Part shown: positions 1 to 64,000 of the stretch, piece by piece
How the letters are laid out: each line of letters begins with the position of its first letter
Position numbering within the stretch: position 1 is the stretch's first letter
Assembly: GCA_036925085.1 (NCBI GenBank)
Contig: JAUPFP010000014.1
Location: 3,661,501-3,725,500, forward strand
Length of the DNA: 64,000 bases
From: Brachycybe producta
Taxonomy: Eukaryota > Arthropoda > Diplopoda > Playtdesmida > Andrognathidae
Reading direction: 5' to 3'
Position numbers and translations under genes: made by a program
Notes under the pieces: model-generated
The model's input: the letters and a program-made list of their open reading frames with translations, nothing else
Database searches by the model: none
What the model was told of the DNA's origin: nothing

Positions 1-2258
1 GTGCTACTGCTACTAACCGTCATTGTATTGACCCCCGAACTTTATGGTAAGTGTCTCGTAAAGATAGATTTCCAGGCTTCAATAATGAATCAAAATAATT
101 TTCTCTTCTCTAAATGAAGCACACCAACATCCTAAATGTTACACTTTCAAAAACCTCTGTGATCCCAAGAAATTCTCCAACAGTAAATTTCGAAATGACC
201 ACTGTCAGGCTGAATGTATTGTAGAGGACTTTCGTTTTGGAAAATGTGATGATAACAGTAGATTATGTTGTTGTTCCGATAAACAAACAGAGGGTCACAC
301 ATCTCATTCCGGAAAATCTAGTCTGCATGAAAAAACACAAGGTTATGCCACTGGAAATTTACAAATTACCAAATTGGGAAAGGCTGAGAATGTCAGACAC
401 CGAAACTCGGAAACATCTTCTGAAAAGTCGAGTATATCATCCAATCCCTCGAGAACGTCAGTTCGCTCTGACTCGGCACAGTCTCTAGCAGCCGTACGCC
501 ATGGAACATCATCGCAAACTGTGCCTTCTAGGCAGTCCAGTATAATATCATCCCATCCTTCAAGCGATACAAGCAGCAAGACGGCCACCGAACTTTATGG
601 TAAGTGTCTCGTATAGATTGATTTCGAGGCTTCAATAATGAATCAAAATATTTTTCTTTTCTCTAAATGAAGCACGCCAAGATCCTAAATGTTACACTTT
701 CGAAAACCTCTGTGATCCCAAGAAATTCTCCAACAGTAAATTTCGAAATGACCACTGTCAGGCTGAATGTATTGTAGAGAACTTTCGTTTTGGTACATGT
801 GATGATGGCAGTAGATTATGTTGTTGTTCCGATAAACAAACAGAGGGTCACACATCTCATTCCAGACAATCTAGTCTGCATGAAAAAACACATGGTTACG
901 CCATTGGAAATTCGCAAATTGCCAAAACCGGAAAGGCTGAGAATGTCAGACACCGAAACTCGGAAACATCTTCTGAAGAGTCGAGTATACCATTCAATCC
1001 CTCGAGAACTTCAGTTCGCTCTGACTCGGCACAGTCTCTAGCAGGAGTACGCCATGGAACATCATCGCAAACACGTCCTGAAGAGTCGAGTTTAGATCTA
1101 TCATATAATCCCTCGAGAACGTCAGTTCACTCTGACTCGGCACAGTCTCTAGCAGGAATACGCCATAGAACATCACCGCAAACTGTACCTTCTAGGCAGT
1201 CCAGTATAATATCATCCCATCCTTCAAGCGACACAAGCAGTAGGACGGCAGTCGATACTGATTCAGTATATTCCAGAGAAACAAAAAGCCATGGCAAAAC
1301 GTTGATATCGCCTTCTAGGCCGGCCTCTATATCTGCCGACACATCTCGGTCCTCTATACCATCCGATCCATACCGGTCCTCTATACCATCCGATCCATAC
1401 CGGTCCTCTATATCTTCCGATCCATATCAGCCCTCTATACCTTCCGGCACATCTCGGTCCTCTATATCTTCTGATTCATCTCGGTCCTCTATACCATCCG
1501 ATCCATACCGGTCCTCTATACCTTCCAATCCATATCGGTCCTCTACATCTTCCGATCCATATCAGCCCTCTATACCTTCCGGCACATCTCGGTCCTCTGT
1601 ATATTCCGATTCATCTCAGTCCTCGCAGAAAAATTCGTTTGATTTGAAATCAGGCCCTCGAAATCCCAGTAAAGAAATGAAGACAGAATATTATACCAAT
1701 TCTGACGTCCATCAATCGAAAAGACCCTCTTCACAATACAGTTCATCATCCGATTCTAGACCAACATCCATTTCTATGGAAGGAACCTCAATGAATGATG
1801 TTTCCCATTCGGATAACTCTGCACGGCCTAGAAATTCTGGAACACCATCTAGGCACTCCAGCATATCGTCAATTAATTCTTTACGGGAAAATCAAAATGA
1901 CAACAGATTCTCAGGACAACGTACTGCACATATGTCTGGCACTAAAAAGAAAAGCGAACATGCTGAGATCACACACGATTGGACGTGTACTGAAGAAAAT
2001 ATTTGCAAGAGTCGAGAAGGTACTCTTGAAAGTGATGAAATGATTCTTCCTTTTAAGTACAAAAAATGCAACCGTTTTTGCAAAAAAGAAGGCTACCGGT
2101 CAGGAAAATGTGAGGATTTTAAATGCTGTTGTTCGAAAACTTCCGATGCTGGCGACAAACACGAAAAAGCGTCCAAAAAACAAGAAAAAGCGTACAAAAA
2201 ACAAAAAAAAGCGAACGAAAAACAGCAGTCGCGTAAGAAAAGCAATGCGGCAAAATGA
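1..2258 (+). CDS. Gene A: secreted protein with three defensin-like modules and Ser-rich linkers (5' partial)
   Basis: Exons 1-46 (partial), 120-599 and 673-2258; both introns are 73 bp, phase 1, GT-AG. About 703 residues are visible. Exon 1 encodes the hydrophobic end of a signal peptide (VLLLLTVIVLTPELYG), so the start codon lies upstream. Three cysteine modules follow, at 137-274, 690-827 and 1986-2132, with the framework C-x(5-6)-C-xn-C-x3-C-x9-C-x(4-6)-CCC. A Gly two residues before the fifth Cys (FGKC, FGTC, SGKC) matches the defensin gamma-core GxC. Modules 1 and 2 are nearly identical; module 3 is divergent and close to the C-terminus. Between them are Ser/Arg/Pro-rich linkers, and the C-terminus is Lys-rich (repeated KKQEKA-like motifs). 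Role inferred: secreted antimicrobial or structural/adhesive protein. The framework is seen; the function is not shown. Stop TGA at 2256. Confidence 0.75.
1347..1616 (+). repeat. 27-bp coding repeat, two copies of a five-unit block (gene A)
   Basis: Ten tandem 9-residue units of the type RSSIPSDPY are arranged as two successive five-unit blocks. In each block the order is two RSSIPSDPY-like units, an RSS(I/T)SSDPY unit, QPSIPSGTS, and an RSS(I/V)xSDSS unit. The matching order shows that a 135-bp block was duplicated after the 27-bp unit had amplified. Confidence 0.85.
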
Positions 2259-4264
2259 AAAATGGAAATTCACAAAATGCCCAAATAATTGTCAATTACG
2301 AAGCCCCCATTTTTCTGTTTTTATTTTTCTATTTGTTAACTGAATTCATTACAACTTCATTTGTTCAAATAAATGTAATGCAAAACCACGTTAATTGTAA
2401 GAATTCAAACACAAACAACCTATTGAGTTATCAATTATGTACAAATACATTTTTTATTGTTTAATAAATATGGCTCTCGACAGTCATTTACATTGTATTA
2501 CATTTACCATTATTGAATTTTGTTATTTTTTCACGAAAAACAATCTGTCCGAATGTATAAAACGTAAACAGCTAATAGCTTACATTGTTAGTAACAGTTC
2601 AACCAGATGGTAACCAGTAATTCAATAGAAAGATAGCTAACAATGTCTACGTGGATCGTAATGGAAAACTGCAACTGCGAAAAACATTAAGGCTTTGCAA
2701 TAAACGATGAAAGAACATAAAATGATGGCCGATACCAAAAGTAACTACTATGAAGGACAGTTTGAAACATCCGAAATGCAAGTTTACGAAATAATATCAG
2801 AAATAAAGAAACCCTGACTACAAAAATGGATAATCTGAAATGTCCGGTTGGTCAGAATTCAAAAACTAAATGGAAAACACAAAAAAAATGGCTCCTGGCT
2901 GAATAGCCCAATATAAATTTCTAATTCCATACTGGAATTAGCAAAAACAATCAAAAACAAAGAATTAATTAGACATAAAGTTATACTTGTTATGTCAACT
3001 TACAAGAAATCGCAAAATATCACCAAATGCAAATGTTCCACATGTTTGACACTAGCATTTTTTTGAAAATGTTAAAACATTATTAACTAATTTGGTTAAC
3101 TTGTGTCAAATCATGTGTGTTAATAAGTGATATCACCAAGGATATAGTTTGCAAGGTGTTCATAAAATTTTCAAAATTTTATGTGCAAAAAGCAGGTCTA
3201 CATCTAGCCAAATTTTGAGGGGGGAGGGGGCAAGCCAGAATTTTAGTGCTTCCGCATTGGCGTAAGAACTGCAGGGATCAACACTCTCAAAATTTAAAGC
3301 AACAGACAACTACCACTGCATGCTCTGCCGCTCTCACGTAGTATGCGCGCGCCTCTTCCCCAGGTCCAGGTTCCAGGAACAAATGTGTCCTCAATAAATA
3401 CGATGAATCCATGCATGCAAAAATTTCTCTAATTTTATGGAGTGGTCAATTCTACCCTAATATTATACTGTATTGCCTTGCAATATTTATTTGAAGTTGG
3501 TTCGGGGGGGGGGGGGGGGGGGGAAAGTAACATCCGGAAACAAAATGCGGGCCAGAGATGTCTGCAAAGGAAACGTGTCCAGGAACCATATGCTAGCTCC
3601 ACCTTTCGTTGTCAAAAAAAAAAAAACAAGCATCTAATTCACATGTTTGCTTTTTCCGAGAAGATTACATTCAATATGGGTAACACGTGTCAGTTTTTAG
3701 GAAAATCCCTATTATTATGCTACAAACCCCCCATTTAGAATTTAGATCCTTTAGAATTTCAAGTGTTTTCACCATTTTTTTTGTCGAAAAGTATAACTAA
3801 TTCTAGGTAATATCATCTGCAGTTTGTGTAATCGGTTAAGATGAAAAAACTACTCGGATTTTGTAATTTACATTTTAGTTTAAAATATAAGTTTATGGTG
3901 TTTTTCAATTTTCATTATATGAACCTCCCTGCAATGACGTAGGCTAACTTATACGAAAGTAACGATGACCTTTAAAAAAGTCACTTTGTGACAAATGTTG
4001 AAACACGAAAAGTACACGTAAAGTTCGCAAACTGTGCACCTGCACCAATTCGAAAAGACGTCATAAGACCTACGTCAACTTATTTCTTGTTACCAACGTA
4101 CCCGGTACTGTAAATATAATAGGAAGTTTGACTACTTGACAAACACAAAGGATTTTAGCACTGCAGCATACAAGCTCGTGTTACTCGACTGTCCTAGAAA
4201 ACAACTCAAATTACGAACAAAAATACGCTAATAAGACATTAGTTTATTCTTTGTGCCTGTTACC
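2259..4264. other. Spacer between gene A and gene B
   Basis: No supported gene. It holds the gene A 3' region, an isolated TATAAAA at 2556-2562 with no ORF behind it, a 20-base poly(G) run at 3504-3523, and the probable gene B promoter. Upstream of gene B a GACGTCAT motif, like an ATF/CREB site, lies near 4058. Confidence 0.5.
2463..2468 (+). promoter_or_regulatory. Candidate poly(A) signal of gene A
   Basis: AATAAA about 205 bases after the gene A stop codon. A second AATAAA lies at 2368-2373. Either could serve; there is no transcript evidence. Confidence 0.4.
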
Positions 4265-5893
4265 ATGACTGGTTATTTAACTTATGTCGTGATTTTGGCT
4301 CTTCCTTTTGTTCTCGTCTACGTAGTCAACCAAACACATGGTTCGTATGACAAATCCCTTTTCTTCTTGCGATTTGCGAAAAAAAAATACTGTAATTTGC
4401 GCTCTTTTAACATGTAGCACTACCATGGAAAGATGTGATCATCTCAGAACGAGGAGTAGGCAAATTAGCCTGCAAAACCTATTTACCAATCTGTAATCCT
4501 GAAACAGCTAAAACTAATGACGAGGACATCATGAATAAAAATTGTGTACATGCTTGTGACAACGACAACAGGAAATTTGGAATGTGTCGAAAGGGACGTT
4601 GCTGTTGTTCGTTGCAACACAAGAAGAAGAAGAGGAAGAAGGACAAGAAAAAGCACAAAGAAGAAGGTGAAGGCAAGAATAAAGAAACTAAAAGCAAGAA
4701 AAAGAAGAATTCGAATCAAAGCACAACTGGAATAGACAAGAAGAGCGACTCTGGAAGGAGTGGAACCCACTCGGAACCAAGAAGTCAGTCACCACATAAT
4801 CCCGATGACATGAAAAGTACATCTGGACAAAGTTCGGCACACTCGGCACCTAGAAGCCAATCACCATTTGATGGTGACGATGATGATGATGCCAAAAGTA
4901 CATCTGGACATAGTTCGGTACACTCGGCACCTAGAAGCCAGTCACCGTTTGATGGTGATGATGATGATGCCAAAAGTACATCTGGACATAGTTCGGCACA
5001 CTCGGCACCTAGAAGCCAATCACCGTTCGATGGTGATGATGATGATGATGCCAAAAGTACATCTGGACAAAGTTCGGTACATTCGGCACCTAGAAGCCAA
5101 TCACCGTTCGATGGTGATGATGATGATGCCAAAAGTACATCTGGAAAAAGTTCGGTACACTCGGCACCTAGAAGCCAATCACCGTTCGATGGTGATGATG
5201 ATGATGCCAAAAGTACATCTGGACATAGTTCGGCACACTCGGCACCTAGAAGCCAATCACCGTTCGATGGTGATGATGATGATGCCAAAAGTACATCTGG
5301 ACATAGTTCGGCACACTCGGCACCTAGAAGCCAATCACCGTTCGATGGTGATGATGATGATGCCAAAAGTACATCTGGACAAAGTTCGGTACATTCGGCA
5401 CCTAGAAGCCAATCACCGTTTGATGGTGATGCCGAAAGTACATCTGGTCATAGTTCGGCACACTCGGCACCTAGAAGCCAGTCACCGTTTGATGGTGATG
5501 ATGATGATGACAAAAGTACATCTGGAAAAAGTTCAGTACATTCGGCACCTCGAAGCCAGTCACCGTTCGATGGTGATGGTGATGCAAAAAGTACATCTGG
5601 ACGTAGTTCGGTACATTCGGCACCTAGAAGCGAGGGACCATTTGATGACGATGGTGTCAGTACAAGGCATTCATCGCAAAGTTCTTCTAGTGGTAAAAGC
5701 AGCAAATCTAGCAAAAAACAATCTGATGCTGGAAAAAGTAGTTCCGATCAGAAATCATTTCAAAATTCAATTAATAGTAAAAAAGGTAAAGGGCAACACG
5801 ATGACGACGACGATGACTATTTGTCCATTCTGACGCATACGGACATTCCGCCATCGGTGATAAACAGATATAACAGCAAAAGTAGTAGTAGTG

Positions 5894-5949
<56 letters not shown>

Positions 5950-6126
5950 CACAGTAGTAAGAGTGGTGGTAGTACTAGTAAAAGTAGTAGTAGTAGTGGT
6001 AAAAGTGGACAATCAAAATTAAGTTCCCACAGTAGCCATTCCAAAAAAAGAAGACGACGAAGAAAAAAGTCCAAAAACGGAGATGCCCTTACGGAAGAAA
6101 ACCTGAAACGCTTCAATTCGTTGTAA
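4265..6126 (+). CDS. Gene B: secreted defensin-module protein with acidic Ser repeats, poly-Ser and basic tail
   Basis: Exon 1 is 4265-4340 and exon 2 is 4418-6126; the 77-bp intron is phase 1. The product is about 594 aa. Exon 1 encodes a clean signal peptide (MTGYLTYVVILALPFVLVYV...), splitting the same kind of Gly codon as in gene A. One cysteine module (4471-4608) has spacing C-x6-C-x16-C-x3-C-x9-C-x4-CCC with gamma-core GMC. Then come a Lys-rich stretch, a 12-unit acidic/Ser repeat (4740-5660), a poly-Ser tract from an AGT microsatellite, and a basic C-terminus with RRRRRKK. The module and gene structure make it a paralogue of gene A. The polyampholyte tail suggests a matrix, mucus or mineral-associated role, or a defensin fused to a carrier; this is inference. 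Other families with six to eight Cys cannot be fully excluded. Confidence 0.8.
4740..5660 (+). repeat. 78-bp coding minisatellite, about 12 units
   Basis: Tandem units of roughly 26 codons carry STSG(H/Q/K)SS(A/V)H, SAPRSQSPFDG and a run of two to five Asp. The Asp-run length varies by GAT slippage. The first unit (SDSGRSGTH...) and the last (ending SEGPFDDDG) are the most divergent, as expected at array edges. The repeat keeps frames open on the other strand too, giving a spurious 193-codon antisense ORF. Confidence 0.9.
5878..6003 (+). repeat. AGT trinucleotide microsatellite coding poly-Ser
   Basis: Long run of AGT codons with occasional GGT, ACT and AAA, giving poly-Ser with scattered Gly, Thr and Lys. 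It is in frame in gene B. Length variation between individuals is expected. Confidence 0.9.
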
Positions 6127-6274
6127 GATGCAAAAGAACACTGAAACTACATCGTTTTATTATTTATTTAATTAGACAACACAATAATGCATTTACATAA
6201 AAAATTAGAAAATCTATTTTCATATCCCCGGGTATCTTAGAAATAGCATCAAAATTATTTCTTTTAACACGAAA

Positions 6275-6570
6275 TTATTTTAACGTGGTTTTAAAGTGTA
6301 AATAACCTCTCTCGCACTCCGACGCAACAAAAAATTTAAGAGAAACTTGAAAATGTTTTTAGAAACTAGAAGGTTTTCATGTTGATAACTTTGAAAATTC
6401 AAAGTAGTTTTTATGTGAGTTTGAAAATGACCCAACTTAGCAATCTTTAAAAAGTTTATTTTGACGAATATCAATATGAATATTATTATATTATCTAGTT
6501 TCTAAATGAAACACTTTCTAGTTTCTCTTAATTTTGCGTTTCTGAAAGACAGAATAAACTGTTAGTAAAC
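6275..6570. mobile_element. Foldback MITE of the TTAGAAACTAG family
   Basis: The left arm runs AGAAACTAGAAG, TTTTCATGTTGAT, then TGAAAATGACCCAACTT. The right arm is the inverse, ending CTAGTTTCT. The outer flanks also pair loosely (TTTAAAGTGTAAA on the left, AGACAGAATAA on the right). This is the first of about 25 copies in the window. Confidence 0.7.
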
Positions 6571-6593
6571 CTTAGACCATATAAAGCTGATAT

Positions 6594-6987
6594 ATGCTAC
6601 ACGTAGCAACAGTCAAGCAACGATACTAGTTGTAGCAAGAGTAGTTTCCCATTTGTTGCAAGCAACACCTATGATACATGTTGCAACGTTCATGAAACTT
6701 AACATGAAAGCCAAAGACTGTAGTCATTTTGTTTCGTCTTCCTCTTCTTCATCAGTTGACAATTTGAAATAGTCATGTGATTAATTCAAGCCGTTTTTAT
6801 TGGCTGTTGGCTGAAATGGTTGCTCGAAAATAGAACCAAGTTCTATTTGATAATTCTGTTGCTTTCAATCTGTGAGCAACAATTCGGGTTTGTTGCTCTT
6901 ATGACAGATGTTTCAATTTTCATGAAACAATAGAGCAACACTGCTATGTTGCTCTAAAGTTGCTGCATTGTTGCTACGTGTAGCATT
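6594..6987. mobile_element. Foldback element with ATGCTACACGTAGCAACA ends
   Basis: The left end ATGCTACACGTAGCAACA is repeated in inverted orientation at the right end (TTGCTACGTGTAGCAT). The interior is rich in GTTGC/GCAAC. No coding capacity; probably a MITE of unknown superfamily. Confidence 0.6.
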
Positions 6988-8386
6988 GGCTTTACTCTCC
7001 TCGGGATTGGCAACTCGTAATGTGTTGAATGGCAATGTATTTCTGGTATAACCTGGTGAAAGTACAACAGTGCCTTCTGGTGACTATTGTAGAGCCTTAT
7101 AGGACACCTATAGTACAACACTAAAGTAGCGCTGCTGTCACCACCATATTAAGTCTATGGTCACCACTCTATAGTAACACTGGATTTTCACAGTTGCCAG
7201 TCCTGGAGGAGTTCTAGGTACCTTGGAGGGTAACGGTCTAAGAGTAAACCATCAGTCGCCTTCGATTTTGTGTTAAACGATTTCCGCCGTAATTGTTCTT
7301 CTCTTGAGTTTTGTAATTACCTTTGGTAAAAAAATTGTTATACATTATTGTAACTCCTATTATTTTAATCTTTTTGTGATTAATAAATTGTCCATTGTTA
7401 TAAGCTATAATTATATAATTTAATTATTGTTGTATTTACCTGTTATAGTGTTATATTGCCTGTTATCAGTACAGTAAGGCCGACTTGAAGTGGCTCAGCT
7501 CCTTCCTTATAATTCGTTGTTTAGTAAATTTCAGTATTTTTTTAAAAAAAAAATACAAACATAAAGCAGTCATAATGTTTTTTTTTTCTTCCACTTTGGC
7601 ACAAATTAGGTTTAAAAAATAATAACTATATGGTTAAACCAGGTATATATGGTTACAATAAATTCGGCAAAATGGGAATTTGTACGCAAACTTACTTAAT
7701 ATATAACTAATTATAAAAAGATCATTACAGTGATGATGACGATTAGAAACTGAATTTGTTTTTTTTTTAAAAAGAAAGGAAATGAAAAATGCAAAAAGCG
7801 CATAAAAGTGGAACGAATTTTGTCTTCTTCCTCTTCTTCTTTAGGTGACCTACTGACCTAAAATACCTGTTGAAAATAAGTATAGGCCTCAATTGACTAC
7901 CGCAAAATTCACTAAACCGAAACAAACGGTTCAGCGACACTAATTATCATTATATACCTGTTTCTACATACATGTAGTGTGAATATACCTTCTCTCTTAT
8001 CTCAACCATAAAAACATCACACATTATTAAAAAAAAATACATATTAATATTATTACCTGAAGGATTGAAAGTGACGTCAGAACGTGCGCGTACTGCATAA
8101 CAAAATTATAAATATTACAATGATTGTACAATTGCACAAATTGTACAATTAATACATTCGAAAGCTGAATTCACACTGAAAAATTATATGTTTTTAGGAA
8201 AATAAATAAAATAAACACAATGCAGGAAATAGACGTTTTTTCCCCCCACGGTGTTTTTCCGTTTTTTTTTTTTTTGTGCTTAACAACTCGCTTAGCAACT
8301 CGGTAACAATTTCAGCAAAAGCTCCAGATGTTTTATTTTTCCAAAAAAAAACCTTTCTTTTCGCCTCCTTTTTCAAGGATGTCAAA

Positions 8387-8468
8387 ATGAAACATTCCAT
8401 TTTTCGCAACTGCGTGTGTGTTTTGGCAATATGTGTTTGTATCACCACCGCAAGGTATCAGATACCTG
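8387..8468 (+). CDS. Orphan signal-peptide exon candidate
   Basis: ATG followed by a strongly hydrophobic, Cys-containing leader (MKHSIFRNCVCVLAICVC, then ITTARYQIP) and a phase-1 Gly split at a GT donor (CCTG|GTAATT). The length (27 codons plus one base) and phase match the first exons of genes A and B. No partner exon with a cysteine module is visible before the next gene at 9656. It could be a relic of a third paralogue, the start of an unrecognised secreted gene, or chance. Confidence 0.35.
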
Positions 8469-8599
8469 GTAATTTTCTCATGCGGATACAGTTGCGTTTT
8501 TGCAACTTCATAGTTCTTACGTCATACAGTTAATTTTAATTTTAAGTTGCATAAAGTTGAACGTGAATTGTTTTACAAGAAGTAACAGGAGCAAAATTA

Positions 8600-9265
8600 A
8601 TTAGGAGAAACGGGAAAGTGTATTTTTTTTTAGAAACTAGAAGGGTAGCTCAATCACTCTTGAGGATATTTTCATGTTGATATTTTTCAAAATAAACTTT
8701 TTTTTTAAAGTCAGTTTGAAAATGATCCAACTTTAAGAAGACAATATTTATTATTTTTCTCTCTAGAAAAAGTTTATTTTGAAAAATATCAACGTTTATC
8801 AAAAAATATCAATGTTTTTTTAGAAACTAGAAGGGTAGTTCAATCGATCTTTAGGATATTTTCATGTTGATATTTTTCAAAATAAACTTTTTTTTTTTAA
8901 AAGTAAAAATATATTTAATCATCAGTTTGAAAATCAGCTGTTCATAAAACAAATTACGAAAAATAAATTAAAAGTTTGTTAGAAACTAGAAAAACATATA
9001 TTTTTATGACGATATATATTTTAAAATAAACATTTAACCTTAATTTTAAAATAAACCTTTTTAATTAATTCTAAAACAAACATTAAAACTTAATTTTAAA
9101 ATAAACATTTTAAGTTTTTGCAATCAAACTTTAGTAAAAAAAAAAATTATTTTCAGCATTTTAAAATTCCAGAACAGATTTAATTTGAAAGATATCGTCA
9201 TGAAAATAATTTTAGTATAATCATATAAGAATATTCTAGTTTCTAACAAAGTTTGAAATTTTTTT
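8600..9265. mobile_element. Nested TTAGAAACTAG-family MITE arms
   Basis: Two successive left arms (GAAACTAGAAGGGTAG then CAATC) at about 8630 and 8820 each carry the TTTTCATGTTGATATTTTTC and AAAATAAAC segments. Inverted arms follow, ending CTAGTTTCTAAC near 9240. The pattern suggests insertion of one copy into another, or local duplication. Confidence 0.6.
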
Positions 9266-9351
9266 TATCAATTTTACCAAATAGAAATTCCCGCTAAATA
9301 ACGAAAGTACGGTTATAAGAGCAAGCGTTGCAACTTGCGAAGCGTGCAACG

Positions 9352-9430
9352 TCCGGGTGGCCATGTGGAGAGATAGAAATCATAGAATCCGCTTGTAGAA
9401 CTGGAAGTCCCGGGTTCTCGAATCTTTAGG
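9352..9430 (+). repeat. tRNA-like sequence, possible SINE head
   Basis: TGGCCATGTGG resembles an A box, and GGTTCTCGAATCT about 50 bases later resembles a B box with one extra base. No good acceptor stem is visible, so I read it as a SINE or tRNA relic rather than a working tRNA. Confidence 0.3.
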
Positions 9431-9655
9431 CATTAGCAATGGGCAATGGGCATGGGATGTTTGTTTTGTATAGAGAATTATGAAAAGTTGCTTTGTATTG
9501 AAAAATTGACTTGTGTTGCGTTGTCTTATTTGTCCCTGAAATGACCTTCTAGTTGACTCGAAGAGTGAGGGGTGCATTTGTACTATAATATTTTTGTAAT
9601 ATTTTTTGAAAACATCGTTATTTTTATTGATTTTTATTAAGCGTAAAAAAAAGAA

Positions 9656-11212
9656 ATGTTCTGCGCGCATAGAACTGTCATAAAACGCGCGCTAGAAACA
9701 TTAAGATGTTGCTCTTCATCAGAAATATGCTCAGAAAACGCGTCAAGATTTATTCATACCGAAGTTTCATTGACAAAAATACATGAAAGTGTTGATAGAA
9801 ACAGATTTTCATTTATTAATAATACGAATAGAAGACACTTTATTACTTTAGCACAATTTTGCAAAGTAAATCCGATCAGATCATCAGCACTTGTGACCAC
9901 TGTCCGATACAAAAAAAAGTCACCAAAGAATATAAATACAAATGAAGTTTGTGACATATAATTGCATTTCATTGTTTGAATTTTAAAATCTCAAAAAAGT
10001 GTTGACCACAAGTTTATATTTTTTGTCTTTTAGGAAGTGGACATTGATGATGATGATGACACTGACCAATACGTGGAGGAACTGGACTCTGGGACAGTGG
10101 ATGACATCGGAGGAAAAGAGTTGACTGTTCGCGTTCCATCGTTACGAATCGACACCATACTTAAAGCCGGATTGAACACATCGAAGGCGTAAGTTTAACG
10201 GAGAAATTGGTAAAATGTTTTAGAAACTAGAAGGGTAGCTCAATCAATGCATGTTGTTATATCTTAAATAGAGGTGAAACGAATCCTAAATTTTCTCGAA
10301 TCCGAATTGGTTTCCGAATCCTAAAATGTTCTCGAATCCGAATCGGTTTCCGAATCCTAAAAGGTTCTCGATTCCTTCATATAAGAATCCTATATTATTC
10401 ATTAAGAAGATACAAAATAAATGAAATAATATTAATTATTGGTGATCCGGGTCCGACCACCGAAATTGTAACAATCGCCGATTTTTTTTTTGTTAGTGGA
10501 CGCTTCTTATTGAACGTCAATTGGAGTTAAAACTAATTTTACCAAAGGTTTTAACAGGTTTTTTTAAGATTAGGATTCGAAAGATTCGAAGGAAGAAAAA
10601 AACGCGAAGATTCAAGTTTTCGAATCTCAAATGTTTTTCAAGATTCGCGGGATTCGAGGACTCGAATGGCTCATCCCTAATTTTAAAATAAGCTTTTTAT
10701 GGCAGTTTGAAAAAAATGACCCAACTTTAAGCAGATGATATTTTTTAATTTTTGTTTATAAAGTTTTATTTTGAAAGATCTTGAAAAAAAAAACAATTCT
10801 TTGAAAACTTGTTTATAGAAAGCTAGAAGAAGGTTATTATCAGAGCAGAATTCGTATAAATGGAGAATTAGCGGCCAAGAAGAGTTCAATGGTAAACAAA
10901 CTTTTGATTTTCTTGACCATTGGTCAAGTCAGAGCCTTCTTATATATAATAATAGTTATATAGTAGAAGGCTCTGGTCAAGTATAGCCATATATCTGAAT
11001 CGATATGTTTTAAGGTTGGTCTTGGAGATGAAGTTGACTTTATCATCGGAAAAAACGGAATGAGTGATCAGTATTTAGATGTTTCACGTCTGATTGTCGT
11101 CGCGATTCGTATTCCGAAAGAAACTGGAACGAACATAACGGTCAAACTACGAAGACACAAGAACTTGACCATCGAAAACTACAAAGAAAAATGGTCTTTG
11201 AAAGAAGAATAA
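9656..11212 (+). CDS. MTRES1: MTRES1-like mitochondrial S4-domain RNA-binding protein
   Basis: Four exons: 9656-9946, 10034-10188, 10819-10891, 11015-11212. Phases join cleanly to a 238-aa protein, close to the ~240 aa I recall for human MTRES1 (C6orf203). The Arg- and Ser-rich N-terminus with few acids fits a mitochondrial presequence. An acidic stretch (EVDIDDDDDTDQYVEELD) precedes the S4-type fold: VRVPSLRIDTILKAGLN, YYQSRIRINGE, then KKSSMVGLGDEVDFIIG. The C-terminal strand ends KLRRHKNLTIENYKEKW, as in the family. Known role of the family: binds mitochondrial RNA and ribosomal large-subunit material, and supports transcription and ribosome rescue under stress. The third intron-side exon is only 73 bp. 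Intron 2 carries a MITE interrupted by a hAT-like insertion. Confidence 0.85.
10205..10800. mobile_element. TTAGAAACTAG MITE interrupted by hAT-like insertion (intron 2 of MTRES1-like)
   Basis: The host MITE starts at TTAGAAACTAGAAGGGTAGC (about 10218), breaks at 10268, and resumes at TTTTAAAATAAGC (10681) with TTTTTATGGCAGTTTG and GACCCAACTT. The break is filled by the element at 10269-10679. Confidence 0.7.
10269..10679. mobile_element. Non-autonomous hAT-like element, 8-bp target duplication
   Basis: It begins TAGAGGTGAAACGAATCC and ends CATCCCTA, so both ends fit the TAGRG-TG hAT terminus. The flanks ATCTTAAA (10261-10268) and ATTTTAAA (10680-10687) match at 7 of 8 bases, as expected for hAT. 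The interior holds repeated TCGAATCC motifs and a GATCCGGGTCCGACCACC segment shared, inverted, with the copy at 20803. Confidence 0.75.
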
Positions 11213-11245
11213 CTTTTTTTTTTGTATCAATGTCAGTTTAATGTC

Positions 11246-11251
11246 AATAAA
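11246..11251 (+). promoter_or_regulatory. Poly(A) signal of MTRES1-like gene
   Basis: AATAAA 34 bases after the stop codon. Confidence 0.65.
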
Positions 11252-11291
11252 GTTTATCAAATACGATAGAAAAAAATCGATGTTTTCATAG

Positions 11292-11297
11292 TTTATT
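11292..11297 (-). promoter_or_regulatory. Poly(A) signal of NSUN4-like gene
   Basis: TTTATT on the + strand, AATAAA on the minus strand, about 40 bases past the NSUN4 stop. The two convergent poly(A) signals lie about 45 bases apart. Confidence 0.6.
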
Positions 11298-11337
11298 TTG
11301 TCTCGATAACAATAAAAAAAGGTTTCAAGAGTGACTC

Positions 11338-12917
<1,580 letters not shown>

Positions 12918-12999
12918 CTGAAAGACAGGAAAAAAATTTCAATCTCGAACGCAACTCGGATACCAAGATTTATTAAAATTTTTTCAAGAAAAACAATTC

Positions 13000-13080
13000 A
13001 GTTTGTTAGAAACTAGAATAGTAACGGCATCATGATGCTGTATTTCAAAGTAGACTTTTCCTGCCAGTTTAAAAATCTTG
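13000..13080. mobile_element. Partial TTAGAAACTAG MITE in the presumed NSUN4 intron
   Basis: TTGTTAGAAACTAGAATAGT, then a degenerate internal segment with CCAGTTTAAAAAT. The right arm is not seen. Confidence 0.45.
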
Positions 13081-13574
13081 CTTGTTTTTTTCTTTCAAAT
13101 TTTAGAATTTCGTGTGGACAAATAGCAAGAGAGTCCCAAACGAGCTTCCATAACAACAAACTACATACTGTAATTAAGCAATGTATGGAATACCATGGAT
13201 GCACACAGTACTTCCATAAAGGTGACCTGATATGGCGTTTTTCCCCTCATAGATATCAATACAAAAACGCGCCATGTTAGTACACCTCGACTACATGTAA
13301 ATTCAAGTACGGAAGCTCATTCGAGATTCTTTTACAACATGTCTATCGTTATTACCCAACCAGCTTTGGCCAAAATCGGTCGTTGAGTAGATAAATGTCG
13401 ACTGTTTGCGTTCAGACGAATAATTTTAAAGATTTTCAACATAATTAACTAATATAAAAGTTTAAATAAAACATATTAAACCTAAAATACAACACATTTC
13501 TTCAAATAAAACGACACTCTGAAAGATTACATTAAATAATGCGATTTTGTGCCACCAGTTGACGCTGCAGTCAC

Positions 13575-13625
13575 AGTCTTCCTTCTTTGTTTTGTTTTCA
13601 GCACGTGATGTGAATTTCCGGACAT
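13575..13625 (-). CDS. Candidate first exon of NSUN4-like gene
   Basis: Minus-strand ATG opening a 17-codon segment (MSGNSHHVLKTKQRRKT), basic and without acids, ending at ACT|GTGACT. Its phase 0 fits the exon starting at 12917. The whole would then be 448 aa. It could be a short mitochondrial leader, but other starts are possible. Confidence 0.3.
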
Positions 13626-15104
13626 GATTTGATTTGTTGGCGGCAGTTTTCTGGGGTTATTTTCTTAGTAAGTTTACAATTATTTTTCTACATTTGTTTT
13701 CTGATGAGCCACTTTTATTGTGGACCCCATTGTAACGAGAAACTGTTTTGATCAGTTCCAATTTCTACGATTCCTACAGGAATTACTTGAAAACGACAGG
13801 TTGTTAGAATTAGGTGAAAACTAACAGTTGGCTCCGCCCCTTGTTATGACGACCGGCAACTTCTAATTGGCTGGTTATGAAGTTTGACGTCACATGCTCT
13901 GCCCTTTTCAACGTCAGACTACATAACCAGCCAATTAGAAGTTGCCAGTCGTCATAACAAGGGGCGGAGCCAACTGTTAGTTTTCACCTAATTCTAACAA
14001 CCTGTCTTGAAAACGTGGTTTCTTGACTATTTTTTTGGGAAGATTTCTTGTAGCTTTTTTGTTGGTTTATTGCAATTTTTGTGTTTTTATTGTACTTTAT
14101 TGCTGTTTTCTTCCAATTTGTTATACTTTTTCACAATATTTTACAGTTTTCTTGTAGTTTATTGCAAATTTTTAGCAGTTTTGTGTTTTTTTTTTTTTGA
14201 AAATATTTCTTGTAATTTGTTGTAATTTTTAAGATTTGTTGTGATTTGGAGTAGTTTTTTTTCTCTTCAGTTTCTTGTTCCTTTTTGTTGATTTTTTGTA
14301 GTTTTATGTTTTTTTGGCTAATTTCTTTGAAGTGTTCTTGGAATGTATCCCAGATTTATTAGAGTTTTAAAAAAGATTTCCGTTCTTCTAATTTATTATA
14401 GTTTTTCTTCTAGTTTCTTATCATTTTAACTGATTTCCTGCAATTTTATATTGATTTTTAGTATTTTATTGCAGATATCACGTAAATTTCTTATAAATCT
14501 ACGTTACATTTGTTACATATTTGCAGAAAAATTGCAATAAACAACTAAGAAATCTGCATAAAAGATTATCAGTCAAGATCTGGTCTTCTTTATGTAGATT
14601 TTCTTATTTGTTTATTGCAGTTTTTTCTATAAATTCTTTTCATTTTACAGATTAATACAGTGATTAAAGCATGAGTTGCGATTCTAAGAAAATAAACAAC
14701 TTGTAAAGCCGCGTTTATGGTCATTTTTATTCACCTTAACATTCTAACCTGAATATGTATTGAAATTATACACAGATAAGCAGAGAACCGGACGTGATCA
14801 TGAAATACCAGCTATAGACGCAACGTAAAGGGCCAACGCAAGTGACCTGAGGCGTTTTAGATGGCGGAATTTCTTATAAATTTCTTCTTTTCAACCTCAT
14901 GTTTTAGCTTTTAGTTTTTGCAGTGAAATAGGGAATTCAGTGTCCTTGAGACTGAATTTCATGGTCATTTATCTGATTTATTGTTTTGATGACATTTTTT
15001 TTGTGATCGTGCTTTGAATTCATTTTTAAAAACTGCCTTTTTTATTTTTTTAAAAAAACGCAGAAAAATAAACTTCATCAATCGGTGGCGTCATTGATTA
15101 AGAC
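13626..15104. other. Spacer between NSUN4-like and P450 genes (divergent promoters)
   Basis: The two genes diverge here, so promoters for both are expected. It contains the Mutator-like palindrome at 13796-14005 and a long T-rich stretch (14010-14470) of TTTATTGCAG/TTTTCTTGTAG-like words. No ORF is supported. Confidence 0.5.
13796..14005. mobile_element. 210-bp Mutator-like palindromic MITE with 10-bp target duplication
   Basis: Near-perfect foldback: it starts ACAGGTTGTTAGAATTAGG and ends with the inverse. The arms include GTTGGCTCCGCCCC and the loop region has TGACGTCA. CTTGAAAACG occurs directly on both sides (13786-13795 and 14006-14015). Same family as 42501-42706 and 20174-20316. Confidence 0.85.
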
Positions 15105-18100
15105 ATGGTTTTCGGTCGTTCAATTCGAAAGATTCCTGGTCCTTTTGCAGTTCCGCTTCTCGGCACCGCCTGGACCTACTTACCACTTGTCGGTACGGAT
15201 CAAAGGAGGTATACTTTCGAGTAGGAGCTGCTAGCCTCAAAGCAAAGGCTTTGAAGCTGTATACGCTCTTACATAGAGGCTAAATAGCTCCTAGTCGAAG
15301 GAATATACAATAAATGTAATGATACGAGAGCTTCTTTCGTACTACTTATATAGGTTCAGATACGACGAAATGTCTTCACGAAAGTTACAAGAGGAAGTTT
15401 CTGAAGTACGGAAAGATAGTGAGGGAAATTGTGGCCGGTAAAGAGATTGTTTCCGTCTACGATCCCAAGGACATGGAGACGGTTTATCATAACGAAGGGA
15501 AATGGCCGCAGAGGATTAGTCATGAGGTTTTGTTGGCTGTCAGAAGAGAATATTCAGATCTGTATTCGTCGGGTGGAATCGTGCCTACGTACGAATTATA
15601 TACAATCACTCTTTGTTATATGTTTTCGTTTTAAAGCATAAATAACGTCGGAACTTCATTTATTTATAACAGTAATGGTGAGGAATGGGCAAATCTTCGA
15701 AGTTCCTTTCAGAAGGAGATCAGCCGACCTTCGATTATCGCTCAATACGGTCCGGTTATCGAACAAACTTCTCGCGAATTTATCGACTATCTGGTTAAAT
15801 CTCGTGATTCGGAATTTGTCGTTCCGGATATGATCTACAAGATGCACGAATGGGCGCTCGAAAGTATAATTAATAGAAAAGACAATGTTTCTTCTTCTTC
15901 TCATTCTGATGTTTCATCTTAGATGTTTGCATCACCGTTCTCGATACGAGACTCGATCGGTTTGGTCCTCGTAGGAATCCGATGTGTCGAGATCTCATCG
16001 AAGGAGGAAAGAAGTTCCTTAATGCTCTTAATGATGCCGAACATTTTCCTTTTTGGCGTCTTTATAAGACTAAAGCTTATAAGACGGTTGCGGAAAAGGA
16101 ACTATTTTTTTACGAGTAAGAATTTTTATTCTTTCGTAAGTGGATGTAAAAGATATTTTTTTTATAAAAATGAACTGTTTGTTTCAGTTTGAAAAGAAAA
16201 AAAATGCTGAAAAAAAAATGGCGACGTTTTTCAAGAAACGTCGGATGAAATATAATTTTGATGTATTTCTTTTTTGTTGTTGTTGTTGAAAGATTTGCAA
16301 AAGTCCACGTCGAAAAGAAACTTCGTACGTTGGACGATGTGACGAGAAACGATGAAAGTGGAAGTGTTTTGGAGAAATATCTTAAAAATACTAAGAACGA
16401 TCTTCGTGATGTCATAACAATGGCTTCAGATCTCGTTTTCGCAGGACTTCTAACGGTATTTTCATCCTTTTAACGGTTGATTTTGCAAACTTTTATTTAT
16501 TATGCAGTTTCAGAAGAGCAACACTATGGAAAAATTGGAAGTGTTTTTAGAAACTAAGAGTGGTAGCTGAATCACTTAATACTATTTTTATGTTGATATC
16601 TTTCAAAATAAACTTTTATAGAATAAAAAATTAAATATGTATCGTTTGCTTGAAGTTGGGTCATTTTCAAACTAACATAAAAAGTTTATTTTGAAAGATA
16701 TCAACATTAAAATACCCTCAAGTGATTGAGCTACCCCTTCTAGTTTCTAAAACACTTTCTAGTTTTTTTTTTATTTTGCTCTTCTCAAAGACAGAAATAA
16801 CCAGAAGGTCGAGGTTGCATTTATACTTTAAAAGGACTTCAAGTGCGAGGTTTTCTGTGTTTTCAGACAGCTTTTACGATGAGTTTCGTTCTCTATCATT
16901 TGTCTCGTAACGTTGACGTTCAAGAGAAGTTGTTCGTTGAGATTCGTAGTCACTTAATTGATGACCGTCCTCTCGACGTTTCGCTTTTCGGTGCTATGAA
17001 GTATTTAAAGGCTTGCATCAAGGAAAGTCTAAGGTTGAATCCGATAGCGTTGGGAACCGGACGGGTGCTTACGAACGAGGTCGTTCTGTCCGGACACCAC
17101 ATTCGACCTGGAGTGCGTCTTTACACTTGTCTTTTTTTTCTCCTCGAAGAAACAATTTTGACACATTTTATGTTTATTCGTACTACAGACCATCATACTG
17201 ACGCAAAATGAAGTTTCTAGTAAACTGGACGAGTTCGTTTCCGATCCACTGAGTTTCCGTCCGGAACGTTGGTTACGAGATTTAGACGAGAGACGTCGGA
17301 TTCATCCGTATCTCGTTTTACCCTTCGGAACCGGGCCGAGATCTTGTATCGGACGTCGTTTTGCTGAACTAGAAATGTACATCTTTCTAAGTCTGGTTTG
17401 TACCCAAGTTTATTTCTTTACTTTTCCTAATTTATTTATCATTTTCGACGGGAACTTTAAAATAATCTTTCAAGATTTATTTGAAACTAGAAGAGTAGAA
17501 ACGAATTTGTACAGATTGGCCTATTTTGTGAAATTTATGAGTATATTTCTTTTTAAATGCTGTGATAATGCCTCATGAGGGCTCATTGGACCTCAGAAAT
17601 CCTTAAAACCTTGAAAAATTACTAAGTTTCAATAATTTTTAAAATTCAAGAAATGGGCGGGAAAATAATCTAATCTAATAGAATTTGCTTTCTTTAAAAA
17701 AAGCCGCCTAAAATCGAAAGAAATATGAATGCACAGGTAGTCCTAAAATGCCTCAGGAGGGCGCAGCTGGCCCCAGGAATCTCAAAAAGCTTAAAGTACA
17801 AATGTTAAAGATTTTTTTTAACATATTCAACAAAAGAATATGAATGGAAATGAAATCTTTGCTTTTTTTCCTTCAAAAAAACGGCCAAAAGTCGAAAAAC
17901 GCGCCTTGAAACGGGCGCTCACAAACGAGTGACTTTTAATGGTTGATATGGAGTGCAAAAAAGTGGTTTGCATGTGGCTGAAACCGACCACTCGAGTCGA
18001 CTCTATACAATCACTTTTTTGTAGTTCATTCAACTATATTAGGACCACTTCTCAACCACTGGCATTCGACTCTTATGGTCCACTTTTTACAGTACATCTC

Positions 18101-18480
18101 GCGACCACTAAAAGTCGTTCTTCTGTAAATACCCTGAAACGTTGAACGGACAACGAACAATTTCAATATGTTTAGAAAATAAACTTTTTATTTGAAGTTT
18201 GACAAATAAAATTTTGATGTTTCTGATGAATAATCGCACGTTGACAAAAAGTTTCAATGCAATTTTGTTTTTACCCTTCCAGTTTCTTGAAATTTTTTGA
18301 ACTAATGTTTCAAAAACAAAAATTACAACGATTTTTGTTGTTGTTTTCTTTCTGTAGTTAATTAACAATTATCGTGTGGAATGGGTCGGTTCGGACGATC
18401 TTAAAGTAAACAGCCATCTCTTAAACATTCCCGTTGGCCGTTTGAATGTGAAGATGACTCGAAGAGATCCCATTGAGTAA
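15105..18480 (+). CDS. Mitochondrial-clan cytochrome P450, complete
   Basis: Eight exons: 15105-15192, 15354-15588, 15673-15863, 15923-16115, 16293-16455, 16867-17112, 17189-17395, 18358-18480. They total 1446 nt, a 481-aa protein, and every junction is in frame. Landmarks: IPGPFAVPLLGTAW proline-rich hinge; GGIVPTNGEEWANLRSSFQK, typical of mitochondrial P450s; I-helix ASDLVFAGLLTTAFTM; K-helix KESLR (ExxR); FRPERW; heme loop FGTGPRSCIGRR with the ligand Cys. Known chemistry: heme monooxygenase, in this clan fed by adrenodoxin; the substrate cannot be inferred. Odd: only about ten residues precede the hinge and an in-frame TAA lies just before the ATG, so the usual mitochondrial presequence is missing or sits on an unseen upstream exon. 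The AG at 15358-15359 is an alternative acceptor for exon 2. Intron 5 carries a foldback MITE; the last intron is 962 bp and repeat-filled. Confidence 0.92.
16525..16795. mobile_element. Complete foldback MITE in P450 intron 5
   Basis: Left arm GTTTTTAGAAACTAAGAG, ATCACTTAATAC, TTGATATCTTTCAAAATAAAC. Right arm, inverted: GTTTATTTTGAAAGATATCA, AAGTGATTGAGCTAC, CTAGTTTCTAAAAC. This copy shows the full family structure best. Confidence 0.8.
17560..17900. repeat. Degenerate repeat related to 55660-56470 (P450 last intron)
   Basis: Two copies of a unit with AATGCCTCA(T/G)GAGGGC, a CAGxAATC word and a (GCC)xAAAxTCGAAA word, about 180 bp apart. The same vocabulary (ACGGCCAAAAxTCGAAAAA) recurs in a longer array at 55.7-56.5 kb. 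Confidence 0.5.
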
Positions 18481-18823
18481 GGGATGGATGGATTTAGAAT
18501 GGACTGGAGTAGACAAGTATGTGTTGGTAAGTTTTTACTTCAAAATTAGGCGTTTCGATCACACAGATATACGAACAAGGTTTTTTAGCGGACGATTGTT
18601 CGACACATCGCCGTTGTTTCTCTTTTTCATTATTGCATTTTTCAATCTGCACTTACGAACATCCTTCATGTTAGACACTGTTCTTATCACACTCTTCTAC
18701 TGTATTGTTATATTGGGCCCAGGAATTTCATTTTGAAAACTTTTTGTTTATTCTCTCGAAAGATCCTTTCTTCTTATATTTTGCCCCATCCTCCATCCTC
18801 TCGGCTTTTTTTATTCGTCTTAC

Positions 18824-18829
18824 AATAAA
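18824..18829 (+). promoter_or_regulatory. Candidate poly(A) signal of the P450 gene
   Basis: AATAAA about 344 bases after the stop codon; no earlier canonical hexamer noticed. Confidence 0.45.
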
Positions 18830-19284
18830 AGTCCGAATGTAGGCTTAGCCTTGTTTGTCGTATACACGTCGACATCTGACGTGTGAGAAATACCAGCCAA
18901 AGTTTCTCTGTATCGATCGACTGAATGACATGGGTCCAAACATAATGTCAAATTTGGCTTTCGAAATGTTTACATCTCTCTGAATATCTTAAGGCGAATA
19001 CAATTACTCGAAGAAGGAGAAAAAAGTATCTAGTTGAAATATTTACGTAGGACTTAATGGTTTAACCGCGCCATGTCAATATTCTAATATGATATTTGAT
19101 TATCTTTGAAATGATGGAGATTTTTTATTTCTCCTTTGGGGTTGTTGAACACAGAGAGAGAGAGTGAGAGGGTATTAAAGTGGGTCGTCCTTTCTTCTTA
19201 GGAACGAATTACGTCAACTTGCGAAATTGCGCTTTTAAATTCAAGCCTCGGAGTTATCTTCGAATGCATCACAAGTTGAATTCA

Positions 19285-19800
19285 TTATTTGTCAGAAACT
19301 AGAAGAGTAAAAGGAATCACGTACAAAAAAGTATATTTGCTTTCATGAAGATATATTTTTCAAGATAAATACTTTTTTTTATGAACAGCTGATTTACGAA
19401 CTTCTTTTGTTATTCTTCAGTTTCAGAAGAGTAACACTAAGGAGAAATTGAAAGTGTTTTAGAAACTAGAACGGGTTTCAAAGTAGCACAACATGTTGGC
19501 TCAATGTACGAATTTATGTTGGCATTTGGCGACATTTCTTGTGGTCCGGCACTTGGCCCATTTAATGTTGGCCCAATGAAGCAAAGATACACCATGGCCC
19601 AACAAAACAGCACACTTAATGTTGGCTCAAAAATAATAATAACAGACATTGATGACAGGGTCAGCCATTTTCAAATTGACATAAATAACTTATTTTGAAA
19701 TATATCAATATGAAAATACTCTGAAATGATTGAGGAACCCTTCTAGTTTCTAAAATTACTATCAAGTTTGTCGTAATTTGCTTCTGAAGGACAGAATAAC
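19285..19800. mobile_element. TTAGAAACTAG MITE pair with inserted sequence
   Basis: A first arm begins at GTCAGAAACTAGAAGAGTAA. A second arm at GTTTTAGAAACTAGAACGGG is interrupted by about 150 bases rich in (AATG)TTGGC words (19490-19630). The inverted right arm (TATTTTGAAATATATCAAT, CTAGTTTCTAAA) closes it near 19755. Confidence 0.6.
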
Positions 19801-20070
19801 CAGAGTTGGAGTGTCGATTACATTTTATAACCAACTTATCAAAAATATTATATACATGTATATATTAAGCCAGGTCTGTGTGTGTGTGTATCAATTTAAA
19901 TAAATGAACCGCTTTTTTTTGTCAAGGTCAACTATACGTTGCACACTCCCCCATCCAAGAATCCCATGATATTAAATTGGAGAGGGGAAAAGGTTGGAAA
20001 GTGTAGAAGGGGAGAGAGAAAAAGTGGGAGAGGTGACTGAAATTGAAATGAAAGGAGTAAAAAAGGAACA

Positions 20071-20135
20071 AACGACGCGCATGCGCACACCAGAGAAAAT
20101 GAAAAACTCATTTTCTCTTTCAAATATAAAAAGGG
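20071..20135 (+). promoter_or_regulatory. NRF-1-like palindrome followed by TATA box (orphan promoter-like)
   Basis: CGCGCATGCGCA at about 20076-20087 matches the NRF-1 consensus, and TATAAAAA at 20125-20132 is followed by GGGGAGGGGC. No coding sequence follows; a palindromic MITE begins at 20174. Probably chance or element-borne. Confidence 0.2.
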
Positions 20136-20173
20136 GAGGGGCTAATAGTAGCAAAATTAAACTAGAATTTATC

Positions 20174-20316
20174 ACGGGCAACTGTGCCCAGCATTAGAAT
20201 TTCTTTTGCTCCTCCCTTTTATGAACGTCATCAATTTCTAATTGGATTTGTTACTTGGTCTGACGTCATAAAAGGGCGGAGGAAAAGAAATTCTAATGCT
20301 GGGCACAATTGCCTGT
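20174..20316. mobile_element. Shorter Mutator-like palindromic MITE
   Basis: Ends ACGGGCAACTGTGCCCAGC and, inverted, GCTGGGCACAATTGCCTGT. It shares the ACAGGCAA terminus, the CTAATTGG word and TGACGTCA with the two larger copies. Flanks GAATTTATC and GAATTTTGC match at 7 of 9. Confidence 0.6.
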
Positions 20317-20802
20317 GAATTTTGCTCCCGTCATTTATGACGGGTTACCCCACTAGTTGTCAACTATTTATTTTGAAATATTTCGTCGTGGAATTATTTG
20401 TACACAATTCTATTATTTTTTGAGTTATAATAGTTTCAAATAAACTTCGAGTTTCTTCTGGTTTATTTTGATGATGACGATGAAACAAGAGGCGTTTATT
20501 GCTTGCTATTTTGCCACAAACTCTCAGCCTCTTATCCGTCATTTTATGGCTTTCGAATATAAAAACGATCATAATGACTAATGAGAACACTTTTTTTATT
20601 ATTAAGATGTTTTATGATCAGTTGATTTTCGAACTCTATGATTATTTCTGTAGTTTCAGAAGAGTTTAAGAAGAAATTGAAAATGTCTTAGAAACTATAA
20701 CGGTTTGCTGAACCATTAATCATTTATTTTTCATGTTGGTATTTTTTCAAATAAATTTTTTATGGTCATTTTTCAAACTGATATAATTATAAATGTTTCT
20801 TT

Positions 20803-21163
20803 TAGGGATGGGACATTCGAATCCTCAAACTCTGCGAATCTTGAAAAATATTCGAGATTCGAAAATCCTAACCTTAAAAAACTTTTAAAAACTTTGGTAA
20901 AATTAGTTTTAACTCCATTGACGTCCAATAGAATCGTTGACTAACAAAAAAAACCCGGCGATTGTTGCAATTTCGGTGGTCAGACCCGGATCACCAATGG
21001 ATCACCTTGTGGCGACCCTGCACTTGTTTTTTAGTAATAATAATTTAATATTTAATATTATTTCATTTATTTGTATCTTCTTAATAAATAATATAGGATT
21101 CTTATATGAAGGATTCGAGAACCTTTTAGGATTCGGATTCGAGAAAATTTACGATTCGTCCCA
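20803..21163. mobile_element. hAT-like MITE, inverted relative to 10269
   Basis: Begins TAGGGATGGGACATTCGAAT and ends ...CGATTCGTCCCA. Shares GGTGGTCAGACCCGGATCACC (split here) and GGATTCGAGAACCTTTTAGG words with the first copy. Also inserted in a TTAGAAACTAG MITE. The right end is decayed and no clean target duplication is seen. Confidence 0.6.
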
Positions 21164-22795
21164 ATATGAAATACAAGTAGAACGTCGATTTATCAGAACT
21201 AATGTCGGACATGTATAGTTCTGATAATCAAAAGTTCATATAATCGAACTCCCATTGAAAAAGTGGAGAAAAAGTAGGAAAAAACCGATTGCAAAGAAAT
21301 TGTTTTATTTCCATAAATAGTATTTCCATAAGAATTAAGTAAAAAAAAAAAAGGATCCGATAATCGACGGTTTCGATAACCGACGATCTTAAGTGATTGA
21401 GCTACTCTTCTAGTTTTTTAAATACACTTTCAAGTTATTATTTTTTTCCTGATTTCGTTCCTGAAAAACACAATAATAAGAGTTCGAGAGAAACGGTTTA
21501 TATTTTAAAACCGTTTTAACATAACTCTGAAAAACAAAATCGATTTTAACGAGAGTTTGGCCGCATTTTAAATGTGAGAGAAAGACACTCTTTAATTTAA
21601 AAGAGATGCAAATTTTTGGGTTGTTGAGATGTTTTCTTCATTCTTACGAAAACTTTAAACAAACAAATTAATTAATTTACATAAAGTGCAAATTTTTTTT
21701 GTTGTTGTTTTTGTTCAAAGAGACAAGACAAACAAAAAGAGAATTGAAACACATATATTAAAAGAAGAAAGGAAAAAAAAAAAAATGGGTGGAAATGGAG
21801 TGTTAGGAGTTTTGTGTGTCTTTTTTTTCTTCTGTGTTTCTTTTTCTTCATTAACACAATTGTAGTTGACAGAATCAATTCCCGAAAAGAAGGGGATTTT
21901 CAGTGTTGGAATATGGGGGTTCGGCGGATGGAGAAACTGTAAAGCTGTGCAAATTGGATCTTCCTCTGAAGAATTGACTCGTTAAAACACATGAAGAAAA
22001 ATCTTCACTTTCTTTCTTTCGTCTTTTATTTCTTTATATTTACGATCAAGTTGCATCTCTCGGTTTTTTTTTTCTGTCTTTCTAGTCTTTTTCTTACTTT
22101 TTTCTTTCTTAAAATTAACTTTCTCGAGAAACACACCAGAGATTCTAGGATTGATTTTTTTTTCTTCAAATATATCTACTAGGTTTTTCATTCTTTCGTA
22201 TGAATCGTACACCTTGAGGGCTTGAAGTTGAATCATTTTCTTATTTTATTTAGTGACATCTAAATAAAAATAACGGTTATTTTTTGTTCTGGAAATGAAG
22301 GGTATATTTTTTTCTTTTATTCTTAATAAGTTAGTAAAGGTGGGGGGAGCCTATATATATTTATAGTAGTAATTCTCAAACGATGAGATTTTTTCTTTCT
22401 TTCCTCGACATCTAATTTATTTAGAAGCATTTTTTTTTACTTTCTTTCAGAAAAAAAGGATCTTATAAATAAATAAATAAAGTGCACTTTAAGTTATACC
22501 TAGTCTATATCGAAGTTGTAGGTTGTTGTTAATATTACAACAAGAATAAGAAAATAAGTTGTAAAGGTTTTTTTTTTAATACTTGACTTTTCTGCAATGA
22601 ATTCGATCATTTGCAACCTTTTTCTTCTTCTCTCTATTGGACCGTCGTTGTGCGGTTTCAAGATTCGCTTTGGTATACGAGCTCAAGCTCTCGTAAAGCC
22701 GATGTATTCGCTTAAAGATTAGGATTTTTGGACCTCTGCTAAGCAAAACTATAAATTGAAAGTGTGTTAGAAACGAGAACGGATAACTAAATCAC

Positions 22796-23113
22796 TTAAA
22801 GTGGCTTTATAGATATGCATTTTGCTTTTTTTTTCTCCTTACGGCGCCACTGCAGTCCCTAATGCTATGCTCCATAGGTGTTTTTCTGTAAAATGTGGAC
22901 GCGAAAACGTCAAGCGAATGTTTTTAAAAAAAAAACATTATGAAAAAATTCAAATTGTTTTCAAAGATTATGTTAGAAGTTTTTTTAATGGCAATATCTT
23001 AAAAAATAAACATTTTATAGTTCAGTTTGAAAATGACCTGTTTTTTTATTGGAAAATAATTTATTGGCATTTCATGAAAAACTATTTTCGCTTTTTTTCA
23101 CCTTTCAACTTAA
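22796..23113. mobile_element. Partial copy of the GGTGGCTTTATAGATAT element
   Basis: TTAAAGTGGCTTTATAGATA at the left, then GGCGCCACTGCAG, GCTCCATAGG and AACGTCAAGCGAATG, matching the 51477-52008 element. Its right part is not clear, and another palindrome follows. Confidence 0.5.
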
Positions 23114-23519
23114 ATATATGCTGATCGAGTGATAGAATGACAAAAAATTGGTAAGTGTGGTTCTATTTTTAAGAAGTATTTCAAAATTGCGAATTTCTGA
23201 CTCTTAAAAAAATTCCATTGAGTACGTCCTCATAAGAAAAAAAAATCATCCATTAAAATGTTCAGTAAAATACCTAATAAATAATTTTAAAAAACCAGAA
23301 AAAAAATCAGCACGTGCGCCAATGTGGTTTAATTGTGGTTTTTTAAAATTATTTTTAGGTATTTTTATGAGCATTTTTTAATAGATGTTTTTTTACTTAC
23401 GAGCGCGTACTCAATGGAGTTTAACATAAGAGTTAGAAATTCGCGATTTTGAAATACTTCTTAAAAATAGAACTGCACTTACCAATTTTTTGTCATAATA
23501 TCACTCGATCAGCATGTAT
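23114..23519. mobile_element. 406-bp palindrome flanked by TTAA
   Basis: Arms of over 100 bp: left TGCTGATCGAGTGATAGAAT, right inverted ATATCACTCGATCAGCA. TTAA abuts both ends (23110-23113 and 23520-23523), the piggyBac-type target duplication. No ORF. Confidence 0.75.
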
Positions 23520-24594
23520 TTAAGGTGTACATTGCACTTTGAACCATCAAAATTGGACAACTTTAAATTCTTCTCTTTTCATTCTTTTCAATTCTTCTTT
23601 TTAGTTTCTTCTCTAATCTCGGATCTATGGGCTCAATAGAAAAAACGATGCTAGCGCGCTTTGCGGAGATTTTTCAAAGTAATTTTGCGATGTATAGCCT
23701 CTTAAGGATGATGTCATTTTTGAATCTTTGTCTCTTAAAAAGTTAATTTTGAAAGATATTACATGGAAGCAACTCAGTTACTCTTCCAGTTTCGAACAGA
23801 CTTTCAATTTCTCTTAGTGTTCATCTTTCTGAAGAAAAAAACGCAGAATAATGAGAAAATTCTAAATTCAACTGTTCATATCTAAACATCTTCAGATGAA
23901 TTCAGGTTGTATTTTTAGTGGTTCTTTATGAAGTTCGTTTTTAGTAGTCACCTCAGGTCAAAACCCACATGATTTTCGCTTCTTATTATTATGCTAAGCA
24001 TGAAGCTCTGCTTCGTCTTCTTTTCTTAGCAGAAGTTCTTCAGAGATATCCGAATAGAAGAGCTAAAAATAGGGGGATTTTAGTTTTCCGATGGCAATTG
24101 ATTATTTTTTTTTAGATTCCGACCTTGTTTTAGGGTTTTTTCCTTCTTCAGGCCATTGTTGTTGTTGACAGAATGGTCCTTTTTCCAACCAAAAAAATAA
24201 CAGAAATGCCAAGTGCCAGTTCTCTTTAATGATTTCAACAGATGTGTCCACAAAACACAAACTCGACACTCGAATTGCACTTTCTAAAGGATCCTTTTGT
24301 GAGGATAGTCTAAGAGACGATTTCACACTCCGTCTCTTTCTTTGTTTAAAAATCCCTCAAACTCACATTATTCTGTCTTTCAGATACAAAATCAAAGGGA
24401 AAAAACTTGTGTTTTAGAAACTAGAAGAGTAGCTCAATCACTTTAAATGGTATTTTAATGTTGATTATCTTTCAAAATAAACTTTTTATACCGAAAAACT
24501 ACGAAAAATTATGAAACCAAATGTTACTTAAAATAACAATGTTGAGAGGATTATTTGGGAATCAAAACCATTTCAACTGAGAAATATTTTTCAG

Positions 24595-24895
24595 AATAAT
24601 AAGACCTGCAGGACCAAACCTTGAACTGTTAATGACGTAGAAGACCTGAGCTCAAATTACAGAACCGTATCATGACCTACAAGACATGATCTTGATCTAC
24701 AGGACCTGAACACGATTCAGAGGACTTGACCACAACTTGCAGAACTTAACCATGACCTGACCTTCCTAGCCTGACCACAAGTGGCATGACCTAACTATGA
24801 TCTTCAAGACCTACAGGACCAGACCATGACTTGCAGGACCTGATGATGATCTACAGGATCTTACTGTCACCTCAGTGGAGGACTTGAGGACCTAA
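24595..24895. repeat. Degenerate minisatellite of GACCTACAGGACC-type words
   Basis: About a dozen imperfect units of 24-28 bp with the core (GA)CCT(A/G)CAGGACCTGACCATGA. It stands out from the AT-rich surroundings by composition and strand asymmetry. No ORF. Confidence 0.65.
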
Positions 24896-25529
24896 ACATT
24901 CTAATATTTAGTAGATAAGATGACAGAATTCTTTCCGAAACTGTTCGTTAGAACTTGCATTCTATGACACTGTAACATTTTACTAGCTGTAAATGGATGA
25001 TTGAATAAATAATCTTCCAGTGTCTTATTGTGTTTAGAATGTGCCTGCCCTCTTTTATTATTTAATTTCTTTCTGGAAGCTGAGCACGTCTTTTTTTTTT
25101 TTTTTTGGTTCGTTCTGTTTCTTTTCCAATTTATTTCCAGAAGAAGAAGAAGAAGGGAAACAACTAACTGTCTCATTAGTCAGACATTTGTCGACTGAAT
25201 CCAATAGAATTTTCATCATTGGCTCTTTTCTCTTTTTAGCTTTTGAGTAATTACATCCAAATTTTCTGTCTTTTTTATTTATCTTAATTTGAGAAATGTC
25301 TGCCATTAGTTTTTCTTATTCTTATTCTTCTGTCTTCTGTAATTGCTTTTTTTTCTTCTTCTAAGTTTTCTTGTTTTTCTTCGCAGTTATTAGGTTTCAA
25401 TTGGTTCTACTTTAAGTTTTTCTCAAACATCGGAAAAAAGAACTTCAAACAAACAGCTTCAGATCCTGCATGTTTTAAATATTCATCCTCTTTTGATTAT
25501 CTTTTTTTTTTCATTCATCTTTGACATTA

Positions 25530-26180
25530 AGGCTAAGATCACACATGCAGAAAAAAACAAACAAGAAAATAGAAATCAAAATGAAAATAAAATTTCAAGC
25601 ACTTTTATTAGTTTTTAGTTTAATTTGTGTTCAAAGGGTTCATGCACATTACAACAGAAAACATTTAAAAGGAGATTTTTTTCAGTTTTATAGTAGAGAG
25701 TAGAAAGAATAGAAGGATTAGACATAATAAAAGGGCCGGTTGCATAGGCTTAAATATGGGATTGAAAAGTGGGATATGGCAAAGGTTGGGGGTGGGGGCC
25801 AAGAACAAAAAATACCTAGTATTTCATTGCATTTTTGGAAGCATAAACAGAAACAGATTATTGCAAAATTTGCAAGTTAAACTTCTAAAAAAAAATTAGA
25901 AATAATGTTAAAAAAGAGAATTATTTTAATTTTTTTGGTGTAGTGACCGCCACCCTAATTTACGCCTATGGCCAATGGCTCAGTGTAGCTCAGTAAAGCT
26001 GGTGATCCCTGGTTTTGAATCCTGGTAAGGGATGCAATAAAGCCATGATAAGGCTGATCAAATGTAATTCTGCATGGCAAAACCGAAAAAAAATCACCTT
26101 TCTGTCAGGATAAATAGAATGATTAGAATTCGGTTAAAATTTCTTTTTGAGTCTTATTTTTTTTCAGCGTGTGTGATCCA
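25530..26180. mobile_element. Possible terminal-inverted-repeat element containing a SINE-like segment
   Basis: Left GGCTAAGATCACACATGCAG and right TTCAGCGTGTGTGATCCAG are inverted relatives. Similar GGCTAAGAACACACA ends occur at 53500-53535. The interior holds a tRNA-like stretch at 25970-26040. Confidence 0.35.
25970..26040 (+). repeat. tRNA-derived SINE-like segment
   Basis: TGGCTCAGTGTAGCTCAGTA resembles an A box region and GGTTTTGAATCC resembles a B box about 35 bases on. The remaining arms do not form a complete tRNA. Confidence 0.35.
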
Positions 26181-27599
26181 GTTTTTAATCTTCTTTATTC
26201 ATTTTTTTGTTGTTTTCTCTCTGGTGACATTTTCATAGCTTAAGGTTATTATGAGTACGGTTTTCTGCAAACAAATTTCAAAAGAGATGCAAAGTATTTA
26301 TTAGTCACGAGAACTATTTTTTAATATAAAATTTGTTCCAAGATTGACTTCAATTCATTTTTTCGGTCGATGAATTGGTCCACATTTACTGTTGTAATTT
26401 TTTGTTAAAAAAAATTCGATGCACTTTAATAATCGATTTTGATATCATTTCTCTAAACAAATGGTATCTTCTCTATTTGATTATGAAATTCGTTTTTGAT
26501 TTCTTAATTAAATCTTGGATTCGTCGTTTTTTTTTTAATACATTTTTGAACAAGTTCTTTTGGTAAACATTTAGAATTTGAATTTTTCTTTAATTTTAGA
26601 CATTTTTTCTAATTGTCTTTTCTTCTTTCTTTAAAAAAAACGGTTTTCTTCTTACTTAATGAGTAGATTTGAGGTTTTGATTAAATTTACTCATATATTT
26701 AACTGACTAATGAATGATTTATAAGTGAAACTTAAGTTATTTCCGCAAATGTCACAAGTTCACTTTACAAATTCCCTAATGAATCTGCGAATTGATATCA
26801 GGAATTTTAGAAAATGTGCAAAGTGATATTTTACAAAATGTCGTTGAGCCGGTTGAGGCATCTTCTAGATTGGCAGATAGTCATTTTAGCAATTGCCTAA
26901 AACATTAGCCAATTTGTGGTTTTGCATTCTGACTAACGCTTTTTTTTATTTAAAGACATTCCTCTAAGAATTCGTAGTTTTGCAAATTGACGAGTAAATC
27001 TCCGTAATGTCTTATTTACTACTTTGACAGGATTTCAGTAGGATTTCAATTGCGCTTATATAAAAATAAACTTGGACACAAAATACATACCAAATCAAAG
27101 ATTTCCAACTGATCTACCAGTGTAACCCTACCAGTACCTGTCAGTTACCTGTTGGGATGTTGTCCTAAGCCAACTGCGAGCACATTGTGCAGGTTTTTAT
27201 GTATTGGTAGGAGTGAGCACTCTAAGAAGCTTAAGAGGGATTTTTGCACGAACAGACTCGGTATTATTGGTCATTTGTTCATAGGGTTGTTCGACAATGG
27301 AATTTCCTTTGAGATGATTTTGTGCATGGGAAAAATTACATCTTGTGGAATCATTAGAGTGGATTTCAAACAAGGCTTATCCTTACAGCATTTCAATTGG
27401 GTTGTATGTAAGCATGGGGAAATGGGTATTCCATGGTTTACTTGGTTTCTATGACATTGCATTGATTATGTTGCTTTTGGACAGCATTGTAACTCTGCCA
27501 TAGGCTTGTTGGGCTGCTTGCAGAGTAATTATTCAAATTAAAATACCTGAAAACACTAGAGGAGGAAAACCCTGCCTCCATACGTTTTCATTAGTTTTT

Positions 27600-27958
27600 T
27601 TTTTGTGAATTATATAGGTGAACCATTATAGCGTTTAAACACTATTCATGTCGCAGTGTTAGGCACCATATACATTATGTACATTTAATTGCTTCATATT
27701 CTTGATAGTAGTTCATGAATGTGGATCAGTGTAAGAGTTAGTCTCTTTCCTTTCGTGCAATATGCACGACGGGTTTACTAATTATATAGGGGAACCAGTA
27801 TGGCGTCGAACCACTGTTTTTATTATAGTGTTAGGCGCCATATATGTTGATTTAATGGCTTCATATTCTTGCTAGTAGTTCTTGAATATAGGACCAGTAT
27901 AAGAGTTAATCTCTTTCCTTTCGTGCAATGTGCACGACGGATTTATTATGGTTCCATA
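27600..27958. repeat. Two tandem ~180-bp units each ending in a CGTGCA-TGCACG hairpin
   Basis: Both units begin near AATTATATAGG(T/G)GAACCA, share AGTGTTAGGC(A/G)CCATATA, CTTCATATTCTTG and AGAGTTA, and close with TTTCCTTTCGTGCAAT(A/G)TGCACGACGG. Diverged tandem duplication. Confidence 0.7.
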
Positions 27959-29606
27959 TAATTAGAAAAACTTGGAATTTTCTGCGGTTTTTTTTTCTCT
28001 TAAAAATAAAGACTCAAGAGTGACTTTTGAGATAGTTTTCAATGTGAATCTACATTAAGGCGAGAGATCATTTCATATACAAGCAAGCACGCGATGGATC
28101 TCTAAAAATTGTATTGTCTTCTCGACTAATTTGCATATTCAACTGTGATGATCAGTTTTGTTTCATTGTTATGCCTAAGTACCACTTGAATTGCTTTCAC
28201 ATAACCTCCTCCTCTTGTTTTTCTTCTTTTTTCTACGGAGCTCAGCCAAGATTATAAAGAAGGCACGATATATAGAACCATATAACTCGTTATTTACGCG
28301 TTATTTGCAAAATGCAAACTTAGAAGAAGCAAATTTCTACTTGTGGAAATTTGTAGCTGAAACGATGAAAATGTGTAGAATAGACTCTCGAAGGATTTTC
28401 CTGTTTGCATCCAAATTAGCACAAAAGGCTGATAGGGAGGTAGGGGGGGGGGGTGAAGTCAATGGGAGTAGTAGGAGGAGGAGGAGGCACTTGCATATGA
28501 ATTACACTAATTGATGTACAGGCAGCAATTAGAGCGAATTAATTTTCAGTCCTTGGGAAAATAGGAGTTCGGTCACTGGGGAAGACATTTGAGAGAAAAA
28601 TAGACGAAGTCATTTTCCTGCAGATTATATTAGGCTGTAGAGGGGGATTTTTGTTATTCACTCTTGTCATTCTGGTTATTTGAATTTCACCTCTAAGGTG
28701 GGTTCAATAAAATAATATGAACAGAAATATATTTTTTTAGAAACAACTTCAAATTGGTTTTAAAATGTAAACGATCCTTTAAATTCTAGTTATTTTCTCA
28801 TTTAGGAACAGAATTTCAAAATATTACAGGTATTTTTCATGTTATCTTTCAAAATAAGCTTTTTATGTGAGTTTTGTCTATAAAAAAAAGCTTATTTTGG
28901 AGTTACTCTTCTAGTTTCTTAACTCTTCTTGAAAATGAGCTGTTGATAAACCATCTTAAGCTGGTTTTAAAGTGTTTAAAGAACTCTTTATTTTGTCATT
29001 TAGGTGTTGAATTAAGAGAAACTTGAAAATGTTTTTAGAAACTGGAAGAGCAATTCAAGTCAAAAGCTGATATATATTTTAAAATAAGCTTTTTCTAATG
29101 TCAGGTTTCAACATTTCCAAATGTTAAGCAATCGATATTTTCATCAGAAACATACAAAATCTGATCATACTGTTTAAATATATGTTTGATGGCCTTTTTT
29201 TGGTGTAGGTTAGTTTTATATTTGGTTGGACACTCCCTTTTTTTCTAGTCGTAACCCTTTTTTTAACCCTTCTCGACAACCAAATTCGCTCAATATGTTT
29301 TTTTTTTCCATATTGATCGTCAGTTAAACTTTAAAAGCTTTTTTTTTCTCTCTCTCTTTTCTCCTTTAACTTGTTTTTAGCATCTGCTACCGGACATTCA
29401 AAGCAATTTTATTCGCTCGGTTGGTCATTGAAAAGTTTTCAGCCTTAAACATGTGTTACCGTCAAAGTGAACAGTTAAGACATTTTGAAAATTTACTAGC
29501 CGATTTGCAAAATGACTAATTTGGTAGTAAGACTTATCTTGCAAATAGACAATAGTTTTGAAGAGAATTGTTGCTAAATGCCTAAAATAAAAAGCTAATC
29601 TTCATT

Positions 29607-30090
29607 TAGAGGTGGCGACGGGTAGAACCGAACCGTTTTTACTCGGTTCGGAACTGGTTTAATTAGTTTGTGATTTTTTTTTTGGAAACCGGTTCCCAAT
29701 ATGCATTAGCAGATAATTATGCGCAATATTGCACAGATTTGTGTAGCACATTAGTCTAATGTGCTGCACAGATGTGCTAATGCGTTTGAACCGGTTCGTC
29801 AAGATCGGCCTACTGATCAGAATCGGTTCGAATCGATCCTCAATGTGCATTAGCAGATTTGCGCTGAAAATTAGTCTAATGTGCTACACAAATCTGCTAA
29901 TGCGTTTGAAACCGTTTCGTCAAGGTCCACGAAATAATCAGAACCGGTTCCCAATATGCATTAGCAGATTTGCACAGCACATTAGTTAGAGGTGAGCGAA
30001 AGGGTAGAACCGAACCGATTCTACTCCGTTCTGAACCAGTTTTTATCAGTTCGACCTATACTGGCGTACCGGTTCTACCGGTTCCCAACC
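29607..30090. mobile_element. Two direct hAT-like starts with GGTAGAACCGAACCG and nested palindromes
   Basis: TAGAGGTGGCGACGGGTAGA at 29607 and TAGAGGTGAGCGAAAGGGTAGA at 29987 are related hAT-type ends in the same orientation. Between them GAACCGGTTC words and a GCACATTAGTCTAATGTGC palindrome recur. Confidence 0.5.
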
Positions 30091-30948
30091 GTTGACATTT
30101 TTAAATTCTTCATAATGTTAAGGCATTTATCTAGATTGGCTTATTGATAGATTATAGGTATTCTGCAAACTGCCTAAGATGCTAGTCAATGTCACAATGT
30201 GTGTAATTACGATCGAATTGGTGCTAAGAGCAAAACTCAAAATTGGGAGTCTCCTCAATTTGATAAATTTCATAATTTCAAAATTTCACAAATTTCATAA
30301 ATAAACTAGTGAATTTACAGAATGACGGATTTTTCATTGTGACGGTGTATTATGTAAGATTTAACTCAGGTTTAAATCCATCAGCTCTTTGAGAAAAATA
30401 GAGAAAAGAAGGAGAAGAAGAAAAAAACCTCCTAAAAATCCATTTTTTTTGTTGAAGAGATTTCAGGATTTTATTGGTAAATGGGCAAAAATGGTTGTTT
30501 CATATCGTTAGATTATTTTCTTTTTCGTGTTTCAAGTTTCTTTAATAACTGAAAAAGCTATAAATGTTTATTTTTATATATTTTTTTCCCTTTCTCGGGG
30601 TGTTTTCTTTATTTCTTATATTTCACTGACAATAAGAAAAAAATTTCACCCCAAAAGTCTCTCTTCCAAGTTAGTTGAGCATAAATTTTTATAGTTTCTC
30701 TTACAAAATCGTCTTTCTATGTAAATACTTTGTGTTTTCTTTTATGTTTTTTTATAATATATATATCTATCTATGAGTTTTATTTTCTTCTAATAATAAA
30801 TCTGGATACAATTTCAAAAGTAAAAACAATACGAAAAATAAATGTAGTCGAGAAAATAATCGTAAAAAATACAAGTGTGCAAACAGTGTCTTTCAGATTG
30901 TTGTTACAACTTGAAAAGATACATTTCTATTAGGCCCTATGTTAATTT

Positions 30949-31276
30949 AAGAGGCTCCACAGAAAAAATACTTGTGTAAATGCAAGGTAGATGGCGCTTG
31001 CAACCCCTCTATAGGTGGCAAATTTTACACTCGTCGCCAATTAGGTTGAAATCGAATGCACCCTTTTAGCTCTAAAAGCGTTCAAAACAACCTTAATTAT
31101 CAGAGCACGTGGACAAACTTATACCCAGAACATAATATAAGTGAAGAGAGAGAGCACGTGTAGAGAAATAACGATGACGCAAATTAAAAGTTTGCCACGT
31201 GCAAAAAAAAAGGAAGGTGATGAGTGTCAGCAGTACATTTCTATGGGAGGAGGGCTAAATCTACTTGCATTTATTA
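30949..31276 (+). mobile_element. TTAA-flanked E-box element, copy 1
   Basis: About 330 bp. Contains AGGTAGATGGCGC, AATCGAATGCACCCTTTTAG, AGAGCACGTGGACAAACTTA, GCACGTGTAGAG and GCCACGTGC. TTAA lies at both ends (ATTTAAGAGG and CATTTATTAAA). Confidence 0.8.
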
Positions 31277-31299
31277 AATTCCGTTTAATTAAGACCTAA

Positions 31300-31470
31300 A
31301 CGGGATTATTATTTCACAATTGGCTCTTGGGCCACAGATTGAGAAATATTCGCTTGGTATTTTGCATAAAAATCCGAGCCCTAGATAGGCTAGATATATC
31401 ATCATGAAAATACTATTAAGTTATTCAGAGCTTACTCTTTCTAGTTTCTAATACATTTTCACTTCTGGAA
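31300..31470. mobile_element. MITE fragments: TAGGGCTCGGATTTTTATGC end and TTAGAAACTAG right arm
   Basis: GCATAAAAATCCGAGCCCTA near 31364-31384 is the right end of the family seen complete at 37523-37819. CTAGTTTCTAATACATTTTC follows near 31440. Confidence 0.5.
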
Positions 31471-32776
31471 ACGCACAGATGACCAGAGTTCGAAAAAAAT
31501 CAGCTTTTTACAAAATATCACGTCCAACAAAAATCCAAAATGTGTCTCAAGAAACAACTAAATTACGGAAGTTTTTCGGCATCGTGTACAACTTCATGTA
31601 ACATTTAGGCCTTTGGCACACGGATCACTTTTTTTTACCGTCAAAACCAACCATTTCGGCCTTTTGCCTTGTGGACCACATTTAAACCACATTTCAACCA
31701 CCGCTGTGAACTGGAAGTGGTCGGATTTTTTTGGCGACAAAAAGTGTTCAGTACATGTATAATATAGTCGTGTACTTCCTGATCTTGTTGCATCTGAATG
31801 CAATTCGGATAAAACGATTGGCGTAAAATAGCCGACTATAAACGCAGCATGAGTATTTGACAGAAGATGATACCAAATCGAGGTTTTCCTCCCATTTATT
31901 CTTACTTCTTGTCGTCGCTAAATGATCGATCGACCGGGGCGGGGGGTGTAAATGTTTTAAAGAGATCGAAAACCCCTTTGATAATAAAGAAGAAGAAAAA
32001 AAAAAAAAACCTCCTTGACACTTTCCGAACATTCTTTATTCTGTTTTTTTTTAACATTGTTGTTTGTGGAAATGTGATTCATATCAAACTGTGTTCGAGC
32101 AAAAGTAACAAACACAACTTCTAAAAAATGAATACAATAAGAAAAAAGACGAAAAAAAAAATCATCTATTTCATATTTTGCTTTCATTCTATATATTCAT
32201 AGGTCTCTTTTCTCGGTATGGGGCCCTTTCTTTTTTTTGTCCCATTATTGTCAGTGACATGACGACGTGTTACTTTTGAATTGAACGGAAGTAAACAACA
32301 TTTTTTGAAATATTGTTTTACAGGGTGGCAACTAGAGGTTGAATGGGACTAAATACCTCCATTTTGAGACAGTGAGCCCCAACGACAAGGGCCCATAAAG
32401 CCCATGAGGTTCAAACAAACCCCTTGTTTTTTGAGTTTTTTTTTTTAAAAAAAAGGTTTCCTGACCTATGAAACCATCCTGATTATGAGCTTTTCTGTAG
32501 GTCTATAAATGTGGTCACAATGATTTTGTGACTAGGCTCCGAAAATGACTCCGAATTTTTATTTGTTTTGCTCAAAGAAAAGAAAGGAATTAAGTGAAAA
32601 GAGAGAAATCTCTTCATTTGCATTTTTTTCTCTCTTCTTTTAAATACTAGACTTATAATGAATGTCGTAGTAATTTGCATATCTTTTAAGATATCGACTT
32701 TTCTTTTTATGTTTTTAGTATGAAGACAACTTTTCTACTTAAGTTAAAGGTAGATGTGTTTTTTTTTTCATTCTTC

Positions 32777-32777
<1 letters not shown>

Positions 32778-32812
<35 letters not shown>
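32778..32812. repeat. (GA)n microsatellite
   Basis: Uninterrupted AGAGAG run of about 32 bases. Confidence 0.9.
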
Positions 32813-35429
32813 TTTACTCAGATTATGAGATTTCATTTTAACCTTAGAACAAGTTGGAAAAAAAAACTTTTGAGCAAATTGTCTCAATGTGAAATTAATT
32901 TTTATGGTGAGCTTTTTTTTAGTTATTTAAAAAATGAATCTAAAATATATTAACTTAAATCTGGATTCTTAAGGTACGTTTACACTGAATAGTACAGTGG
33001 TATTATACGGTATAAGGTGGTAACTTATACTTAAGATTTATCATCGAACAACTGTACTAGAATTGGGATAAATTACTTTTAAAAGTACGGAATTACAATT
33101 ACTAATTACATCAGTAAAAATAATTACAATTACGCAATTTTCAAAATGAAATTAATTACAATTACTTATTTTTTCTCTCACAGTAATTTAATTACTTTTT
33201 TCATAATAGATTTTTATCATTTACTGTGCAATGAATTTTTGAAGTTGCATTGTCGTAACGACCCATCGTAGAAAATACGTCAACCATGACCAACTCTCAA
33301 TAGTCTGAATTGGCTTAATCTTCTGAAGTAGACATGAGGTAGACTGTTCCCTAATTTGTTCAATGGGAGGAACGGTCGGAAAAATGGACAAATTTGATTG
33401 CCTGGGGGCTCCGCCCCCCAGGCCCCCTGCACCAAGCTTCATTTTACTAAACGTAACCGATCAGTCTTTCATCAAAATAGCCCCCCACCCAGTATGAGGC
33501 TAAGTGGAGGGGGACTTAAAGGGAGCGCAACTGGACATCATCAATAGCCTGTTTAGGAAGAAGAGCATTCCATTATCGAAAAAAAAAAGACCAATAATTA
33601 ATAAGAGTTAGTCTTGACGAAATTCTCTCTTTGTTCTTATTATATAGAAAATATTTTAGTATTTGAATCTACGAAGAGGAAATATTTCGTAGGTAATATT
33701 TTAAGTTTAAGAAAAAAATGTAGGAATGTTATTATATGTTAAAAGGGTTCACCGTTTTTTTTTTCTTCTTTCTTGCTCGATTGAGTTCTTAAAAGACATT
33801 TTGTACTAAAAGAGAGAGTAATTAATTTGCACAGCAAGAGGTTGACTAATAGTGTCTTAAGTCTAAAATGTTGAGAGCCCAAAAAAAAGGAATGAATATT
33901 GGGTTCTCGTGCTGAACCCGTGTGTAAATGTATGTGTGCATGGATAATTACACTTCTTTTTAGTATAATGAAAGCTGATAGTTTTTTATGGAAGGTTTTT
34001 TTTTGGGGGGATGGGTTGTTCGGAATTACCATTTGTATAAAATGTATTATATAAGAGAGGTGAAATTACACATGGCCACCACCTAATAATGGTGAAACTG
34101 CCTCATTACCCTCCTACTCTCCTTTTTTTTCCTTTAAAAAAAAAGAATCTAATTACTTGTCAGCAAACTGGCAACTTCGCTATTAGTTTTTTTTTTCTGT
34201 ACTTTATTAGAATTCCGCGGAAAGAGACTTCATTAGGATAATTAGGAACGAACCAGCTTTTATAATTTGTTCCCAATCTAAATGAAATTCGTTCTATTAT
34301 TATTTTAATAATAATAATAATTACTTGAAAGGTTTTTTTTCATTTTCGGATGAGAAACAATTGTTTTTGTCTTTTTCTGATTTTAATAACAAAATGAAGG
34401 TACAATTTTATTTTCATTTATTCCAATTTTGGTTTCTTTTTTGTTGTTTCGGTTAGTATTTTAATTTTAGAAATAAAAATTATTATTCTGACTAATGAGA
34501 AGGGATTTCTTGAAGGAAATACGAAGTTTGTTAGAAATTAGAAGAGTAAAAGAATCACGTGAAAGTAACTTCATAATGATATCTTTCAAAATAAACGTTT
34601 TACAAAAAATAAACTTTGTTCATTTACAGATTAACTATTAATTGTTTATTTTGAAAGTTGTTTTGTCACTTAGTTTTACATGTAAATGATTCAATAATCG
34701 TTATTATTAAGTGATTCAGTTACCGTTCTAGTTTCTAACACACTTTCAATTTCTTTTTAATGTTTCTCTTCTGAAACTGTGGAAACATTGATTGAAAGTA
34801 TTTTTTTTAAAAAAACTAGAAGGGTAACTCAGTCACTTAAGAGTATTTTAATGTTGATACTTTTTAATTTTTTAATCTTTTTTTTTTAAATTTATGTTAA
34901 TAAAAAAAGTTTATTTTGAAAGATATCAACATTAAAATATTATGAAGTAATTCAACTACTAGTCTAGTTTTTAACACACTTCCAATTTCTCACTACAGAA
35001 AATATAACCAGAGTTCGTGAAATCAGCTGCTCATAAAACATCTTAAGGAAAACTTGAAAACGTTATTGTAAATACTAGAAGAGTATTTTTGGTTGCTAGA
35101 AACCGAATATGCAAATTTTGTGTTTCTCATGAAATTAATACAAGTGGGTCTTTTGTTTCATCTTTTTATTTGGTGTTTGTTAATGATGACGATGAGGTGG
35201 TGGTGGAGTAGGTGGAGAAGGAGGCGGTCCTTCATTTGTTTTCTTGTACATCTTTTGTTTACATTAAGACACGTGTAATTTTCGATCGAAACCCTCTTCT
35301 TATCTCTCGTGTCTTTCTTTTTGTGTTTTTGCAGAAAGACAAGAAAAAGAAGAAGAAAACACAATATGATGATGATGATAATAAACATGTGTATGTACTG
35401 TATTTTGGTCCAAATTCAAGAGAAAAAAA

Positions 35430-35786
35430 ACTTAAGAATGCAAGTAGCGTAAGATGGCGCCACTAGCCCCTCCTTCCATAGAAATGTACTACTGACACTC
35501 ACCTTCTTCCTTTTTTGTTTCACGTGGCAAACTTTTAATTTGCGTCATCGCTGTTTACCTCACACGTACTCTCTCTCTCTCTTCACTTATATTAGGTTCT
35601 GAGTATAAGTTTGTCCACGTGCTCTGATAATTAAGGTTGTTTTGGAGGCGCTTTTAGAGCTAAAAGGGTGCATTCGATTTCAACCTAATTGGCGACGAGT
35701 GTAGCTGGCCACCTATGGAGGGGTTGCAGGCGCCATCTACCTTGCAATTTATACTTTTAAGTATTTTTCTATGGAGTCCTCTTAAC
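35430..35786 (-). mobile_element. TTAA-flanked E-box element, copy 2
   Basis: Reverse orientation of the copy at 30949. Starts TTAAGAATGCAAGTAGCGTA and ends GGAGTCCTCTTAA. Contains the CACGTGG, CACACGTACTC and CCACGTGCTC sites and a (CT)n in the middle. Confidence 0.85.
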
Positions 35787-36399
35787 ACTTGAACAACACT
35801 TCCATGCAGCCTTTCTCTGAGGCTAAACATGGTTTAACATATTTGTATTGCGATTATTCTGCAGATTCAGAAGAAGAGTAACAACTAACTAATTAGAAAA
35901 ATGTCTTAGAAACTAGAACGTGTAATTGAATCATAGTTATTTTCATGTTGATATTTTTGAAAATATCTAAAAGATATCTTAAAACTAACTATCCGTTTAA
36001 ATTTTACTCATTTTCAAATTCTGACATAAAAAGTTCATTTTAAATGATGTTATACCCTTTCTAGTTTTTAAAAACATTTTCAAGTTTATCTTAATTTTGC
36101 TCTCTTTGAAAGACAGAATAATCAAAAAAAGTTTCACATTTTAAAACTTCTCAAGGACCTAGAGAGTCATTACAGAAAGATAATAAGGCTGTCATATGAC
36201 AGTAATTTGTCATATCTAGCTGATAATTTTGCAAACAAAAGTAATTAACTTACAAAGTAATATTATGAGTGGCATTGAATAAAATTGTCCTAAAATAATG
36301 GCACACAAGTAGTGACATCATATAATGTTATTGTCACAATTTTATGACTTTTTCTCTCCCCCCCCCACCCCAGATTTCTTTTCTTGAATTTTGTCCTTT

Positions 36400-36852
36400 A
36401 AATAGTGTTAAGTTACAAAGCGCCATCTGGTGGGTGGCTGCGTTCATCTGTATGTGATGATGATGATGTTGCTGCGTCTTTCTTTTCAGTGTAGTTTCAT
36501 CGGATGAAGTTGAGATTGGGTCGGTTCGGTTCTGTCGGTCGGTCGGTCGGTCGTTGTATCATCATCATCATCGTTCTCTCGAGACTTGAGACTTTTCCCT
36601 CTCTCTCTCTTTTGTGAATGCAGCGAGAAAGAGAGAGAGAGAGAGTTTTTCTTCTTCATTATTTTCTACGGTTGGCTGTGTGTGTTTTACGTGTGTGTGC
36701 GCGTGCCTTTTTTTTTTGAGTAACCCTGTCTAACCTAACCCTGGCTAAATCCCCTGGATTGATCCATCGGATTTAACTCTTGATCTTTTTTTTTGTGTGT
36801 GTGTTTCTGAAATCATCTGACATTCGACTTCAAAAGTCAATCACAGCATTTG
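36400..36852 (+). promoter_or_regulatory. Probable promoter and non-coding first exon
   Basis: A stretch richer in G+C than its surroundings with GATGATGATGATG, a (CGGT)n run near 36530, paired CT and GA tracts around 36600-36645, then CACAGCATTTG|GTGAGTAG, a strong 5' splice site at 36852/36853. No ORF. I infer the 5' UTR exon of the gene whose first coding exon is at 62792; the extent and start site are not defined. Confidence 0.4.
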
Positions 36853-37159
36853 GTGAGTAGAAAACACACATTTCTTTTTATTCTTCTTTTCAATTTTATA
36901 TAATTTTAGATTTTTTTTTTTATTTTTGAAATTTCATAATATTTTTAATTTATATAAAAAAAATCATTCGTATTTTTAGCTTTAAAACATGACTTAAAAA
37001 TATTAAGCTGCTGTTCAGAAACTATTGAGCACTTACTTTTTACAAACATAAATTAAACTTAAATTTAAGCTTATTAAGTTTAAGCAACAAAAAACAAAAC
37101 CTGACTTAAATTAACTGCAAGACTAAAAGGTTGTATTTTAAAACGTTACTTAAGCTGCT

Positions 37160-38160
37160 GCTGTTTTTAAAGGTGTAAACGCGCTCCTCTCGAACTCTGA
37201 ACTATTTCTGTCTTTCAGGTGAGCAAAATGAAGAGAAACTTAAATGTGTCTTAGAAACTAGAAGGGTTGCTCAATCACTTAATGGTGTTTTAAGGTTTAA
37301 ACGCCTTTCGAACTCTTGATTATAGTCTGTCTTTTAGGTGCAAATAAGAAGAGAAACATGAAATTGTTTTAGAAACTAGAAGAGTAATAGGATCAATTAA
37401 GGTTGTTTTAAGGTGTAAACCACCTTTCGAATTCTGATTATATTTATATTTAGAAACTAGAAGGGTAGTTTACCACTTAAGGGTGTTTTAAGGTTGGTAA
37501 GCGCCTTTCGAACTCTTATGATTAGGGTTCGGATTTTCATGCAGTATTGAGTCAAAATGTTTCTCAATCTGTGGCCCAATAGAGCCAATTGTGAAGTAAC
37601 AATCACGTTTATTAGATCAACAATTATGATTTTTTTTTTCAATACCGGTTAGAGAATAGAACTTTCTAGTCGACAACTGACATAAACCAGACATCTAGCC
37701 TCTAACCAACCTTGATTAGGAAAAGCATAATTGCAGTTGTTCCAATAATGATGATGATTAGTTCACAATTGGCAGATTGTGAAACATTTGCTTGATTTTG
37801 CATAAAAATCCGAACCCTACTTAATATTCTGTCTTTCAGGTGAGCAAAAATGAAGAAAAACAGGAAAGTGTTTTTTAGAAACTAGAAGAGTAAAGGAATC
37901 ACTTAAAGTGGTTTTAAGGCGTAAACGCCTTTTGAATTATTATTTTATTCTTGTTTTTTTCAGATGCAAATATGAAGAGAAACTTGAAAGTATTTTAGAA
38001 ACTAGAAAGGGTAACTCAATTTGTGTGAGTTTGAAAATGACCCTTGATTTTTTAGCTAATGATATGTTTTTTTATAAAGACGTTTATTTTGAAACAAATA
38101 TCAGCAAGGAAACACAATTAAGTGATAGAGATTACCCGTTCTAGTTTTTAACAAACTTTT
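37160..38160 (+). repeat. Tandem array of about five half-MITE units, one interrupted
   Basis: Units of about 120 bp begin TTTTAAGG(T/C)(G/T)TAAACGC, continue TTCGAACTCT, TCTGTCTTTCAGGTG, GAAGAGAAACTTGAAAGTGT and TTAGAAACTAGAAGAGTA. Starts are near 37169, 37290, 37410, 37490 and 37915. These are left arms of the dispersed MITE in tandem; the last unit runs on into a right arm near 38140. The fourth is split by the element at 37523. Confidence 0.75.
37523..37819. mobile_element. 297-bp hAT-like MITE inside the tandem array
   Basis: Left TAGGGTTCGGATTTTCATGC, right GCATAAAAATCCGAACCCTA. An inner inverted pair CAATTGTGAA/TTCACAATTG is also present. Flanks CTTATGAT (37515-37522) and CTTAATAT (37820-37827) match at 6 of 8. 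Confidence 0.7.
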
Positions 38161-38701
38161 CTTTTGAAAATGCAAATGATAAAATAATGACTTTTTGTAT
38201 TTCCGTAATAGTTGGTCGTCAGAAAGGTTAAACTCAGTTCGAATTTCTGATGTTGTTAGTTATTTTGTAATTAATATATTTCCGGTTGTTTGTAACTTGA
38301 TCAAGGAATTTCCGAGAAGGATAAAGGAGGATCAGGTTTTGGTTTTTCGTGTTTTCTGATGAAAATTTCTCCACTCGACACTTTTAATCTTATTTCTAGT
38401 ATGTAATATAGATCTCTCTCTCTTTCTCTCTTTTTTGAACATGGAACACAATTAATTATCTTTATTTAACTTCTTTTCAGAAGCTACATTTATAGTTTTA
38501 TTTATTTATTTAGGTGTCATTATGTCTTATTATAATTGGTAACGAAATTTCCTTTTGAAACGAAAAAAAAAAATAACTACTCTAGTTTTTAAGAGATGTT
38601 TTACAATGTATTTCAGTGGAGCAACATATACTAAGGAGAAATTGAAAGTATGTTAGAAACTAGAAAAGGTATAGCTGAATCACTTAAGTGTTTTCAATAC
38701 T

Positions 38702-38865
38702 GAGGTAGAGGAAGACCCAAACAAGCTTGGAATGTGATGGTAAAACGGGATATTGGGGGCATGTGTGGGGTCTCTCGGAGTTTAGTACAAAATCGAAAGG
38801 AGTGAAGAGATAGAACCCGTAAGGCCGACCCTGCATACTGCAGGAAATGGTGCAGGAAATGATGA
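38702..38865 (+). mobile_element. LINE 3' end: reverse-transcriptase C-terminus, broken
   Basis: Reading frame gives GRGRPKQAWNVMVKRDIGG, then VQNRKE, a stop where Trp is usual, and RTRKADPA, the classic C-terminal signature of non-LTR retrotransposon polymerases. It is followed by ATGATGATG repeats as a 3' tail. Truncated at the 5' end and dead. Confidence 0.75.
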
Positions 38866-38936
38866 TGAATCGATGATGATGATGGACAAAAATTAAATTG
38901 TCTGCTTAAATGTTTCAAAATAAACCTTGAAATTGT

Positions 38937-39306
38937 TTAAGAATGCAAGCAGATCATTTATTTTGTGGATGTAGCGTTAGATGGCGCCACTAGCCCTCCC
39001 CCCATAGAAATGTACTGCTGACACTCGCCTTCCTTATTTTGCACGTGGCAAACTTTTAATTGCGTCATCGCCATTTCTCTACACGTGCTCTCTCTCTCTC
39101 TCTCTCTTCACTTATATTATGTTCTGGGTTTAAGTTTGTCCACGTGCTCTGATAATTAAGGTTGTTTTGGGCGCTTTTTTAGAGCTAAAAAGGGTGCATT
39201 CGATTTCAACTAATTGGCAACGAGTGTAGTTGGCCACCTATGGAGGGGTTGCACTCGCCATCTACCTTGAATTTACACAAGTATTTTTCTATGGGGCCCT
39301 CTTAAT
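38937..39306 (-). mobile_element. TTAA-flanked E-box element, copy 3
   Basis: Reverse orientation. Starts TTTAAGAATGCAAGCAGATC, ends GGGGCCCTCTTAATG. CACGTG words and GATGGCGCCACTAGCC are conserved. It sits next to the LINE remnant. Confidence 0.85.
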
Positions 39307-41220
39307 GAAATAAAGTGTTCTCGCGTCTTTTCTGCATCAAAATAAACCTTTGAATTTTCAATTTTTTTGTTTGTCGTTCTGAAATTCTGTTCAGAAGATT
39401 TTTTTAAAAATATTTCACTTTGTGAATTTTACACAATTGTAGAAATCCGCAGAAGAAGAAGAAGAAAATGAAGGAGGTTGAAATCTGGGGTTCAATTTCT
39501 TCTGCAGGATTTCAGGTGGTTTATTTTATACTTCATTGTTCTCTTCCTCCTCCTCCTCCTTTTTTTTGGAGGTTCTTAAGGGGTACAACACCTTGGCAAT
39601 AGCCAATCCTATAAGTGCCACAGTTTGAAATGTTCTTTTAAATTGAAATTGTTGAAAGATTTTCTTTTTATCCGACATTGTTGGCTTTTTAAGGGATTTC
39701 TCGTTTTTTTTCTGTCGTTCGTTCGTCTTCTTTCTTCATTTTTTTTTCGTTCACTTTTTATATCAAGAAAAGAAGAAATAAAAATCTAGAAATTGAGATG
39801 ATTTCTTCTTTTTCTGGAAGAGATTTCTTCTTCTTTTTCAGTTTTAATGCCATCGGCTGTTTCTGGTTTCTTTTTTTGATTCCATTCCTTATTGGAGTTT
39901 CGATTTCTGTTTTTTTTTTTTGCATTATTAACCTAAAGAAGGTTTTTCTTTTTCTTTCCAAACCAAACAATATTGTATTTATTTGGAAGGGTTTTGAAAT
40001 TTCATTAATGTTTCCTACTCAGATATAATCTCGCCTTTCTGAATTTTGATACTTAGATAGAATTTGAGAGAAATGTTTCTCATATCACTTCCAAGTTGCC
40101 GAAAATGATACCTTTTGAGAGGTAATTGTGTGTCAAATGATCCAATTTATATTTTACAAAAAAAAAAGCAACAACATTTCAGGATGTTGCATTTTAGATA
40201 AATTACGTAAAACTTTGATTAAAGAAACTTATGTTTTTCAAACAATTGAGATCCAAAAAAAAAAATCATTGTGAGCTCAGTTAACCTAACTGTGCTCACA
40301 AACCCCACATGAGGACCACTAGGACCATCAAGCTCACATGGACCACAACGTCCACATAAAAGCCCACCAGGTCCAAGATGCAAACCAAGCCAATCAGGCC
40401 AACAAAATCCATAAACTGGTCTCAAGGTAAACCATGAGATCCAGGATCGTCTTTAAGTCTTTTGTGGCCCCTGGCACAAGATTTATTTGAGGCCTCCCAA
40501 CCATGCCTTACAAATAAACTCTTTTTTCCACACAAGGAGCCAGTGTTCTATATAGAAAAAGTATTGATGATTCCATGATGATTTCCATTGTATACATTGG
40601 AACAGGACTTTTATGAAGTAAATCACATAAGTGGCCTATTTTTGAAAATAGTAAAATGTTTTTGATGTCGGATAAATTGAAATTAAAGATTTAAAAATAC
40701 AGAAAATAGTGACAATTAACTGACTGAGGCCCTAGTTTAGACGGAGGCCAGGGCCCAGTTGGCTTCCCATTAAGATGGTACTGATGAGACCCACGAGGCT
40801 CATTGGCGCTTTTTTTGTTGCATGAAAACGTGGTTTTTTTTTTCTTGCAAATTTTTATTGTAAAATTAAATTTAACTAAACATAAAAATGCATGTGTTTT
40901 GAAATATATATATATACAGTATATATGTAAAAAAACAGAGACACACTTCATAAAGTTAGTTTGTTATGCATGCATGAGATGAAGATGATGGGACACCATA
41001 AAAAATGAAATGGGTGACCGAAGTAGAAGAAGAAGAAGAAGAAGGAAAAATGGTGGTGGATGCCAAACTATTTTCACTTTTATTTACCAATTTTATCGGC
41101 AAATATTCCACCTACTTCCACCACTTCTTTTTTATTTTGTAGCTTTCTCTCTCTCTTTCTCTCTTCATGTATAAAAAAAAACGTAAATGGCAACAACATT
41201 GGAATGTGGTTCACTACATG

Positions 41221-41251
<31 letters not shown>

Positions 41252-41989
41252 ATACTGTATGGTACTTAATATTCATGGGTGTTTTTGTTAGATGAGGCAA
41301 AACAAGAAGGTTCCTTTTATTTTGAACAATATCAAAACAGAAGAAGAAGAAGACACACAAAGACATTATTGCAACTAACTTCATTTATTCAAATGTTGCC
41401 GTAGAATATTATACACATATACAGTATATATAAAAATTCTATATATTGCTATAGATCATTTAATATTGTCGGGTTTTTATATTCACACTTACTTCCCCTT
41501 ACTATTAATACGTGTGTGTATGTGTGGCTATGAGTGTGTTTTGCTTCTGTATTTCGTCCGTTTAAGAAGTGACACCATGTAACTGGCATATTTTGTGCTT
41601 TTAAGGTTTTGACATAAAAAATAAGGGAATCGTTCGGAAAATATTGTCAAATAAATAAAAATTTATTGACTGGTAGAGAGGAGGGTATTCAAATCCATTT
41701 AATGTGATTTTTGCGAATATTTAGAGAGAAAAAAAGCGTTTGTGATGTCATGTACGTAACATAATTATATTAATTATGGCTAAAAAAAAAACGTCCAGAT
41801 AATTTTATTAGGAAAAAAATTGTGTAACAAAACCTTAAATTTGGATTATGACGTTTTTATTTTTTGGTAAAATGTATATTTTGTTAGTTACGTGGTATCA
41901 CTTCTTAAACGGACGATGTGTGTGTGCTTTTCTTCTATGTGTTTTCTTTATTTATATGTGTGCATGTGTTTTTTATGTGTGTGTGTTTC

Positions 41990-42140
41990 TCTTTCACGTA
42001 TATGTGTGTGTTTTCGATTTTTTTTCAATTTTTATCGATTTTTTTTCAATTTTTTTCGATTTTTTATCAATTTTTTTTTATTTTTTTTCAATTTTTTTAC
42101 ATTTTTTTTTAAATTTTTTTACATTTTTTTTCTAGATTTT
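41990..42140 (+). repeat. T-rich low-complexity tract (TTTTTTCAATTT/CGATTTT)
   Basis: Repeated TTTTTTTCAATTTTT and CGATTTTTT words. The Phe-rich ORFs read here are products of this composition. Confidence 0.8.
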
Positions 42141-42500
42141 TTCTATTTTTCGATTTTTCGAGTACGATATTTTTTTAAAAATATCGCACGATATTTCAAA
42201 AAAAAAAATATCGAAATATTGACATATCTAAAATTTTGCCAGACCTACCGTGGCCCACGCTGTATGTATGTGTTTTATTGAATGTATGTATAATTACTTC
42301 ACAGTAAGATATGTTTATGACGTCAGAGGGGTTGACAATTTGTTGTCATTTTGGTCTGATAAAAAAATGGGATAATAACGAAAGAATGCAATAAAAATCC
42401 CTTTTTTTGTTACAAGGTTGTTATTTAAGGTTGTCCATTTTGCGTGGATTCTTGCATTTCTCCTATTTTAACCAACTCCCCCCAATAACCTGGAGAAAGC

Positions 42501-42706
42501 ACAGGCAATTAGAAAACGAGATGAACAGAAGTTGGCTCCGCCCTTTTTATGACGACCGACAACTTCTAATTGGTTTGTTGTGTGGTTCGACGTTGAAAAG
42601 GGCGGAGCATGTGACGTCAGACTACATAACCAACAAATTAGAAGTTGCCGGTCGTCATAAACAGGGCGGAGCCAACTTCTATTCATCCCGTTTTCTAATT
42701 GCCTGT
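42501..42706. mobile_element. 206-bp Mutator-like palindromic MITE with 9-bp target duplication
   Basis: Starts ACAGGCAATTAGAAAACG and ends with its inverse. Arms contain GTTGGCTCCGCCC and GTTGGTCGTCAT-like words shared with 13796-14005; TGACGTCA in the loop half. GGAGAAAGC flanks directly on both sides (42492-42500 and 42707-42715). Confidence 0.85.
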
Positions 42707-43544
42707 GGAGAAAGCTGAATGTAATTTTTTGGTAGACACTGCAGCAACATTTACTAAGTGCGACCTGTTAATCTAATCAAATTTTGACGGATCCTCGAAT
42801 GACTTCTTGTCCCCAGGATCCGCCGTCATGGGAGGAGGAGGAGGAGGGGACCTTAAATTAAACGTACTTTTCAACAAAATAGAACAAATTACACTCTTCT
42901 AGTCCCCAAAACAAAACAAAAACATGTCTCAGTAGAAGTAAAAGCTAGGAACCAAAAAACGTAGATTTTTTAAAATAATTAATCAGACGATACAATTCTT
43001 AATTTACTGTCAACCCCATTGACGTCACAAGTTTCGTCTTACAATGAGGCAACTATTTCTGTCTGTGTGTGTTTTGAATTTGTACGAAATTACATGAACC
43101 TCGATAAACATTTCTCTCTCTCTCTCACTCATTCACTCTCTCTTTTTTCGCTTTTTAAGATTATGTACAAAGTGGCAATTTTTTGTGTGTTGGAGAAAGA
43201 AAAAAAAAAGTAGGAAGGGTTTGGCGGCAGCAAATTTTATGGCGGAAATAATTGCATATTCGTTCTCTCCTACTACACCTTCTCTCTCAATATATATTCG
43301 CTTTTTTTCTTCTTCTTCTTATAAATTGGTTTAACATTTTGGCAAACCACGTTTATTATCATTTTTCGATGTAAATATGTTTTTTTTTTTCGTTCGTTCT
43401 TTCTTTCTTCTGAAATGTTGAATATGACAAAACTGTTCTATTTGTGAAGCTTAATATTATTCATAGTTTTCACAGGTTTATTTTAGTGTGAGGCCACAGT
43501 GATTTTTACATTGTTCACTTTTTATATTATTTGTAGATTTTTCA

Positions 43545-44118
43545 AGAGGGAGAGAAAATAGGAGAGAGAAAATGAATGGGGGAGAGAGAGAGAGAAAATT
43601 AGAGAGAGATAGAAAGAGAGAGAGAGAGCGGGAGAGAGCGAATTCGAGAGAGATAAAGAGAGAGAGAGAGAGATAGAAATAGAGAGAGAGCGGGAGAGAG
43701 ATAGAAATTGAGAGAGAGAGAAAATTAGAGAGATAGAAAGAGAGAGCGGGAGAGAGCGAATTCGAGGGAGATAGAAAGAGAGAGAGAGAAAATTAGAGAG
43801 ATAGAAAAAGAGAGAGAATTAGAGAGAGATAGAAAGAGAGAGAGAGAGCGGGAAAGAGATAGAAATTGAGAGAGAGCGAAAGAGAGAGAGAAAATTAGAG
43901 AGAGATAGAAAGAGAGAGCGGGAGAGAGCGAATTCGAGGGAGATAGAAAGAGAGAGAGAGAGAAAATTAGAGAGATAGAAAAAGAGAGAGAATTAGAGAG
44001 AGATAGAAAGAGAGAGAGAGAGAGAGAGAGAGAGCGGGAGAGAGAGAGAGAGGGAAAGCTAGAGAGAGAGAGAGAGAGAGAGAAAGAGAAAAAGAGAGAG
44101 GGAGAGAGAGAGAGAGAA
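43545..44118 (+). repeat. GA-rich satellite with higher-order structure
   Basis: About 570 bp of GAGA with regular interruptions GCGGGAGAGAGCGAATTCGA, GATAGAAA and AAAATTAGAGAG. A block of roughly 170 bp from the GAATTCGAGGGAG motif near 43757 recurs from 43928. Purine-only strand; could form triplex or bind GAGA-factor-like proteins. Confidence 0.85.
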
Positions 44119-44429
44119 ATTATTTATCAAGTAAGTTCTGTAATTAGTACGTGATTCATTCTAAAATTACAGGATTATTTATTTGAAGTTGACCATTTAA
44201 TTATTGAGCTGTTGAGCATTTTTGTTCAGCATTTTTTCTTCTTCTCTGTAATAATATTGATCTTAATGGAGAACTACTTTCTATTTGAAAAGTACTGTTT
44301 AATTTCATTTTTTTAATTATGTGATTGTCAAACAAAAATGTCAATTTTATGATGTTTTTTTCTTGTTATAATTGCCGAAAAATCCACTCTTTAAAAAAGA
44401 GCAGCAACACGAATAGCTGAAATTGAAAG

Positions 44430-44690
44430 TGAATTATAAACTTGACTGATGAATCATTTCTATAATTATTTTCATGTTGATATTTTTCAAAATATAAACT
44501 TTTATAAATAAAAATTCTAAAAAAAAAACAGGTCTGTTTAAAGTTAGCTCATTTTCAAACTCACATAAAAAAAGCTTATTTTGAACTTTATTGAACATGA
44601 AAATACCTCTTCTAGTTTCTAAAACACTTTCAAGTTTCTTTTAATTTTCCTTCTCTTGAAAGACAGAATAATTGGAGTTCGAGGAGCTAC
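44430..44690. mobile_element. TTAGAAACTAG-family MITE, left end decayed
   Basis: TTTTCATGTTGATATTTTTC and GTCTGTTTAAAGTTAGCTCA on the left; CTTCTAGTTTCTAAAACACT and TGAAAGACAGAATAATTGGA on the right. Confidence 0.65.
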
Positions 44691-45149
44691 GTTTACACTG
44701 TAAAAACCAAGTTAGGTTTAAAAAAAAGAACTCAATTCAAATGTCGACCTAGAAAGCTGGTAATGTATTTCCTTCAATATATTTTCCCCGGTGCTATTCT
44801 TCCTGACTGATCCTGATCCTACGAGGGCCCTTCATAAATATGATAATCGTTGCCGCATTTACCAGAACTTTTTTCTCTCTCTGTCTCTCTTTTTCTCTAT
44901 ATATCTCTCTATTTCTCTCTCTCTCTGTCTCTCTTTTTTCTCTAGAGGATTTGCACCTATTTTCAAATTTAAATGAGTTTTGTGGTTGGTGCATGGTCGG
45001 TATTATCATTTCAACGTGCGACGACCATTACTCTCTTTTTTCATCTCCTTTACAAGTATATATTTATCGTGAATTTTTCACGATATTTCTTACTTTGTAA
45101 AAAAGGGGCGAAACAACTTTGTTGGAAGTTACTTTCAACTGCTCCTAGA

Positions 45150-45778
45150 AGGTAGGCAATCAAACATAACACCAATGTAATGCTAGATTGCCAACTTTTA
45201 TTAAAGGCTGCATTGCAGTTACTGCCCCTTGATGATAGGCAATCAAACATAACATGAATGCAATGCTAGATTACCAATGTTTAACAGCGGCAGCATTGCA
45301 GTTACTGTCTCTTTATGTTAGGCAATCAAGCATAACACCAATGTAATGCTAGATTGCCCACTTTCATCAACGGTTGTATTGCAGTTACTGCCCCTTGATG
45401 ATAGGCAATCAAACATAACATGAATGCAATGCTAGATTATCAATGTTTAACAGCGGCAGCATTGCAGTTACTGTCCCTTTATGTTAGGCAATCAAGCATA
45501 ACACCAATGTAATGCTAGATTGCCCACTTTCATCAACGGTTGTATTGCAGTTACTGCCCCTTGAAGTTTAGTAATCAAACATAACAAAAGTGTAATGCTA
45601 GATTGCAACTTTTATCAAAGGTTGTAGTGTAGTTACTGCCCCTTAATGTTAGGCAATCAAACATAACACGACTGCAATGCTAGATTACCAACTTTTAACA
45701 GAGGCAGCATTGAAAGTACTGCCCCTACTTGACAGGCAATCAAACATAGCATTGATGTAATGCTTTATTAAACATCTG
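45150..45778 (+). repeat. 84-bp satellite, alternating unit types
   Basis: Seven full and one partial unit start AGGCAATCAAACATAACA. Type A has CCAATGTAATGCTAGATTGCC and type B TGAATGCAATGCTAGATTACC (middle base shown as in sequence); both close with GCAGTTACTGYCYCTT. Order A-B-A-B-A then more diverged units, so a dimer of about 168 bp is the recent amplification unit. Confidence 0.85.
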
Positions 45779-47067
45779 TAAGGGATGGCAATTGTATTTT
45801 ATTTAAAATTTCAGACATTGTGTAAAAAAATAATAAGTACGTTATTTTAAACAACCAAAATACGATAGAATTTTATTATTAATTTTGAAACTAGAAGAGA
45901 GAATAATTTTATGGCCCATTGAAACCAGGTGTGTTCCTTAAATTACAATCAATTTATTTTTTTTAAAAAAAGAAGATAATAAATATAAAAATATGTTTCT
46001 AGTGGTTTCATTTAGTAGTTTTCTAGTTTCCTAAAAAAAAAACACTAGCTTTTTTTTCTGTCTAAACTATTAATGTTTATTTTTCATTTGCATATTTTTT
46101 TTGGGCAATTGGTTTTGCTCCTTTTTTTAATAAAATGGCAACTTAAAATAAGTGACAATGATGATATATTGCAATGGTTTATGATCACCTGCCGTATATT
46201 ATTTATTTTTGTCGGTAATATATTATTAGATTTTTTTTTAATGATATTGGATGTGGTGTGTGTTTGGATGGAATTGGAACTTTCTTCTAAAACGGTAAGA
46301 TGGATGATGTTTTTTTTTGGTTGGTTGGTATGTTGTGGTAGTTTAGTGTTTATTGGCTTTTGAGGAAGAGGAGAGGCTAAGGAAGGGAAGGAGAAAGGGA
46401 AAAGGGGGGAGGGGAGGGGGAAAAAAGATATGGTAAAGTGCATCTAGTGGTTGCTTTTTGCCATTCCCAAAAATGTCGTTTTCTCTCTCTCTCTCTCTCT
46501 CTAATCTTGATCTATGACTTGTGTCCTATAAGACACACGAAATACACACACACAATGTTATTTACGAGCTTTTCGTGTTAAATATGCGCCTTCATCCTAC
46601 TAACATTTTTGGTGGTGGTGGTGATAGTGGCTGGCAGTGTGGGTGTTGGGTTGTAGAGGTTGATATTTTATATTGATGGCGCCACATATGGTGCCATGTA
46701 TATGTAATGCAAATGTGTGTCCCTGTTAATATTGACCAAAATGAGGTTATATTTTGCCACTGTCTTTGGAATATGTCTTTGAAAGAGGGAGTTAGGGAAA
46801 GATGGAGAGAGAGAGAGAGAAAAAAAGGGGATTTGGAGGAGAAGGAGAAAAGAAGAAGAAGAAGAAGGAGTCTTTTATCTGCATTGTCATTAGTTTCTTT
46901 TGTTCTTTTATCCATTGTCTTTTTAGATATAGATTTTGTGGCTCCTTCCTGTTTTTTTTTCTGCTTTCATAACCGAACATTTGAGCATTAATATGTTTTC
47001 ATTATCTTACAATGATGAAAAGGCACAGAACTTCTTTATCCAAGTTTGAAATTAAGTTTACTTGTAG

Positions 47068-47433
47068 CTTAAGAGGGCTTCATAGAAAAATATTTGTGTA
47101 AATTGCAACGTAGATGGCGCATGCAACCCCTCCATAAGGGTGGCTAACTACTCTCGTTGCCAATTAGGTTGAAATCGAATGCACCCTTTTTAGCTCTAAA
47201 AGCGTCCAAAACAACCTTAATTGTCAGAGCACGTGGACAAACTTATACCTAGAACATAATTATAAGTGAAGAGAGAGAGCACGTGTAGAGGTAAATAGCG
47301 ATGATGCAAATTAAAAGTTTGCCACGTGCAAAAAAAAAGGAAAAGGTGAGTGTCAGTACATTTTTATGGGAGGAGGGCTAGTGGCGCCATCTAACGCTAT
47401 ACACGCAATAAATGATCTACTTGCATTTTTAAA
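47068..47433 (+). mobile_element. TTAA-flanked E-box element, copy 4
   Basis: Starts TTAAGAGGGCTTCATAGAAA and ends CTTGCATTTTTAAATC. Same internal order as copy 1 with GCACGTGG, GCACGTGTAG and GCCACGTGC. Confidence 0.85.
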
Positions 47434-47519
47434 TCTCTTTAGAAATATCTCAAAATACAACCAAATTGCTGATTTGAGATCTGATAAGTAGCCATTTTCA
47501 AATGAAAAATAAAACAATT

Positions 47520-47700
47520 TCAATTTCGATTTTTAGTAGAAATGATTGAGCCACCCTTCTAGTTTCTAAAAAAAAAACATGTTTAAGTTTTTCTCTTAAT
47601 TGTACACTCTTCTGAAAGACAGAAAATAACATGATTTCGAAGGGTGTTTTTACATTTTAAAATTACTTTAAAGTCTTTCTAGTTTCTAAAATAATTGTTT
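47520..47700. mobile_element. TTAGAAACTAG-family right arms
   Basis: CTTCTAGTTTCTAAAAAAAA and a second CTAGTTTCTAAAATAATTG about 120 bases on, with TCTGAAAGACAGAAAATAAC between. Confidence 0.55.
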
Positions 47701-49522
47701 TGAGAAAGAAAAAAAGGTTTTAAAGTTTCTATTTGTATTTTCTTTATAAAAATTGACTGAAAACTTGATGATGCATTATTATGATTATAAATACAAAATG
47801 GAAAAGTTGGTTGTCATCATTTATGACAAAAAATGTACTTTGTAATAATTCAATGACAAATGAAAATCGCATTTCTCTTTCAAGTTTTCATGTTAGAAAA
47901 GAGCATTTTTCAATGTCTTATATTTTGAAAGCCCCCTCCCCCCCAAAAAAATGGAGTAAGAAAAAAGCCTGTTGGAAATGAAGCCAAATAAAAAGGATAT
48001 CCGCCTATAGTTTTTTCTCTTCATATTATTGTTAGATGGGGTAGATTCCAAGGGGGGATATCTCTCCCCATTCCTGATATGTGTTTTTTTTTTTGCTTCC
48101 TTCATTGATTGGCCAAATGATGGGACCTGATGTTGACTTCAAAGTCAAAACACAAAGAATAAAATCCATCAGTTGTTGTTGGGGTTTTTTCTTCTTCTGA
48201 ACTTCCTTTGAAATCTGATGGATTTTCAATAAGATTTCTTTTATTCTGAGTGTGTCTGTGTCTAATATTCACTTGAATGAACACACAATTTGTTTATTTG
48301 TTTGTTCTCTTTTTTTCTCTTTCTTCTTAGAAAATGGGCCTGTTTTTTTAGCTTTAAATTAAGAAGATGGGTTTTTTTTATATAAGAATTCGCTTAAACG
48401 CGTTTGATAATTCCTTTTTGTTGTTGTTGCTTAAGCCTGGAACACACACACGCGGAATTCTGCCCCAGAAAATCACAACAGAATATTTAAATGAGAACAT
48501 TTTCAATAAAAAGTGAACGGAAAATTCATTAAAAATGAGTTGAACAAAGCTCAACTTTTTCCGTTCTCAAATTATTACGTTCAAATTCCCACCAATCAGA
48601 AAGAAGTATGTGACATCACAAAAAAGCAAAATTTTAACATTAAAATAATATTAAGTGATTGAATTACCCGTTCTAGTTTTTAACACTTTCAATTTGTGCG
48701 GAAAATCAGAATAATCAGAATTCAAAAATAATCTATTTATAAAATATCTTAAGTGATTCAATTGTTCTTCTAGTTTCTAAAAACACTTTTACTTTTCTTA
48801 AAGTTATTTTTTAAAGTATTGTAAAGGTATCAAAGTTTGTTGTGACGTTTTCACTTGTAATTGTTACTAGTAACTGTTAATAAGTTACTAGTAACTGTAG
48901 TAACTAGTTTCTGTGCGTCATTTGAGTAAAATTGTGGTTGTTGTCGACTAGCTTCTTCTCTTTAATGAAATTTTATCGTTTGATCACCACCGCATTTGCT
49001 GCAATCATTTATTCAGGTTTTTTTATTTTACAAAGTAGAGACTAGAAAGGGAGGAGGTGAGGACATTGATGGAATCCGAAACCGCATTAGAAAACTAGAA
49101 TTCCTCTCTCATCACTGTCTCTCATTCACCATTCGGAATTATTGAATCCTTTTGATTTGAACAAAAGTTGTATCGAAAATAGGAGGAGGAGGAGGAGGTT
49201 ATTTCTACTCTCCTCAAATCTAATAAGTGACTAGAATAAACCACTCTTTTCTTTTTTTTGGCTGGTTGATTTTCACTTCTTGTCACTTGTAAGGATATTT
49301 TCCTCTCTTTTTTTGGTTCTGGGTGTCATTCACAGCAGGTGTTTTTGGAGTTTTACTTCCGAAACATCTTCTTCTTCTTCTTCAGAACACTCAATTGGTA
49401 ATTACTTTTCACTTTGAGTACGGAAAAAAAAAATAGAAACGATTCAAGGTTTACTTTGCCTCCAATTGAAATTACATCAAAAGAAAATACAAGGTTATTC
49501 TGTAGTTTCAGAAATCGTAGCA

Positions 49523-49856
49523 TTTAAGAAGAGAACTTTCCATAGAAAAATACTTGTGTAGTAATTTGCAAGGTAGATGTCGCCTGCAACACCTCCATAG
49601 GTGGCAAACTACACTTGCCACCAATTAGTTGAAATCGAATGCACCCTTTTAGGATCTAAAAGCGTCCAAAACAACCTTAATTATCAGAGCACGTGGACAA
49701 ACTTATACCCAGAACACAATATAAATGAAGAGTTTGCCACGTGAAAAAAAAAGGAAGATGGTTGATGAGTGTCAATACAATTCTATGGGAGGGAGGGCTA
49801 GTGGCGCCATCTAACGCTACATGCACCAAAATAAATGATCTACTTACATTCTTAAG
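49523..49856 (+). mobile_element. TTAA-flanked E-box element, copy 5
   Basis: Starts TTTAAGAAGAGAACTTTCCA and ends CTTACATTCTTAAG. Lacks the middle GA tract and one CACGTG present in other copies (AATGAAGAGTTTGCCACGTG). Confidence 0.85.
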
Positions 49857-49864
49857 TAGAAATC

Positions 49865-50285
49865 TTGAAAGTGTGTTAGAAACTAGACCAAGTAGCTGAA
49901 TGACGAATATATAGTACTTTCATGTTGTGATATCTTTTAAAATAAACTTTAAAATAAACTAAGACAAAAATTGTAAAAAAAAGTTTGATTTAGTTTAAAG
50001 TTGGGTTATTTTCAAACAGACATAAAAAAAGCTTATTTTAAAAGATATCAACACGAACACCATGCTATATATATTTTAAAAAAAACTAGAAGGGGTAGCT
50101 CAATCACTTAAAGAGTATTTTCATGTTGATATGATTTAACAGAAACTTTTTATAAGGCTTATTTTAAATCATATCAATATGAAAATAGGATTAAGTGATT
50201 GAGCTACTAACTAACTCTTCTAGTTTTTAAAACACATTCAAGTTTTTCTCTTCTTAATTAAGAGTTCCGAGGGTCGTTTAAATTT
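49865..50285. mobile_element. Two adjacent TTAGAAACTAG foldback MITEs
   Basis: First copy starts GTGTTAGAAACTAGACC and its inner right arm is TTATTTTAAAAGATATCAAC. The second starts AACTAGAAGGGGTAGCTCAA and closes GATTGAGCTACT and CTTCTAGTTTTTAAAACAC. Confidence 0.7.
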
Positions 50286-50966
50286 TAAAACCATCTCTTA
50301 AGATATGATTTTCGTAGATTGAATTCCATAACAATCGATTTAGAAATATTTTCTCTTATTTTTATGAGAAGAAAAAAAATCACTTATTTTGAAGTCAAGT
50401 TGCTTTTATTATCTTTTTTTTTTTTTGCTTTTTCGTCGTTTATTTCTATTTTTAGATATAATTTCTGTTTCGATCAAATAGAAAGAGAGAGAGACGGAAA
50501 AAAATGATGGTGCCGGTTCCGCAATTGATAGTTCCAAAGAAACCCTTTAATTAAAGGAAGGTTTCATAGGAAGAAAAAAAAAAGTGATCCTGAACTCCAT
50601 TAAGTGGGTAGTTAACGCGTCAATTTCAGACACTTGCCTCTATTTTCCTCTTTCTTTCTTTCTTTCATTCGTGATGGCTTTTCTACTATTTTTCTTCTTC
50701 CCCTTTTTCTCATCTTATCCGATTTGTAAAGTTCGAGACTTTGTGGGGAGAAATAAGAATTAAAAGAGGGAGAGACAGACAAAGAGAGAGATATGAAGGG
50801 AAAGAGAGAGAGAGAGAGAGATCAAGAGACATTTTCATTAATTTCAGGTCACTGGAAATGCCATTCACCACGATATAAAAGCTTTAATGTCACTTTTGAA
50901 TAGGGTTTTTTTTCTTCTGTCTCTTACACCACATTCACTAAATAGTAGAAAAGTACTTTATGAAAA

Positions 50967-50969
<3 letters not shown>

Positions 50970-51014
<45 letters not shown>

Positions 51015-51016
51015 TT
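50970..51016. repeat. (CT)n microsatellite
   Basis: Long uninterrupted CT run with flanking CTTTCTCTCTTTC. Confidence 0.9.
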
Positions 51017-51476
51017 CATCATTATCTCTATATGATCATAATAATGTTCACTGTTTTGTTTGGCGGCTAATTAGAAGCAACCCTTTGGCCTCTTTTGTTG
51101 CATCTAATTAAGCAATCTTTGTCTTTTTTTTTAGATTAATGGATATTTTTCAGTATGTTTATTTTTGCTTCTGGAATTTGAAATGTTTTATTTTTCACCA
51201 AAACATCGACTGATAAAATTTTTCATAAAATTCACATTTTTCTATACATTTTAGAAATTCCAATTCGAAATTCCATTTAAGTTACTTTTTAATTTGTGGT
51301 TCCTTTCTTTTTTTTTTTGATAATTAATTTAGTTCATTAAGTTTAATTTTTTTTAAAAGTGTAAACTCAACTCTTCTAACTCTGGTTAGTTTTTAGAAAA
51401 GCGTTTTTAAAAACTAGAAAGAGTAAATGAATCACTTAAGAGTATTTAATTAAAATTTTTAGTTAAGAGTTTTTAA

Positions 51477-52008
51477 GGTGGCTTTATGGATATTTATTTT
51501 GCTTTTATCCCGCCAGATGGAGCCACTGCTTTGTGCTCCATAGACGTTTTTTTTCTTCTTCTAAAATTTAGACTCAAAAACGTCAAGTGAACGTTTTTTT
51601 TATAGAAACAACATTATGAAAAAAAAAATCAAATTCTTTTCAAAAGTAGAATGGTAAAAGATTATGTTACGTTTAAAAAATAAGCAATTTTATAGTTCAT
51701 TCTGGAAAATGACCCAGGAAAAATGACCCATTTCATGAAAAACTATTTTCGGCCTTTTTCAAACTATCAGAAAAAGTTTATTTTGAAAGATATCATCATG
51801 AAAAAAAACTTTTAGCATTAATAACAACTCTTCTAGTTTCTAAAACACTTTTGAATATTTTTCGTAATGTTTTTCTTCTGAAAAACGTTCGCTTGAAAAA
51901 TATAAATTTTCTCAAAACCGCACATATGGAGGGAGAAAGAGACCCTACTAGCGACGTAGGCGCGCCATCTGGATGGACGAAAACAAAATAATTACCTACA
52001 AAGCCACC
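51477..52008. mobile_element. 532-bp TTAA-flanked element with GGTGGCTTT inverted ends
   Basis: TTAA at 51473-51476 and 52009-52012. Left GGTGGCTTTATGGATAT, right inverted AATTACCTACAAAGCCACC. A CGCCAGATGG/CCATCTGG pair and AACGTCAAGTGAACG/ACGTTCGCTTG pair reinforce the foldback. Contains a TTAGAAACTAG right arm near 51830. Confidence 0.75.
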
Positions 52009-52973
52009 TTAATGACTAAAAATGATCTAACAGACGGTTTTCGCCAAAAGTAAAAGAATTTGAAACAACAAAAATGTTCATTTTAAAATATATCAACATG
52101 TGTCATCCATCTTATAACAAACATAATTGGACTCTGGGAAACATTTACATTTTATAAGTTTTTCTTTGAGAAATACATAGTTTTAAAAATTAAAATAACT
52201 CATATTTTCAGTTTATTGAATATAATTTATTATGAAAGGGGTTTCTTCATTGAAATTGTCAAAAGAAAGAGATTTTTATTTAGTTTTGATTCGAAAAAAT
52301 CAATTTATTTAGTTTTGATTCGAAAAAATCAATTTATTTCTTATGATATTTGTCCAAAATAAGAGTTATTATTAGAAAGTACAATAGAAATTGTGACAAC
52401 TGAGGAATATTGTCTCACAAGTTTTGTTGTCCAATTTCTATTTTGCTTTATTATATAGAAAAGTCTAGACTCTTAAATCAATAAACAATTTTTGTTTGTT
52501 TGTTTGTTCTTTAATAAATTTACATTTTATATTTTTTGGACAATATTATACGTGACTAGATTTGCAATTTCATTAGCAAAAGTTGACTGCATTTTTTTTT
52601 TTCAGTTGAAAAAGGGGCCTTTTTTTTGGAACTTTCTAAATTCTTAAGTTTGCAGTTGAAGACGGAAGCCCATCAGGTCCACAAAGTAAATGAGGGCCAG
52701 GCCCATAGCCTTTTTTTTTGTTCATAAAATTGTTAGCTGAGGCCCATGGGCTTTTGTGTAGGTCTCTTAAGTTGTCAGTCTGTTCGTATTTTCTCGGTTT
52801 TTTTCTCTGTTTTTTTTTTCTCGTTTTTTTGTTGTTGTTGAAAAAAGATAAAACTTATGCAAACAACAAACACAATGTATTTTTTAGGTGTACATTTTTT
52901 TCTACTCTGCAGTTATATCAAACATCTTTTGATATGAGTTTCTACTTTTCTTTACAATTTTATCTTTCAACAA

Positions 52974-52976
<3 letters not shown>

Positions 52977-53036
<60 letters not shown>

Positions 53037-53065
53037 TATATATATAAATATATATATATAAATAA
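52977..53065. repeat. (AT)n microsatellite
   Basis: ATATAT run with occasional AAATATAT interruptions. Confidence 0.9.
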
Positions 53066-53342
53066 AAAAATCGATTTGTTTTTTTAAGAATAGAAATTCG
53101 TTTTTGTTGCATTTTCCATTTTAAAATAGAAATTGAGTAGAGTGTATATGTTGCCGTCGAAGTGAAAAACCCGTCATTTTGTAAATTCGCCAGTTTGTCA
53201 GAATTATCAATTCGATTAGTAAATTTGCATATTTACTACCGTTTACTAGTCACATGTATATTCTAGTAAATATTAAAACTAAGAGCAGTTTAATAAAACT
53301 AAAGAAATAATATCTTACTTAAGCCAAAGTACAAGAAAAAAT

Positions 53343-53535
53343 GCAATGCAGAAAAAGCAAGCTGAAAATAGAATTTTTCTTAATTAAATAATTCTATTCT
53401 ATTTATTTGGCAGAAAGTATGGAGAGAAAAAAAACATAATGAATAAAAATAGAAGTATTTAATTAAGAAAAATTCTATTTTCAGTCAGCGTTTTCTGCAT
53501 GTGTGTTCTTAGCCTCATTAGGCTAAGAACACACA
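53343..53535. mobile_element. Foldback element plus adjacent hairpin
   Basis: GCAGAAAAAGCAAGCTGAAA and AGAATTTTTCTTAATTAAAT at left are inverted at 53455-53500. A hairpin TGTGTTCTTAGCCT-loop-AGGCTAAGAACACA follows directly. Confidence 0.6.
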
Positions 53536-55024
53536 TTCTAAAGCTTTCCTTAAGACATAGTAAAGCTTAAATCAAATAAAGTCTTAAAATACAATCTTGC
53601 CTTTAGCCATGTTTTAAGCTTAGCTTTATTTTAAGCATCGTTTTTAGAATACGGAGGAATGAGAGATCAACTTCTGGTTGGAAGAATTTTCGAAAAAAGA
53701 AGTTTCTGAAGAAGTTTTTCCATCGATTATTGTTCAGTGTGTCTCGAACACATGTCACCCCACCTTCCTAAAACACATGTCACTCCCCTAAAAATTCACA
53801 ATGCAAATGTGAAAGGGCGAGGGTGGGCCTGGGTGGAAATATATTCCTAAAAATACATAAATGTTCAATGTTTCGAAAATAAACACTTGGGCCATGTTGT
53901 TAGAAATTGTAAAAAGAGATTTATCTAAATGTGATTTCTAGGTAAAGTTGGGTCAGTGTAACTTTACTTAGCACTTGGCACTTAAGTTTGTGTTCCAATT
54001 TTACCATTTGGTACAAAATTGGGAGGAGGGTTCTTTTACAAATTTTTTTTTTTTGGCTTTAATGGGTGGTGGACATTTGCCAAAGAATTTTGACAATTTT
54101 TGTCACGTGAGTATGTTTAGGATTTTGTTTTTGTCACAAATAATGTGTTGCTTTTACTAGGGGTTTTTCAGAGAGAGAGAAAATTTTGTTGAAAACAAAC
54201 TTGAATGACAGACAGATGTTTGTTAAATTTGTCTTCTTCATGTTTTTCATATATATGCATAGAGGTAGCTCAACTCTATGCTGGAGATATGTCATTAGTG
54301 AGTGAACTTCACTTGTGTAGTCTTTCTTCGAGGTTCTCTTTTATTTCTCTTTATAAAAAGAACCTCGTATAACTGAGAACGGATTTCGAGCAAAAGTACT
54401 CTATTGGCGCATTCACACTAGGCTGGTTTATCAGCTGCTGGTTGCTGCTTGTAGCCAGCAAGCAGCATAGTGTGAACCGCTACAAGCAGCTGCTTTCTCC
54501 AGCACGCTAGTGATTTTAACAGTGGCTGGTGAAGTTGAACATCTCCAACTTTAGCAGCTACCAGCTGGTCATGTGACTCCCTTCCTGCTGCTACCAGTGT
54601 GTAACTCCACTGCTTGGGTTGGTTGACTGCGACTGTTTTCTGAATACTGACACCTTTTGTTAACTACACTTGTTATACTTGTTCCCAACAACTTGGAATC
54701 TACAATCTTAATTGTGACTCATAATTACAAATGTTCGTGAAACACCTGTAACCAACAAGTAGTGATTACAAAGACTTGTAATCTACAGTTGTTACTGACA
54801 ATAATTTGTAGTTTTGTGAAACAGAGCCCCAAAGTGTCAAGTGACCAATTGACCGCTTTACAGTAAACCTGTATACAGTGAACCTTGGGAGTTAAGCGCG
54901 GCCATTGTTCCAAAATGAGCTTGTTCACTGAATAATCTTTAAAACGTTGTTTCTAGAAATGAAAACTATATGGATTCTCAAATATGTTTCAAGTAAAATT
55001 TACTTAGGTTACAATACGGGTATT

Positions 55025-55026
55025 CT

Positions 55027-55061
<35 letters not shown>

Positions 55062-55065
55062 AAAA
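55025..55065. repeat. (GA)n microsatellite
   Basis: GAGA run interrupted once by AAA. Confidence 0.9.
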
Positions 55066-55659
55066 AAAAACCTAAACTGAAATGTAAAAAAGATGGTTTT
55101 GAAAGATTTTTATATTTTGTTTCTTTTGATGTTCAAGTTGAAAGTGAGGTTTGAAGTTAGATCTTAAGGGGATTTTTTTCTACTTCTCTATTCTTATAAT
55201 GTTTTGTATTTTTCTGTATATGTTTGAAGTCAAATTTGTTACGGGTATGAACTTTTTGTGTGTCTGGTGGTCTGGTGTGTTGTTCCTTCATTGAGTTTGC
55301 AGATGGAATTGTAAATTTGTTTCTCATATGTTTTGTTGGTCTTTTATTTTCTCTCTTTCTCTCTCTCCTTTCTTCTTCTTCAAGATTCAATTTCTTGGGA
55401 TTTGGGTTTTTTTATATTTACGAACAAGAAGGAGAAAGTTACTTTTTTGGTTACATTTCGGGGGTAGATTCATGTTTCTTGTGATTGCTTTGCAATCAAA
55501 TTGCCTACTCACAATGGATGTGTTTGTGGGCGCTTTTTTTTGTCTATTTTTTCTTTCTTCGTCTACACATGAAAAGCTCACAAATAACAAATTTCTCGTT
55601 TATCTGTTCTCAGATTCAAAAAAAAAAAAAAATTTAAAAAAATAAGAGGAATGACGATT

Positions 55660-56470
55660 ATTTTTTGCCGGGAAAACGGCCAAAAATTGAAAAATACTTT
55701 AGAAATCTCTCGGAAAAGCCTAATCAGATCAGAACAAGATTTTGCTTTCCTAGAAAAACGACCAAAAACCGAAAAAAAAAAACGTTTAAATGCTCTAAAA
55801 AGTTCTGATTAGGTCTCAGAAGGACTTAACTTTACCCAGAAGTCACAAAAAGCTAACAAAGAACTTAAAATTCGAAAAATCTGGTGGAATGAAGATTTTT
55901 TTTGCAACGGCCAAAAATTTTCAAAAGATTAAACCCTCTAAAACCATCTCCTAAAAGGCTTCAAAAAAGCTCAACTGACCCCAGAAGTTCCAAACTGCTT
56001 AAAAAACTACAAATATTCAAGGTTTAAGATTCAAAGGTGAAAAATCAAATCAAGATTTTGCTTTCCTAGAAAAACGTCCAAAAATCGAAAAAAAAGTTTA
56101 AATGCTCTAAAAAGTCCTGATTAGGCCTTAGTAGGACTAAACTGGCTTCTTAAATCATAAAAGGCTTATTTAATTAAAGTACACACAGTCAAGAATTTCT
56201 AAGTTTAAAGAAGATGGGAAAAAAATCAAATCGAGACAAAATTTTGCTTTTTTTTCGAAAAATGGCCAAAAATAAAAAAAAGATGTTTAATTGTTCTAAA
56301 AATTCTTAAATAGGACTCAACTGGCCTCAGAAGTCACAAAATAGCTTTAAAGCTAACAAATATTCAAGAATTTTTAAAATTAGAAAAAATGACCAAAAAT
56401 GGCCGTCAAAAAAAAAAAAAAAACGGCCAAAAATCGAAAAAAAAAGTTTTAATGTTTTAAAAAGTTCTGA
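55660..56470 (+). repeat. Degenerate tandem repeat with ACGGCCAAAAATCGAAAAA words
   Basis: About four to five units near 180-200 bp share AAGATTTTGCTTTCCTAGAA, (AC)GxCCAAAAAxCGAAAAA, ATGCTCTAAAAAGTxCTGAT and AGAAGTCACAAAA. Related sequence lies at 17560-17900. Confidence 0.6.
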
Positions 56471-57239
56471 AAAGAGTTAAAACAGGGTTTGTATTCTACT
56501 AATGAGAGCATTTCAGTGGAATTGATGAATGGGAAGTTTTCCAAAAAAAAATAACCAACGAAAATGCTTGACTAAGCTATTTTCCATCCATCAAAGATGG
56601 AAGATGGAGAGAGGGAGGGAGGGAGGAAGGGTGGATGGACGTCGGTTAGAGATGACCATTTTGGCGTCCAGTGACTCCACCTTCATGTCATTGGTCACTC
56701 ACTGTCATTTGTCAGTTTTGTTACTCTGGTGTGCACACATTGTTGGAACTGCTGTGGTGTGGTGGTTGTCCCTTGGGTTGTTGAGTTTCCATGGTAACAT
56801 TCTCAATGTCTCTCCGCATCATTATAATCATTTGACCGAATTTTCTTTTTCTTCTTTTTTCATTGTGAAAGAAGAAGAAAAAGAAGAAGAAAAAAAAGCT
56901 TTTATCTTTTGATGTCTCCTTGACATTTGTCTACTGAAATGAACACACATATTGGACCATCACAAGAAGGAATTCCTTAAATATCTCTTGGTCCAATTTC
57001 TAATTTTATTTATTCCGTTGACAATATCAAAAAAAAAGGAGAGAAAGAGTTTTGTCCAGAAAATAAAAACCTCCTTCGTAAATCGATCGTGGTTCCTCTT
57101 CTTTCTTTCTTTTTTGGGTCAATTTAGTTACTTATTTTTGACATCGGACAGTTCTCAAAATATAACAACCAATGGAATAATTTATGAAAGTTTTCTGAAA
57201 GTATTATAAATTATTCTCAATGTTTTTTCAGAAAGGGAG

Positions 57240-57390
57240 CAAAATTAATAGAAACTTGAAAGTGTTTTAGAAACTAGAAGAGTAGCTGAATTATTAACGA
57301 GTATTTACATGTTGTTATCTTTTAAAACAAGCTTTTATGACAGTTTTAAAAATAAAAAATACTTGGTTACTCTTCCAGTTTCTAACACTC
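57240..57390. mobile_element. TTAGAAACTAG MITE interrupted by LINE end
   Basis: Left arm GTTTTAGAAACTAGAAGAGT and TTACATGTTGTTATCTTTTA; right arm CTTCCAGTTTCTAACACTC ends exactly where the LINE tail begins. Confidence 0.55.
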
Positions 57391-57535
57391 ATCATCATCA
57401 TCATTTCCTGTACCTTATCCCGCAAGCAGCAGGGTCGGCCTTGCTGGTTCTAACTCTCCACTCGTTCCGATTTTGCACCAAGCCCCCAGTTACCCCACAT
57501 GCCACCATATCCCGTTTTACTACCACGTAGTAAAA
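57391..57535 (-). mobile_element. LINE 3' end, minus strand, intact local frame
   Basis: On the minus strand VVKRDMVACGVTGGLVQNRN, then EWRVRTSKADPAACG and a stop at 57401, followed by a (TGA)n tail. Same family as 38702 but here the EWR motif is intact. 5'-truncated. Confidence 0.75.
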
Positions 57536-57793
57536 CACAATGACACAATGTGGTTAATCACATTATTGTGTCATTAACTTCCTGTGGTTCAAACACATTT
57601 AGCCAACAAACAACATGGCGGATAGTGAGAACCACTCAATTTTTGACTAAATGAGGAATGATGAAAATTTCACAAAATTTACAACTGTTTAACAGGAAGT
57701 GAAACTACGAATAGGAAGTGACACAAAATCATTTAACCACAGTTTAAAATGGAAACACACAACAGTACCAATTCTAGTTTGTCTGCAGTTAAC

Positions 57794-58013
57794 TATGACC
57801 TTAGGTTATGTAACTGTCAATCTGCGAAATCAGTCAATCTGTAGATTGGGTAGGCAATCTGCAAAATAACGAAGCTGCTAGGGAATCTGCAAAATTCGAT
57901 ACATTTTAGGTGTTGAATTTTGCAGACTGTTCATTAGCAGGTTGGTTGTTTTGCAGATTGCTTACTCAATCTGCAGATTGACTGATTCCGCAGATTGACA
58001 GTTAACATAACTA
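57794..58013. mobile_element. Foldback element built of CAATCTGC words
   Basis: Left TTATGTAACTGTCAATCTGC, right inverted GCAGATTGACAGTTAACATA. Four to five CAATCTGCAAA/CAATCTGTAGATTG words per arm. Relatives appear in degraded form near 26740-27010, 29460-29590 and 53150-53280. Confidence 0.65.
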
Positions 58014-59214
58014 CAGATGTGTTATTTTTGCTCTCTTCTCAGTTTAAAAATCATAAAAAAATCATGAAATTATTCCATAAAAACTTCAATTTACTTTTCT
58101 AGTTTCAAATGAACTTTTGAAATTTAAAAATTAAAGACCTCAAATGTCGATTTCTGCCTAAATTACATTCGAGAAAGAAAAAAAAAATCTCCTAGTAAAT
58201 AAATTTTGAAAGAGTTACAAATCTCATTTCCTTGAAGAACGGTTGAAAACGGATGAATGATTGTGAACATAACTTAGTTACGAACACACATTTACGACAC
58301 AACCCGTAATTTCATTCAGTTTCATTGAGAGTCAGTCAATTTGAAGATATTATGTCCAATTCAGTCTCTAGTATATTGGAGACAATTGACATTCTCAAAA
58401 ATAGACTCTTTAATGCTACGTTTACAGTCGAATCATTTCTGACACATAAACTGCATATTCGCTTTATGCGGACTTTAAAGCTGCTGTTTGATTTTTGTTT
58501 TACGAATTCAAAGCAATGAAAGCCATTACTGCATATTTGCGTCAAAATCTAACCTCTCTAGCATACTTAAAAATCCTGCTACCTCATAACCAGCTTTTCT
58601 TGCAATCTGATTGGTCAGTTAGTTTTTATGATCTGCTTCAAATATAAAATTAGAAGCATCAATTAGCAAGCAGTATGTGCTTTTTTTTTAAAAGCTGCAT
58701 TAAAGCGCAAGTATGCATTCAGACTCAGTAAGATGAAAAGCGACAAAAAACAATGCAAAGCTTAGCTTTAAAGCCACACAGAAAGCGAATATGCAGTTAA
58801 ACCTTTTAGATCAAGCTGTGCAACTTCATTAAGAGCGCAGGCCAGATAGCGAATTTTAAATATATCCACGGGGCCCCATACCATATGATGTTTATTGTAA
58901 CGAATATAATTTTTTTTTTAAATTCGTTTTAGAAACAAAAAATTAAGTTAATCTTATTAGAAGAGTAATAAAAATCACAGTCATTTTCAGCAGAGGGTGA
59001 CTGCGATTGGTTTATTTGTTCTTATATGCTGAAATCAGGTAAGGTTCTGGAAATATGGAAATATACTGGCGAACTAGATTCAGTGGGGCCAGATAAAATC
59101 AGGGTGGGCCGGATGTAGCCCGCGGGCCGTATGTTGCATATGCATGCTTTAGATTGATGGGAGAGGCCAAGTGAGTGGATGGCGAAAGAGCCGACATTAA
59201 ACGCGGCATTACAG

Positions 59215-59388
59215 TAGATACGTCGCATGTATTTTGGTGTAATTGTCCATTACACGAAATGTACGTCCATTTCGCGAAATGAACGCTAAATTGGGCCTGG
59301 ACTGGGCCTGGGCCTGGAATTGGGCGAAATGGACATACATTTTGTGTAATGGACAATTACATCAATTGGATGCGACATATTTATTACG
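59215..59388. mobile_element. Foldback element with TAATTGTCCATTACAC arms
   Basis: Left arm GTCGCATGTATTTTGGTGTA, ATTGTCCATTACACGAAATG; right arm inverted TTTTGTGTAATGGACAATTA, GGATGCGACAT. The centre is GGGCCTGG repeats. Confidence 0.65.
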
Positions 59389-59794
59389 AATTGATGTTGC
59401 TGCAACACAACATAAAACATGGCATTTATTCATTTAGATTATTTTCTGACTCAAGTCGGGTTAATAAAACATGTAAAAGGCCACTTGGTTTTTGTTTTTA
59501 CTGAAGTGGAACTGACATTTTTGTTTTCAAGTATATAATTCGATTATGATGGGGATGTCTGCCACACATAATAAGGAGGAAATGGGCTTTTAGTTTGGGA
59601 TTTCAATTCGAAGGGTGATTGGGAGGGAGATGGGGGACCGAGGGGTAGTATGGTATTATTCAGTACTCAAGTACTTGTTTTCTCAGTACAAGTACTTTTT
59701 TAAGTAAGTATTGCAAACAGTAAACGAATGTTGGAGACATAAACCATTAAAACACGTCTGTAAAACTTGCTTTGATAACAATTTCAACATTTAT

Positions 59795-60375
59795 TCGTTA
59801 CTAGAAGAGTAAAAAAAATGACTTAAATGCATTTTCAAAGATTATATCTTTGAAAATAAACTTTTTATGGCTATTTATGAAATGGTTTCTTTTTTTTTGT
59901 TGTTGTTGTTTTTCATCTTAAGTTACTTAAAAAAAAAGGCGTTTTGAAATTTATTGAGTTTAAAAATTTACCATTAAAGAAATCATCCTTAAAATCATCC
60001 TATTCATTTTCGTTTACTCTTCTAGTTTCGAAATTATTAGTCTTGAAATTATTTTAAGATTGTTTTATGAACTGTTGATTTTAGAACTCTTGGTTATTCT
60101 CCAGTTTTCAAAATGAACAACACTTAAAGAGAATCTTTGAAAGTAACAAACAGTATGTTTAGAAACTAGAATGGTATACATGAATCATTTAATAGTATTT
60201 TCATAGTTTGATATCTCTTTCAAAATAAACTTTTAATAAAACAAATATTGTCTGCTTTAAAGTTGGGTCATTTTTAAACTGACATAAAAAAGGCATCAAA
60301 ATGAAAATGAATTATTCTTCTAGTTTTCTGAAACACATTCACGTTTTTCTTAATTTTGTTTTTTTCTGAAATAAA
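59795..60375. mobile_element. Two TTAGAAACTAG-family MITEs
   Basis: First: GTTACTAGAAGAGTAAA to TTACTCTTCTAGTTTCGAAA. Second: GTTTAGAAACTAGAATGG to CTTCTAGTTTTCTGAAACAC. Confidence 0.6.
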
Positions 60376-61559
60376 CACAGGATGAAATAATCAAGAGTCT
60401 TTTTTAGAAAGACGTTTAAGCTTTTTAAATCCACTTTAAGCTGGAAAAAAGTGACTGATTTTCGGCTTTAAAAACCAAAGTCAAGTGGTTGTTGTAAACT
60501 TGGATGGACAAAATACAATTGCAAGAAAATCTGCCAACTTGAGTTTGAAGAACCCAGTAATTTCGAGTTAGAATGGGCAACGTTTTCTCTCTCTCTCTCT
60601 CTGGGTGTTTTTTTTTTGGTTGTTGGATGATTTGATGATCATGGGGCTTAGACTGAAATTAGTTGGTGGTGGCTCTTCCAGTTTATTTTCCAAAAATGAA
60701 TCGCGCCCACTTTTTTTTTCGAAATGCTTTCATTCTTGATTGTATTTGATTCAATAGACTGAAATTGGTGGCTAGTTTTCTCTCACTCTCTGTGTGTGTT
60801 CACTGTTCAATGGACAAACCAGTTGACTAGTTTAATCCTGACTTAAGCCATCAGAACCAGTTCCAGAAAAGAGAAGAATTTCTCGTTTTGTTTCCTTAAC
60901 ACATTTTGTGGAGAGAAGAAAAAAAAAATGGTGATAAAATGAAATTGGATTGGAAACGGTCATTTCGGAATTGTTCCAAGTGACCACCACCTCTTTTATG
61001 GATATTTATTCTTGGTTTCTAAAGAGAGAGAGAAAGAAAAATCCACAATTTTAGTTTCAGGAAGTTGTTTTTTGTTGTTGCTTTTCAGTTTGTGTGTCGG
61101 AACATTTTTCTAAGAAAAACCCTTTAAATGTGTTCGTTACACTAACACTCAATGAATTAATTAGTTAATTTGTTTGAAGGTTAGAGATGTTCATATCGAT
61201 TAAATGAACAGAAGAAAGTAAAAAAAAAATTCTCTCTCTTTTTTCGCTCGAAATGTCACGAATTAAACTCTATTCTAACAGATTTGGTGAAACGTAATCA
61301 AATTTAGACCGATTTTTTCTACTTTGGTGTTGATTTAAGGTTCAATTATTCGGAACAAATGTTGAAAGATTTCTCTTTCTCTTTTTTTGTTTTTTTTGTT
61401 TTTGCTACTTTGTCGTTATTTCTGTTTTATTTAGCAGAAAACATCAAAATATGTTTCAAACTTAAAGATTCGTTTAGAATTTTTTTTTTAAAAAAAATCA
61501 GTCATTTGCAAAATATGCAATAATTAAAATAGAAATCTTAATTATTCTGCATTTCAGAA

Positions 61560-62115
61560 AATTTGCAGATTCTAGAATTTTAGCTGAGTGATTTTCATGT
61601 TGATCATCTTTCAAAATGAACTTTTTTTTATAATCTGTTTAAAGTTGAGTCATTTTTTTATACTCAAATAAAAAAGCTTATTTTAAAAGATATCAAAGAT
61701 GAAAATATTCCCTCTCTTAAGTGACCCTGAAGCTGCCCTTCTACTTTCTAAAGTACTTTAAACAAAATATTCCAATCAAAGAGAGTTATAATTAATGTAT
61801 TGAGATGTAACACTGTAAATCTTTTAAGATAACTAGAAGAGTAATTAACTCACTTAAAGTGATTTTCATGTTAATTATATTTGTTAAAATAAATCTTTTA
61901 ATTACAGTTTTAAATTTCTCATTTTTAAGTTTTACTAAAATGTAAAACAATAATTGTTAGTTATTTTACAAAAAGACTTAAATTTTGTTCATTTTAAAAA
62001 TTAAATAATATGATTTATCAATTAAAATATACTGACGTAAATTAATTTACTTTTCTAGTTTCTAAAACACTTTCAGTTTTTTCATAATGTCTACTTATTA
62101 AATGTGCAGAATAAC
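61560..62115. mobile_element. Two further TTAGAAACTAG-family MITEs
   Basis: First has TTTTCATGTTGATCATCTTT and AAAGATATCAAAGATGAAAA, with CTTCTACTTTCTAAAG. Second has TAACTAGAAGAGTAATTAAC and CTTTTCTAGTTTCTAAAACA. Confidence 0.6.
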
Positions 62116-62791
62116 CAGGGCTGTTAATTTACAAGGTTTTTTTTATGTTTGAAACCTTGTTCAGTGGGTTGAAGTTGAAGTTGAAGTGCCAAATTTATAC
62201 TTCAAGTTGGGCCTTTGAACATAAACTTCAACATGAACTCTCTAAACAGGGTTCTATCGCAGCACAGACCTTATTTTATTGAGTAATTTTGAGCAACGCT
62301 TATTTTTCTTTGTTAGAATCTTGTTCAGAGGGTTCAAACTTGAAGTTTCAAGTGTGAAATTTTCTTCATGAATACGTCGTTCGTATAATATTTATTATTC
62401 GATTGCAAATAATTCTAGAAATAATAAAAGCAATGTTTTGTATTTTTGTTTTTTTCGTTCTACTTTTAGTGTTTTTTTTTTTTGAAAGCCTTGGAGCCAA
62501 CATTTTCTGTATTTAGTCTGAAAATAACACTGAACCTATTTTTGGATCTCCGGCCGTCGTAGTCGTTCTTGTATTCATGTTGCATAAGTAGAAGAAGTTG
62601 TCGGAAACTGAATTCTCATCATCAACACAAAGAAGAAAAATCTTTTTCTTTAGTAATTTCTAAGGTTCATTTATTTCAAAAGGAAGAAACCCCCCCCCCC
62701 CTTCCAAAAAAAAAGGTGCTTCACTAATGATTTTCAGGTGTGTTTTCTTTCTTAATTAATTACAATCTCATTTTACATTTCTCATTTTCAG

Positions 62792-62903
62792 GTGATTTCG
62801 AACTGTGGACATGTCTGTTGGCGAACTCTATTTGTGTCGTTTCTCTACGTAAGATGACGTGCCACCATCGTGTCGTACTGTCTCTTACGGTCTACTAACC
62901 GTA
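62792..62903 (+). promoter_or_regulatory. 5' leader with two upstream ORFs
   Basis: Begins after acceptor CATTTTCAG. uORF1 62811-62852 (13 codons and stop) and uORF2 62854-62898 (14 codons and stop) lie one base apart; uORF2 ends five bases before the main ATG. Such a leader should reduce translation of the main ORF. Confidence 0.5.
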
Positions 62904-63096
62904 ATGAAGATGAGAAAGAGCACGCTGGCTTCGTATTTCGTGTTGTCTGAAGTTCCACTTGGTGGACTGACACCAACAAACAAAATGTCTTCAAAAAGGT
63001 TATTGGCTCCACTTATACCGATCCCGATGATGATGGTGACGATGATTACGATGATGATTACGGTTTCAGTCGCTTTACCAAGTGACGTCAAAATCG
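62904..63096 (+). CDS. First coding exon of a secreted or membrane protein, glutamate-receptor-like (partial)
   Basis: ATG at 62904, an alternative in-frame ATG at 62985 (MSSKRLLAPLIPIP). It ends in a phase-1 Gly at ATCG|GTAAGATT. The second Met opens a better signal peptide: basic n-region, Met/Ile/Thr-rich core (MMMVTMITMMITVSVA), then LPSDVKIG. In ionotropic glutamate receptors the mature chain starts with a (K/Q)IGG(L/I)F-type strand, and in vertebrate AMPA/kainate genes, from memory, the first intron falls near this Gly. The match is short, so identity is inference; any type I membrane or secreted protein remains possible. The rest of the gene is outside the window. Confidence 0.45.
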
Positions 63097-64000
63097 GTAA
63101 GATTGAAGTAAAAGAGAGAGAGAGAGAGAGTTCGTCACTTAAAGAAGACAAATTCATCCTTTTTCTATGTAATTTTATTTGTCACTATGGATACAGAATA
63201 TAAAATTTGTATCCGAAAAAGTTTTTTTTTGAGCAAAAAAGTTAAAATATACTTTTTTATTATTTTCATGTTGTCGTCGTCATAGCAACTTCTTTTGACG
63301 GAGAAAAAAAAAGTGTTTCTATTGAGATTGATTTGCGTTCTTTGCATATTTGATGATGATATTATATTCATTCATTTTATTTAAACGTTTTTTCAGTTAA
63401 AGTTTTTTTTTGCTTTCAGAAATATGTTAGAAATATGTTATGAGAATGTATTACTCTCTCTCTCTCTCTCTCTCTTTCTATCGAGAGAGAGAGAAAGAGA
63501 GACACTCGAAAACACATTAAATTTGTGAAGTTTTTAAAAATAAGTATGTTCTTTGCAATCTTTTTTTTTCCTAAAAAATCTGCGTTAAAATAAAAAAAAA
63601 TCCGGATGGAACACATTACAAGATTACCAGATGGAACTCTGGTAATGTGTAAAATCTATGGCTGGCGATATTTCGGAAAATCGAAAATCAGTTCTACCAG
63701 TTCGAAAAATCAAAAAAACGCGAGAAAAATCAAGAAGAAATCGAAAATAACAGAAAAAAAACTAAACTAGTAATTAATGATCATTGTAAACCTAGTCAAG
63801 TATATTTAAAAGATGTGGGAGCAATTTTTATTTCATTTTTTATATAAATTTTCAGTGCATTTTAGGCAAAATGTGCAGAAAGTCTGTTACAATAGGCAAA
63901 ATTGCATAATGCACCATTTTGTAAATAAGCTTAATATTTTTTATTAGGCATTGTGCAACAAAATCACTAATTCAATTTGAAATCTGAATAATTCAATGCA
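63097..64000 (+). other. Start of the next intron, to window end
   Basis: Begins GTAAGATTG. Holds a (GA)n at 63115-63131, and a CT/GA hairpin at 63452-63502 (TCTCTCTC...TATCGAGAGAGA). No coding sequence seen. Confidence 0.5.

Follow-up and report, generated by a model that had tools for sequence, protein, structure and literature searches.

A tandemly expanded arthropod gene family with probable defensin-fold heads on long serine-rich chains

Two neighboring genes of Brachycybe producta, here called A and B, are best explained as members of an arthropod gene family that expanded in tandem and encodes secreted proteins, in which eight-cysteine (8-Cys) heads of the defensin fold are joined to long Ser-rich chains and would recognize surfaces or proteins. 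We hold this explanation as a whole with moderate confidence. Its computed basis is the gene models, the family, the predicted fold, and the pattern of divergence; secretion, disulfide pairing, disorder of the chains, and a binding function are inferred. That the heads belong to the CS-alpha-beta fold class and to the defensin families is very probable.

Results

Positions 1 to 6126 of the window (the 64,000-nucleotide stretch of DNA that was analyzed) hold two genes, gene A with three 8-Cys modules and gene B with one; all features of the two genes are on the + strand. The ATG of gene A lies at C14:3661492, 9 nt upstream of the window, and its exon model (55 + 480 + 1586 nt) encodes 706 amino acids (aa) in frame. 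The last 46 nt of the signal-peptide exon (1..46) encode MFAVLLLLTVIVLTPELY, followed by one base of a codon that the intron splits, and end in a phase 1 donor (ATG/GTAAGT, with the slash at the junction). Exon 2 (120..599, phase 1-1) encodes Cys module 1 and a Ser-rich linker; its end is a copy of the last bases of the signal exon (GAACTTTATG followed by GTAAGT), and gene A has a second phase 1 intron. Exon 3 (673..2258) continues with module 2, a Ser-rich linker with 27-bp tandem repeats (1324..1624, SSIPSDPYR-like units), module 3, a basic C terminus, and the stop codon. Module 1 (W1, 137..274) has the spacing C-x6-C-x14-C-x3-C-x9-C-x6-CCC, and module 2 (W2, 690..827) is its tandem duplicate; the duplication comprises intron plus exon, with 457 of 488 positions identical (94%). 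Module 3 (W3, 1986..2132) reads C-x5-C-x20-C-x3-C-x9-C-x4-CCC.

Gene B encodes 594 aa in frame (76 + 1709 nt). Its signal-peptide exon (4265..4340) encodes MTGYLTYVVILALPFVLVYVVNQTH, again with one further base that opens a split codon, and has a phase 1 donor of weak consensus (ATG/GTTCGT). Exon 2 (4418..6126), whose acceptor (ATGTAG/CACTAC) is the first among seven in-frame candidates, encodes a Cys module (W4, 4471..4608, C-x6-C-x16-C-x3-C-x9-C-x4-CCC), a Lys-rich stretch, Asp/Ser repeats, poly-Ser, a basic C terminus, and the stop. The 78-bp tandem repeat (4813..5631, 10.6 copies) is made of 11 units in a single frame (KSTSGxSSxHSAPRSQSPFDG plus Asp runs), and an AGT repeat (5881..6001) encodes mostly poly-Ser.

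The original prediction, four modules of shared spacing in two neighboring genes, was borne out: all are present, with the common spacing C-x(5-6)-C-x(14-20)-C-x3-C-x9-C-x(4-6)-CCC. A slightly looser pattern matched four times in the six frames of the window and not once in any of 40 first-order Markov shuffles. The tails are free of Cys, all of which lie in modules (8 + 16 in the exons of gene A, 8 in gene B). In gene A, a chain of 385 aa (28.8% Ser) separates module 2 from module 3, and in gene B, 505 aa (29.1% Ser, 13.1% Asp, and 10.1% Lys) follow the module; together with the signal exons, these chains agree with the predicted long, low-complexity secreted tails.

At least 18 modules, spread over 13 gene copies, make up the family, which is arranged in two clusters (C14 and C11), with one head in 10 of the 13 copies and up to three heads per protein. 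The number of 13 copies is a lower bound because the searches of the own genome score best candidates only; in protein searches with five queries, strong matches were found nowhere beyond C14 and C11. Two weaker matches were rejected as further copies, one on C17 (E = 0.13) with internal stops and one on C22 (E = 0.59), where a short, plain defensin-like exon lacks CCC. The mitochondrial contig of this genome is translated with table 5 and carries an nad3-A-R-N-S1-E cluster, an arthropod trait; cox2 comes after cox1 with no intervening tRNA, an order that speaks against insects and crustaceans. A signal exon, a phase 1 donor, and at least one in-frame acceptor ahead of the Cys exon are present in 11 of the 13 copies. 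Of the 12 upstream regions, 8 carry TATAWAW no more than 200 nt from the ATG, where shuffles average 2.2; in the copies A, U0, N2, and N3, the motif sits at −118 to −122. NF-kB-type sites were not enriched: the 12 regions contain one, and shuffled sequences average 0.34.

Exactly eight Cys are found in 16 of the 18 modules. CCC is likewise present in 16, and the remaining two, C11d and C11e, have CSCC; there, the odd Cys is shifted from the middle of CCC to the next position, and Cys1 is kept. The fourth disulfide originally suggested for the two extra Cys finds some support in these counts and in the shift; in the open reading frame (ORF) of the M1-3 gene, the 27 Cys are an odd number and do not fit simple pairing inside modules. 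The net charge of the heads ranges from −1 to +5, and the head of gene B is followed by a basic run, KKKKRKKDKKK. Between subfamilies, non-Cys identity is 2 to 24%, with U1/C11c (36%) as the sole exception. W4 reaches at most 18% to any other module, and therefore, gene B is tied to the family by Cys frame, gene structure, and position. The tails, which include Asp-run repeats, poly-Ser, and His/Asp/Glu runs, differ strongly in composition between subfamilies.

AlphaFold (AF2) predicted a strand-helix-strand-strand order, the anticipated CS-alpha-beta topology, both for module 1 (E4-6, H20-33, E38-42, E47-51; pLDDT, 82.1) and for the gene B module at 4471 to 4608 (E4-6, H22-35, E40-44, E47-51; pLDDT, 76.5). 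Among the best 50 of 65 and the best 50 of 83 Foldseek matches, respectively, the titles are almost all defensins or scorpion toxins (best probabilities, 0.96 and 0.92), at weak E-values (best, 0.23 and 0.17). Plant defensins stand at the top for module 1 among the matches listed; for the gene B head, the top fold match is kaliotoxin. A profile search against PDB sequences gave 55 matches at E ≤ 10 (best E, 1.7e-4), named as defensins, thionins, related antimicrobial peptides, and venom or designer toxins, and the 18-module profile gave 67 (best E, 2.3e-5), the best 60 of which are nearly all defensins or scorpion toxins. Membership in the CS-alpha-beta superfamily, marked by a helix packed on a beta sheet with C-x3-C in the helix and C-x-C in the last strand, is supported by the motifs C-x3-C, G-x-C, and C-x-C, which all 18 modules carry, by the predicted topology of both modeled modules, and by the PDB matches.

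In Pfam, the Defensin-like model PF24552 (cut-off, 27) was passed by the gene A exon 3 ORF (28.5) and the C11ab ORF (35); the M1-3 ORF (20.2) fell below it, and gene B and the N3 ORF had no match at E ≤ 0.1. Single modules matched PF24552 at E ≤ 1 in 12 of 18 cases (best within a set of eight, 25.8 bits), and for gene B, no defensin model matched in the Pfam scans. The plant defensin model PF00304 (Gamma-thionin) also matched 12 of 18 modules at E ≤ 1 (best E, 0.0014; 19.3 bits, under the cut-off of 25.1). The arthropod model PF01097 (Defensin_2) matched only 3 of 18 (best E, 0.0049; 17.2 bits, under the cut-off of 20.4), and these scores speak against six-Cys arthropod defensins as the closest family. 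Membership in Macin was rejected as well, with no Pfam match for eight modules at E ≤ 10 or for 18 modules at E ≤ 1. The defensin assignment thus held but shifted in family: judged by sequence, the nearest relatives are the 8-Cys plant-type and drosomycin-type defensins and PF24552 rather than the six-Cys arthropod defensins.

Heads are more diverged than tails in some paralog pairs only. N2 and U0 are alike in the signal exon (62/64), in the intron and first linker (219/224), and in the 3′ flank (282/303) but have diverged in the later linker (137/185) and the module (100/162). The synonymous sites of the N2/U0 module have diverged too, which calls for conversion of the flanks or replacement of the module. 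In C11a/C11d, part of the tail is also more alike than the heads. The opposite trend is seen in N2/N3 (module, 121/158; intron and first linker, 151/217) and in W1/W2 (head dN, 0.045; linker dN, 0.071). The block identities of N3/U0 and N1/N2, counted in different coordinates, were left out of this comparison. As descriptive ratios, six of the nine paralog pairs show a module dN/dS of 0.8 to 1.7; the values are lower for W1/U1 and W2/U1 (about 0.3) and for N3/U0 (0.64).

Discussion

In our model, the signal peptide at the start of each protein would direct secretion, and one to three CS-alpha-beta heads per protein would be joined to long, Ser-rich, presumably disordered chains. Each head may fold with four disulfides, a core of C2-C5, C3-C6, and C4-C8 by analogy and a fourth that links C1 to the odd Cys in CCC. 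Set apart and held by the hydrophilic chain, the heads would stay in a secretion outside the cell or in a surface layer, where they may recognize a protein or a surface of microbial, host, or prey origin. Duplication of genes and exons, conversion-like patchwork, and amino acid change may have diversified the heads. The functional part, a secreted and sometimes multivalent binder, is tentative. Still more speculative is a "defensin mucin," in which fast-diversifying 8-Cys heads are displayed on long chains that are disordered and possibly glycosylated or phosphorylated. Among paralogs, conversion would keep carrier and flanks alike while the heads are replaced and changed, and one animal would thereby gain a set of tethered binders, at times multivalent, for a surface layer, saliva, or venom.

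A conventional antimicrobial precursor, with the tail as a disposable pro-region and short, microbe-killing defensins freed by proteolysis, is the first alternative. The fold and family of the heads and the basic run behind the gene B head would suit it, and the matched nematode relative mehamycin is described as antibacterial (PMC9751787). We nevertheless consider it unlikely, since inspection by eye revealed no common cleavage motif beside the gene A modules, the net charge of the heads is low, NF-kB sites are not enriched upstream, and the heads of N2/U0 and C11a/C11d are less alike than part of their tails. Moreover, the comparable X-tox rosary is reported not to be processed into active defensins (PMC2728511).

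The same two pairs also argue against a structural, mineral, cuticle, or adhesive matrix, in which the heads would be disulfide-rich knots and the Ser/Asp tails would do the work. This role is improbable despite the Asp-run repeats, the poly-Ser, the His/Asp/Glu runs, and the position of heads near both ends of gene A; the tails differ so strongly between subfamilies that one shared matrix role is not suggested. Alternatively, the diversified heads could be venom or salivary effectors directed, like scorpion toxins, at ion channels or at proteins of the host. The kaliotoxin match and the conserved signal exon next to a diverged head in N2/U0 point in this direction, but a fold match does not show a target, and plant defensins lead for module 1. 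To our knowledge, injected toxins typically lack tails of hundreds of residues, and we give this alternative a low probability. An artefact of open frames in low-complexity repeats is most improbable: although further frames (339 aa and 220 aa) are open across the gene B repeat, whose variable codon columns (6 synonymous-only, 6 with amino acid change) mean that the repeat alone shows little coding constraint, the conserved Cys frame of the 18 modules, the signal exon and phase 1 splice sites in 11 of 13 copies, the 11 repeat units in one frame, and the TATA position conserved in four copies all speak for real genes.

If the secreted-binder model is true, the defensin fold serves as an exchangeable head that sits on a long carrier resembling a polymer. 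Copies are then caught in the middle of change, as in the 94%-identical intron-exon duplication of gene A and in paralogs with near-identical signal exon, intron, and 3′ flank but a different head, and how defensin-fold proteins gain new binding targets becomes directly testable within a single genome. Heads that differ more than chains, as in several copies, are a pattern known from molecules that meet changing targets.

There are published precedents in the defensin rosaries (X-tox and nasonins) and the defensin-polyproline proteins, but the combination of CCC modules with tails of hundreds of residues was not found in the open-access literature among the matches listed. The pollen proteins Art v 1, Amb a 4, and Par h 1 share the defensin head on a low-complexity tail; as far as described, they are plant proteins with a single defensin-like domain and a Pro-rich region (PMC5771466). 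X-tox proteins of Lepidoptera have several defensin-like motifs in one secreted protein, as here, and are reported to be without antimicrobial action (PMC2728511). Unlike X-tox, which is reported only from Lepidoptera, the present family has a Ser-rich chain of hundreds of residues and one head in most copies. Nasonin-2 and -6 of Nasonia have four to five defensin-like domains on duplicated exons separated by phase 1 introns, and W1 and W2 also arose by exon duplication with phase 1 introns; a Ser-rich tail is not mentioned in the available part of that report (PMC2853521).

Macins have an extra N-terminal Cys about six residues ahead of the next, and the same is seen in the modules here. The match of the profile to hydramacin-1 (PDB 2k35) is weak (E, 0.25 and 0.19).

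The closest likeness is to the drosomycin-type peptides of ecdysozoans (drosomycin itself and mehamycin, PDB 8gxt) and to plant defensins (TPP3, 4uj0; NaD1), with eight Cys, an N-terminal strand followed by a helix and two strands, C-x3-C, and GxC. In drosomycin-type peptides, the fourth disulfide is described as joining the amino and carboxyl termini, and nematode members have two exons and one phase 1 intron, while Drosophila drosomycin has no intron (PMC9751787). The phase 1 intron of the nematode members is shared by 11 of the 13 copies. In contrast to the drosomycin-type and plant defensins, the odd Cys lies inside or just after CxC (CCC or CSCC), the Gamma-thionin score stays below the cut-off, and up to three heads are carried on long tails.

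Gene models and tandem duplication

Two neighbouring genes at the start of the window encode defensin-like modules of eight cysteines, ending in a CCC motif and joined to long Ser-rich chains; the Cys-spacing pattern was matched four times in the window and never in any of 40 shuffles. According to the computed gene models, gene A begins with a signal exon (MFAVLLLLTVIVLTPELY) whose ATG lies 9 nt before the window start, followed by an intron (47-119), exon 2 with module 1 (120-599), a second intron (600-672), and exon 3 with modules 2 and 3 (673-2258). The frame is kept over 2121 coding nt, giving 706 amino acids in the exon model. Gene B, with a single module, consists of a signal exon (4265-4340), an intron (4341-4417), and exon 2 (4418-6126), together 594 amino acids. 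Both products would be secreted, with tails that are presumably disordered. All three junctions read ATG/GT...AG/CAC (slashes mark exon boundaries), and the introns are in phase 1. The donor of gene B, GTTCGT, is a weak consensus; an alternative, GTATGA, lies 4 bases further on in phase 2, and if it were joined to the acceptor at 4418 the module would no longer be in frame. Elsewhere in the window are a cytochrome P450 gene in two stretches (16801-17578, plus strand; PF00067, E = 2e-20 and 1e-16) and a tandem array of 83-bp units (~7.6 copies; 45138-45764), the latter unrelated to the defensin-like genes.

Judged from the sequence, modules 1 and 2 (W1 and W2) of gene A are the product of a tandem duplication. 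The duplicated block, with 457 of 488 bases identical between the copies, takes in the end of the signal exon, the intron, and part of the sequence beyond, up to a point in the linker. The two introns differ at 5 of 73 positions, the shared exon has a dN of 0.066 and a dS of 0.067, and the dN is 0.045 in the head vs 0.071 in the linker.

The gene family and its genome

The window is bases 3661501-3725500 of contig C14 in a genome of 295 Mb and 442 contigs. A regular-expression scan and an HMM scan, the latter over 212,107 bases (overlaps counted twice) from the window, the fetched loci, and the mitochondrial contig, gave a family of at least 18 modules in 13 gene copies. On C14, at ~3639.7-3667.6 kb, are A, B, U0, U1, N1, N2, N3, M1-3 (one gene, three modules), and M4; on contig C11, with modules at ~3358-3395 kb, are C11ab (modules C11a and C11b), C11c, C11d, and C11e. 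In 11 of the 13 copies, the Cys exon follows a signal exon that has a phase-1 donor, and one or more acceptors are in frame with it; several acceptors are possible in the long-linker copies, and the acceptor AAATGAAG, followed by C, is common to A, U0, N2, and N3. N1 has a signal peptide and no recognised donor. U1 is probably a pseudogene, since it has no convincing signal exon and an in-frame stop lies shortly after the module.

All 18 modules keep Cys 2-6, Cys 8, and the Gly of GxC, as well as a first Cys 4-6 residues ahead of the second. CCC is present in 16 modules and CSCC in two; between C4 and C5, ten modules have 9 residues and the other eight have 10-12. Sixteen modules have eight Cys, and M2 and M3 have nine each. 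Of the 27 Cys in the M1-3 ORF, one lies between modules; in the C11c ORF, there is a ninth Cys ahead of the acceptors. By eye, the C11ab and C11d tails and, less clearly, the C11c tail (L009:4316-5212, L010:3655-4176, and L022:239-874, local coordinates of fetched loci) resemble each other in a C-terminal block in the region of QYEARIEANKRKSS and LVSHFEEIGNRA, which could be a motif that folds or binds. Between U0 and U1 lie minus-strand open frames (L008:2518-4196, C14 ~3657.0-3658.7 kb), of which the segment 3606-4196 matches Amidase (PF01425, E = 5e-40) and 2518-2967 has no match at E ≤ 0.001. On the minus strand of L007 (C22:235923-239018), a short defensin-like exon, GCRGLPKTPHCQTKCHKRGFKMGCKPHPRFCRCSNKQ, is followed by a stop; it has an HMM E value of 0.001 and neither CCC nor a tail, and plain defensins may also be present in the same genome.

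The invertebrate genetic code fits the mitochondrial contig, which has the cluster nad3-A-R-N-S1-E, an arthropod order. Its cox1 and cox2 have no intervening tRNA, a feature that makes insects and crustaceans less likely. Two large contigs carry additional mitochondrial-type cox1 sequences (C1:12697416-12698753, spanning the whole family model, and C17:4027703-4029047), which are probably nuclear copies.

Predicted fold and relatives

The fold class was computed from AF2 models of module 1 (9 sequences; pLDDT 82.1, pTM 0.63) and the gene B module (18 sequences; pLDDT 76.5, pTM 0.56), both of which have the order strand, helix, strand, strand. Foldseek against the PDB gave 65 and 83 matches, respectively, at E ≤ 10 and none at E ≤ 0.001 for either module. 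By title, the best 50 of 65 and the best 50 of 83 are defensins, scorpion toxins, and cystine-dense peptides, the exceptions among the matches listed being Blo t 19 (both modules), brazzein, and one plant-pathogen effector (the last two with module 1); Blo t 19 and brazzein we take to be CS-alpha-beta proteins. Against PDB sequences, one profile had 55 matches at E ≤ 10 and the 18-module profile had 67 (best E = 2.3e-5). Vertebrate beta-defensins, which have another fold, were among them, with one in the 55-match search and at least two among the best 60 of 67. The 55-match search was led by TPP3 (1.7e-4) and mehamycin (6.4e-4; PDB 8gxt, PMC9751787). PF24552 (Defensin-like) was the top Pfam family for most modules, its cut-off being passed only by the gene A exon 3 and C11ab ORFs.

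Divergence of heads and tails

The computed dN/dS of nine module pairs, all point estimates from small counts, was ~0.3 for W1/U1 and W2/U1, 0.64 for N3/U0, 0.8-1.0 for C11a/C11e, N1/N2, C11d/C11e, and N2/U0, and 1.5-1.7 for C11a/C11b (0.50/0.33) and N2/N3 (0.32/0.19). N2 and U0 are identical at 62/64 positions of the signal exon, 219/224 of the intron and first linker, and 282/303 of the 3' flank, vs 137/185 of the later linker and 100/162 of the module. At synonymous sites, the module differs more (12.7 of 32.5, taken as 13 of 33) than the signal exon, intron, first linker, and 3' flank together do over all positions (28/591; Fisher p = 1.4e-8 in a comparison without the later linker, which has 48 differences in 185). 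Head and later linker thus make up a divergent island with young or converted flanks on either side, a pattern that amino-acid selection by itself cannot explain. In contrast, N2 and N3 share 121/158 positions in the module, 151/217 in the intron and first linker, and 110/239 in the 3' flank, which favours a patchwork over any general rule. For C11a/C11d, identity is 77% and 70% in the two 100-column blocks that cover the head and 88, 92, 81 (27 bases), 77 (57 bases), 93, and 89% in the tail blocks after them; in C11d/C11e, the head blocks are 92% and 82% identical, followed by 87-96%.

Possible function and known systems

The heads have net charges of -1 to +5, and NF-kB sites are not enriched (1 in 12 upstream regions of 600 nt vs a shuffle mean of 0.34). 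Together with the precedent of X-tox, for which loss of antimicrobial function is reported (PMC2728511), this argues against simple antimicrobial action; a binding role may be considered. In 8 of 12 copies (U1 excluded), TATAWAW lies no more than 200 nt from the ATG, a count reached in 0 of 200 shuffles, which suggests that the genes may be strongly expressed.

Our search of open-access literature did not find 8-Cys CCC heads combined with long Ser-rich tails among the matches listed. By that measure, the combination may be new. Its two main elements have precedents: multi-head defensins are reported as X-tox (PMC2728511) and nasonins (PMC2853521), defensins with low-complexity tails are also on record (PMC5771466), and in Nasonia, nasonins 2 and 6 are described as having repeated domains on exons separated by phase-1 introns (PMC2853521).
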